Origin: Opitutus sp. GAS368
GTDB lineage: Bacteria; Verrucomicrobiota; Verrucomicrobiia; Opitutales; Opitutaceae
DNA: 41,034 bases
Assembly (NCBI GenBank): GCA_945871085.1
Contig: CAMBVX010000015.1
Span: forward strand, 1 to 41,034
Direction of reading: 5' to 3'
The notes below the pieces were generated by a model. The model ran no database searches. It was not told the origin of the DNA and saw only the letters and a list, made by a program, of their open reading frames with translations. The translations under genes and the position numbers were made by a program. Numbering within the stretch: position 1 is the stretch's first letter; each line of letters opens with the position of its first letter. Below, piece after piece: positions 1 through 41,034 of the stretch.

Positions 1-1398
1 CCGGAGTTCAGTGTTTCGTTTCTCAAATTATCCTGACGCATGGATGGAGGCGACCATGCGGCGGCTGCGAAAAGGATAAAGGCGAAATCCTCTGTCGCCG
101 CACCCACCCCTGCGGAGATGATTTCGCGCGAACTGATGCACCGCACGCCCGCGGGCATTGTGGAGGATTTCGAACAGGGGAACTGGTCTCGGCGTCGCGC
201 CAATCGTGGCATCGTCGTAGTTAAGAGGCGCTCATAAGGTTCAGTCGGCGCACATGCGTGCTGCGACGATTCCATCCATCGAAAAGGCCGAAGCGCGGCT
301 GGTCTGGCCGGAGCTAAGGGGAGGCGGCGTAGCCGCGAGCCCGGAGCGGAGCGCCAGACGAGCCGCGCCGTGCCGCCCACCTCCGCCCACCAGCCTTGCG
401 CGAGCCGCGGAGCCGGAACGAGCGGAGCGACGAGCGCAGGGCTGGCCTTGGTGGCGCAGGTCGCCAGTCTACGGCTATACGATCAAGAACGCGTCAGAAA
501 ATACTGAATCACTACAGCGGCCATAGCCCCGCCCAAGGTGCAGGCCACAAGGTGCATACGCCTGCATCCACGTCAACGGGCGCCCGAGGCACCACGTATC
601 GGGGGCTACGTGTCGCTGGGAGCGCCCTGGGACGCGCGACGCCAATCGAATGCCCCCTAAACCGCACCATTGGAGGCTTTGGGCACATCTACGCGGCGAC
701 CGCGATCGTCACGCCGGAGGATGCGGATTGAGGATCGCGCCGGTGTTTTGGCAAAATACTGAAGAATTCTTCCGCCTCCGCCGGTGTTTTCAGGTCGAGG
801 TAGTGCTTTCGGATGATGGCCTCAGAGTTACCAGCTTGGAGATCCGGGCCGCCGTCGAGCAGTCCCAAATCCGCGCAACGACAAAAGCACTTCCTTCTCG
901 GTAGCGATGACTGTCGTCAGGGCAAATCACCTCGGTCGATGAATGGGCGGGACCGGAAGCGTGGAGCGGCCTGAATCGCCGCTTTTTCGGGGTAGTCCCT
1001 AGGGGCAACGCTATAACGTCTGGTACCCCCTGAAAGAAACCCGCCTCGAAGAGGCGTAATAGGCAGGGCAGTGGAATATATATAATTTATTGTCCAGCAT
1101 ATTAATAGGTAATTTTAATCAGGCGAAATGAACCGCCGACAAGGGACGCAAGGGCGCGGCGCAGGAACCTCCGCGCAAAACAGGCCGTTTTTTCTAGTTG
1201 GCCCCGACCCCGACGTCTAACCGGCGTTCTTCGCCTGTCCAAATCGCGCCCTTTTTTAGGCGATATGGTATGCTTTACAGGATACGCCCGACTTCCTGAC
1301 ACGCACAGACCATGCTCCCCTCACCCACCACTTCGCCAGCGCCCTACGGACCCCGAGGGTCCATAGGGCTCGGTCAACGCTGAGGCCACCGCCTAGCC
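1..1398. other. Gene-poor mobile-element flank without an intact gene
   Basis: I see no convincing intact coding sequence here. Short open frames exist on both strands but none has a recognisable domain or a good ribosome-binding site. The stretch holds a GC-rich, imperfectly self-complementary segment at about 300-460, the C-terminal relic of a tyrosine recombinase on the minus strand (listed separately), and an unusually AT-rich island at about 1074-1120. The mix of relics and abrupt base-composition changes fits the decayed interior or edge of an integrated element that continues left of the window. This is inference from context. Confidence 0.5.
689..870 (-). pseudogene. C-terminal relic of a tyrosine recombinase
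   Basis: Read on the minus strand, this stretch gives a peptide containing LQAGNSEAIIRKHYLDLK followed by TPAEAEEFFSIL, ending at a stop codon at 689-691. It resembles the end of phage-type tyrosine recombinases, where an AGNS-x-x-II-x-x-HY pattern carries the nucleophilic tyrosine (here in KHY) followed by a short acidic helix. The upstream catalytic Arg and His-x-x-Arg boxes are absent, and no start codon leads into the peptide, so only the last 50-60 residues survive. It differs in sequence from the intact integrase at 1676-3178, so it marks an older, separate insertion. The upstream limit is approximate. Confidence 0.5.
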
Positions 1399-1734
1399 AT
1401 GCAAATCTACTCCGCCATAACCATCGCCGACGGGAATATCCGTCGCATGTGGTATGAGGCGCCGGGTGAGCCGGAAGCCAAGGCCTTTGCGGTGAAGGTT
1501 GGTGCTGGTTTCGAAGGGCCTGCAGTTCGGCCCCAAGTGGCCTGCGAGCCGCCCCCCGAGGCTTACAACGAAGAAGCCACCCGGCGTTTGCTGGGTGGCA
1601 TCTCAAAGTCGACGCTTTATCGTGAAATTCAGGACGGCAAGTTGGAGCGAGTGCCTGGCACTCGCCGGATTCTGATCACGCGCTCGTCGATTGAAGCGAG
1701 GCCACAGTGGCGGGCACTGACGACTCCAAGCTGA
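1399..1734 (+). CDS. Excisionase-like HTH protein
   Basis: Predicted 111-residue protein. Residues about 56-101 form a helix-turn-helix of the excisionase/MerR type (HTH_17): an AYNEEATRRLLGGISKSTLYR segment, then a wing with KLERVPGTRRILI and a final SSIE helix cap. Such proteins bind element DNA as recombination directionality factors or repressors. The roughly 50-residue N-terminal extension is not recognised, and translation may begin at the internal ATG at 1447; neither start has a strong Shine-Dalgarno sequence. The gene is convergent with the integrase and overlaps its 3' end by 59 bp, which supports a shared element and perhaps antisense coupling. A role in excision is inferred from family and position. 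Confidence 0.6.
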   Translation: MQIYSAITIADGNIRRMWYEAPGEPEAKAFAVKVGAGFEGPAVRPQVACEPPPEAYNEEATRRLLGGISKSTLYREIQDGKLERVPGTRRILITRSSIEARPQWRALTTPS

Positions 1735-3178
1735 ACGGAACAGCGTCGCTTTCCGTCTTCACCCCATTCGGGCCCACCGGATTCGCCGGTGTTGGCACGT
1801 TGGCGCCCGTTGTCCCGTACTTCTTGGCCAGAGACGCCATGATGCGATCAGCTTCCGCACGGGCGTGCGTCTTCCGGATGTGACCGTAGGTCTTCGCGGC
1901 CAGCACACCACCGTCGGAGTGACCGAGCCACTCGGCCAACAGCGGGAACGAAGCGCCTTCCTCCAAGGCGACTGTCGCGAAGTAGTGCCGTAGTTCGTGC
2001 TGCACGAGTTTAGGGATCCCAAGGCGCCTGCACGCACGGGCCAGAGCGGCGAGGCAATCGGCAGTCGAGGGAAACAGCGTGTCGTTGGGTTGTTTTCCGA
2101 AGGCAAGCCGCGAGAGAAGCGGGCGCAGTTCGGGCACCATAATCGGCACGTCCCGTTTCGACTGCTGCGATTTGGTGCCGTCAACGAAGAGAAAACCCTG
2201 GGCGTTCTTGTTGATATCGCCCAATCGCACATCGAGGGCCTCTTCGTGCCGGCACCCGGTGTAAGCGAGGAATTCAGCAAGGTCCGCGTTTTGGTTGGCG
2301 AACTGCTGACGAAACGAGAACAGCGCCCCGCCACGCTTCGTGCTAATCCTTGCCGCGTCGGGCACTGCGCGCATTTCCGCGAAAAGTTTTTGCATGACGT
2401 CCGTCGGCGGTAGGTCCGGTTGGCGCCGGACCTTCGGCAGATTGATTTTCTTCTCCAGCGTCGACTTGGTAAGGAACGGATTTTCGACGCGAACACGTTT
2501 ATCGACCGCGATGTCGAGGCAGACGCGCAATGCCCACATCGTCTGGTTCACAATGTTGTTCGAGAAGCCCGTGCGCTTTTTCACCCTCTTGGTATTCGGA
2601 CCCACACGGCCGGCCACGAACACCGCGCGGTTCTTCAAGTGGTCACGCAAATCCATGATCGCATCGAGGTCGACCCGGGCGGCTGGATAGCTTTCGAAAA
2701 TGCCGCGTTGCCAGTGCGTGCGGAGCCGGTCCAAGTGGTTCTTGTAGGCCTGCCGCGTCCGCTCATTGCGCTCGGATCGTTGAACAATTCGGAGCATCTC
2801 CTCTGCGCAGGCGCCGAGAGTCCTAAACTCAGCACTCTTCCCATTCTGCCCGCTCGCACGCAGATCAGCCACCTCGGACATCTTGTCGCGCAAACGCCTT
2901 CTCGCCACCTTCAGGTCGTCCGTTTCGAGTTGAAGGAACGGGCGAGACGGTCCGGTGCGAGCTCGATAAAAATATCGGCCGACCGTCAGCTTTTTATACA
3001 GGCACTCAGGCCACGATTCCTCGCGCCACCAAGTCGCACCTCCGCGCCGGGCCTCCGCCTCCGTCTGATACTTCCTGCCCTTGGCGCTGGTTGCCGCGAC
3101 TTCCTCTTGTTTCTCGCTGGGCGAATCAGAGTGGGTATCCATGATGGGTATCCATACACCATAATCACCCAATTTCAA
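1676..3178 (-). CDS. Tyrosine-type site-specific recombinase (integrase)
   Basis: A 500-residue integrase of the lambda family, which cuts and rejoins DNA through a 3'-phosphotyrosine intermediate. An N-terminal SAM-like DNA-binding domain (about 105-200) precedes the catalytic domain (about 255-450). Catalytic residues are visible: Arg310 in TGCRHEEA, His394 and Arg397 in HELRHYF, the LGHSD box, and Tyr431 in KTYGHI. The longest frame starts at a TTG; an ATG 12 codons inside (first base 3142) is an equally good start, and it lies in a repeated ATGGGTATCCAT motif. The last about 50 residues are a low-complexity tail overlapped by the convergent HTH gene. The 5' end lies only 10 bp from the stop of the TonB-like gene, so this is probably close to the element boundary. 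Confidence 0.9.
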   Translation of the reverse strand: MKLGDYGVWIPIMDTHSDSPSEKQEEVAATSAKGRKYQTEAEARRGGATWWREESWPECLYKKLTVGRYFYRARTGPSRPFLQLETDDLKVARRRLRDKMSEVADLRASGQNGKSAEFRTLGACAEEMLRIVQRSERNERTRQAYKNHLDRLRTHWQRGIFESYPAARVDLDAIMDLRDHLKNRAVFVAGRVGPNTKRVKKRTGFSNNIVNQTMWALRVCLDIAVDKRVRVENPFLTKSTLEKKINLPKVRRQPDLPPTDVMQKLFAEMRAVPDAARISTKRGGALFSFRQQFANQNADLAEFLAYTGCRHEEALDVRLGDINKNAQGFLFVDGTKSQQSKRDVPIMVPELRPLLSRLAFGKQPNDTLFPSTADCLAALARACRRLGIPKLVQHELRHYFATVALEEGASFPLLAEWLGHSDGGVLAAKTYGHIRKTHARAEADRIMASLAKKYGTTGANVPTPANPVGPNGVKTESDAVPFSLESSVPATVASLQSTSA

Positions 3179-3188
3179 GAGGTAAATT

Positions 3189-4313
3189 CTATTGGTAATA
3201 GAAGGTGAACGTCATCTCCTGCTGTTCCCCGAGCACCGCCTTCATGTCGTCGGTCCACTCGCCGTAGGGTGCGCGATCGGTAATGGCGCTCATGCACGCC
3301 CGTTCCGCCGCATCTTTCGCCGTGCTATCCACGTTGACGATCCGCGCGATCAGGCCCTTGGAATCCATCACGAATTTGACGGTCACGGCACTCCCGGCCG
3401 TTGGGTAAACTCTGCTCTCCCGGAGCAGGTGCTCCCACTGGATTTGCACGGACTCGATCATGCGCTGCAAGTAGGCGCCGTAGTTGCTCCAGCGTGCATC
3501 GACCGCCGTTGGTCCGATATTTTGCGTACCAAATTTATTCTCCGCAAAAATCGCCGGCCTAACCTGCTGTTGTTTTACCACGGTGGGCCGCGGACGTGGG
3601 CGTTGTGGGTCGATCGCTGGCTGCGTCGCCATCGCGTCGTTCATCAGCGGCACGTTTTTCACTCCCTCGATTCGCGTGGGGATCGCTCGAGTGTTCTCGG
3701 CAATCTTCGAAATATTGCTGGCAAACCCGTCTTTGCTCTCGCCCTCTTTTTTCTCCAAACCCGTCAATGGATTCTGCTCCAGCTTCGGCGCCTGGACGGT
3801 CTTCTCCGACGGCGGGGTCACGTCCACGGGCGGCACTGCTTCCATCAGCTCGATCGGTTTCGACAGCTGTCCGCTCACAATCTGCGTGGACTGAAAATCC
3901 TTTTTCCCTTCGAGCGCCGGCATGTCATTTTTGCCATCCGGCGTTGGCTTTTCCTGTGCGACTTGCTGATTTTGGGCGGCAAAATTTGTCGTCCTATCCG
4001 GGATGTTTTCCGGTGCATCCGGATTCGTCTCTACAAACTTGGTCGGCGGCGGCGGTTTAACGGTCGGTTTAATGAACGTGTCCGGTGCCAGCTCGATGCT
4101 GAACGGCTTCGCCGACGCATGGGGGCGATGCGCCGACGCCGTGAGCGGGTCGACCCGGAACAAATACGGCGAAACCAGCCACAGCAGCAGGTAGAAAAGA
4201 ATCACGCCGGCCACCCCCACCAGCGTCGACCGCGACTCCGGGTCGGCCCACGTGCGCACCGCGAAACTTCGCAGCGAAGCGGACAGAGAGGGTGTGGTGA
4301 TGGACAGACTCAT
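3189..4313 (-). CDS. TonB/TolA-like periplasm-spanning protein
   Basis: A 374-residue protein with the layout of TonB/TolA energy transducers: a short cytoplasmic N-terminus, one membrane helix (residues about 30-49, VGVAGVILFYLLLWLVSPYL), a long Pro/Lys/Gln-rich linker with a KPTVKPPPPTKF segment, and a C-terminal globular domain from about residue 270. That domain has the WSNYGAYLQRMIESVQIQW helix followed by a V-x-V-KFVMDSKGLI strand, as in TonB C-terminal folds, where it would contact outer-membrane receptors or envelope partners. No ExbB or ExbD genes are nearby. It is last in a minus-strand run with maf and the TolC-like gene, after a 31-bp gap. The family assignment rests on architecture, not on a conserved catalytic motif. 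Confidence 0.7.
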   Translation of the reverse strand: MSLSITTPSLSASLRSFAVRTWADPESRSTLVGVAGVILFYLLLWLVSPYLFRVDPLTASAHRPHASAKPFSIELAPDTFIKPTVKPPPPTKFVETNPDAPENIPDRTTNFAAQNQQVAQEKPTPDGKNDMPALEGKKDFQSTQIVSGQLSKPIELMEAVPPVDVTPPSEKTVQAPKLEQNPLTGLEKKEGESKDGFASNISKIAENTRAIPTRIEGVKNVPLMNDAMATQPAIDPQRPRPRPTVVKQQQVRPAIFAENKFGTQNIGPTAVDARWSNYGAYLQRMIESVQIQWEHLLRESRVYPTAGSAVTVKFVMDSKGLIARIVNVDSTAKDAAERACMSAITDRAPYGEWTDDMKAVLGEQQEMTFTFYYQ

Positions 4314-4344
4314 TCAGGTGTGTGACGTGCGTAGACCCACAAGG

Positions 4345-4935
4345 TCATGGCAGCAGACCACACCGCGTCAAAATTTGTTTCGTGGTTTCCACCGGCAGCC
4401 CGATAATATTCGTCAACGACCCGCGATACCCCGCACCCAATAGCTCGCTGTGCTCCTGAATCGCGTAGCCCCCGGCCTTGTCGAGGGTGTGCACCCGCGC
4501 CAGATAAGCCTCGACCACGGTCTCATCAAACGCCGCAAACGTCACCTCGCTCGCCACGCCCTCGTCGATCTTCAGTCCGTCGCTCGCCCGCCGCACCGCC
4601 AATCCGGTAAACACCGTGTGCGTCCGTCCGCTCAACCGCCGCAACATCGCCCGCGCCTCCGCCCCGTCGCGCGGTTTATTCAGCGCCATCCCGTCGATAA
4701 ACACCGTCGTGTCCGCCCCCACGACCACTGCATCCGGATGACGCGCCGACACCCATTCCGCCTTCAAAGCCGCGTTGTGCGCCACCATCACCCGCGGATC
4801 GGTCGACGCTTCCTCGTGCTCCGTCACGTCGGCGACCACGACCTCGAAGGTCACGCCGATCTGCGCCATCAGCTGCCGTCGTCGCGGCGACGCTGAGGCC
4901 AAAATCAAGCGAGCCCCCCGCGTCCCGCCGGTCAT
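4345..4935 (-). CDS. maf: Maf-family nucleotide pyrophosphatase
   Basis: A 196-residue Maf/HAM1-fold protein. Family members hydrolyse non-canonical or modified nucleoside triphosphates (dTTP/UTP or m7GTP types) to monophosphates and help keep the nucleotide pool clean. The signature N-terminus LILASASPRRRQLM (phosphate-binding Ser and Arg residues), the VVGADTTVF box with the metal-binding Asp, the NKP motif and the DKAGGYAIQ box are all present in the expected order, and the length is normal. Its ATG overlaps the stop codon of the upstream TolC-like gene by 4 bp (ATGA), which indicates translational coupling. The DKAGGYAIQ pattern and TDDV-type features favour the dTTP/UTP subgroup, but this is a weak distinction by eye. 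Confidence 0.93.
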   Translation of the reverse strand: MTGGTRGARLILASASPRRRQLMAQIGVTFEVVVADVTEHEEASTDPRVMVAHNAALKAEWVSARHPDAVVVGADTTVFIDGMALNKPRDGAEARAMLRRLSGRTHTVFTGLAVRRASDGLKIDEGVASEVTFAAFDETVVEAYLARVHTLDKAGGYAIQEHSELLGAGYRGSLTNIIGLPVETTKQILTRCGLLP

Positions 4936-6248
4936 GGCGCTTTTTCCGCGAGCACGGCGCGCACATCACCCTTCGCGCGGGCCAGCTCCACGCGGCTCAG
5001 ATTATATTGGTAAACGGCTTCGAGGAGATTGTCCGCCGCGACCGCCAGCTGCGTCTGCGCTTCGATCACTTCGCGGTTGTCGGCCACTCCCTCGTTGTAG
5101 CGCGAACGCGCCAGCCGCAGCTGCTCGTCGGCGAGGCGCGCATTTTTCTCCGCCACCGCGATCTGGGCGAAACGCGACGACGCGTCCTGCCGCGCCAGCC
5201 GCAGTTCGGACGAGATCTGCAACTCGAGGGAATTGAGCCGCGCCTGCTGCACACGTTGCCGCGAGAGCGCCGAACCGCGGTCCGCAGTCGCCCGCCAGCC
5301 GTCGAAGATCGGCACGGTCACCGTCGCGCCAAAGGTCCAAACCTTCCGCCGTCCTTCATCGTCAAAATTTGCCGCCGCGTGGCCAAAGTCGCCGGCCAGA
5401 CCCAGTGTCGGGAGTCGTTGAAACGTCGTTGTGCGCACATCGAAGCGCGACTGCTCCAGCGCCTTTTGCGTCCGCAGCCAATCGGCGCGTTGCTCAAAGG
5501 TCGTACGTCCTTCGCCCAGCATCCCTAAACTTGCATCCACGCGCCGCAACGGAAAATCCGCCAACTCCAGTGCAGCCCCCGGGTCGAAGTTCAGTAGCCG
5601 CTTCAAGACGAGATCGCTCTGCATCACCGACGTCACCTGCTGCAACCGCGCCTGCTCCGCCTGCGCCAACTGCGCTTCGGCTCGCGTGACGTCAATCTGC
5701 GTGGCAACACCCGCCGCGAGTTGGTTGCGCGCGAGCTCGTGCAGCGAACGCGCACGAGCGATGTTCGCATCGAGCACATCAAGCCGACGTAAGTTTCGCA
5801 GATGCCCGAAATACGCCTGCGCCACACTCGTCAGCGCCGTCTGCACCGTGGCGAGCACGTCGATCTTCGCGACCTCCGCTCCGACGCGCACCGCCTGCCT
5901 CGCCGAAAGCAACTGGGGGTTGATCAGCGCATAGGACCCCGTGATGCGTCCGTCGTAGCGATTCGAGGGGCGGGTCTCGCTCAACGCGCCCGTTGTGCTC
6001 AGGATGTTGAGGTTGCGCGACCGGCGCTGCGTCCCCGTGAGGTTCACGATCGGTAAAATGCCCGCGCGCGCTTGGTTGGCCTGCTCCAGCGCTTGGGCTG
6101 CCACCTCGCGGCTGATCAGCACACTGCTGTTCACGCCTTCCGCCGAGGCCAACGCTTGCTCCAGTGTGAGTGTCGTCCGGTCAGCCGCGGCCGCTGCGTT
6201 CAGACCAACCAAAAATACGAGAAAAGGAAGAATGCGACGGTTGGGCAT
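4932..6248 (-). CDS. TolC-type outer membrane efflux protein
   Basis: A 438-residue member of the outer-membrane factor family, which trimerises into a channel-tunnel through the outer membrane and periplasm for export by RND or ABC pumps. A signal peptide (residues 1 to about 22) precedes two tandem helical repeats. LTLEQALASAEGVNSSVLISRE opens the first, and helices rich in Ala, Gln, Arg and Leu include the typical LAAGVATQIDVTRAEAQLAQAE segment and, in the second repeat, SRYNEGVADNREVIEAQTQLA. Length is as expected. No inner-membrane pump or adaptor gene adjoins it, so its partner lies elsewhere. It is first in a minus-strand run with maf and the TonB-like gene, divergent from nadE. Confidence 0.9.
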   Translation of the reverse strand: MPNRRILPFLVFLVGLNAAAAADRTTLTLEQALASAEGVNSSVLISREVAAQALEQANQARAGILPIVNLTGTQRRSRNLNILSTTGALSETRPSNRYDGRITGSYALINPQLLSARQAVRVGAEVAKIDVLATVQTALTSVAQAYFGHLRNLRRLDVLDANIARARSLHELARNQLAAGVATQIDVTRAEAQLAQAEQARLQQVTSVMQSDLVLKRLLNFDPGAALELADFPLRRVDASLGMLGEGRTTFEQRADWLRTQKALEQSRFDVRTTTFQRLPTLGLAGDFGHAAANFDDEGRRKVWTFGATVTVPIFDGWRATADRGSALSRQRVQQARLNSLELQISSELRLARQDASSRFAQIAVAEKNARLADEQLRLARSRYNEGVADNREVIEAQTQLAVAADNLLEAVYQYNLSRVELARAKGDVRAVLAEKAP

Positions 6249-6368
6249 AGTGCGGGTTGAAAAAACGAGTCGTTAACAAATCGCCCGCCTGACGTGCAGT
6301 GCAAGCCCGACGTTGCGAGTTGTCACTCGACAAAAAGCGACCCACGTTCCCCGCTTTTATTATTATCC
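6249..6368. promoter_or_regulatory. Divergent intergenic region between TolC-like gene and nadE
   Basis: This 120-bp gap must hold the start signals of two divergent genes. I see no convincing -35/-10 pair on either strand. It contains a small inverted repeat TTGTC-actc-GACAA at 6320-6333 and a run of T and A (TTTTATTATTATCC) directly upstream of the nadE start codon. The nadE gene has no clear Shine-Dalgarno sequence. The role is inferred from position only. Confidence 0.35.
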
Positions 6369-8084
6369 ATGCGCCTTGGTCTCGCTCAGCTCAATCCCAC
6401 CGTCGGCGATCTCGCCGGTAATTGTCAGAAAATTCTCGCGGCCTATGCCACTCTTGTCGCGCAAGGGGCCGAACTCGTCATCTTCCCCGAACTCGCGGTC
6501 TGTGGCTATCCCCCGCGCGATCTGCTTTTCAAACGCCGCTTCGTCCCTGATGTCGCCGAAACCCTCGCTCAGATCGCCGCGGCGACCGGCGCCGTCCCCG
6601 CGATCGTCGGCACCGTCGAACTCAACCCCACCGGCCGCGGCCGCCCGTTCTACAACTCCGCCGCCTTCTGCTACCGTGGTGCCGTCGTTGCCGTCGGCCG
6701 CAAATGTCTCCTCCCCACCTACGACGTCTTCGACGAAGACCGCTACTTCGAGCCCGCGACCTCCCCCACCGTCGTTGATCATGCCGGTCATCGCATCGGC
6801 CTTACAATCTGCGAAGACATCTGGACGCACCCGATGATCAGCACGCGCCGTCTCTATTCCGGCCGGATGCCCATCGAACAACTCGCCGATCAAAAGTGCG
6901 ACCTCATGGTCAACCTCTCTGCCAGTCCTTGGCACACCGCCAAAGATGGCGTCCGGCAAAATTTCGTCGTCTCCGAAGCCGCCCGCTCCCTCGGCTGCCC
7001 CGTCGCCTACATCAACGCCATCGGCGGTAACGACGAACTCATCTTCGACGGCCGCAGCCATGTCGTCGACGCCCAGGGCCGCGTCACCGCCGGCCTCGCC
7101 GCCTTCGCCGAAGAACTCCGCGTCGTCGTCGTCCCCCTCGCCCACACCTCCGTCAGTTCCGCCTCGGGCGCCGTCGCGCAACTCTCGACGCTCAACTCTC
7201 AACTTGCCCCCAGCTTCGCTCCCGCGGAACTCGGCGACATCTACCACGCCCTCGTTCTCGGCCTGCGCGACTACGCGCAAAAAAGCGGTTTCAAGCGCGC
7301 CCTCATCGCGCTCAGCGGCGGCATCGACTCCGCCATCGTCGCCGTCCTCGCGGCCGAAGCCTTCGGCCCTGAAAACGTCATCGGCGTTTCCCTGCCCTCC
7401 TCGATTTCATCGCAACACTCCCGCGACGATGCCCGCATCCTCGCGGAAAATCTCGGCATCCGTTTCGAGACGATCGCCATCGCCGACGCTGTGGCCGCCG
7501 CCGAGACCGCCCTCGGCCCCCTCTTCGCCGGCCGCGCGCCCGACGTGACCGAGGAAAACATCCAAGCCCGCGTCCGCGGTGTCCTCATGATGGCGCTCTC
7601 AAACAAGTTCGGTTCTCTCCTCCTCACCACTGGCAACAAAAGCGAAATGGCCGTCGGCTACTGCACGCTCTACGGCGACATGTGCGGCGGCCTCGCCGTC
7701 ATCAGTGATGTCTTCAAAACTCAGATTTTCGCCCTCGCCCGCTGGATAAATTCTCCCGCCGCGCCCGGCACCGGCCGTGAAATCATTCCGCTGAACACAA
7801 TTCAAAAACCCCCGAGCGCCGAGCTCCGCCCCGGCCAAGTCGACCAAGACAGCCTCCCTCCCTACGACATCCTCGACGCGATTTTGAAAGGCTACGTCGA
7901 AGAAGGCCTCTCCCGCCGCGACCTCATCGCGCAAGGCTTTGCCGCGCCCGTCGTCAACGACGTCGTCCGCAAAGTGGACCTCAACGAATACAAACGAAAA
8001 CAAGCCGCCCCCGGCCTGAAAATCACCCCCCTCGCCTTCGGCGTCGGCCGGCGCATCCCGATCGTGCAGAAATACGTGAGCTGA
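6369..8084 (+). CDS. nadE: Glutamine-dependent NAD+ synthetase
   Basis: A 571-residue two-domain enzyme that makes NAD+ from nicotinic acid adenine dinucleotide, ATP and glutamine. The N-terminal nitrilase-type glutaminase carries the Glu41-Lys112-Cys148 triad ([35 protein letters not shown]). The C-terminal synthetase carries the ATP-pyrophosphatase loop [13 protein letters not shown] (Ser316-Ser321), then [18 protein letters not shown] and the [20 protein letters not shown] box. I chose the ATG at 6369, which begins [14 protein letters not shown] as in the family, over an upstream in-frame start at 6294. A short [12 protein letters not shown] insert at residues about 271-282 sits between the domains and looks repeat-derived. 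The gene follows no obvious operon partner. Confidence 0.96.
7179..7211 (+). repeat. In-frame low-complexity insert in nadE
   Basis: A run built on CTCAACTCTCAACTT units encodes the [11 protein letters not shown] stretch in the linker between the two NadE domains. The family linker normally has no such run. The sequence is locally repetitive and compositionally unlike the flanks, so I read it as a small in-frame repeat insertion. Only one copy of this exact type was noticed in the window. Confidence 0.4.
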
Positions 8085-8092
8085 TTCGCTCG

Positions 8093-8365
8093 ATGGACGG
8101 GTTGCCCAACTCAGCTTTGTCAGCATGGCGCTTCGCCCTAGCCACACTCGGTGCGGGTGGCTTGATTTTGTCGCTCTACCTTCGGGTCACCTACTACAAT
8201 CTTCTCGTTGCGCTTCGAACCGATGTCCCAAACTTCGTTTGTGGGTGGGTTTGGCTGCGACTTGGGTCGTCCTCACATTTCTTTTCACCCGTCTAAGGTT
8301 TAGATCACTCGCACTGGTAGCTGTCGCATCCCGCACGATTGCTTTTTATGACGCATTCACTCTCT
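8093..8365 (+). pseudogene. Possible frameshifted small membrane protein
   Basis: Between nadE and hemL, one frame from the ATG at 8093 encodes a hydrophobic helix (WRFALATLGAGGLILSLYLR) and then ends at 8296 in a non-hydrophobic tail. A second frame, offset by two, encodes another strongly hydrophobic segment (LRLWVGLAATWVVLTFLF) from about 8225 to a stop at 8367. Joined near 8220 these give a protein of about 90 residues with two membrane helices. This could be a real gene broken by a single-base indel, a sequencing error, or chance. It shows no family motif and would overlap the hemL start at 8348. Confidence 0.25.
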
Positions 8366-9643
8366 GACGACCTCTTCGCCCGCGCCCTCCAGCTCATCCC
8401 CGGCGGCGTAAATTCCCCCGTCCGCGCTTTCCGTTCGGTCGGCGGCGCGCCGTTTTTCGTGAAGGCCGCACGCGGTGCCACGCTCATCACCGCCGACGAC
8501 CGCGAACTCATCGACTTCGTCTGCACTTGGGGCCCCGCCATCCACGGCCACAACCACCCGGTCATCAAAGCCGCCATCGCCGCCGCCCTCGAAAACGGCA
8601 CGTCCTTCGGCACGCCTAATCCCTACGAAGTCGAGATGGCCGAGCTCATCACGCGTTTCGTGCCGTCGATCCAAAAAGTCCGCATGTGCAACAGCGGCAC
8701 CGAGGCGACCATGTCCGCCATCCGCCTCGCGCGCGGCTTCACGCGCCGCGACAAAATCATCAAATTCGCCGGCTGCTACCACGGTCACTCCGACTCACTC
8801 CTCATCAAAGCCGGTTCCGGTGCTCTTACTCACGGTCACCCCGACAGCGCAGGCGTTCCCGCCTCCTTCGCGCGCGAGACCATCGTCCTGCCCTACAACG
8901 ACACCGTCGCCCTCGACGCCGCGTTCGCCGCCAATCCCGGCCAAATCGCCTGCGTCATTCTCGAGCCCTACTGCGGCAACGTCGGTTTCATCATGCCCGA
9001 CGCCGGCTACCTCGCCGCCGTCCGCGCTGTCACCACGCAACATGGCGCGCTCCTCATCTTCGACGAAGTCATGACCGGCTTCCGCATCGCCAAGGGCGGC
9101 GTGCAAGAGCGCGAGTCCATTGTTCCCGACCTCACGTGCCTCGGAAAAATCATCGGCGGCGGTTTGCCCGTCGGTGCGTTCGGCGGACGTTCCGACATCA
9201 TGGACTGCCTCGCCCCCCTCGGCCCCGTCTATCAAGCCGGCACGCTGAGCGGCAATCCCCTCGCCATGGCCGCCGGCATCGCCGCCCTCCGCCTCCTCGA
9301 AGACGACGGCTCTGGCACATCTCCCTACTCCCGCCTCGACCGCCTCGGCCGTCAGGTCCGCGATGCCGTCCTCGCCGCCGCCCACGCCAAAGGCCTCCCC
9401 GCCCAAGTGCCCCAATGCGGCTCCATGTTCAGTATCTTTTTCACGGCGACACCCGTGCGCGACTACGCGACCGCCCTCACCGGCGACGCCAAACTCTTCG
9501 CCCGGTTTTTCCACGCCTGCCTCGCGCGCGGTGTCTACCTCGCGCCCAGCGCTTACGAAGCCGGCTTCATCAGCACCGCCCACGACGGCCCCGCGATCGA
9601 CCGCGCCTGCGAAATCATGTCGCGAGCCATCGCGGAACTTTGA
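8348..9643 (+). CDS. hemL: Glutamate-1-semialdehyde 2,1-aminomutase
   Basis: A 431-residue class III aminotransferase that converts glutamate-1-semialdehyde to 5-aminolevulinate, the C5 route into haem and other tetrapyrroles. Clear family segments include [17 protein letters not shown] near the N-terminus, [17 protein letters not shown], the GCYHGHSD box, FDEVMTGFR, and [17 protein letters not shown] with the PLP-binding Lys267. [12 protein letters not shown] follows. I chose the ATG at 8348 rather than the TTG three codons earlier. The reading frame is intact and of normal length. No other haem gene is adjacent; a glutamyl-tRNA reductase gene is expected elsewhere in the genome. Confidence 0.97.
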
Positions 9644-9683
9644 TTGAGTCTTCGGGGAACGCACCACCGTCTCTCTCCCATTC

Positions 9684-11546
9684 ATGCGCTACTGTTTTTC
9701 TTTCCGTCGCCTGCTCCTGCTCTCCGCGCTCTCCGCGTCCTTCGCGTTTCAATTTCTCCACGCCCAGCCCGCCCCTCGCGTCCAACCCATTGACCCCGCC
9801 TCCCTCGCCCTCGACGACGTCAAACCCGGCCAACGCGGTGAAGTCTGGACCGTCTTTCGTGGCACCGAACCCGAGCCCTTCTCCGTCGAAGTCACCGGCG
9901 TCCTCCGCAACGCCCTCGGCCCCGGCAAGTCCCTCATCGTCTGCGAACTCACCGACGAGCGTGTCCAAAAAATGGGTGCGGTCGCCGGCATGAGCGGCAG
10001 CCCCCTCTACATTGACGGCAAACTCGCCGGTGCCCTCAGCTACCAAATTCAACGTTTCGAGACCGTCCGCTTCGCCGGCTTCACCCCCGCCGCCGACCTC
10101 GCCGAAGTCCGCGAAAAAGTTACCGCGTCCCACTCGCCCACGCCCAAGCCCACTTCTTCGCTCACCCCGCTCACCCCGCTCGCTCCCTCGCTCAACTCCG
10201 TTCCGCCTCCGACTCTCCGCTCTCCTCTCTCAGCCCTTGGCTCGTCCCACGCCCCGACCCCGCTGACGCCCGCTTTCACCCTCACCGGCCTGTCCCCCGC
10301 CGTCGCCGACCTCTTCGCCCCGCGCTTCGCCGCCCTCGGTCTCTCTGCGATCGCGCTCGGCGGCAGCACGCAGTCCGGCACAAACGAAAATCCGAAGTCG
10401 AAAATCGAAAACACCACCCTGCGCCCCGGCTCCGCCGTCGCCGTCGCCGTGGCCACGGGCGACATCACACTCGCGGGCACCGGCACCGTCTCGCGCCTCG
10501 ACGGCAATCGCGTCACCGCCTTCGGCCACCCCATGTTGTCCCTGGGAGAAGTTTCCCTGGCCATGTGCGCCACGGAGATCGTCACCATTCTCCCGTCATC
10601 CATGTCGTCGGTGAAACTCGCCAACACCGGCGCCGTGATCGGCACGATTTCCCAGGACCGTCTCTCCGCCGTTTCCGGCACGCTCGGCCCCGGACCCGCG
10701 ATGACGGACGTCGAAGTAACCGTAAAACCCCTCGGCAGCGCCCCCCGCACGTTGCGTTTCTCCGTCGTCCGCCAGCAGCAACTCACCCCGGTGATCGTCG
10801 CCGCCGGCCTCACTCAGGCCATCATGGGATCCAACGACGCCGGTCTCGCCAACGGCTTTCGTCTGCGTGGCAACATCTTGTTTCCCGCCTCCCAGTCCCT
10901 CGCCACCAAGAGTCTGTACGCCGGCCCGCAAGGTTTCGCCCAGGGCCTCAACGAATTTGTGCAGGGCCTCAACGCGAATCTCCAAAATCCCTACGAGAAA
11001 ACTTTTCCCGACCACGTTACCTTCACCGTTGAAGCCCTCGCCGAGAACCCCTCCGTCGTTATCGAACAGTTTCAACTTTCCCGCTCCACGGCGCGCGCCG
11101 GTGATACCGTTCAGGCCACCCTCTCCTGGCGCGACTTCCAAGGCGCCACGCATCGCGAGATCATCGACCTCACCATCGACCCCGCTTGGGTCGGCAAACG
11201 CCTCGAAGTCGTCCTCGCCCCCGGTCGCACCCTCGACGAGCTCACCGGCCGGCCCCGCCTCATCTCCGCGTCCGAGCTCCGCAGTTTTCCCGCCTACCTC
11301 ACCGCCATCCGCGACGGACGCCCGACCGACGGCCTCAGCCTAGCCATCGTCGAAACCGCAGAAATTTTCAGCGACCAAACCATCGCGACGCCCGAGACCC
11401 CGGGCTCCATCGAACGCATCGCCCGCGCCTCCGACGAAACTCGTTTTCGCAAGCGTGATGCCTTCCTCCCGCTCTGGGAACGCCACGTCCTCCCCGGCAA
11501 ACTGACCACCACCGGAGTCCGCCGCCCCCTCCGCATTGTGGAGTGA
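9684..11546 (+). CDS. Secreted SpoIVB/S55-like peptidase domain protein
   Basis: A 620-residue exported protein (signal peptide about 1-28). Residues 45-130 contain KPGQRGEVWTVFRGTEPEPF, then a MGAVAGMSGSPLYIDGKLAG box with Ser104 and Ser106, resembling the S55 serine motif. Residues about 265-300 contain GNRVTAFGHPML with His282, resembling the S55 histidine motif. The C-terminal half looks like beta-rich domains. Proteins of this layout in Verrucomicrobia, Acidobacteria and relatives are usually labelled SpoIVB peptidase S55 domain proteins; their substrate is unknown. In SpoIVB itself the histidine precedes the serine, so the order is reversed here. Residues about 150-195 and 233-247 are low-complexity inserts. 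It is 96 bp upstream of the next secreted protein, possibly co-transcribed. Confidence 0.75.
   Translation: MRYCFSFRRLLLLSALSASFAFQFLHAQPAPRVQPIDPASLALDDVKPGQRGEVWTVFRGTEPEPFSVEVTGVLRNALGPGKSLIVCELTDERVQKMGAVAGMSGSPLYIDGKLAGALSYQIQRFETVRFAGFTPAADLAEVREKVTASHSPTPKPTSSLTPLTPLAPSLNSVPPPTLRSPLSALGSSHAPTPLTPAFTLTGLSPAVADLFAPRFAALGLSAIALGGSTQSGTNENPKSKIENTTLRPGSAVAVAVATGDITLAGTGTVSRLDGNRVTAFGHPMLSLGEVSLAMCATEIVTILPSSMSSVKLANTGAVIGTISQDRLSAVSGTLGPGPAMTDVEVTVKPLGSAPRTLRFSVVRQQQLTPVIVAAGLTQAIMGSNDAGLANGFRLRGNILFPASQSLATKSLYAGPQGFAQGLNEFVQGLNANLQNPYEKTFPDHVTFTVEALAENPSVVIEQFQLSRSTARAGDTVQATLSWRDFQGATHREIIDLTIDPAWVGKRLEVVLAPGRTLDELTGRPRLISASELRSFPAYLTAIRDGRPTDGLSLAIVETAEIFSDQTIATPETPGSIERIARASDETRFRKRDAFLPLWERHVLPGKLTTTGVRRPLRIVE
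10131..10260 (+). repeat. Pro/Ser/Leu low-complexity insert in the S55-like gene
   Basis: A pyrimidine-rich stretch made of CTCACCCCG and CTCTCCGCTCTC type units encodes a run of Pro, Ser, Thr and Leu (SSLTPLTPLAPSLNSV and onward). The 13-mer CTCTCCGCTCTCC at 10213-10225 occurs identically at 12479-12491 in the neighbouring gene. It lies between the serine-motif domain and the histidine-motif domain, in what should be a linker. Confidence 0.45.
10381..10422 (+). repeat. In-frame NPKSKIEN-type insert
   Basis: A purine-rich run containing AATCCGAAGTCGAAAATCGAAAAC encodes NENPKSKIENTT inside the S55-like protein, against a flanking sequence that is strongly C-rich. From memory, similar NPKSKI-like peptides occur in unrelated proteins of Verrucomicrobia and planctomycetes, as expected for a short dispersed repeat that can land in frame. 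I cannot confirm copy number from this window. Confidence 0.4.
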
Positions 11547-11642
11547 CGCCGTCCCCGCCCCGCCCCCGTTTCGGTATTTTTCTGCCCCCATTTTCCTGGT
11601 ACTACACCGTCCCGCCGCAGTCGTCCCCGCTCCACTCTCTTC

Positions 11643-14021
11643 ATGCCCACTCTTCCTGGCCTTCAAACCTTCGGTGTCTTCCGTGTGTTCCGTGGGCTCA
11701 CCCCGGCCTCTTCCCTCCGCTCTCTTTTCATCGCGCTCGCGGGTTCCCTGGTTTTCACCTCCGTTCTCCCAGCCGATCCGCTCTCGAAGAAAACCGACAT
11801 CGATTTTTTCCGCGACGTCCCCAGCCGCAGCCTTAAACGCCTCGCCGCCCGCTCCGATGGCCGGCTCGTGGCGGGCCCCATTCTCGCTGAACTCGTCGTT
11901 CCCGCTCCCGCCGATCTCCTCTGGTGCATCGAGTCCACTGCTGACGCCACGAAGTTCCTCGTCGGCACCGGGCCCGACGGAAAAATCCTCGAGATCACCT
12001 ACAATCCCGCCCTCGCCACCTACGCCTCGCGCGAACTCGTCAAACTCGACGATCCGCAGGTCTACACCGTCAAACCCCTCGCCGACGGGGCCCTCCTCGC
12101 CGGCACGTCCCCAAAGGGCGCGCTCTACCTCGTCCGCGATGGCGCGCCCGTCGCCCGCGTCGCGCTTCCTGTCGATTCCATTTTCGACCTCCTCCTGCTC
12201 GACGCCGACACCGCGCTCGTCGCGACCGGAAATCCCGGCCATATTTACCGCGTCGACCTGAAAAAATTCTCCGCCGCTGGCGTTACCTCGGAAAAGATCA
12301 CCGACGCAGCCCTGCTCGCCGAACACGGCATCACGCTCTTCGGCGAAATCCGTGACCGCAACGTCCGCCGCCTCGCGTTGCTCTCCGACGGCCGCATCGC
12401 CGCCGGCTCCTCCCCGAAGGGAAACATCTACACCTTCACGCCCGCGTCCGCTTCAGTCTCGGCTCCGCCGTCCCTGAGCTCTCCGCTCTCCGCCCTTCCA
12501 CCCTCAACCCCCGCCATCATTCTCCAGGAAAACCGCGACGCCGAGGTCACCGATCTCCTGCCCCAACCCAACGGCGATCTCTATGCGACTATTGTGTTCA
12601 CGGGCACCAGTGGCGAATCCCGCATCACCCCGGCCGACGGCAAGAAACCCGCCGCCGACGCCAAGCCCGCCGACCCGGTCCTCGCCGCCCCGGCCGAGAA
12701 ATTCGCCGGTCGCAGCACGCTTGTCCTTTTTTCACCGAACGGTTTTCCCGAAATCCTCGCCGCCCGCGCCAATGCCGCATTCTACCGCCTGGCCCGCCAC
12801 GGCGACGTCATTTTCATGACCGGCGGAGAGCTCGGTGAACTTTACGGCTACGACATTAAATCCCGGCTCAGCCTCACTTTCGCGGGCAGCATCTCTTCCC
12901 AGCTCAACGGTGTGACGCCCATCCCGGGTGCGCCGGGAAAATTCTTCGTCATCCGCAACAACGCCCCCGGCTTTGCGCTCCTCGATTTTTCCGCCTCCGG
13001 TCCGCGCGAAGCCGAAACCCGCCGCCTCGATCTCGGTCTCCTCGCGCAACTCGGCGCGTTGCGTTTTAACCGTATCCGAAATATCGCTGACCCCCAGCTC
13101 TCCGTCGAAATCCGCACCAGCCATGGTAGCGACGAACTCGAAGGCTGGGGCCCTTGGAGCGCCCTCCAACCTTCCGAGGGTGGCTGGCGCGGCGACTCCC
13201 TGCGCGGCCGCCACTTCAAACTCCGCATCCGTCTGCTCGACACCGCACTCGGCGCTCCCGCGGCCGAAATCGACAAGGCCACGCTCTACGTGCTGCCGCA
13301 GAATCGCCGCCCCACCCTCCAAGATTTTCGCCTGATTTCACCCAACTTTGGCCTCATCCCCGCCGTGGAACAGCCTCCTGCGCCCAACGCGTCGCTGAGC
13401 CAGCTCGTCTCTGCCAGCCCGAAAGACGAGGACGCCAAACGCAAAGCCACGTTGCTGAATAGCCAGATCGTCCCGTCGCCCGGCACGCAAGTTGTCTTCT
13501 GGACCGTCACCGATCCCGACCAAGACAACGTCCTCAGCACCTTTTCCATCCGCCGCGAGGGCGATACCGCGTGGACTGATCTCGCCGCCAACACCCGCGA
13601 TAGCTTCGCTCAATTTGACGGTTCGCACCTGCCCGACGGTGTCTACTTCACTCGCCTCGTCTCGACCGAGACCGCGCCGCGCCCCGTCGGCGACCGCCTC
13701 ACCGCCACCTTCGAAACCGACGATCTTGTGATCGACCACACGAAGCCCGAAATCCTCGAGGCCAGTGCCCGCCGCGATGGTGACCGCGTCATCATTTCGG
13801 TCAGTGGCCGCGACGCGCTTTCGCTGCTCGATGGCATTGAAGTCATCTTCAACAACAGCGTCCGCGAAGTCGTCGAACAACCCGACGACGGCGTGCGCGA
13901 CAGTCGGCAAGAACGTTTCACGCTCGACGTCCCCTGGGCGAAAGTGAGTAACGCCACCTCCGCCGAAGTCACCCTCTACGACGCCGCGGGCAACGGCACC
14001 CCCCGCCGCGTCAACTGGTAG
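11643..14021 (+). CDS. Large secreted protein of unknown function, propeller-like
   Basis: A 792-residue protein whose N-terminal about 40 residues end in a signal-like helix (LRSLFIALAGSLVFTSVLPAD). Residues about 50-480 contain repeats of the type DGRLVAG, GPDGKILEI, LADGALLAGTSPKGALYLV and LSDGRIAAGSSPKGNIYTF, each suggesting a four-stranded blade of a beta-propeller. Residues about 600-790 look like two Ig-like/fibronectin-like beta domains (GTQVVFWTVTDPDQDNV; TKPEILEASARRDGDRVIISVSGRD). I do not recognise the family. The N-terminus GVFRVFRGL is encoded by a dispersed repeat, so the true start may lie downstream of the ATG. A further low-complexity insert lies at residues about 268-290. 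It is probably co-transcribed with the S55-like gene. Confidence 0.75.
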   Translation: MPTLPGLQTFGVFRVFRGLTPASSLRSLFIALAGSLVFTSVLPADPLSKKTDIDFFRDVPSRSLKRLAARSDGRLVAGPILAELVVPAPADLLWCIESTADATKFLVGTGPDGKILEITYNPALATYASRELVKLDDPQVYTVKPLADGALLAGTSPKGALYLVRDGAPVARVALPVDSIFDLLLLDADTALVATGNPGHIYRVDLKKFSAAGVTSEKITDAALLAEHGITLFGEIRDRNVRRLALLSDGRIAAGSSPKGNIYTFTPASASVSAPPSLSSPLSALPPSTPAIILQENRDAEVTDLLPQPNGDLYATIVFTGTSGESRITPADGKKPAADAKPADPVLAAPAEKFAGRSTLVLFSPNGFPEILAARANAAFYRLARHGDVIFMTGGELGELYGYDIKSRLSLTFAGSISSQLNGVTPIPGAPGKFFVIRNNAPGFALLDFSASGPREAETRRLDLGLLAQLGALRFNRIRNIADPQLSVEIRTSHGSDELEGWGPWSALQPSEGGWRGDSLRGRHFKLRIRLLDTALGAPAAEIDKATLYVLPQNRRPTLQDFRLISPNFGLIPAVEQPPAPNASLSQLVSASPKDEDAKRKATLLNSQIVPSPGTQVVFWTVTDPDQDNVLSTFSIRREGDTAWTDLAANTRDSFAQFDGSHLPDGVYFTRLVSTETAPRPVGDRLTATFETDDLVIDHTKPEILEASARRDGDRVIISVSGRDALSLLDGIEVIFNNSVREVVEQPDDGVRDSRQERFTLDVPWAKVSNATSAEVTLYDAAGNGTPRRVNW
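11679..11695 (+). repeat. Short repeat copy at the 5' end of a secreted-protein gene
   Basis: TTCCGTGTGTTCCGTGG matches 16 of 17 bases with 16416-16432 in the mazG/trpC intergenic palindrome (TTCCGTGTGTTGCGTGG). Here it lies within the predicted first 20 codons and is read as FRVFRG. The copy is probably part of a dispersed repeat rather than ancestral coding sequence. Confidence 0.5.
12441..12515 (+). repeat. Ser/Pro low-complexity insert in the propeller-like gene
   Basis: A pyrimidine-rich run encoding SASVSAPPSLSSPLSALPPS interrupts the propeller-like repeats between one strand ending NIYTF and the next beginning AIILQENRDAEVTDL. It shares the exact 13-mer CTCTCCGCTCTCC with the insert at 10213-10225 in the upstream gene. 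The reading frame is kept. Confidence 0.4.
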
Positions 14022-14160
14022 CCCGCGAATCCCGTAGCCGCGAGCGTGAGCGAGTGGCCCCTCGTCCACCAAGGCCGCTTCGCTTAATCCCCTCGGCCGC
14101 GCCCGGGCGGATCGCGTGCTTGCCCGTGCCGCCCGACACCAGCTGCTTTCACGCCATCCC

Positions 14161-14510
14161 ATGAGCGACGAGCCCTCGCCTCAATCCTCCCGCATCCTCT
14201 ACCAGACGGAGGATGGTCGCACGCGCTTCCAGTGTCGTTTTGAGAATGAGACCGCCTGGCTAAGGCAGGCGCTCATGGCGGAGTTGTTTGAGATCGGGGT
14301 GAACACGGTGAATTACCATTTGAGGGCGATCTTTGCCGAGGGTGCACTGCGCCCGGAGGCAACTATTCGAGATTATCGAATAGTTCGAAACAGGGGGGCA
14401 CGACAGATCACCCGGCAGATCGAGCACTACAATTTGGAGGCCATCCTGGCCGTCGGTTTCCTCGTGCGCAGCCGCTTTTCGTAGATTTGGATTTTGAGCA
14501 GGGTGCTACG
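14161..14510 (+). pseudogene. Truncated RhuM-family protein
   Basis: From the ATG at 14161 the frame encodes 107 residues that match the N-terminal part of the RhuM (virulence RhuM/Fic-associated) family: ILYQTEDGRTRFQCRFENET, then WLRQALMAELFEIGVNTVNYHL (a helix-turn-helix), IFAEGAL, and EHYNLEAILAVGFLVRS. Intact members continue with a conserved RG-TQFR-x-WA box. Here the frame runs into TAG at 14482, while the neighbouring frame still reads FRRFGF, so a frameshift and deletion have broken the gene. Intact homologues run to about 300 residues or more. RhuM genes often sit inside type I restriction loci, which agrees with the HsdR scrap just downstream. Confidence 0.65.
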
Positions 14511-14563
14511 GAACTGAAGAAGCTGCCAAAGCCCAAGAAACCCAATTCAACGAAGCCACGAGC

Positions 14564-14700
14564 CTGAACTCAACCACCGTCGAAGAGACCGCGCTCGGCT
14601 GGTTCAGGCGGGAATGGGCTACTCGCCCGATCTCCCGGCCGCCGCGGTGAAGGATGTCCTCGCTCACGCCACCCTCCTCTGCGCCGACTGGGCGATCTGA
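14564..14700 (+). pseudogene. Scar of a type I restriction subunit (HsdR): N- and C-terminal scraps joined
   Basis: One frame from about 14564 reads LNSTTVEETALGWF, which resembles the start of HsdR (pattern: Val-Glu-x-x-Ala-Leu-x-Trp-Leu). About 15 bp later another frame reads MGYSPDLPAAAVKDVLAHAT followed by LLCADWAI and a stop at 14698-14700, which resembles the extreme C-terminus of HsdR (Tyr-Pro-Pro-Asp, then a VL-x-x-A-x-LL helix ending in Trp-Ala). The roughly 1000 intervening codons are missing. Together with the broken RhuM gene this looks like what remains after an internal deletion of an hsd locus. Assignments are by eye from short segments. Confidence 0.5.
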
Positions 14701-14713
14701 CGCGCGCCGCCGC

Positions 14714-15703
14714 CTACGCCCGCGGATGCGCCTTCGCGTAAATCTCCTTGAGCCTGGCGACGCTCACGTGCGTGTAAATTTGGGTCGTCGCCAGTTGCGC
14801 GTGTCCGAGCAGTTCCTGCACGAGGCGCAGATCCGCCCCGGCGTTGAGCAGGTGCGTCGCATACGAGTGCCGAAGCTTGTGCGGCGTCAGATCCAGCGGC
14901 AGCCCCGCGAGCGTGAGATAGCGCTTCAGCATGAGCTGCACCTCTCGCACTCCCATTCGCCGCCCGTTTGTATTCACCAACACCGGACTCGTCGGCTCTT
15001 TCGCCCGGGCAAACTCATCGCGAAATTTCACGAGCACCGCGAGCGCCACCCGCCCTAGCGGACATAAACGTTCCTTTTGCCCCTTGCCCAGCACGCGGGC
15101 CACGCCGGTCGAAAAATCGACGTCCCCATACGTCATCCCCACCGCTTCGCTCACACGCAACCCGCCCCCATACAGCAGCTCCATCGCGAGCCGGTCCCGC
15201 CACGCCGTGTGCGCAGCGATGCCCTCATTCTCCAGCAACCGCTGCGGCCCGGTGAGCAACAGCTTCATCTGCTCCTCGGTCAGAAACTTCGGCAATCGTT
15301 TCTCCAACTTCGGCAACGGCACACCGAGCAGCGGATTATTCCTCAACTTTTCCCGCTGCATCCAGAACCTGAAAAACGCGCGCAAGCCCGACGCGTGGTT
15401 GTGCAACGTCCGCCGGTCAAACCGCCGCTGCCCCTCAATCACAAAGTCCCTCATCTCGCGCGAACCGAGCGTGCTCAAACCGTTCTCCCACAGGCCGGCC
15501 CCTACGAGCCACCGGTAGAAATCTTCAAACGCCTGCCGGTAATTGCGCACGGTGTAGGCCGAATAGCGCCGCTCCTTCGCGAGAAAATCTTCAAACGGCG
15601 TCCACCACTCCGCGACCACCGCCGGCGGCACCACGGCGGGCCGGTGCTCGTCGCCGGGCCGCTCCGCCTTAGGCTCCTCCCCGTTGGATGCTTTTTTCGA
15701 CAT
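14714..15703 (-). CDS. xerC: XerC/XerD-type tyrosine recombinase
   Basis: A 329-residue recombinase. Xer proteins resolve chromosome dimers at dif and some serve integrated elements. An N-terminal SAM-like domain (about 30-130, WTPFEDFLAKERRYSAYTVRNY) precedes the catalytic domain, which has Arg183 in GGGLRVSEA, the LGKGQKER lysine hairpin, PHKLRHSYATHLL, LLGHAQLATTQIYTHV with Tyr310, and a normal C-terminal tail. The first about 28 residues are a charged extension. Its ATG overlaps the end of mazG by 35 bp on the same strand, so the two are probably coupled, and this suits a resident housekeeping Xer more than an element integrase. XerC versus XerD cannot be decided from this view. Confidence 0.88.
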   Translation of the reverse strand: MSKKASNGEEPKAERPGDEHRPAVVPPAVVAEWWTPFEDFLAKERRYSAYTVRNYRQAFEDFYRWLVGAGLWENGLSTLGSREMRDFVIEGQRRFDRRTLHNHASGLRAFFRFWMQREKLRNNPLLGVPLPKLEKRLPKFLTEEQMKLLLTGPQRLLENEGIAAHTAWRDRLAMELLYGGGLRVSEAVGMTYGDVDFSTGVARVLGKGQKERLCPLGRVALAVLVKFRDEFARAKEPTSPVLVNTNGRRMGVREVQLMLKRYLTLAGLPLDLTPHKLRHSYATHLLNAGADLRLVQELLGHAQLATTQIYTHVSVARLKEIYAKAHPRA

Positions 15704-16340
15704 CGCGCATCACCTTCGTCGCATGCAACCGCAGTGCACCTTCGGGATCGAGGCCCTTGGCCCGGGCCGCCGCTGTGAGCTCAAACAACATTTTCCCGAG
15801 CATCGTTTCATCCAACTGCTCGCCCAACGCGCGCACCTGCGCCGTGTCCACCGCGCCTTCGGCCGGCAGTTCTTTCTTCTCAATCTGCTTCCACACCGCC
15901 TCGGCAAACATCAACGCCGGCAATCGCGGCGGCAGGTCTTTGAACACGCCCGTCGACACCGGACCGTGTTTCTTCTCCGTCGCTTTGATCTCCTCCCATT
16001 TCACAATGACTTCCGCCGCCGTCTTGAGTTGACCGTCGCCAAACACATGCGGATGCCGCCGCACCAACTTCTCATTGATATCTCGCGCGACGTCCTCGAA
16101 TGAAAAATTTCCGGCCTCTTCCTCAAGGCGGGCGTGAAACACGATTTGGATCAACACGTCGCCCAATTCCTCCCGCATGTGCGCGAGGTCCCCGCGATCA
16201 ATCGTGTCGATGAGCTCGCTCACCTCGTCGATCAGACAACGCACGAGCGTCGCATGGGTCTGCTCTTGATCCCACGGACATCCGCCGGGCTTCGCCCGCA
16301 ATCGCACCATCGTCTGTTTCAGATCCTCAATCGCGCTCAT
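15669..16340 (-). CDS. mazG: Nucleoside triphosphate pyrophosphohydrolase MazG
   Basis: A 223-residue all-alpha NTP pyrophosphohydrolase that converts NTPs and dNTPs to NMPs, limiting aberrant nucleotides and affecting ppGpp levels. The N-terminal MazG domain has RAKPGGCPWDQEQTHATL and the metal-binding LIDEVSELIDTID and EELGDVLIQIVFHA (EExxE and ExxD patterns). The second half retains KLVRRHPHVFG and a KWEEIK segment. I chose the ATG at 16340 because it gives the family N-terminus; a longer frame from 16466 would add a TTQHTEHAELK-type peptide translated from a dispersed repeat and antisense to the trpC start. The downstream xerC overlaps it by 35 bp. Confidence 0.94.
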   Translation of the reverse strand: MSAIEDLKQTMVRLRAKPGGCPWDQEQTHATLVRCLIDEVSELIDTIDRGDLAHMREELGDVLIQIVFHARLEEEAGNFSFEDVARDINEKLVRRHPHVFGDGQLKTAAEVIVKWEEIKATEKKHGPVSTGVFKDLPPRLPALMFAEAVWKQIEKKELPAEGAVDTAQVRALGEQLDETMLGKMLFELTAAARAKGLDPEGALRLHATKVMRDVEKSIQRGGA

Positions 16341-16343
16341 CAA

Positions 16344-16433
16344 ACCACGGTGCCTGCGGAACTCACGAAATACACGGAAAATTTCGCCAAAAAATTCGGC
16401 TTTGAGTTCCGCGTGTTCCGTGTGTTGCGTGGT
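16344..16433. repeat. Palindromic repeat filling the mazG/trpC divergent region
   Basis: A 90-bp imperfect palindrome. Outer arms are ACCACG (16344-16349) and CGTGGT (16428-16433). Inner arms are a perfect 10-mer, GCGGAACTCA (16356-16365) and TGAGTTCCGC (16403-16412). The middle is AT-rich. Its right half shares 16 of 17 bases with 11679-11695. The element begins 4 bp from the mazG ATG and ends 8 bp before the trpC ATG, so it makes up nearly all of the intergenic sequence. Translated, it gives TTQHTEH on one strand and FRVFRVLRG on the other, a style I recall from dispersed repeats of Verrucomicrobia and planctomycetes. Confidence 0.7.
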
Positions 16434-16440
16434 CGCTCTC

Positions 16441-17241
16441 ATGTCCGACAAACTCACCGAGATCATGGCGTGGAAGCGTCACGAGATTGCGCCTTTCATT
16501 CGCGCCGTCTCCGCCGCCGAGCTGTCCCGCCTGGACGCCACGTTGCCTCGTCCGCCGTCCTTCGCCGCCGCCCTCCAGCGCGCCGACGGCAAACTCGCCG
16601 TCATCTCCGAGATTAAGCGGCGCTCCCCTTCCGCCGGTGACATCAAGGCCGGTGCCTCCGCCGTCGCCCAGGCCGTCCGTTATCAATCCGCCGGTGCCGA
16701 CGCGCTCTCGGTTCTGACCGACGAAAAATTCTTCGGCGGCACCCTCGACGATCTCCACGACGTCACCGCGCATTTTCGGACCACGCCGCCCGCCCGTCCC
16801 TGCATCCGCAAGGACTTCTTCGTCCACCCCATCCAGGTGCTCCAAGCCCGCGCCGCCGGCGCCAGCGCGATCCTCATTATCGTTCGCGCCCTCACCGACG
16901 AGGAAATGAAAACCTTGGCCGCCGCCGCCAACGCCGCCGGCCTCGACGCTCTCTTTGAGATTCACGCTGAGCCCGAGATCGCCCGGGCGCTCGCCCACGG
17001 GGCCCGGATTATCGGCGTCAACAATCGCGACCTCTCCACGTTCACGACCGATCTCGGCCTCAGCGAGCGCCTCATCCCGCTTTTCCCCTCCTACGTCACG
17101 GCCGTCAGCGAAAGCGGCATTCACACCGCTGCCGACGCGGCCCGCGTCCGCGCCACCGGCGCCCACGCCGTCCTCGTCGGCGAGGCCCTCATGAAAGCCG
17201 CCGATCCCGCCGCCCTCCTCTCCGCGTTTCGCTCCACCTAA
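16441..17241 (+). CDS. trpC: Indole-3-glycerol phosphate synthase
   Basis: A 266-residue TIM-barrel enzyme of tryptophan biosynthesis that closes carboxyphenylaminodeoxyribulose phosphate to indole-3-glycerol phosphate with loss of CO2 and water. Catalytic segments are in order: SEIKRRSPSAGDI (general Lys), CIRKDFFVHPIQV (second Lys), GVNNRDLSTF, and VSESGIHTAADAARV with the phosphate-binding loop that follows (GAHAVLVGEALMKA). I chose the ATG at 16441 (MSDKLTEIMAWKRHEI, the family start) over an upstream start at 16402 that would read through the repeat. Other trp genes are not present in the window, so the pathway is dispersed. A DUF5069 gene follows after 7 bp and rsmA after that. Confidence 0.95.
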   Translation: MSDKLTEIMAWKRHEIAPFIRAVSAAELSRLDATLPRPPSFAAALQRADGKLAVISEIKRRSPSAGDIKAGASAVAQAVRYQSAGADALSVLTDEKFFGGTLDDLHDVTAHFRTTPPARPCIRKDFFVHPIQVLQARAAGASAILIIVRALTDEEMKTLAAAANAAGLDALFEIHAEPEIARALAHGARIIGVNNRDLSTFTTDLGLSERLIPLFPSYVTAVSESGIHTAADAARVRATGAHAVLVGEALMKAADPAALLSAFRST

Positions 17242-17248
17242 ATTTACC

Positions 17249-17671
17249 ATGACACTCCGTCCCATCACCGCCTTTACCAAACTCGGCGGCTTCTATTTCC
17301 TTCCCCGCACCCTCGACAAGATCCGCGTCCACGCGCGCGGTGAACTCCACCCAGATCACCACGAATTCCTCGGCAAGGGCTTCGACGGCCGCCTCTGCCA
17401 TTTCCTCGGAATCGGCTACGAAGCCCTGCGCCTGCGCACGCTCGCCGGTGGCACCGACGAAGAGATTCTCCGCTGGATTCAGGAACGCGGACGAAAAACC
17501 TCCGACGTGGATCTGCTGATCTGGAACGGGTTTTCCGCCAAGCGCGGCTGGCGCGACGACGCCACGCCCACCCTCGAAAAACAAAAAGCCGACAGCGGAC
17601 TCGCCCATCGCGCCGACCTCCTGACGTTTTTCGATTACTACGAAGTCGACGAAGGTCGCGCGCCCCGCTGA
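17249..17671 (+). CDS. DUF5069 family protein
   Basis: A 140-residue soluble protein that I assign to DUF5069 from its N-terminus (TLRPITAFTKLGGFYFLPRTLDKIRVHARGEL), its GFDGRLCHFLGI segment and the WIQERGRKTSDVDLLIWN segment. The function of the family is not established; there is no signal peptide, membrane segment or clear catalytic motif. It lies 7 bp after trpC and 3 bp before rsmA, so the three are almost certainly co-transcribed. Length is typical for the family. Confidence 0.8.
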   Translation: MTLRPITAFTKLGGFYFLPRTLDKIRVHARGELHPDHHEFLGKGFDGRLCHFLGIGYEALRLRTLAGGTDEEILRWIQERGRKTSDVDLLIWNGFSAKRGWRDDATPTLEKQKADSGLAHRADLLTFFDYYEVDEGRAPR

Positions 17672-17674
17672 GCC

Positions 17675-18532
17675 ATGCCGCTCTCCTTCAGTGCGACCCG
17701 CGACCTCCTGACCTCGCTCGGCCACCAACCGAAACGTTTCCTCGGTCAAAACTTCCTCGTCGACGGCAACATCGTCCGAAAATCCCTCGAACTCGCCGAA
17801 GTCAGCTCCGGCGATACCGTCGTCGAAGTCGGTCCCGGCTTGGGCACACTCACGACGGCGCTGCTGCAAGCCGGAGCCGAAGTCTGGGCCGTCGAGAAAG
17901 ACCGCAGCCTGCACGCGCACCTCGAATCTACGCTGCTCAATCCCACCGCTCACCCCGAATTTGCCACGCGTTTTCACCTCCTCGAAGGCGACGCGGTCGA
18001 GCACCCCCTGGCCGCTCTCCCCGTCGAGCGCGCCGCCGTCGGCTTTAAGATCGTTGCCAATCTGCCTTACGCCATCGCCACGCCGTGGCTCGACGGTGTG
18101 CTTTCGGGCCCTCTCCCCTCCCGCATGGTCTTGATGCTCCAGCAAGAGGCTGCGCAACGTTATGCCGCCCAACCCGGCACCAAGTCATTCGGTGCCATTT
18201 CCGTTTTCCTCCAAGCCGCCTACGAGATCGCCCCCGGCCACAAGGTTGGCCCCGGCTGTTTCCATCCGCGCCCGGAGGTGGATTCCTATCTGATCAACCT
18301 CGTGCGCCGCCGCGCCCCCTACGTTTTCCCGGCGACCGTGAAGGCTATCGTCCGTGCGTGTTTTCAACAACGCCGTAAGCAGATCGGTGCCCTCCTCCGC
18401 ACTCACGCCCCGGCCCACGCCACCGAAGCCCGGGAACTTCTCCTCGCCCACAGCCTCTCAGAGCAGGCGCGGCCCGAAGAGCTTCCAGTCGCCTGGTGGA
18501 TTCAATTCGCCGGGTTGCCAGCCTTTGCTTGA
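17675..18532 (+). CDS. rsmA: 16S rRNA (adenine1518/1519-N6)-dimethyltransferase
   Basis: A 285-residue SAM-dependent enzyme that dimethylates two adjacent adenines in the 3'-terminal helix of 16S rRNA during late small-subunit assembly. Visible motifs are KRFLGQNFLVDGNI at the N-terminus, VVEVGPGLGTLT (SAM motif I), VWAVEKDRSL (motif II), and the catalytic KIVANLPYAIATPWL (motif IV, NLPY). The HPRPEVDSYLI box and CFQQRRKQI follow, and the C-terminal helical domain is complete. Start at ATG 17675, 3 bp after the DUF5069 stop, suggests coupling with trpC and that gene. Confidence 0.96.
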   Translation: MPLSFSATRDLLTSLGHQPKRFLGQNFLVDGNIVRKSLELAEVSSGDTVVEVGPGLGTLTTALLQAGAEVWAVEKDRSLHAHLESTLLNPTAHPEFATRFHLLEGDAVEHPLAALPVERAAVGFKIVANLPYAIATPWLDGVLSGPLPSRMVLMLQQEAAQRYAAQPGTKSFGAISVFLQAAYEIAPGHKVGPGCFHPRPEVDSYLINLVRRRAPYVFPATVKAIVRACFQQRRKQIGALLRTHAPAHATEARELLLAHSLSEQARPEELPVAWWIQFAGLPAFA

Positions 18533-18570
18533 AAGCCGCGCCGCCGCCGTTCTAATCCCGACCACTCCAT

Positions 18571-19260
18571 ATGCTCCGCCTTACCCTCGCTCTCCTCCTC
18601 GCCACCTTTGCCGTCGTCGCCCCCGCCCAAGATGCTGCGCCAGCTCTCGCCGGCAAAGTCGAAGGCAAGACCTACGTCTCCCCCACCGGCGTCTTCAAAG
18701 TCACGATCCCCGTCCTCCCCGAACTCGGCGGTGAGATCTCCGACACGCCCAACGTCGTTACTTTTCAAGATGCCTTCAATGTCCACATCAGCATCGCCGC
18801 CTTCAGTCAGGATGCCACCCAGCGCTGGGAAAATTCCACCCGTGGCGCCAAGGACTACCTCATCTATTTTTTTAGCAACTTCGTCCTCTCCGATTTCAAA
18901 CAGGCCTTCCAAGGCGTGCAGATTGAGAGCGCGAAATTTATCCCCGGCACGCTCGAGGGCTCGCTGATTACTTACATTCTCATCCCCGGTGGCACGATGT
19001 TCGCCAACAAAGTTCCGCAACTCGACACCTCCGACCGCATCGCGATCGCCAAGCGCGGCAACCTCCTCTTCGTGAAAAACGGTCACATCTTCGTCATTAG
19101 CGTGGAACTCGCTGAACGCGTCATCGAAGGCCGCACTTACAAAAAAACCACCGCCGAAGAAGACGACATCCTCCGCCAACGCCTTAACGACGTCGTCGAC
19201 AAGATTCAGTTCGCAAAACTCCCCGGCACCACTCCTGCGGCGACAGCGGCAAAGGAGTAA
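18571..19260 (+). CDS. Small secreted protein of unknown function
   Basis: A 229-residue protein with a clear signal peptide (MLRLTLALLLATFAVVAPAQ, cleavage near residue 20). The mature part alternates strands and amphipathic helices: YVSPTGVFKVTIPVLPELGG, then VVTFQDAFNVHISIAAF, DFKQAFQGVQIESAKF and DRIAIAKRGNLLFVKNG, ending in a charged helix (EEDDILRQRLNDVVDKIQFAKL). I do not recognise the family; the VSPTGVFKV opening recalls small periplasmic domains of the PsbP/Mog1 type, but this is only an impression. It lies 38 bp after rsmA on the same strand and may be transcribed with it. Confidence 0.75.
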   Translation: MLRLTLALLLATFAVVAPAQDAAPALAGKVEGKTYVSPTGVFKVTIPVLPELGGEISDTPNVVTFQDAFNVHISIAAFSQDATQRWENSTRGAKDYLIYFFSNFVLSDFKQAFQGVQIESAKFIPGTLEGSLITYILIPGGTMFANKVPQLDTSDRIAIAKRGNLLFVKNGHIFVISVELAERVIEGRTYKKTTAEEDDILRQRLNDVVDKIQFAKLPGTTPAATAAKE

Positions 19261-19381
19261 GTTACCGCTGGGGCCCGTGCTGCGGCCGGCGCTGTTGCCT
19301 ACTTCGCGGTCACGTGCGGCGGTCACGTGTGCGGCGCTCCGCCCTTGCCTCCGTCCGCGCCTGCGGCCCACCCTTTGTCTC

Positions 19382-19879
19382 ATGACCCTGCGCGACGCCA
19401 CCGAGGCCGATCTCCCGGCTATCGTTGCCATCTACAATAGCATTATCCAAGGCCGCATGGTCACCGCCGACCTGACCCCGGTGACCGTCGAGTCTCGCCG
19501 TGCCTGGTTCGCCGCCCACCAAGTTCGCGAGCGGCCGCTTTGGGTCCTGGCCGACGCCGCCGGGACGATCGCTGCTTGGGCGAGCTTCGATACGTTTTAT
19601 CCACGCGCAGCCTACGACGGCACCGCGATGCTCGCCCTCTACGTCGCCGAATCCCACCGCCGTCAAGGCCTCGGTCGTCGCCTGCTACAAGACGCCATCA
19701 ACTGCGCGCCCGCCCTCGGGCTACACACCTTGCTCGGCTACATTTTTGGTCACAATGCTCCCAGCCTCGCGCTCTTCGATTCGCACGGCTTCGCCCGCTG
19801 GGGTCACCTGCCACGCGTCGCTGTCCTCGATGGCGTCCCGCGCGATCTCATCATCGTCGGCCGCCGCCTCACCCCGTAA
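19382..19879 (+). CDS. GNAT acetyltransferase, phosphinothricin acetyltransferase-like
   Basis: A 165-residue acetyl-CoA-dependent N-acetyltransferase. The N-terminus LRDATEADLPAIVAIYNSII and the AWFAAHQ segment match the phosphinothricin/methionine-sulfone acetyltransferase branch (Pat/Bar, MddA/YncA-like). The acetyl-CoA loop is ESHRRQGLGRRLL (Q/R-x-x-G-x-G/A), followed by the C-terminal GHNAPSLALFDSHGFARWGHLPRV motif. The likely substrate is a small amino acid analogue such as methionine sulfone, by family analogy. I chose the ATG at 19382 rather than the longer frame from 19277, whose extra 35 residues are Arg/Pro-rich and unlike the family. The 13-bp gap to the next gene suggests co-transcription. 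Confidence 0.88.
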   Translation: MTLRDATEADLPAIVAIYNSIIQGRMVTADLTPVTVESRRAWFAAHQVRERPLWVLADAAGTIAAWASFDTFYPRAAYDGTAMLALYVAESHRRQGLGRRLLQDAINCAPALGLHTLLGYIFGHNAPSLALFDSHGFARWGHLPRVAVLDGVPRDLIIVGRRLTP

Positions 19880-19892
19880 GCCACGTGCCCCC

Positions 19893-22025
19893 ATGCACAC
19901 GCCCCTCGTCCGCTTCGTCCGTTTTTTAGCCGTCGTCACGCTCATGTCCGTGCCCAGCTCCACGTTCGCTGCGCCTCTCGCGCTCGATGCCGCGAAAGCT
20001 CCCTTCGCGGCGAAGAAACCCCAAGACGTCTCGCTCCACGGCGACACGCGCATCGACGATTATTTCTGGCTGCGTGACAAAACTGACGCCGCCGTCCTCG
20101 CGCACCTTCGTGCAGAAAATGCCTACACCGAGGCCGTCACCGCTCCGCTCCAACCGCTCCGGGCCGAACTCTATCGCGAGATGGTCGGCCGTATCGAAGA
20201 AAACGACACAAACCCGCCCACCAAGAAGGGCGAATGGTGGTATTACAGCCGCACCGAGCAGGGGAAACAGTATCCGATCTACTGCCGCAAACACCGCTCT
20301 CCGGACGCCGCCGAGCAAGTCATCCTCGACCTCAACGAGCTCGCCAAGGGGGAGAAATTTATGTCGGTCGGACGTCAGGTCGTCAGCGACCACGGCCATT
20401 TGCTCGCCTACTCCATCGACCGCACCGGCTACCGCCAATATCAGCTCCGCGTCAAAGATCTGCGCACCGGCATCGACGTCCCGCAATCCGTCGGCCAAGT
20501 CTCGTCGTTCACGTGGTCCGCCGACAGCGACACCCTTTTCTACGTGCAGGAAGACCCGGTCTCGAAACGTAGTTTCCACCTCGGTCGGTGGACACTCTCG
20601 ACCGGGAAGCAGGCGTGGCTCTTCGACGAGCGGGACGAACTCTTCGGCATCGGTGTCAGTCGCTCGTTGGACGGCGTCTACGTTTTTTGCTCTTCCGCGA
20701 GCAAGACCACGAGTGAAGTCCGCGCCCTGCGCGCCAACGCGCCGCTCGGCGATTGGCGCGTGCTCGTGCCCCGCTCCACCGATCACCATTACCGCGTCGA
20801 TCACCGCGCCGGGCTCTTCTATTTCGTCACCAACCGGGCCGCGAAAAACTACCGCGTCATGACCGCACCCGTCGCCACCCCCGACGAGTCGCATTGGACG
20901 GAATTTCTTCCCCACAACCCCGCCATCAAAATCTCCGATATCGATCTCTTCCGCGACCACGCCGTCGTGTCCGAGCGCGAAGACGGTCTGCCGCAACTCC
21001 GGGTGATCGACCTGCGCACGCGCGCCGCGCACCGCATTGCGTTGCCCGAACCCGTCTTCACCGCTGGCCTCTCAACCAATCTCGAAGCCGACACGGCGAC
21101 CGTTCGGTTCAGCTACCAATCGCTCGTCACCGCTCCGGCCATCTTTGACTACGACATGGCGACCCGCACGCGCACGCTGTTGAAGCAGACGGCCGTCCTC
21201 GGCGGCTACGATCCGGCCAACTACCAAAGCGAACGCATTTGGGTCACCGCCCATGACGGCGCGAAAATCCCCATGTCCCTCGTCTACCGCGCAGATCGTC
21301 GCGTCGCCGGCCCGCAGCCGCTCTACCTTTACGGCTACGGCAGCTACGGGAGCAGCATGACGGCGAGTTTTTCTTCTACGCGCCTCAGTTTGCTGGACCG
21401 GGGCGTGATCTTCGCCATCGCCCACATTCGCGGCGGCGGTGAACTCGGCGAACCTTGGCGCGAAGCTGGCCGGATGCAGCACAAGCAGACGACGTTCACC
21501 GACTTTATCGCCTGCGCCGAATACCTCGTCCGCACCGGCTACACCCAGCCCGCGCAACTCGTCACCAGCGGGGGCAGCGCCGGCGGCTTGCTCATGGGCG
21601 CGGTGCTCAACCTCCGACCCGAACTCTTCCGGGCTGCCGTTATCAAGGTCCCCTTCGTCGATGTCTTGAACACCATGCTCGACGCCTCCCTGCCACTGAC
21701 CACCGCCGAATACCTCGAATGGGGTAATCCCACGATCAAAACCCAATACTTCTGGATACGCGCCTACTCCCCCTACGACAATCTCCGCGCTCAAGCCTAT
21801 CCCTCCATTCTCGTCACCACCGCCCTCAACGATAGTCAGGTCCCCTATTGGGAGGGCGCCAAATACGTCGCTAAACTTCGCACCCTAAAGACCGATTCAA
21901 ATCCTTTGCTCCTCAAGATCGCCCTCGAACCCGCCGGCCACGGTGGGGCCTCGGGTCGCTACGACGCACTGCGCGAAACCGCCTTCGACTACGCTTACCT
22001 TCTGTCCGAATTAAATCTCAAATAA
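19893..22025 (+). CDS. ptrB: Exported oligopeptidase B-type serine peptidase (S9A)
   Basis: A 710-residue prolyl-oligopeptidase family enzyme that cleaves short peptides, typically after basic residues in oligopeptidase B. A signal peptide (about 1-27, ending SSTFA) directs export. An N-terminal DDYFWLRD segment leads into a seven-bladed propeller (about 100-440), then an alpha/beta-hydrolase domain with LYLYGYGSYGSSM and IRGGGELGEPWREAGR. The catalytic triad is Ser562 in SGGSAGG, Asp647 in LNDSQVPYWE and His683 in AGHGGASGRYD. I chose the ATG at 19893, which starts the signal peptide, over a much longer frame that runs through the acetyltransferase gene. It is followed after 4 bp by an isoaspartyl peptidase, suggesting joint peptide turnover in the periplasm. 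Confidence 0.93.
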   Translation: MHTPLVRFVRFLAVVTLMSVPSSTFAAPLALDAAKAPFAAKKPQDVSLHGDTRIDDYFWLRDKTDAAVLAHLRAENAYTEAVTAPLQPLRAELYREMVGRIEENDTNPPTKKGEWWYYSRTEQGKQYPIYCRKHRSPDAAEQVILDLNELAKGEKFMSVGRQVVSDHGHLLAYSIDRTGYRQYQLRVKDLRTGIDVPQSVGQVSSFTWSADSDTLFYVQEDPVSKRSFHLGRWTLSTGKQAWLFDERDELFGIGVSRSLDGVYVFCSSASKTTSEVRALRANAPLGDWRVLVPRSTDHHYRVDHRAGLFYFVTNRAAKNYRVMTAPVATPDESHWTEFLPHNPAIKISDIDLFRDHAVVSEREDGLPQLRVIDLRTRAAHRIALPEPVFTAGLSTNLEADTATVRFSYQSLVTAPAIFDYDMATRTRTLLKQTAVLGGYDPANYQSERIWVTAHDGAKIPMSLVYRADRRVAGPQPLYLYGYGSYGSSMTASFSSTRLSLLDRGVIFAIAHIRGGGELGEPWREAGRMQHKQTTFTDFIACAEYLVRTGYTQPAQLVTSGGSAGGLLMGAVLNLRPELFRAAVIKVPFVDVLNTMLDASLPLTTAEYLEWGNPTIKTQYFWIRAYSPYDNLRAQAYPSILVTTALNDSQVPYWEGAKYVAKLRTLKTDSNPLLLKIALEPAGHGGASGRYDALRETAFDYAYLLSELNLK

Positions 22026-22029
22026 TTTT

Positions 22030-23097
22030 ATGCACCTTGTCGCCAAACTCTCCGTGCTCACCCTCGCGACCTTCGTCGGCACCGTCGGGCACGCGGCCGA
22101 AGTCACCCCTCCCACCACCAAGACCTTCGGCCTCGTCATCCATGGCGGTGCCGGGGTGATCGAGCGCAAGACCATGTCGGCGGAAGTCGAGGCGCACTAC
22201 CGCGTCGCACTCACCCAATCGCGCGATGCCGGTTATGCGATCCTCGACCAAGGCGGCACCGCCCTCGATGCCGTGATTGCCGCGATCAAAATACTTGAAG
22301 ACTCCCCGCTCTTTAACGCAGGAAAAGGCGCCGTGATGACCGCTGACGGCACCTGCGAGCTGGACGCCTCCATCATGGACGGTCGCACCCAAGCCGCCGG
22401 CGCGGTGGCCGGCATCCGCCAAATCAAAAATCCCATCACCCTCGCCCGCGCCGTCATGGAAAAATCGGAACACGTCATGCTCACGGGCGACGGTGCCGAG
22501 CGCTTCGCCCAGCAGCAGGGCTTCGAACTCGTCGGCAACGAATACTTCCAGACGGAGTTCCGCCGCAAACAGCTCGAAGCCGCCAAAAAACGCGAAGCCG
22601 CCAAACCCACCTCCGCTCTTTCAGTCCCGGGCGTTTTCCCGGTCGCCCTCGCCGATCAAGATCACTTCATGCGCACTGCCCGGTATGGCACCGTCGGCTG
22701 CGTCGCGCGCGACAAGAGCGGCAATCTGGCCGCAGGCACTTCCACCGGCGGCATGACCAATAAGAAATTTGGCCGCGTCGGTGACGCCCCGATTATCGGC
22801 GCCGGCACCTACGCGCACAACGCCACGTGTGCCGTCAGCGCCACGGGTTGGGGCGAATATTTCATCCGCGTCGGCGTCGCCCGCGACATCGCCGCCCAGA
22901 TGGAATACAAGGGCTCCAAGGTCGCTGATGCAGCCAAGGCCACTCTCGCGAAAGTCGGCGCCCTCGGCGGCGATGGCGGTGTCATCTGCATCGACAAAGA
23001 CGGTAACGTCGCCCTCCCGTTCAATTCCGCCGGCATGTATCGCGGCTACAAACTTTCCACCGGCGCCGCCACCATCGAGATTTTCGGTTCGAAGTGA
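22030..23097 (+). CDS. Exported isoaspartyl peptidase/L-asparaginase (Ntn hydrolase)
   Basis: A 355-residue plant-type asparaginase/isoaspartyl dipeptidase. The precursor cuts itself to expose an N-terminal threonine nucleophile; here that is Thr221 in YGTVGCVARDKSGNLAAG. Other family segments are VIHGGAGVI, GGTALDAVIAAIKILEDSPL, FNAGKGAV, LDASIMDG, NPITLARAVME, the ASTSTGGM-like GTSTGGMTNK, and GDAPIIGAGTYA. A signal peptide (about 1-23) suggests a periplasmic location. A linker of Ala/Lys-rich helix (QLEAAKKREAAK) precedes the cleavage site. It lies 4 bp after the oligopeptidase gene, so the two are very likely one transcription unit degrading peptides with damaged aspartyl bonds. Confidence 0.93.
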   Translation: MHLVAKLSVLTLATFVGTVGHAAEVTPPTTKTFGLVIHGGAGVIERKTMSAEVEAHYRVALTQSRDAGYAILDQGGTALDAVIAAIKILEDSPLFNAGKGAVMTADGTCELDASIMDGRTQAAGAVAGIRQIKNPITLARAVMEKSEHVMLTGDGAERFAQQQGFELVGNEYFQTEFRRKQLEAAKKREAAKPTSALSVPGVFPVALADQDHFMRTARYGTVGCVARDKSGNLAAGTSTGGMTNKKFGRVGDAPIIGAGTYAHNATCAVSATGWGEYFIRVGVARDIAAQMEYKGSKVADAAKATLAKVGALGGDGGVICIDKDGNVALPFNSAGMYRGYKLSTGAATIEIFGSK

Positions 23098-23226
23098 CCG
23101 CGGGCGCTGCGTGTCGCGGGTCACCGGGATCGGCCTCCGGTATCACTGGAAGGGAATGATGCCGGTTGGATTTCGCGTTCTTTAATATTGCTCTGTCACT
23201 TGCCTCGCGAAAATCACCCTGCACGG

Positions 23227-23249
23227 AGTGTAACCCAATAGGTTACACT
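23227..23249. promoter_or_regulatory. Palindromic operator-like site
   Basis: AGTGTAACC-caata-GGTTACACT is a perfect inverted repeat with 9-bp arms and a 5-bp centre, in an AT-rich stretch. It lacks a following T-run on either strand, so it is unlikely to be a terminator. The size and symmetry suit a dimeric repressor such as a TetR- or MerR-type protein. No regulator gene is adjacent, so its target and controlled gene are unknown. Confidence 0.45.
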
Positions 23250-23254
23250 TACAC

Positions 23255-23731
23255 TCAAATTGGAGGGTGAATCAGGGCACAACCTAGTCGCGTAATACTC
23301 GCCGCCGCGCTGGCATCCACCTTAACCGCCGGACTGGCGGCATAACCCACCGACCGCCCCGCCCAGCATCGTCCGCTGGCAGACAAACCGCGTGCTTGTT
23401 TGATCGACCCTGTTCCGCGCGAGGGCATCGGCCCGCGCAGTGGGCACGACTGAATCGAGCGTCGCCGCCGTGATCGCTGCGGCACGGCGATCAGTGGATT
23501 TGGTCTTCGGGCGTCTGGGGGTTTTTCACGATGCTGCGATGTTTTTTTCCAGCTTGGTTTGCGACGAAATAACGGCCACCACGCCTCGTTTCGTGCGCGC
23601 TGGCGCACCTTCAGTTTCTGGCGGGCACACTTGGCCTCGTGCTGTGCCGGCTGGGACGCTTTCTTGGCGCGTTTGGGTCTGCCCTTGGCCCCGATCACCT
23701 GCTTCTGCGCGGCCGTGAGACAGTCCTCCAT
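23255..23731 (-). pseudogene. Doubtful basic protein, possibly decayed histone-like gene
   Basis: A minus-strand frame starting MEDCLTAAQKQVIGAKGRPK is extremely rich in Lys, Arg and Ala (RAKKASQ, HEAKCARQKLKVRQRARNEA) over about 45 residues, then degenerates into Arg/Pro/Ser-rich sequence without structure. The basic stretch recalls small histone H1-like proteins of this phylum, and a neighbouring frame keeps some coding-like sequence after residue 50, so a frameshifted relic is possible. GC-rich DNA can also produce such frames by chance. Confidence 0.2.
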
Positions 23732-24083
23732 TTTTCCACCGGGCGTTGCCACTCGGAGATCTTGGGTGCCGCCGGAGTCTTCGTCGGATTTCAGATTTCG
23801 CCTTTTGTTTCCAGGGGTGAACGGTGGGCTTGCGACGCGCCCGGACCCACGAGCTCTTTTACCGTGGCAGCCAGGATGCAAATTAGTCCGCGCGGATTTC
23901 AACGGCGGGACGGTTACATGCTTTAACCCAGTCCATTTCCCTCCGTGGACCCCATGCTCGGCGCGCTCCACTGGCTCCCACGCGTTCCTCTTCGTCGCAG
24001 GATTGTGACCTGATCGTCCCCAGTTTGCCGCACGGTCGCGTTAGTATCGCCATATCCCGCACCACCGACTCGACCACCATGCT

Positions 24084-27000
24084 ATGAACACCGTGCCACA
24101 TCCGCTCAATAAATTGCACCCTCGCACTCTCGCTGCTCGATTCACCCCGCTTGCTTCGGCACTAATTTCCCTAAGTTCGGCCCATGCGGCCGAATCCACC
24201 GGCACGACCGCCAAAGAGTTCGCTCAGGCCGGCGTCGTCTCGCTCCAAAGTTTTGTCGTCACTGGCTCAAACATCCAACGCTTGGATCTGGAAAAAGTCG
24301 TGCCCATCACCGTCATCGACCAAGACGCCATGGCCGCGCGCCAAGCCCTCCTTCCCGTCGACCTGCTGACGTCCCTTCCGTCAGTCGTAAATCTCCCGGA
24401 AAACGAAACACGTCTGGGCTCCTCCGGTGCCCGCGGCGACAACGCCAATATCAATCTTCGCAATCTCGGCGCCACCGGCACCCTCATCCTCGTCAACGGT
24501 CGCCGCATGGCGATCAACCCGATGACCGCCGGACTCTCGCAGGCCGTAAACGTCAATCAACTCCCCACGCAGGGCATCGAGCGCATCGAGGTCCTGCGCG
24601 ATGGCGCGTCCGCGATCTACGGCTCCGACGCTGTCGGCGGCGTGATCAATTATGTCCTGAAGCGCTCGTTCAACGGCGCCGAGACGACCCTGCGCTACGC
24701 CCAGCCCGAACACGGCGGCGGCCAAAGCATCCAGGGGACGTTCACCTTCGGTTCGAGTTTCGCCGGCGGCCGCGGTCGCCTCTTCGGCACGGTCGAGACC
24801 CTCTATCGGGAGGCTATTTTCCTGCGCGATCGTGACTTCAGCAAAACCTCGAACCTCTCGGCTCAAGTGCCGGCACCATTCAACACGAACGGCTCTTTCG
24901 ACGCCCGCACCGCGCGCGGCCGCTACCCGACCTTCCGCCTCGGCACCGCCACCGCCAATAATTATTTCCGCCCCGTGAACGGCGCGCTCACCTTTACCAC
25001 GGCCGCCGTCAGTCTCACCACCACCCCCGAGTTCTACCTCGACCTGAACGAATTCGGCATGGCCGCGCCGCGCATGGCCCGCGCGAATACGTTTGTCTCC
25101 GGCGAATTCGACGTGACCAAGGACGTCACGGCCTTCGCCGATTTCTCCTACTACCAGGCCGAGTCCACGATGGTCCGCCAGCCTCTCGCGCTCAACGCCC
25201 CGACCACCGACAAGCTCGGCACGATGTCACTAGATAATCCCTACAACCCCTACGGCTCGCGTTTCTACAGCGCCGCCGGCGCCCCCAATGCTGACGGCAC
25301 CGCCCGCCTCACCGGCGCGCCGCGCACCGTGAGCATCGTCTCGGTGACGCTGCCGGATCTTGGCGTGGAGAAAATCTCCACCAAAGCCGACGTCATCCGG
25401 TTCGCCACCGGCCTGCGCGGCAAGCTCGGCGGCACGTGGACGTGGGAGACCTCCGGTTTCTATAATCAGGTCAACGGCCAAGACCACGCCTTCCCCGATG
25501 TGCGGGAGAGTTTCCTCCAGGCTGCGCTCCTGCGCACCGATGCCAACGCCTACAATCCCTTCGGCTCCACCTTCAAGGTGCAGAACGGCGCGGTCGTCGC
25601 CGACCGGCCCTACACGAATCCCGCAGCGGTTGTCGACTCGTTCGCGTCCGTCTATGTGCGCGAGGCCGACAGCTCCATCGCGAGCGGCGACCTGCGAGTG
25701 ACCGGTCGGCTGCTCAAATGGTGGGGCGGCGACATCATGGCCTCGTTCGGCGGCGAATTCCGCAGCGACAAGCTCGCCGACAAGCGGCCGCCGTTCAGCG
25801 GTGAAAACCCCGCCGGCTCCGGCCTCGATACGACCGACAACGACTACCTGCTCCACCCGCCGCGCCCCGACGTGATCGGGGACCGTCGGATCACGAGCTT
25901 CTACGCCGAAGTCGTCCTGCCGCTCGTCGGTGCGGAGCGCCGCGTGCCGCTCGTCAACACCCTCGAGTTCACCGGCTCCGGCCGGCGCGAAGACTACAGC
26001 GACTTCGGCACCACCACCAAACCGAAGATCGGGGTCAACTGGCGGCCTCTCTCGTGGCTCATGCTGCGCGGCTCCTACAACGAAGGTTTCATGGCGCCGA
26101 GTCTCGCCGCGCTGTTCACGAGTCCGCGCTGGTCGATCACCGCCGGCGCCGGTGACGTTGACACCTACCGCAATCCTCTGACCAACGAAGGGGCCTACGT
26201 GCAGCGCAACTATTTTGGCGGCAATCCCGGTCTCAAGGCTTCGGAGTCCAAGGGCAGGACCTACGGTTTCGTAATTGATGCGCCCGCCATCAAGGGCCTT
26301 AGCGTGACCGCCGACCAGTGGCGCATCGAGCGCACCAACCTCCTCGGTCAGCGCAGCACCGGGCAGATCCGCGCGAGCGATGTCACCCTCCTGCAAGCCT
26401 ACACCAAGTCGCAGCTCGCCGCCGGCCGCACCGTCGCCCAGATCGACCTCGGGAGCGGCACGCCGAGCTACAAAGGCGATCCGGATGTCGTGCGCTATCC
26501 GGTCACCCCGGAAGACATCGCCGCGTTTGCACCCTACAACACCGCCAACCCCGGGAATCAGCAGGGCATCGCCGGCCGGGTCTTCTCCGTGAATTCCCCC
26601 TTTATCAACGTCGCCGCCAGCGACCACGAGGGCGTCGATCTCGGCCTGCGCTACGTGCTGCCGAAACTCCCGTTCGGCAACGTCGTACTCAACTCCGAGT
26701 GGGCCTACCTCGTGAAGTCGCGCTCGGTGCAGCGGCCCGCGAACCAGCCGGTCACCGAGAGCAACGACCTCGACGTGAACGGCGTCTCCCGTTGGCGCGG
26801 CACCACCAATGTCTCGTGGCGGCGCGGCGCGTGGACGAGCAACCTCGGGGCCTACTACGTCGGCCCTTCGCAGGACGGCGCGAGCACGAATCAAGCCGTG
26901 TGGGAGTCCCTCGGTCGGCCCGCTTACATCGCGCGGCATTTCACCGCCGGGCAATTCGTTTACCGCTACATCGTCGCTTCCACGATCACCTATAACGCCT

Positions 27001-27188
27001 CGCTCGGCTACCGCTTCGGCGCTGATGCCTCGCGTTGGCTGCGCGGCAGCCGCGTGCAGGTCGGCATCGCGAACCTCACCGACCAGGCACCGCCGATTGC
27101 CTCGGGCGGTTTCGGCTACAGCCCCGGGGTCAGCCAGAATCTTCTTGCTGGCCGCACCTGGTCACTCGAGCTCACGAAGGCGTTTTGA
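24084..27188 (+). CDS. TonB-dependent outer membrane receptor
   Basis: A 1034-residue receptor that imports a substrate across the outer membrane using energy passed by TonB. After a signal peptide (about 1-36) there is a TonB-box-like segment (VVSLQSFVVTGSNIQR, about 50-66), then a plug domain (about 66-190) with PITVIDQDAM, NINLRNLGATGTLILVNGRRM and IERIEVLRDGASAIYGSDAVGGVINYVLKR in two parts. The rest is a 22-strand-type beta-barrel ending with an aromatic residue (SLELTKAF). Long loops fit a receptor for a bulky substrate such as an oligosaccharide or peptide, but the ligand cannot be told. No STN or carboxypeptidase-like N-terminal extension is present. The next gene starts 6 bp later and is probably co-expressed. 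Confidence 0.95.
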   Translation: MNTVPHPLNKLHPRTLAARFTPLASALISLSSAHAAESTGTTAKEFAQAGVVSLQSFVVTGSNIQRLDLEKVVPITVIDQDAMAARQALLPVDLLTSLPSVVNLPENETRLGSSGARGDNANINLRNLGATGTLILVNGRRMAINPMTAGLSQAVNVNQLPTQGIERIEVLRDGASAIYGSDAVGGVINYVLKRSFNGAETTLRYAQPEHGGGQSIQGTFTFGSSFAGGRGRLFGTVETLYREAIFLRDRDFSKTSNLSAQVPAPFNTNGSFDARTARGRYPTFRLGTATANNYFRPVNGALTFTTAAVSLTTTPEFYLDLNEFGMAAPRMARANTFVSGEFDVTKDVTAFADFSYYQAESTMVRQPLALNAPTTDKLGTMSLDNPYNPYGSRFYSAAGAPNADGTARLTGAPRTVSIVSVTLPDLGVEKISTKADVIRFATGLRGKLGGTWTWETSGFYNQVNGQDHAFPDVRESFLQAALLRTDANAYNPFGSTFKVQNGAVVADRPYTNPAAVVDSFASVYVREADSSIASGDLRVTGRLLKWWGGDIMASFGGEFRSDKLADKRPPFSGENPAGSGLDTTDNDYLLHPPRPDVIGDRRITSFYAEVVLPLVGAERRVPLVNTLEFTGSGRREDYSDFGTTTKPKIGVNWRPLSWLMLRGSYNEGFMAPSLAALFTSPRWSITAGAGDVDTYRNPLTNEGAYVQRNYFGGNPGLKASESKGRTYGFVIDAPAIKGLSVTADQWRIERTNLLGQRSTGQIRASDVTLLQAYTKSQLAAGRTVAQIDLGSGTPSYKGDPDVVRYPVTPEDIAAFAPYNTANPGNQQGIAGRVFSVNSPFINVAASDHEGVDLGLRYVLPKLPFGNVVLNSEWAYLVKSRSVQRPANQPVTESNDLDVNGVSRWRGTTNVSWRRGAWTSNLGAYYVGPSQDGASTNQAVWESLGRPAYIARHFTAGQFVYRYIVASTITYNASLGYRFGADASRWLRGSRVQVGIANLTDQAPPIASGGFGYSPGVSQNLLAGRTWSLELTKAF

Positions 27189-27194
27189 TCTTCC

Positions 27195-28106
27195 ATGCGC
27201 CGCCACGCGTTTGCCCTCCTCGCGGTTCTCCTCGCCCTCGACACGACCCGCGCCGTCGACGCCGCGCCTGATCCCGTGCGCGAAGCGAACCGCGCTTGGC
27301 TCGCTTCGCTCCCCGCCGCCCGCCGACCCGAGCTCACCCAGCACGGTCTCGTCGCCGAGGAGATCTGTCGCTGGAAGCCCCGCGGCGCCAATCAAGGTGT
27401 CGCCGTTGATGCCCGTCATTTCTACGGAATCGGCAACTACGTCGTGGGCAAATACGACAAGGCCACGGGCGCGCGCGTCGCCGAGTGGGTCGGTCTTCGC
27501 GGCGGTGCCACCGTGCATCTCAACGGCGGTCTCATCCAAGATGGGCTCCTCGTCTTGTCGCATTCCAATTTCCCCCAATTGCCGATGGCGAGCTCGCTCG
27601 AATACTTCGATCCTGCCAGCGTCCGGCCGGTCAAATCAGTGAGCCTCGGCCTGCGCCACGGCTCCCTCACATGGGCGGAAAAAAAAGACGGTTTCTGGTG
27701 GGCCTGCTTTGCCCACTACAACGACCAAGGCACCGCTCCCGGCACCGACCATCGGTCCACGATGGTGGGCAAGTTTGACGAACGCTGGCACTTGCTCGAA
27801 TCGTGGCTCTATCCGCCGCAAATCGTGGCTGCGTGGGGCCAGAGCAGTTGCTCCGGTGGCAGCTGGGGCGACGACGGACTGCTCTACACCACGGGCCACG
27901 ACGAAAAGGAACTCTACGTTCTTCGACTCCCCAAAATGGGTGTCACTCTCGAATACGTGACGACTATTGCGGTGCCCTTCGAAGGGCAATCGTGGTCCTG
28001 GGACCGCACCGAGCCGCGCGTGATCTACGGCATCATCCGTCGCACCGGCGAAGTCGTCGTCGCGCGCATCCCGGCCATCCCGGCCCAGCTGCTTCCGCGC
28101 CCGTAA
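27195..28106 (+). CDS. Secreted protein of unknown function downstream of receptor
   Basis: A 303-residue protein with a signal peptide (MRRHAFALLAVLLALDTTRA). The mature sequence has strands spaced as in a beta-propeller: GVAVDARHFYGIGNYVVGKYDKATG, HLNGGLIQDGLLVLSHSNFP, SSLEYFDPASVRPVKSV, DGFWWACFAHYN, DDGLLYTTGHDEKELYVLRL and the C-terminal RVIYGIIRRTGEVVVARI. There is no catalytic motif I can name. It resembles NHL/SMP-30 or glutaminyl-cyclase-like propellers only in general pattern. The 6-bp spacing from the TonB-dependent receptor suggests that it handles the same ligand in the periplasm or on the surface, which is inference from gene order. Confidence 0.75.
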   Translation: MRRHAFALLAVLLALDTTRAVDAAPDPVREANRAWLASLPAARRPELTQHGLVAEEICRWKPRGANQGVAVDARHFYGIGNYVVGKYDKATGARVAEWVGLRGGATVHLNGGLIQDGLLVLSHSNFPQLPMASSLEYFDPASVRPVKSVSLGLRHGSLTWAEKKDGFWWACFAHYNDQGTAPGTDHRSTMVGKFDERWHLLESWLYPPQIVAAWGQSSCSGGSWGDDGLLYTTGHDEKELYVLRLPKMGVTLEYVTTIAVPFEGQSWSWDRTEPRVIYGIIRRTGEVVVARIPAIPAQLLPRP

Positions 28107-28141
28107 CGCGCGCTGCGGCGCCGGCCCTCGCGACCGATCCA

Positions 28142-28182
28142 GAAAGAAAAATTCCCGGCACCACACAACAAGTGCCGGGAAT
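28142..28182 (-). terminator. Rho-independent terminator on the minus strand
   Basis: ATTCCCGGCAC (28151-28161) and GTGCCGGGAAT (28172-28182) form a perfect 11-bp stem with a 10-base loop. Read on the minus strand the stem is followed by TTTTCTTTCT, a T-rich tract, so it should end leftward transcripts. On the plus strand only a weak A-rich run follows. It lies about 190 bp beyond the stop codon of the DUF2851 gene and 36 bp past the end of the convergent secreted-protein gene. Confidence 0.75.
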
Positions 28183-28370
28183 ACCCAGAAAAATCGCTTG
28201 AGCCGACGCCGGCCATGAACTGAGCCGCGTCCGCCTTCAAACGATAACCCGGTGTCAGTCTACAATCATGCTGTCACAGCACCGCGTCGCTGCGGTGACA
28301 ATTGCGTCAACCTCGCCCAGGGCCAAGGGCAGCGTTGGTTTCCCCCCGCGGTGCCTCTTCGCTGCCGGCC

Positions 28371-29585
28371 TCAGCCACGAGCCTCGCGCTCCAACAGCCA
28401 GCCCAACAGACCCTGCGCTGCGCCATGACACGCCGGTCGCGCTGCGCCCTGGAACACATCTAATTCTCTCAGTCCGCGCAAAACGAACGGCGGAAAATCG
28501 CCCGTGAACCAATGCTGCCACATCCCTTGCCACCTGGCATCGTCCCGACCTGTCGCCGCCGCTAACAGGGGCCAGAAACCGTCGCAGACCAACGTATCGA
28601 GCCGCGTTCCACCGATCGCGCCCGCGCAAATCTCGCCCGCCACCCGGGCCCGCAGGGCCGTAAAATGATTTGTCCGGCGCACTTCCCGCGTGCCCATCGC
28701 GAGCGGCCCACCCGCAGTCAGTTGCGCGGCCCAGCCCTCCAGCCGCGCCGGCCACGCGGGACAACCCTGAGTCCAGGCGGCGTATTGCCGCAGACGTGTG
28801 CGGGGATGGTTAGCCGGCCGGACGCCCTGCAAGCTCCACGCTCCCTGCTGCTCCGCGTAAATCTCATCGGGCACCGCCCGCCCCTCCGCCCAATCCTGCA
28901 GCGCCCAACGCGCCGCAACGTGGAGCATGGGTGCACGATTAAATCGATAGCCCAAAATTTCGAGTGCGGCGTGATGACACGCGCCTGCCCAACCCAAGCG
29001 CGCCACGCGCAAGCGCGCGTAGTGCACCTTTTGGCACCAACGTTTTGTCGCCCGCGACGCGATCAAGTCGGCCAGTTCCGCCTCTCCGAGCGCAGCGAGT
29101 TCATCCGGAATTCGCGCTGCAGAACGCCCCGCCAATGCCTCCACCGCCTCTTCCGCCGCGAACTCCTCCAGATCGTGATGCAGCCACGGCAGCAGCGCGA
29201 CCACCGGGATCTCCTGCCCCCCGGCCCCCCGCGTCACATGCCCGACCTCGGGCGGAAAGAGCACCACGTGCAAAACGACTCCGTCGTAGGCCCGGTCCGA
29301 GGCGTGGCGGTGCGCGACCCAATCCGCCGCCCGCAGGTGTAGTTCAATATCGCCGGTCAACTCCGGGCCGTCGCCCAGTCGGATCCGGGCACCACGAAAA
29401 TCTGGGCCGCCGAGCAGATTCCATTTTCCGCGGTGCCCCACGTGCACTCGGCGACCGTCGGTGGTGGTGGCCAGCGTGACGTCAAAATCACCGCGCAACC
29501 AAATTTTTTGCAGGAGTTTTTCGGCAAATGAAAAAGGACCGTAAAGTCCCTGGATCTCCGCAACAGCTGGGGCACGCACGCTCAT
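28371..29585 (-). CDS. DUF2851 family protein
   Basis: A 404-residue protein that I assign to DUF2851, found mainly in Bacteroidota and Verrucomicrobiota and of unknown function. Characteristic segments are [20 protein letters not shown] at the start, [54 protein letters not shown], and [18 protein letters not shown]. The GDIE-H and D[10 protein letters not shown] pattern with its paired His and Asp residues is suggestive of a metal-dependent nuclease-like core, but that is my inference. There is no signal peptide. The gene is divergent from the sulfatase across 233 bp, and a strong minus-strand terminator lies downstream. Confidence 0.8.
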
Positions 29586-29818
29586 CTTCCACCCATTTCT
29601 TGCGAGCCACGGCCCAAGGTCGAGTCCGATGTTTGTTTCGACGCCCGCTCACCTCACCGCGTGCCACCTCCCGCGTCAGCTACGCGGAGAAAAAATCGGC
29701 ATCGACGGCGGCTCGTTGGCCGGGCCAATTCGTTAAACGCCGCTCGACGGCACACCCCGATCAAGCCAATCTCCGGGTTACGCCAGCCCCCACCCACCTC
29801 CTGCAAATCCCCTCAGCC

Positions 29819-31264
29819 ATGTATCCACTCCTCAAAACGGCCCTCGTGCTGAGCCTGCTCGGGGCGCTCACCGCCCGCGCCGCCGACCGTCTGCCGAACA
29901 TCATCGTCATCTTCACCGACGACCAAGGTTACGGCGATGTCGGCGTCTTCGGTGCCAAGGGTTACACGACGCCTAACTTGGACCGCCTCGCCCAGGCTGG
30001 CGCGATGTTCACCAATTTTCACGTCGCCCAAGCCGTGTGCTCTGCGTCGCGGGCCGCACTCCTCACGGGGTGCTACTCGAACCGCGTCGGCATCCACGGC
30101 GCCCTCAGCCCCAACGCGACTCACGGCCTCAATCCCACCGAGACCACCATCGCGGAGCTCCTCAAAACTCGCGGCTACGCGACGGGGATGGCGGGCAAGT
30201 GGCACCTCGGTCACCGCGACGCGTTTCTCCCGCCACAGCAAGGCTTCGACGAATCGTTCGGTCTCCCCTACTCCAATGATATGTGGCCCTTTCACCCGGA
30301 GGCCAAAGCCGGGACTTATCCTCCGCTGCCACTCTATGAAAACGGCCAGGTCATCGACCCCGAGATCACGCCGGATAAAATGCGCGACCTCACGACCCGT
30401 TATACGGAACGCGCCGTCTCGTTCATCGCACGCAATCACGCACGCCCGTTCTTCTTTTACCTCGCGCACTCGATGCCTCACGTGCCTCTCGCCGTGAGTG
30501 ACAAATTCAAGGGCAAATCGTCAGCTGGTCTCTACGGCGATGTCATCATGGAGATCGATTGGTCCGTCGGCGAAATTGTCCGCGCCCTCGCTAAACACGG
30601 CCTCGACCGCGACACCCTCGTGGTCTTCACCACCGACAACGGTCCATGGCTCAGCTACGGCCATCACGCGGGCAGCGCGGGCCCGCTCCGCGAGGGCAAA
30701 GGCACCTCGTGGGAAGGTGGCACGCGCGTGCCGTGCATCATGCGTTGGCCCGGCCACATCCCCGCCGGCACGAAAAGCGATGACTACGCGATGACCATTG
30801 ATCTGCTCCCCACGTTCGCCCGCCTCACTGGCGCGACTCTGCCGGAGAAACCCATCGACGGCCTCGATATTTGGCCGCTCCTCTCGCGCCAGCCCGGCGC
30901 AAAAAACCCCCACGAGGGCTACGGAATTTGGTATGCACAAAATGAATTGCAGGCCGTCGTGAGCGGCGATGGTCGCTGGAAACTGATCTTCCCCCACCGC
31001 TATCGCACGCTGGGCGGCCGTCCGGGCGGTCGTGACGGCACACCGGCAAAATACGAAAACTCCACTTTCGAGTCGCCGAAACTCTACGAACTCAGCCGCG
31101 ATCTCGGCGAAACCACGGACGTCGCCGCCGCCCATCCCAAGGTCGTCCAGCAACTCGAAGCCTTCGCGGAAAAATGCCGCGCCGAACTCGGCGATTCTCT
31201 CACCAAACGCACCGGCCGCAGTAATCGCGAGCCTGGCCGCCTCGCCGCAGCCTCGACCAAGTAA
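29819..31264 (+). CDS. Exported formylglycine-type sulfatase
   Basis: A 481-residue arylsulfatase-type enzyme that hydrolyses sulfate esters, probably of a sulfated glycan given the phylum. A signal peptide (about 1-21) is followed by the family N-terminus [16 protein letters not shown] (metal-binding Asp pair). The maturation motif is Cys74-Ser-Ala-Ser-Arg78 in [20 protein letters not shown], so Cys74 should be oxidised to formylglycine. [11 protein letters not shown] and [20 protein letters not shown] supply further metal and substrate residues. I chose the ATG at 29819, which starts the signal peptide; a longer frame from 29528 has no support. No sulfatase-maturing enzyme is present in the window. 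Confidence 0.95.
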
Positions 31265-31364
31265 CGTCCGTTTTCGTCGCACTCGCTGGAATCCTCCCCC
31301 GGTTCGAGTAACTGGCAAGTTACCCCTTGGCATCGCCCCACTCCGTCAGCTTAGACTGTCGACG

Positions 31365-32681
31365 ATGTCACGCCCCGTCTCCCGCCGCACGTTTCTCGCG
31401 AGCTCCGCGAGTGCCGGTCTCGCCCTTGGTCTAAATCACTCTGCCCACGGCCAACCGACGGTCGCCTCCGGCAGCACTCCCGCGTCCAAACCGATTCTCG
31501 ATTGGCCCCTCTCAGACGAACGCGAGGAGACCGCGCTCCTCGCCGTCCTGCGCAGCGGCAAGTGGGGTCGCACCGCCTCGGGTGCCTCCCGCGTGAAAGA
31601 TTTCGAAACCGCCTTTGCGACCCGGATGAAAGCGCGCCACTGCATCGCTACATCCTCCGGCACGACCGCCCTCCTCACGGCCCTCGGTGCGCTCAACCTT
31701 GGCCCCGGCGATGAAGTCATCATGCCGCCCTACACCTTCGTCGCGACGTTCAACGCCATCACTGCCAGCTTCGCGCTCCCCGTCTTCGCCGACACCGACG
31801 CCGCGACGTTCCAGATCGATCCGGCCAAAATGTCCGCCGCGATCACGCCCGCAACGAAGCTACTCCTCCCCGTGCACATCGCCGGCTCGCCTGCCGACCT
31901 CGACGCCCTCTCTGCGATCGCGCAAGCCCGCAAGATCACGCTGATCGAAGATGCCTGTCAGGCCCCGCTGGCCGAATGGCACGGCCAACCCGTCGGCACC
32001 GTCGGCCTCGGCGGCTGCTTTAGTTTTCAAGCTAGCAAAAATCTCACGTGCGGCGAAGGCGGCGCGATCCTCACCAACGACGAAACGTTCGCCCGCCTCT
32101 GCTACGATTTTCATACGCCCGGTGGCGGCAAGAAAAGCGCGAGTTCCGGTCGCGGCGCCAACTATCGTCTCGCCGAATTTCAGGCCGCCGTGTTGCTCGC
32201 GCAAATGACCCGCCTCGAAACGCAGGCGAAAACCCGCGACGCCAACGCCGCCTACCTTACCGAACTCCTCCGGAAAATTCCCGGCATCGTCCCCGCTTCC
32301 CTCGCCCCCGGCGTCACGCGTAGCGCGTGGCATCTCTATATGTTCCGCTACGAGTCCGCGAATTTCGCCGGGCTCTCGCGGGCCAAATTTCTCGCGGCCC
32401 TCGCCAAAGCCGGCGTCGCCGCCAGCAGTGGCTACACCAGCCTAAACACCACGGCTCACGTCCAAGCCCTCGCCGCGAATCCCCACTACCAGCGCCTCTA
32501 CGGCCAAGCCGCGATGGCCCGCTGGGTGGACCGCAATCAATGTCCCGTAAACGACCGCCTCGTCGAGGAAGCCGTTTGGTTTGGCCAAGCGAAACTTCTC
32601 GGTCGCCGGGCCGACGTGGAAAGAATGGCCGCCGCCATCGCCGATATCCAAAAGCGTGCCGGCGAACTCGCCCGCTCCTAA
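31365..32681 (+). CDS. Tat-exported DegT/DnrJ/EryC1-type aminotransferase
   Basis: A 438-residue PLP-dependent enzyme of the DegT/DnrJ/EryC1 (AHBA synthase) family, which usually transfers amino groups to keto-sugars. Core motifs are LRSGKWGR, CIATSSGTTALLTALGAL, EVIMPPYTFVATFNAI, LIEDACQAPLAEW with the PLP-binding Asp, and CFSFQASKNLTCGEGGAI with Lys225 forming the Schiff base. The unusual feature is the N-terminus: MSRPVSRRTFLASSASAGLALGL carries a twin-arginine signal (SRRTFL), so the folded enzyme with its cofactor would be exported. The reading frame is intact. An acetyltransferase-like gene follows after 38 bp. The substrate is unknown. Confidence 0.9.
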   Translation: MSRPVSRRTFLASSASAGLALGLNHSAHGQPTVASGSTPASKPILDWPLSDEREETALLAVLRSGKWGRTASGASRVKDFETAFATRMKARHCIATSSGTTALLTALGALNLGPGDEVIMPPYTFVATFNAITASFALPVFADTDAATFQIDPAKMSAAITPATKLLLPVHIAGSPADLDALSAIAQARKITLIEDACQAPLAEWHGQPVGTVGLGGCFSFQASKNLTCGEGGAILTNDETFARLCYDFHTPGGGKKSASSGRGANYRLAEFQAAVLLAQMTRLETQAKTRDANAAYLTELLRKIPGIVPASLAPGVTRSAWHLYMFRYESANFAGLSRAKFLAALAKAGVAASSGYTSLNTTAHVQALAANPHYQRLYGQAAMARWVDRNQCPVNDRLVEEAVWFGQAKLLGRRADVERMAAAIADIQKRAGELARS

Positions 32682-32719
32682 ACGGCGAACGCGTCGTCCT
32701 TCCCCCACCGGCCGATTTC

Positions 32720-33661
32720 ATGTCCGCTCCTTTTGATCTTCGACCCCTCGTCGCCACCGATCACGAGGCTGCGGCGCGGTTGCTCCACCGCTCGCTCGTG
32801 CACTGGTATCAAAGCCGCCTCGGCCAAGGCGCGCGTTTCGGCCCGAGCCACGAGCCGTTCCGTCTTTTCCCCGAGGTCTACGCCGAACTCGATCGCGGAC
32901 ACGCGGTGGCCGCGTGCGACCGCGCGTCCGGCGAATTGCTCGGTGTGTGTTTCGTCCATCCGCGAAAAACCCACGTCGCCGTGGGCATCGTTGCCACCGC
33001 GCCCGAGGCGCAGGGCCGCGGCGTCGCTCGCGCGATGCTCACTCCCGTCATCGCCCAGGCCCGCCGCGACCACCTGCCCGTGCGCCTCGTCTCGAGCCTG
33101 CTCAACCTGGATTCTTTTTCACTCTATTCGCGCCTCGGGTTCGTGCCGCACACCCTTTACCAAGACCTGACGCTCGCCGTCCCCACCACCGGCCTGCCCG
33201 GGCCCGCGCCCGCCGGCGCACATCGCGTTCGCGTCGTTTCGGATCCCGCAGAGGCTGCCCGCCTCGCGGCGTTTGAGTTCGAACTTCAGGGCCTCGATCG
33301 CGAGTCCGACTATGCTTTTTTCCTGCGCAATCAGGTGGGCGCGTGGCGCGTCTCCGCGCTCGACGATGCCGACGGCGCACTCGCCGGCTTCCTCGTCGCG
33401 AGTCACCATCCGTCGTGTGTGATGCTCGGTCCCGGAGTCGCGCGCGATGAGGCGGCCGCTGCCGCGCTGCTGTGGTCCGCACTCGACGCGCTGCGCGGCG
33501 CGAGCCCCGTTTTTCTCCTGCCGTGCACCGCCGCCGCCCTGATCCAGCAGTGCTACGTGTGGGGCGCGCGCAACGTCGAACTCCACGCCGCCCAATCCCT
33601 CGGCCCCATCCCGCCCGCCCGCGGGCTGTCGTTCCCCACGTTTCTCCCGGAATCTGGTTGA
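32720..33661 (+). CDS. Two-domain GNAT-like acetyltransferase
   Basis: A 313-residue protein. The N-terminal half (about 1-150) is a GNAT fold: LRPLVATDHEAAARLLHRSL, the strand VAVGIVATAPEAQGRGVARAML containing the acetyl-CoA loop Q-G-R-G-V-A, and LDSFSLYSRLGFVPHTLYQDL near its end. The C-terminal half (about 165-310) looks like a second, degenerate GNAT-like domain (AARLAAFEFELQGLDRESDYAFFL, GALAGFLVASHHPSCVMLGPG) without a clear acetyl-CoA loop. The substrate is unknown. It follows the Tat aminotransferase after 38 bp and may act with it, for example on an amino sugar, though one is exported and the other is not. Confidence 0.82.
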   Translation: MSAPFDLRPLVATDHEAAARLLHRSLVHWYQSRLGQGARFGPSHEPFRLFPEVYAELDRGHAVAACDRASGELLGVCFVHPRKTHVAVGIVATAPEAQGRGVARAMLTPVIAQARRDHLPVRLVSSLLNLDSFSLYSRLGFVPHTLYQDLTLAVPTTGLPGPAPAGAHRVRVVSDPAEAARLAAFEFELQGLDRESDYAFFLRNQVGAWRVSALDDADGALAGFLVASHHPSCVMLGPGVARDEAAAAALLWSALDALRGASPVFLLPCTAAALIQQCYVWGARNVELHAAQSLGPIPPARGLSFPTFLPESG

Positions 33662-33700
33662 GCGCGCTCGGGCCGCGCCACGCATCACTCAACGCGTCAC

Positions 33701-34352
33701 CTACTTCGCGGGTACGGCAAGCATGTCCACCATCGCGGTGCGCCCCGTTGAGCCCGAGATGCGTCATACTGCGGTGTAGCCCGGCCATCGTAAGCCGCAC
33801 CGACGACCGCATGTCGGCCCCTTTGGGCGCCTGACCCGAGATAAAAATCCGCCCTCCTGCCGGCATGATGGCCGCCCCGGATCGCGTCACTTCCACCACC
33901 GATCCCTTCGTCGCTGACACCGCGACTGCCTCGAAGGCCACCCGCGCGCCAGCTTGCGTGAGCGGCGTGCGCACCAGCGTGAACGCCACCGGCATCGCAG
34001 CGAACCGCCTCGCGACCGCAGCCTCGACCTCGGCGACGCTCCGATCATCCTCCACATAAGCGCACAGCCGCACCGCGCGCGTCAGATCGCTCCCGGATCT
34101 CGCGACCACCTCATCGAGCGCCGTCAGCGCCGCCTCCGCCTCGCTGCGGACGGCGCTCGCGGCGTGGCGAGCAAATACCTGTCCCGTAAACACCCACGTC
34201 CCATCCGCGACGCGCACCGCCGCCGCTGCTCCGGTGGGCGAGCGACTCGGAATTCGCTGAATCGCTCCGGCCACCACCCCGTGACTTGCCTCGCCCCACG
34301 AGCAAGTCAGCGACGCCCAGACGAAGACGATCAGGATAATTTTCTGCCTCAT
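33701..34352 (-). pseudogene. Two-domain RidA/YjgF-like protein, truncated in domain 2
   Basis: From the ATG at 34352 there is a signal peptide (MRQKIILIVFVWASLTCSWG) and a complete RidA/YjgF-like domain (about 30-145: ADGTWVFTGQVFARH, ALTALDEVVARSGSDLTRAVRLCAYVED, FTLVRTPLTQAGARVAFEAVAV). A second domain begins (AAIMPAGGRIFISGQAPKG, LTMAGLHRSMTHLGL) and then loses the pattern near position 33740. A neighbouring frame reads TAMVDMLAVPAK and stops at 33701, which resembles a normal RidA end, so a deletion or frameshift is likely. In the original frame the reading continues unconvincingly through the opposite-strand acetyltransferase gene. RidA proteins deaminate reactive enamines; these exported double-domain forms are uncharacterised. 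Confidence 0.6.
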
Positions 34353-34452
34353 GGTTGAGCGGGGATTCCGCAACAGGGTTCTCCCTCACGCAGCATGCTC
34401 AATCCTGAAATCACCTTGCCGAAACAGTCACCCTTCAGTTAGACGCGCGGGC

Positions 34453-35865
34453 GTGATTCCCACTGCCTCCCGCCCACCCCGCACCAGTTCTTGGCCGCTG
34501 CTGATACTCGTCGTCGCAGTAGTTTGGTCCGGCTGTACCTCGGTCACCCCATCAGCGCCAGCCGGTTGGCGCGCCGGCCTCGGCCGGGAAAAAATCACCC
34601 CGACCGACGCGCTCTGGATGACCGGCTACGCCTCCCGCGATCATCCCGCCGAAGGCACGTCGCAAGATCTCTGGGTCAAAGCTCTGGCCATTTCCGATCC
34701 GGCCGGAAACCGCGCCGTCTTGCTCACGCTGGATCTCTGCGGCGTCACGCGGGAAATCTCCGATCTCGTCGCCGCCGAAATCATGCGGCGTTATCGCCTG
34801 CCGCGCAGCGCGGTGATGACGAATGTCTCGCACACCCACTGCTCGCCATGGCTCGAAGGCAGCATCGCTGGCCTACGCATTTTTCCGCCAGAGGGCGTGA
34901 AAAAAGCCGCGCTGTATCGCGTCGAGCTGGAAAGAAAAATGATCGGGGCCGCCGCGAGCGCGCTCGATTCGTTGGCTCCCGCCACCCTCGCATGGGGCGA
35001 AGACGAAGCGACCTTCGGCATCAATCGCCGCGAGAACGCCGAGAAGGATGTCCCGGCGCGGCGCGCCGCCGGCACACTCAAAGGCCCCTCCGATCCGCGC
35101 GTGCCCGTGCTCGCCATCCACGATGCCGCCACCGGCGTCCTGCGCGGCCTGCTCCTCTCCTACGCGTGCCACAATACCACGCTCTCGATCTATCAATGGC
35201 ACGGTGACTACGCCGGTTCCGCCCAAGCCGAACTCGAACGACGACATTCCGGTGCCACCGTGATGTTCACGAGCGGATGCGGCGCTGACATCAACCCCAA
35301 CCCCCGCGGCACGGTCGCATTGGCCGAACAACACGGCCGTGCGCTCGCCGACGCCGCCGATCGTGCCCTCGCCCGTCCCTTGAATCGCATCGAGGGTCGC
35401 TTTGCCTCCGCGCTGGAAGACATCACCCTCAGTTTCACTCGCCAGCCCACCTCCGCCGAGCTCCGTGAGGCGATGGAAAAGGAGCAACCCAGCAAAGCCA
35501 TGCATCAGGCCTGGTCCGCCTCATTGACGGAACAGCTCCGCACGAAAGGCGATGCGATCCTCAGCTATGCGTATCCGATCCAAGTGTGGAAACTCGGCGC
35601 GCTTTCGTGGGCCGCGCTCGGCGGAGAAGTCGTCGTGGATTACGGTCTGCGGCTCCGTTCGGAGCACCCAGGGAACCTGTGGGTCTTCGGTTACTCGACG
35701 GATGTGATGGCCTACATTCCCAACGAACGTGTGCTCCGTGAGGGTCGCTACGAGGGAGCCACATCGATGGTCCCTTACGCCAAACCAAGCCCATGGAACG
35801 TCGGTCTCGAAGAAAAAATTACCGCTAAGACCCATGAACTTCTTAGGCAGACCGGCGCGAAATAA
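34453..35865 (+). CDS. Neutral ceramidase-like lipoprotein
   Basis: About 470 residues resembling the N-terminal domain of neutral/alkaline non-lysosomal ceramidases, zinc enzymes that hydrolyse the ceramide amide bond. An N-terminal helix ending VVWSGC fits a lipoprotein signal with lipidated Cys. Then follow GLGREKITPTDALWMTGYASR, LTLDLCGVTREISDLVA, NVSHTHCSPW (zinc-binding His pair), LLSYACHNTTL, HGDYAGSAQAELE and FTSGCGADINPNPRG. Only this N-terminal region is conserved in many Verrucomicrobia and planctomycete proteins, whose substrates are unknown. The start is uncertain: I prefer the GTG at 34453, right before the lipoprotein signal, to the ATG at 34351, which overlaps the divergent RidA-like gene. 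Confidence 0.85.
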   Translation: MIPTASRPPRTSSWPLLILVVAVVWSGCTSVTPSAPAGWRAGLGREKITPTDALWMTGYASRDHPAEGTSQDLWVKALAISDPAGNRAVLLTLDLCGVTREISDLVAAEIMRRYRLPRSAVMTNVSHTHCSPWLEGSIAGLRIFPPEGVKKAALYRVELERKMIGAAASALDSLAPATLAWGEDEATFGINRRENAEKDVPARRAAGTLKGPSDPRVPVLAIHDAATGVLRGLLLSYACHNTTLSIYQWHGDYAGSAQAELERRHSGATVMFTSGCGADINPNPRGTVALAEQHGRALADAADRALARPLNRIEGRFASALEDITLSFTRQPTSAELREAMEKEQPSKAMHQAWSASLTEQLRTKGDAILSYAYPIQVWKLGALSWAALGGEVVVDYGLRLRSEHPGNLWVFGYSTDVMAYIPNERVLREGRYEGATSMVPYAKPSPWNVGLEEKITAKTHELLRQTGAK

Positions 35866-35947
35866 TCGTGACTGCATTCTCGGTGACGATGAACGCCCGC
35901 ATCCGCGATTGACGTCCGACGCTACATTCGCACCGTCAGGAAAAATC

Positions 35948-36038
35948 GGAGGAGTGGCTGAGTTGGTTTAAGGCACCTGACTTGAAATCAGACGTGGGGG
36001 CAACCTCACCGGGGGTTCGAATCCCTCCTCCTCCGCCA
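35948..36038 (+). tRNA. tRNA-Ser (anticodon TGA)
   Basis: A class II tRNA with encoded CCA. The acceptor stem pairs GGAGGAG (35948-35954) with CTCCTCC (36028-36034), discriminator G, then CCA (36036-36038). The anticodon loop CTTGAAA gives anticodon TGA at 35983-35985, reading UCA serine codons. A long variable arm (about 35991-36010) and a TTCGAAT T-loop (36016-36022) complete it. The anticodon stem has one imperfect outer pair. It stands alone between the ceramidase-like gene and the recombinase region, a typical edge for integrated DNA, although I see no duplicated tRNA 3' end in the window. Confidence 0.96.
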
Positions 36039-36234
36039 TTTTTCCGACATCAAGAACCTCTTGATACGGGATTAATTTTTTGCAGACACCTGCACGAGAG
36101 CGAGAAGCAAAAGAGGCGATTTAACGCTTCGGAAATAAGTTCTCGTTCTGAGGGTCCGGCGAAATGCCAAAACGCCGCTGAAAAGTGGTCCGTTCAGGGT
36201 GCCGTTAAATTTCGGTGCGTGAGTTTTCCGCCGA

Positions 36235-36256
36235 ATCTGCGATAATGTCCGCAGAT
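36235..36256 (+). promoter_or_regulatory. Dyad over a -10-like box upstream of the recombinase
   Basis: ATCTGCG (36235-36241) and CGCAGAT (36250-36256) form a perfect 7-bp inverted repeat around ATAATGTC. The centre overlaps GATAAT (36241-36246), a good -10 hexamer, while the -35 region is weak. A repressor bound here would block the recombinase promoter about 65-80 bp before its ATG. It may instead be part of a recombination site. Both readings are inference. Confidence 0.45.
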
Positions 36257-36320
36257 CAGAAACACTCGGGGTAGAGGCCTTGTTGGGACTCCCCCGGTCA
36301 ACCTTAACCAAGGATTTTTC

Positions 36321-38432
36321 ATGCCTACGATCCCATCGAATTCTTCGCGGACCCGTGCCTGCACGGTGCCCGTCGCCATCTACTCCCGCGTCTCCACCGC
36401 CAATCAGGTCGGAGGGCGCTTCGATTCCTGTGAAAGCCAAGCCGCCGTCTGTCGCGATTACATCGCGAAACACGCCAGCGACGGCTGGTTCGAAGTCGCC
36501 TGCTTCTCCGACCCGGCCTACTCGGGCGGTTCGATGAACCGGCCCGGCGTCCGCGCGCTCATGCGGCAAATCGAGGCCGGCGAAATCAAGATCGTCCTGA
36601 TCTTCAAACTCGAACGCGTGCTGCGCAGCACCGACGAATGGGGGCCGTTCCGCTCGTTTCTCCAGCAGCACGGTTGCAGGCTGGTGAGCCCAACGGAAGA
36701 CCTCTCCGACGAAACCCCGTCTGGTCGTTTGAAAAACAACCTCATGATGAGTGTGGCGGAATACGAGCGGCTGAACACCGCCGAAAAAATCCGCATCAAG
36801 CTCAACGAACAAGCGAAGCGCGGTTTCTGGACCGGCGGGCAAGTGCCCTTCGGCTACCTCTACGATGAAACCCTCCAAGGGCTCAGTCCGCACCCGACCG
36901 AAGCCGCCACCCTGCGCCGCATCTTCGAAATGGCCGCGAGTCTCACCTCGCTCACCGAGATCGCGAACACCCTCAACGCCGACGGCCTCCGCACCCGCGC
37001 ACGCATCTTCAACCGCCGTAGCGGTGCCAAACAGAACGTCGGCGAAAAGCGTTTCCGCTCCGACATCGTGCGTCGCCTGATCACCCGTCCGCTCTACGCC
37101 GGCCGCGTCCGCATGAACGGAAAGGAGTTTCCCGGCCAGCACGCGGCACTGGTGTCCGACGACCTGTGGGAGCGCGCGAACGCCGCGATCCGGCCGGCCG
37201 CACTGCCGACGGCGCGCCGGTTTTGCAACCGGGACAAGCATTTCCATTTGCTGAAGGCCGTCGCGTTCTGCGGCTGCTGTAACCGGGCCATGATTCCCAA
37301 TGCCAGCGGCAAACTCGACCCCGACGGCAAACCCTACCGCTACTACACCTGCGGCTACGCCCACAAGGAACGCAGCGACGCGAAGTGCCCGGTGCGCCAC
37401 GTCTCCGCGACCGCGCTTGAAACGGCAGTGGTCGGTTTTCTGGGAGCGTGCAGCCAACATCCCGATGCGCTCGCGGCCACGACCGCCCACGCGAGAACGT
37501 TGCGCCAGACGGATCGCGCGCCGCTGCGCGCGCGACTTACTTCCATCGAAGGCGAACTCGCCAGCATCGCCGGGCAACTCCGCAATTGCGCTCGCGCGCT
37601 CATCCTCGGGCAGGCCACCGCGCTCGACGACGTGTTGCGCGAGCAAGCCGAGGCGCTGAACGCGGACAAGCAGCGTCTCCTGGTCGAACGCGAACAGGTT
37701 CGCATCGAACTCGCCGCGTGCGAGGACGGCGATGTAGCGACCGCGCGCGTCAGCCAAGCCCTGCAGAAATTCAGCGCACTGCTGCCGAATCTCTCGCCCA
37801 ACGAGCAGCGCGATCTCGTGATGCTCTTCCTTGATCGGGTCGAAGTGCGCCCGTCCACGCACCCCTCCGGCAAACTCGCTGCCGGTGTCCGGCTCCTCGA
37901 ATTGCGCCTCAAGCTTCGCGTCCACCGTTTGATCGAAGGCATGGCGGAGCGACTGGTCATCGAGGAACGTGTGCAACGTGCGGACTCCGCCGCGCCCACC
38001 CGGCCGCTGGTGCTGACTGTCGACGTGTCACTCGCACCTTCATCCGGCACCGCAAAGCCGGTGACGCTCCTCGCCCCCTTTCCCTGCGAGTTGGGCATCA
38101 CCCGTCGCGCCACCGCGCAGAAACCGGCATCACCGCCGATGCACCATCCGATTCACCGCGCCCGTGCGTGGCGTCGTCGGTTGGACTCCGAGCGCGGGCT
38201 CAACCAACTCAAGCTCGCGGCCGAGGAAGGACTGTCGCCCGGCTCGATCACTCACCACCTGAAACTCCTCTTACTCGCCGACGACATACAGGCTAAGCTT
38301 CTGGATTTGACGAAGGCCGAGGATGTGCGGCGCTACAGTCTCAACCAAATGAAGGCACTCGCAGAGCTACCGCACGACGAGCAGCGGAAGCGGTTGGTCG
38401 AGATCGAGCGTCGGCAATCGACCGACGCGTAA
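36321..38432 (+). CDS. Large serine recombinase with C-terminal HTH extension
   Basis: A 703-residue large serine recombinase, which integrates or excises DNA through a phosphoserine intermediate. The resolvase domain (about 15-165) opens with VAIYSRVSTANQVGG, nucleophile probably Ser25, followed by YSGGSMNRPG and IFKLERVLRS. The Recombinase domain (about 190-300) has GFWTGGQVPFGYLYD and RRLITRPLYAGRV. A zinc ribbon (Cys317, Cys320 and later Cys pairs in YYTCGYAHKERSDAKCPVRH) and a coiled coil (about 395-475) follow. The last about 80 residues are unusual: LDSERGLNQLKLAAEEGLSPGSITHHLKL in two parts resembles a ParB/KorB-type HTH. A Shine-Dalgarno AAGGA lies 9 bp before the ATG. It is convergent with the phosphoesterase gene, 16 bp away. 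Confidence 0.92.
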   Translation: MPTIPSNSSRTRACTVPVAIYSRVSTANQVGGRFDSCESQAAVCRDYIAKHASDGWFEVACFSDPAYSGGSMNRPGVRALMRQIEAGEIKIVLIFKLERVLRSTDEWGPFRSFLQQHGCRLVSPTEDLSDETPSGRLKNNLMMSVAEYERLNTAEKIRIKLNEQAKRGFWTGGQVPFGYLYDETLQGLSPHPTEAATLRRIFEMAASLTSLTEIANTLNADGLRTRARIFNRRSGAKQNVGEKRFRSDIVRRLITRPLYAGRVRMNGKEFPGQHAALVSDDLWERANAAIRPAALPTARRFCNRDKHFHLLKAVAFCGCCNRAMIPNASGKLDPDGKPYRYYTCGYAHKERSDAKCPVRHVSATALETAVVGFLGACSQHPDALAATTAHARTLRQTDRAPLRARLTSIEGELASIAGQLRNCARALILGQATALDDVLREQAEALNADKQRLLVEREQVRIELAACEDGDVATARVSQALQKFSALLPNLSPNEQRDLVMLFLDRVEVRPSTHPSGKLAAGVRLLELRLKLRVHRLIEGMAERLVIEERVQRADSAAPTRPLVLTVDVSLAPSSGTAKPVTLLAPFPCELGITRRATAQKPASPPMHHPIHRARAWRRRLDSERGLNQLKLAAEEGLSPGSITHHLKLLLLADDIQAKLLDLTKAEDVRRYSLNQMKALAELPHDEQRKRLVEIERRQSTDA

Positions 38433-38448
38433 CGCCCCAAACGGTCAC

Positions 38449-39138
38449 TCAGCATCGGCCCCAGCGCATTGGGCCGATTTCCCGATCAAAGCCGCGGAAC
38501 GTCGCTTCCTTTGCGTCGGTGTCGATGACGATATGGTTGGGGATTGCGGCACTGCGATCCACACCGGGGTTAAAGCACCACGCACCACCCAAGCGGGCGT
38601 GCCATCGGCGGGGGTCGTGAATGTGCCCAGAAAGCACCAAGCTGCCGAGCCGGAGTTTTCCGACTGTCGCGGCGACATCGGGATCGCCCACCTCCCGTCC
38701 CAAGTCCGAAGAGATCGGGGTCGCCAGCGGCGGCGCGTGGACCAACAACACGGCCGGCTCTTCGCCCTCGACAATGGGTGTGTGCGCCCACGGGCAGCAC
38801 ACGAAACGATAGCCGTCGCGAAGCACGGACGTGCCGTCGACCAGCACGGACTCACGCCCGGCCTTTCGCAGCCAACCGCCGTCGGCGTCGTTGTCCACCA
38901 CCCGTTCATCGCTGGGCCACCAATCGTGGTTGCCGGTGTAGGCGTAAAGCTGGCCGGGAAATTCTTTCAGCCAGTCCCGCACCCACCGCGCCTGCGTGCG
39001 CACACCGATTCTGCTGCCAAGAAACATCTCCAGCATATCGCCGGTGAGGCAGCACGCATCGTAGTTCGTCGCTTGCTCCGCGAGCCAATGAAACCACGGC
39101 TCGCGAAAATGAAAATCGGTGACGTGGAGGAGGCGCAT
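38449..39138 (-). CDS. Calcineurin-like metallophosphoesterase
   Basis: A 229-residue cytoplasmic phosphoesterase. The five metal-binding blocks of the family are all present: LHVTDFHF (D-x-H), CLTGDMLE (GD), YTGNHDWW (GNHD), VLLVHAPP (H), and VLSGHIHDP (GHxH). The protein is small, with few insertions, like family members that act on cyclic nucleotides, phosphodiesters or nucleic acid ends; the substrate cannot be told. Its ATG is 10 bp from the stop of the 84-codon gene, and that gene is preceded by hipA, so all four minus-strand genes look like one operon. Convergent with the serine recombinase. Confidence 0.9.
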   Translation of the reverse strand: MRLLHVTDFHFREPWFHWLAEQATNYDACCLTGDMLEMFLGSRIGVRTQARWVRDWLKEFPGQLYAYTGNHDWWPSDERVVDNDADGGWLRKAGRESVLVDGTSVLRDGYRFVCCPWAHTPIVEGEEPAVLLVHAPPLATPISSDLGREVGDPDVAATVGKLRLGSLVLSGHIHDPRRWHARLGGAWCFNPGVDRSAAIPNHIVIDTDAKEATFRGFDREIGPMRWGRC

Positions 39139-39148
39139 GGCGTCGCAA

Positions 39149-39403
39149 CTAGGTCTGAGACTTCACGGGTGAATCACTCGGACCGGTTTCGCCGTCCCTC
39201 GGCAGAGCGGATGCGTCCTCGTAAGCGATGATGAGTTTGCCCGCCGGAATTCCGTAGCATGAAAGCATGATCTTTTTCGCTTTCTTCGCTTCGGCCTCGG
39301 AACCGTAGTAGCCATCGACGGGTTCCTCCGCGGCGGGATGACCGGGAGGAAAGGTGCCGTTCTTGATGAACCAGCGGCGGAGAAAATGAGCGGGGGCGAC
39401 CAT
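39149..39403 (-). CDS. 84-residue protein of unknown function in the hipBA cluster
   Basis: The ATG at 39403 gives an 84-residue protein (MVAPAHFLRRWFIKNGTFPP...) that I do not recognise. It is rich in charged residues, has a helix EAEAKKAKKIML around residues 36-47 and a strand GKLIIAYED near 55-63, and ends in a polar, probably disordered tail. No signal peptide or membrane segment. A longer frame from a TTG at 39577 lies antisense-free but inside hipA and is unlikely. It starts 34 bp after hipA and ends 10 bp before the phosphoesterase gene. Codon usage matches the neighbours, which supports it being real. Confidence 0.6.
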   Translation of the reverse strand: MVAPAHFLRRWFIKNGTFPPGHPAAEEPVDGYYGSEAEAKKAKKIMLSCYGIPAGKLIIAYEDASALPRDGETGPSDSPVKSQT

Positions 39404-39437
39404 GAAATTTTTTAGAATTGGGTCGAGATCAGCCCCC

Positions 39438-40757
39438 TCAGCCCGGCGAAATCCCGCGCGACTGGCGGGGGCCGCGCGACTCGGCCGGGCGGATTGCCAC
39501 GGAGGGAGCGGTCGCGATGACATTTCGCGACACGAGGGATTCGCATTGGGCGGCGAGCACGCCGCTGACGCGCTCAATCTCCTCTGCCGGCACTGCGGCC
39601 TCAGCCGCGAAATGCGGCCAACGCTGCACGGCGGCCGCGACCTGGTCCGTGATCAACTGGATGGCCTTTGGATCCGCTCCCGTGTCCCGCGCCACCGCAG
39701 AAACCTGCGCCACGGTCGGCGCGCGCCATTCCCCGCCGATCCCCATGCCCCGCATCGACTGCACGCTAGGCGACACGAACACCAAATCGAACGCGGGCGA
39801 AAACGCCCACTCGCCCCGCCGGTAAACGAAGGCGTGGTTCTTCCCGTGGTCGTCGCGATTGCTGGCCACGACATTGAAGATCATGCGCCGAACGCCCTCC
39901 AGCACCTGAGTCATGTCGCGTGTCAGGGCCTTCGCGACGAGCAGGAGATCGCGATAGTCGCATTTGTCGGGGTCCTTATGGGCGACGCCGGCGAAGGAGT
40001 GCACATGGATGCGCTCGCCGCCGTCGCGGTCGAACCGCCTTACCCCGAAATGCCGGCACACGTTGCCCGCCTGATCGGGCACGGAAAACAGCCGCGTTTC
40101 CGGCATCGCGATGCCCGCCGCACGGGCCATCGCTGCGTAAGCATGCTCCATCGGCCCGATCGTATTGTGCGCGCTCAGGTCAAATTTCACGAGCCACGGC
40201 GTATACCCGGCCGGATATTCACCGCCGCCGTAGAGCACCTCGTCGGGCACGCGATCATTTACCGCGACCACGACTTTCGGATAAGCGCCACCGGCGGTGC
40301 CAGCGGATTCGACCAGATGGGCGAGCACCTTGCCGGCCGATCCGGCTACCACCGCGCGGGCTTCGCGCTCCAGCACGACAAGTTTGGTCTGCTGGAGTTT
40401 CGGTGGCAAACCGGGCTCCGGCCAAGCCGGCGCATACGTCAACGCGCCCATCCCGCGCTGGCCAACATACGCGAGCCGCATCAAGGGCGTGACCTTGTTC
40501 GGCTTGATGCCTTTTTCCGCAAAACGCATCTCCATGAGCTTCGCTCCCCACGAGTCCGGGAGCGAATCGTGAAACAGCCCCGGCAGGCCGTCGAAACTCT
40601 TGGCGTGGTAATACTGCACCCCCGGCTTTCGCGGCAAATGCAACGGCGACAGGTCATGCCCCTGTGCGAGCCACGCGGAGTCGTATTCGAAGAAAATTCG
40701 GCCACTGCCTTCGACCAAGCGACCGACCGGCTGTCCTTGATAGGCGACGTTAAGCAT
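39438..40757 (-). CDS. hipA: HipA-family serine/threonine kinase toxin
   Basis: A 439-residue HipA-type kinase. In characterised cases HipA phosphorylates glutamyl-tRNA synthetase or other targets and stops growth until countered by HipB. The N-terminal couple domain (about 1-100) contains LPRKPGVQYYHAKSFDGLPGLFHDSLPDSW in two parts, with the typical FDGLPG-x-F-x-DSLPD motif. The kinase core has the ATP-binding VKFDLSAHN region, HVHSFAGVAHKDP, the catalytic NRDDHGKNHAF (residues 300-310) and the metal-binding FDLVF Asp. I chose the ATG at 40757: it has a strong GGAGGG ribosome-binding site 7 bp upstream and overlaps the hipB stop by 8 bp, implying translational coupling. The frame is intact, so the kinase is probably functional. 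Confidence 0.93.
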   Translation of the reverse strand: MLNVAYQGQPVGRLVEGSGRIFFEYDSAWLAQGHDLSPLHLPRKPGVQYYHAKSFDGLPGLFHDSLPDSWGAKLMEMRFAEKGIKPNKVTPLMRLAYVGQRGMGALTYAPAWPEPGLPPKLQQTKLVVLEREARAVVAGSAGKVLAHLVESAGTAGGAYPKVVVAVNDRVPDEVLYGGGEYPAGYTPWLVKFDLSAHNTIGPMEHAYAAMARAAGIAMPETRLFSVPDQAGNVCRHFGVRRFDRDGGERIHVHSFAGVAHKDPDKCDYRDLLLVAKALTRDMTQVLEGVRRMIFNVVASNRDDHGKNHAFVYRRGEWAFSPAFDLVFVSPSVQSMRGMGIGGEWRAPTVAQVSAVARDTGADPKAIQLITDQVAAAVQRWPHFAAEAAVPAEEIERVSGVLAAQCESLVSRNVIATAPSVAIRPAESRGPRQSRGISPG

Positions 40758-41034
40758 GTGGGACCCTCCGTCCACGCTGCCGCTTGTGCACAAGTAGTTC
40801 ATCAAGGGAACGCGGCGCGTCGGGGAGCGCGCACACTTGGTCGATGTCCCGCAAGTGATCCAAGACGGAGAGCACGCGCAACAAACGGATCAACGCGATC
40901 CGGCCAGTTTGCTCGAACAGACGGTAGGTCGACGGTCTCAGCCCGGCCCGGCGCGCGAGTTCATCCTGCGACCAGCCCAATTGCAGCCGCGTCGTTCGCA
41001 CTCTGGCAGCCAGTTCCAAGGCTACCTCTATCTC
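40750..41034 (-). CDS. hipB: HipB-like XRE-family antitoxin (5' end may be cut by the window)
   Basis: A Cro/C1-type helix-turn-helix protein, about 90 residues visible. RTTRLQLGWSQDELARRAGL then RPSTYRLFEQTGRIALIRLLRVLSVLD forms the HTH and dimer helix; a C-terminal KRQRGRRVPHA tail follows. HipB proteins bind and neutralise HipA and repress the hip promoter. A TTG at 41019 could be the start, but the frame stays open to the window edge, so the true start may lie outside. Its last 8 bp overlap the hipA start, the usual hipBA arrangement. Operator sites, if any, lie beyond the window. Confidence 0.85.
   Translation of the reverse strand, partial: EIEVALELAARVRTTRLQLGWSQDELARRAGLRPSTYRLFEQTGRIALIRLLRVLSVLDHLRDIDQVCALPDAPRSLDELLVHKRQRGRRVPHA

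Follow-up and report, generated by a model that had tools for sequence, protein, structure and literature searches.

Paired repeats built of tandem units were described in 2009 in Geobacter metallireducens, in which class 2 comprises 21 paired sites on opposite strands, each with three tandem copies of TCTCCGTS[Y] and set at a variable distance; in the accessible part of that paper, the paired tandem-repeat sites of classes 1 to 3 are read as sites of global regulators, IHF/HU (PMC2700814). For Geobacter bemidjiensis, the available text puts at 12% the share of spacers with palindromes and direct repeats (PMC2996986). TAACTGA direct repeats near start codons are reported for Beggiatoaceae and also for other phyla in the portion of the source at hand (PMC4679880). 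REPs tagged with GTAG or CGTC are treated in a further paper, the accessible text of which calls O. terrae rich in GTAG repeats (PMC3733652), and the protein family GxxExxY is named in the available part of PMC8934634.

No paper linking a GxxExxY gene to repeats was found in the one open collection that we searched. Paired repeats are thus already described, and the link to GxxExxY that we report here is new as far as the open literature searched goes. It joins a widespread protein family with no assigned function to a widespread intergenic repeat for which there was either no explanation or a guess that it serves a regulator. The starting point was a stretch of DNA of 41,034 nucleotides (the window), which constitutes contig C15 of an Opitutus genome of 7.37 Mb in 630 contigs.

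The mazG/trpC spacer and its dispersed relatives

In the window, mazG (15669-16340, minus strand; named in the earlier note and matched in relatives) starts at 16340, and trpC (16441-17241, plus strand; also named in the earlier note and found in relatives) starts at 16441, leaving a spacer of 100 bases at 16341-16440. This spacer is an imperfect palindrome in which 9-bp units (TTCCGTGTN), repeated in tandem, form two inverted arms with a loop between them. As judged from the sequence and from pattern matches, the left arm (16344-16379, minus strand) contains four degenerate units directed toward mazG, TTCCGTGTA TTTCGTGAG TTCCGCAGG CACCGTGGT, and the right arm (16407-16433, plus strand) contains three units directed toward trpC, TTCCGCGTG TTCCGTGTG TTGCGTGGT. 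The right part of the loop (16380-16406), TTCGGCTTTG, recurs in the mazG/trpC spacer of several other genera.

The earlier note had described this spacer as a 90-bp imperfect palindrome with perfect inner and outer arms, and that description was confirmed: the best palindrome score was 22, compared with a maximum of 20 in 300 dinucleotide shuffles, and both the 6-bp outer arms (ACCACG at 16344-16349 and CGTGGT at 16428-16433) and the 10-bp inner arms (GCGGAACTCA at 16356-16365 and TGAGTTCCGC at 16403-16412) are present. The centres of the outer and inner arms are unequal (16388.5 and 16384), given that tandem units can pair in several registers. Two further inverted pairs were listed in the spacer, and a single register across 45 + 45 bases gives pairing at only 24 of 45 positions. 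RNA folding of the spacer gave z scores of -4.1 for the plus strand and -3.3 for the minus strand, with none of 200 shuffles as stable on either strand. A scan of the window with Rfam yielded no match to the spacer above the gathering score, the only hit being a tRNA at 35948-36035.

The recurrence of the right half at 11679-11695 with 16 of 17 bases was also correct. It belongs to a half element of the same family (11670-11697, plus strand) with three units and a GTGGGC end, located within the first part of the predicted frame 11643-14021. At such frame starts, translation runs through iteron arms, giving VFRVFRG near 11670, and a long mazG frame (15669-16466) spans the palindrome; the automatic start calls at 11643-11697 and for 15669-16466 are therefore doubtful.

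The palindrome had been suspected to be part of a mobile-looking repeat, a view for which further structured copies in the genome were sought, and such copies exist. The two-unit pattern TTCCGTGTNTTCCGTG, with at most one mismatch, matched the genome 64 times, compared with no match for the reversed pattern, a three-unit arm counting as two matches; copies were also found across phyla, as described below. The mazG/trpC palindrome is thus one copy of a dispersed, mobile-looking family. Better-kept copies have the form GCCCACGGAACACACGGAATACACGGAA, a loop and then TTCCGTGTATTCCGTGTGTTCCGTGGGC, with the copy on contig C115 folding into a stem of at least 28 pairs, and both full palindromes and single arms occur. 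Among the arms checked, 34 of 37 were outside predicted genes. Twenty-two of these 34 intergenic arms face a gene start, many of them ending 7-40 nt upstream of the gene, 10 face a stop and two could not be placed; these counts are rough, having been obtained with a home-made gene caller, with mazG added by hand and with three matches on contig C13 left out, and a palindrome between two tandem genes necessarily contributes one start and one stop.

The suggestion that the family supplies promoters or terminators found no support in a consensus scan of 16250-16520, which gave neither a sigma-70-type promoter nor an intrinsic terminator. A regulatory role is still conceivable, because the scan addressed the sigma-70 type only and the ends of many arms lie a short distance before a start codon.

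A species-genome collection was searched for the full palindrome with an exact pattern in which the units are TTCCGTG or TTTCGTG, and this gave at least 120 stretches with at least 121 elements. The 80 titles among the matches listed include Verrucomicrobia, Proteobacteria, Acidobacteria, Planctomycetes, Chloroflexi, Nitrospirae and others. One archaeal title is also among the matches listed and may reflect contamination. For 121 elements among the matches listed, the bases left free by the pattern were largely complementary between arms: the outer unit base in 117 (shuffle maximum, 79), the inner unit base in 113 (81) and the spacer base in 81 (50), with the shuffles treating copies from one genome as separate. 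Complementarity between arms ended two bases past GTGG in the matches listed. The palindrome centre lay inside an open frame of at least 120 codons in 59 of the 121 elements among the matches listed, compared with 90% of random positions.

Several individual copies deserve description. At L362 (1074-1131), the palindrome is nested within a longer, nearly perfect outer palindrome with the flanks ccggactacagaaataagggg and its complement, and several copies in genome G013 likewise lie between outer ATCCGTG-like arms; loops were poorly conserved among the 20 copies from G013 that were read. In one Methylococcaceae bin (L287, L294, L320, L357 and L359), palindromes have a common loop and flanks, and the repeated unit is seemingly longer than the arms. 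The full palindrome was present in only one IMG/VR contig, twice (L558 and L559), and this contig may be misassigned bacterial DNA.

GxxExxY genes enclosed by iterated arms

On contig C214 of the Opitutus genome, two TTCCGTG arms enclose a gene for a protein of 125 residues, which was identified as GxxExxY (TIGR04256, E = 4.9e-40; PF13366, E = 7.3e-40). The unit of these arms is the same as that of the mazG/trpC spacer, and the spacer palindrome itself shows, in degenerate form, what defines the family: inverted arms in which units of 8-10 bp, each with GTG or GCG at its core, follow one another in tandem.

We sought PF13366 in eight genomes of the order (42 matches) and in 40 palindrome-bearing genomes (114 matches in 33 of the 40), corresponding to 47 distinct genomes, one being in both sets (G228 is G160, and its locus L473 was left out). 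Of 152 distinct matches, 119 were examined (39 of 42 and 80 of 110), the rest being mostly fragments or interrupted frames. An inverted repeat across the flanks exceeded the maximum of 100 shuffles at 106 of the 119 GxxExxY loci and scored at least 36 at 85, in genomes that had all been chosen for holding the palindrome. For ordinary genes as a control, four of 268 exceeded the shuffles and none reached 36, and flanks mispaired between different genomes reached 36 in 19 of 576 cases. The median arm-to-arm span around GxxExxY was 480 bases; a period of 8-10 was found in 89 of 100 arms and two GYG cores in 78 of 100. Eighty of the 119 loci could be typed by unit, the other 39 having no significant repeat or no clear repeated unit, and 27 unit types were seen, so that most are other than the types used to select the genomes; some of the typed loci are orthologues of one another and are therefore not independent. 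At the level of sequence, these data establish a family in which units of about 9 bp, with GTG or GCG at their core, are repeated in tandem and inverted around a loop; the loop is short in some copies and contains one gene, GxxExxY, in others. The enclosure of GxxExxY by the repeats suggests, but does not prove, that the protein works on them.

A small set not chosen by palindrome, consisting of all eight plasmid records that encode a GxxExxY relative, gave three loci that passed the flank test. These eight were the matches of one query protein among 72,556 plasmid records, and the same kind of search gave none among 50,697 phage records. In viral contigs, GxxExxY was not found with a single query protein, and one truncated case was found with a closer alignment. 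At L567, a Sphingomonas plasmid record, fabD and fabG flank GxxExxY and its iteron arms, with all three genes in the same orientation, which gives the look of an insertion into an operon. GxxExxY loci L555, L541 and L418 have strong inverted flanks other than plain GYG iterons.

In an alignment of 17 GxxExxY sequences, D70, K82, Q94 and Y98 do not vary and E80 hardly does. A QxxxY motif is a mark of RecB- and Cas4-like proteins, and the invariant residues suggest that GxxExxY is an active PD-(D/E)XK nuclease. A structure model from a single sequence had a pLDDT of 47.6. A profile search of the PDB gave nothing significant, with matches to T7 endonuclease I at E = 0.13, 0.22 and 1.5 and to an unrelated chain at 0.4; the match at 0.13 is weak and is taken as a lead only. 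A PADLOC search returned one weak match (E = 0.0087).

Across pairs from different genomes among the 80 typed loci, similar proteins went with similar units (r = -0.44; permutation standard deviation, 0.026; none of 2000 permutations as extreme), and the nearest protein in another genome differed by a mean of 1.03 unit mismatches, compared with 2.32 over all pairs. Kinship alone would link protein and unit if the two were inherited as one piece, so that this co-variation indicates one evolving unit and not recognition itself. The letters that follow the last GTG were concordant between the TTYCGTG-flanked GxxExxY locus and a sampled gene-less palindrome of the same genome in 14 of 15 genomes (permutation mean, 5.6; 0 of 5000), as was the variable base of the unit in 13 of the 15 (permutation mean, 8.2; 52 of 5000).

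Given that units are alike both within an arm and between arms and that well-kept copies form stems of at least 28 pairs, the arms might arise and stay matched by slippage and templated hairpin correction, with no dedicated enzyme. The same explanation would suit several genomes without a cognate GxxExxY. TTYCGTG-armed GxxExxY was present in only 15 of the 40 palindrome-bearing genomes, among the loci examined, and seven of the 40 had no PF13366 match. Genome G013 has 82 two-unit TTTCGTG matches and no such arms at any of the six GxxExxY loci examined (of nine PF13366 matches). Cognate arms were likewise found at none of the loci examined in G011 (16 TTTCGTG matches; all four of four loci), G023 (32 TTCCGTG matches; three of three) and G160 (13 TTCCGTG matches; four of four). 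We nevertheless regard such a purely mutational origin as improbable, since it leaves unexplained the GxxExxY genes between arms, the co-variation of protein and unit, and the occurrence of the same units and ends in many phyla.

The palindromes could also be REPINs moved by the Y1 (RAYT) transposases of the genome. The layout is similar, with inverted ends, a variable loop and single halves, and RAYT-like genes are present, four of them in the Opitutus genome. These four Y1 genes are flanked by other repeats, as judged by eye, however, and among the 27 of 30 Y1 loci of other genomes that could be scored (two were not entered and one was too short), the nine that reached 36 in the flank test show ordinary REP-like hairpins, several with a GTAG end, rather than iterons. 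Across the four genes inspected and the 27 loci tested, no Y1 gene bracketed by the palindrome repeat was found. An iteron array lies within about 1.5 kb of Y1 at L263, L268 and L279, with none found to bracket the gene, and genome G025 has 12 TTTCGTG matches and no Y1 match. Arms of REPINs would each have a GTAG or CGTC end and a hairpin of their own; the arm sequences inspected have neither tag at their ends. An origin through RAYTs was rejected on the Y1 flank evidence, and we consider it highly unlikely.

A second gene family has arms of its own. Genes for the four-helix 23S_rRNA_IVP protein (PF05635; L436-L465, from eight genomes) had inverted iterated flanks that exceeded shuffles in 26 of 30 loci and scored at least 36 in 16 of 30. 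Their arms consist of 6-8 bp units that lack a GYG core, with a period of 7 in 18 of the 25 analysed and two GYG cores in none of the 25. From the flank tests of both families, each gene goes with its own kind of iteron, and the 23S_rRNA_IVP genes with period-7 arms look like a sister system.

Shared sites in related genomes

We sought trpC in 57 genomes, found it in 49, including the Opitutus genome, and read 30 of the loci. By eye, a TTCCGTG element was present at the mazG/trpC site in 13 of the 30, some with just one well-kept arm; the 13 comprise eight genomes of the genus of the window, that of the window included, and five of other genera. Four further loci have TTTCGTG arms, three have TTGCG arms or one such arm and one (G028) has a remnant, whereas five lack an array of two or more units and in four mazG is not adjacent. 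In the surroundings of trpC (21 regions, 10.6 to 41 kb in length), only four other places had TTCCGTG or TTTCGTG arrays. The types of element across the 30 loci and their rarity elsewhere near trpC indicate that the site is kept while the unit varies by genus. The earlier note had held that the same sequence at orthologous loci of distant species would speak against a dispersed repeat: an element does occupy the same place in other genera, but its unit types differ.

When TTCCGTG-type genomes were compared in pairs, the aligned mazG/trpC spacers resembled each other more closely than did the third codon positions of trpC in 27 of 28 cases and equally in one; for G023 and G035, the values were 0.90 for the spacer and 0.49 for trpC. 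This likeness may speak for constraint or homogenisation, in a comparison in which gapped alignment favours the spacer. Given that 15 of 26 inner branches of the TrpC tree are unsupported, repeated invasion and concerted change of units are inseparable on that tree.

The constancy of this site might point to operators or 5' leader elements that are read by a host factor, with GxxExxY merely caught between them. The likeness of the spacers and the persistence of the site across genera fit this interpretation, as do the 22 of 34 intergenic arms that face a gene start, many within 40 nt of it, and the earlier authors took similar repeats for regulator sites. Several observations tell against it: the unit types at one site vary between genera; a single gene family lies between the arms at 106 of 119 loci, and the unit goes with the sequence of the protein; single arms and decayed copies occur commonly, as do inverted pairs that face a stop codon; and the scan of the spacer gave no promoter or terminator. 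Regulatory sites as the whole explanation are therefore unlikely in our judgement, though not negligible.

Thirteen GxxExxY loci of 12 genomes have homologous flanks, with 66 of 77 links supported on both sides. The main arm unit at these shared loci is TTTCGTG in six, TTCCGTG in three, ATTCGCG in three and CGTCGCG in one, and a second group of five shared loci has ATTAGTG, ATCAGTG or TTTAGCG. Where the unit differs from one genus to another, it does so in both arms at once. On the simplest reading of these sequences, the gene would have been kept in place while its units were replaced together.

The junction of gatA and gatB, read by eye at 25 loci, was found in three states. In G002 and G005, the two genes overlap and leave no spacer. 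At eight of the 25 loci (G004, G006, G007, G009, G010, G014, G018 and G021), they are separated by a GxxExxY gene, after which come CTCTGTG-like units, and short palindromes are of the TTCCGTG type in G000, G001 and G008, of the ATTCGCG type in G011 and G023 and of another unit in G012. All three states, empty, gene-less palindrome and GxxExxY (L196-L220), exist in one genus. The junction of G002 and G005, beside filled congeners, looks like an empty site, a deletion being equally possible. Among 119 pairs of GxxExxY flanks, we found no target duplication longer than five bases and no excess at five or more; 2-base duplications were in excess (28, compared with a shuffle maximum of 14), which mirrored end letters may cause.

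A proposed nuclease system and its place among known repeats

We favour, as the probable explanation, that the mazG/trpC spacer is a decayed, gene-less copy of these widespread palindromes, inserted long ago and retained within this bacterial family, and that the putative GxxExxY nuclease acts on the family. The protein would recognise its iterons, perhaps as an extruded or single-stranded hairpin, and would cut them. Repair or copying might then seed gene-less palindromes in new spacers and homogenise old ones, a process like that which RAYTs are thought to perform on REPINs, though carried out by a different enzyme. Given that the mazG/trpC copy takes up the interval between two divergent starts, it may by now belong to the promoter region of both genes. 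Against this explanation stand genomes G013, G011, G023 and G160, in which palindromes occur with no cognate GxxExxY among the loci examined, the seven palindrome-bearing genomes with no PF13366 match, the low share of passing loci (three of eight) in the plasmid set, and the target duplications of five or more bases, which were not in excess.

A more general form of this explanation is offered tentatively, as a conjecture that may well fail. GxxExxY might constitute an iteron-specific class of PD-(D/E)XK proteins that runs a largely chromosomal, partly vertical system in many phyla, cutting palindromes (perhaps as cruciforms) and promoting homing-like copying, with the units at the gene locus and at old sites, the mazG/trpC spacer among them, rewritten in concert as specificity drifts. 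The 23S rRNA IVP protein would then define a sister system on 7-bp units.

If the link between gene and repeat holds, each GxxExxY protein acquires a testable substrate that can be read from the flanks of its own gene, and the concerted change of iterons at shared loci provides a readout of the DNA specificity of the enzyme. Annotators would also be warned that spurious gene starts and spurious motifs can arise from the palindromes.

Among known elements, MITEs resemble the palindromes in being small, with inverted ends, mostly intergenic, and in having gene-less beside gene-bearing copies, as far as the accessible text of PMC10969869 describes them. The palindromes differ in their iterated ends, in their poorly conserved loops, as seen in the copies of G013, and in showing no excess of target duplications of five or more bases, and the gene that they enclose is no known transposase. 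The TAACTGA repeats differ in their 7-bp unit and, according to the available part of the paper, in forming 169 direct sets with only one indirect repeat in that genome (PMC4679880); by their period, they may be closer to the arms around 23S_rRNA_IVP genes. The class 2 sites of G. metallireducens match the palindromes described here in architecture and in the kind of unit, whereas no nuclease gene is mentioned in the accessible part of that report (PMC2700814).

RAYTs are mostly vertical and chromosomal. The RAYT/REPIN system shares with the present one short inverted ends, a variable loop, intergenic gene-less copies and single halves, and an enzyme gene with the same ends. The two differ in the enzyme, an HUH Y1 protein there and the putative PD-(D/E)XK protein GxxExxY here, and in the arms, which consist of one GTAG-tagged hairpin in REPINs and of tandem 9-bp iterons in the palindromes of this family.
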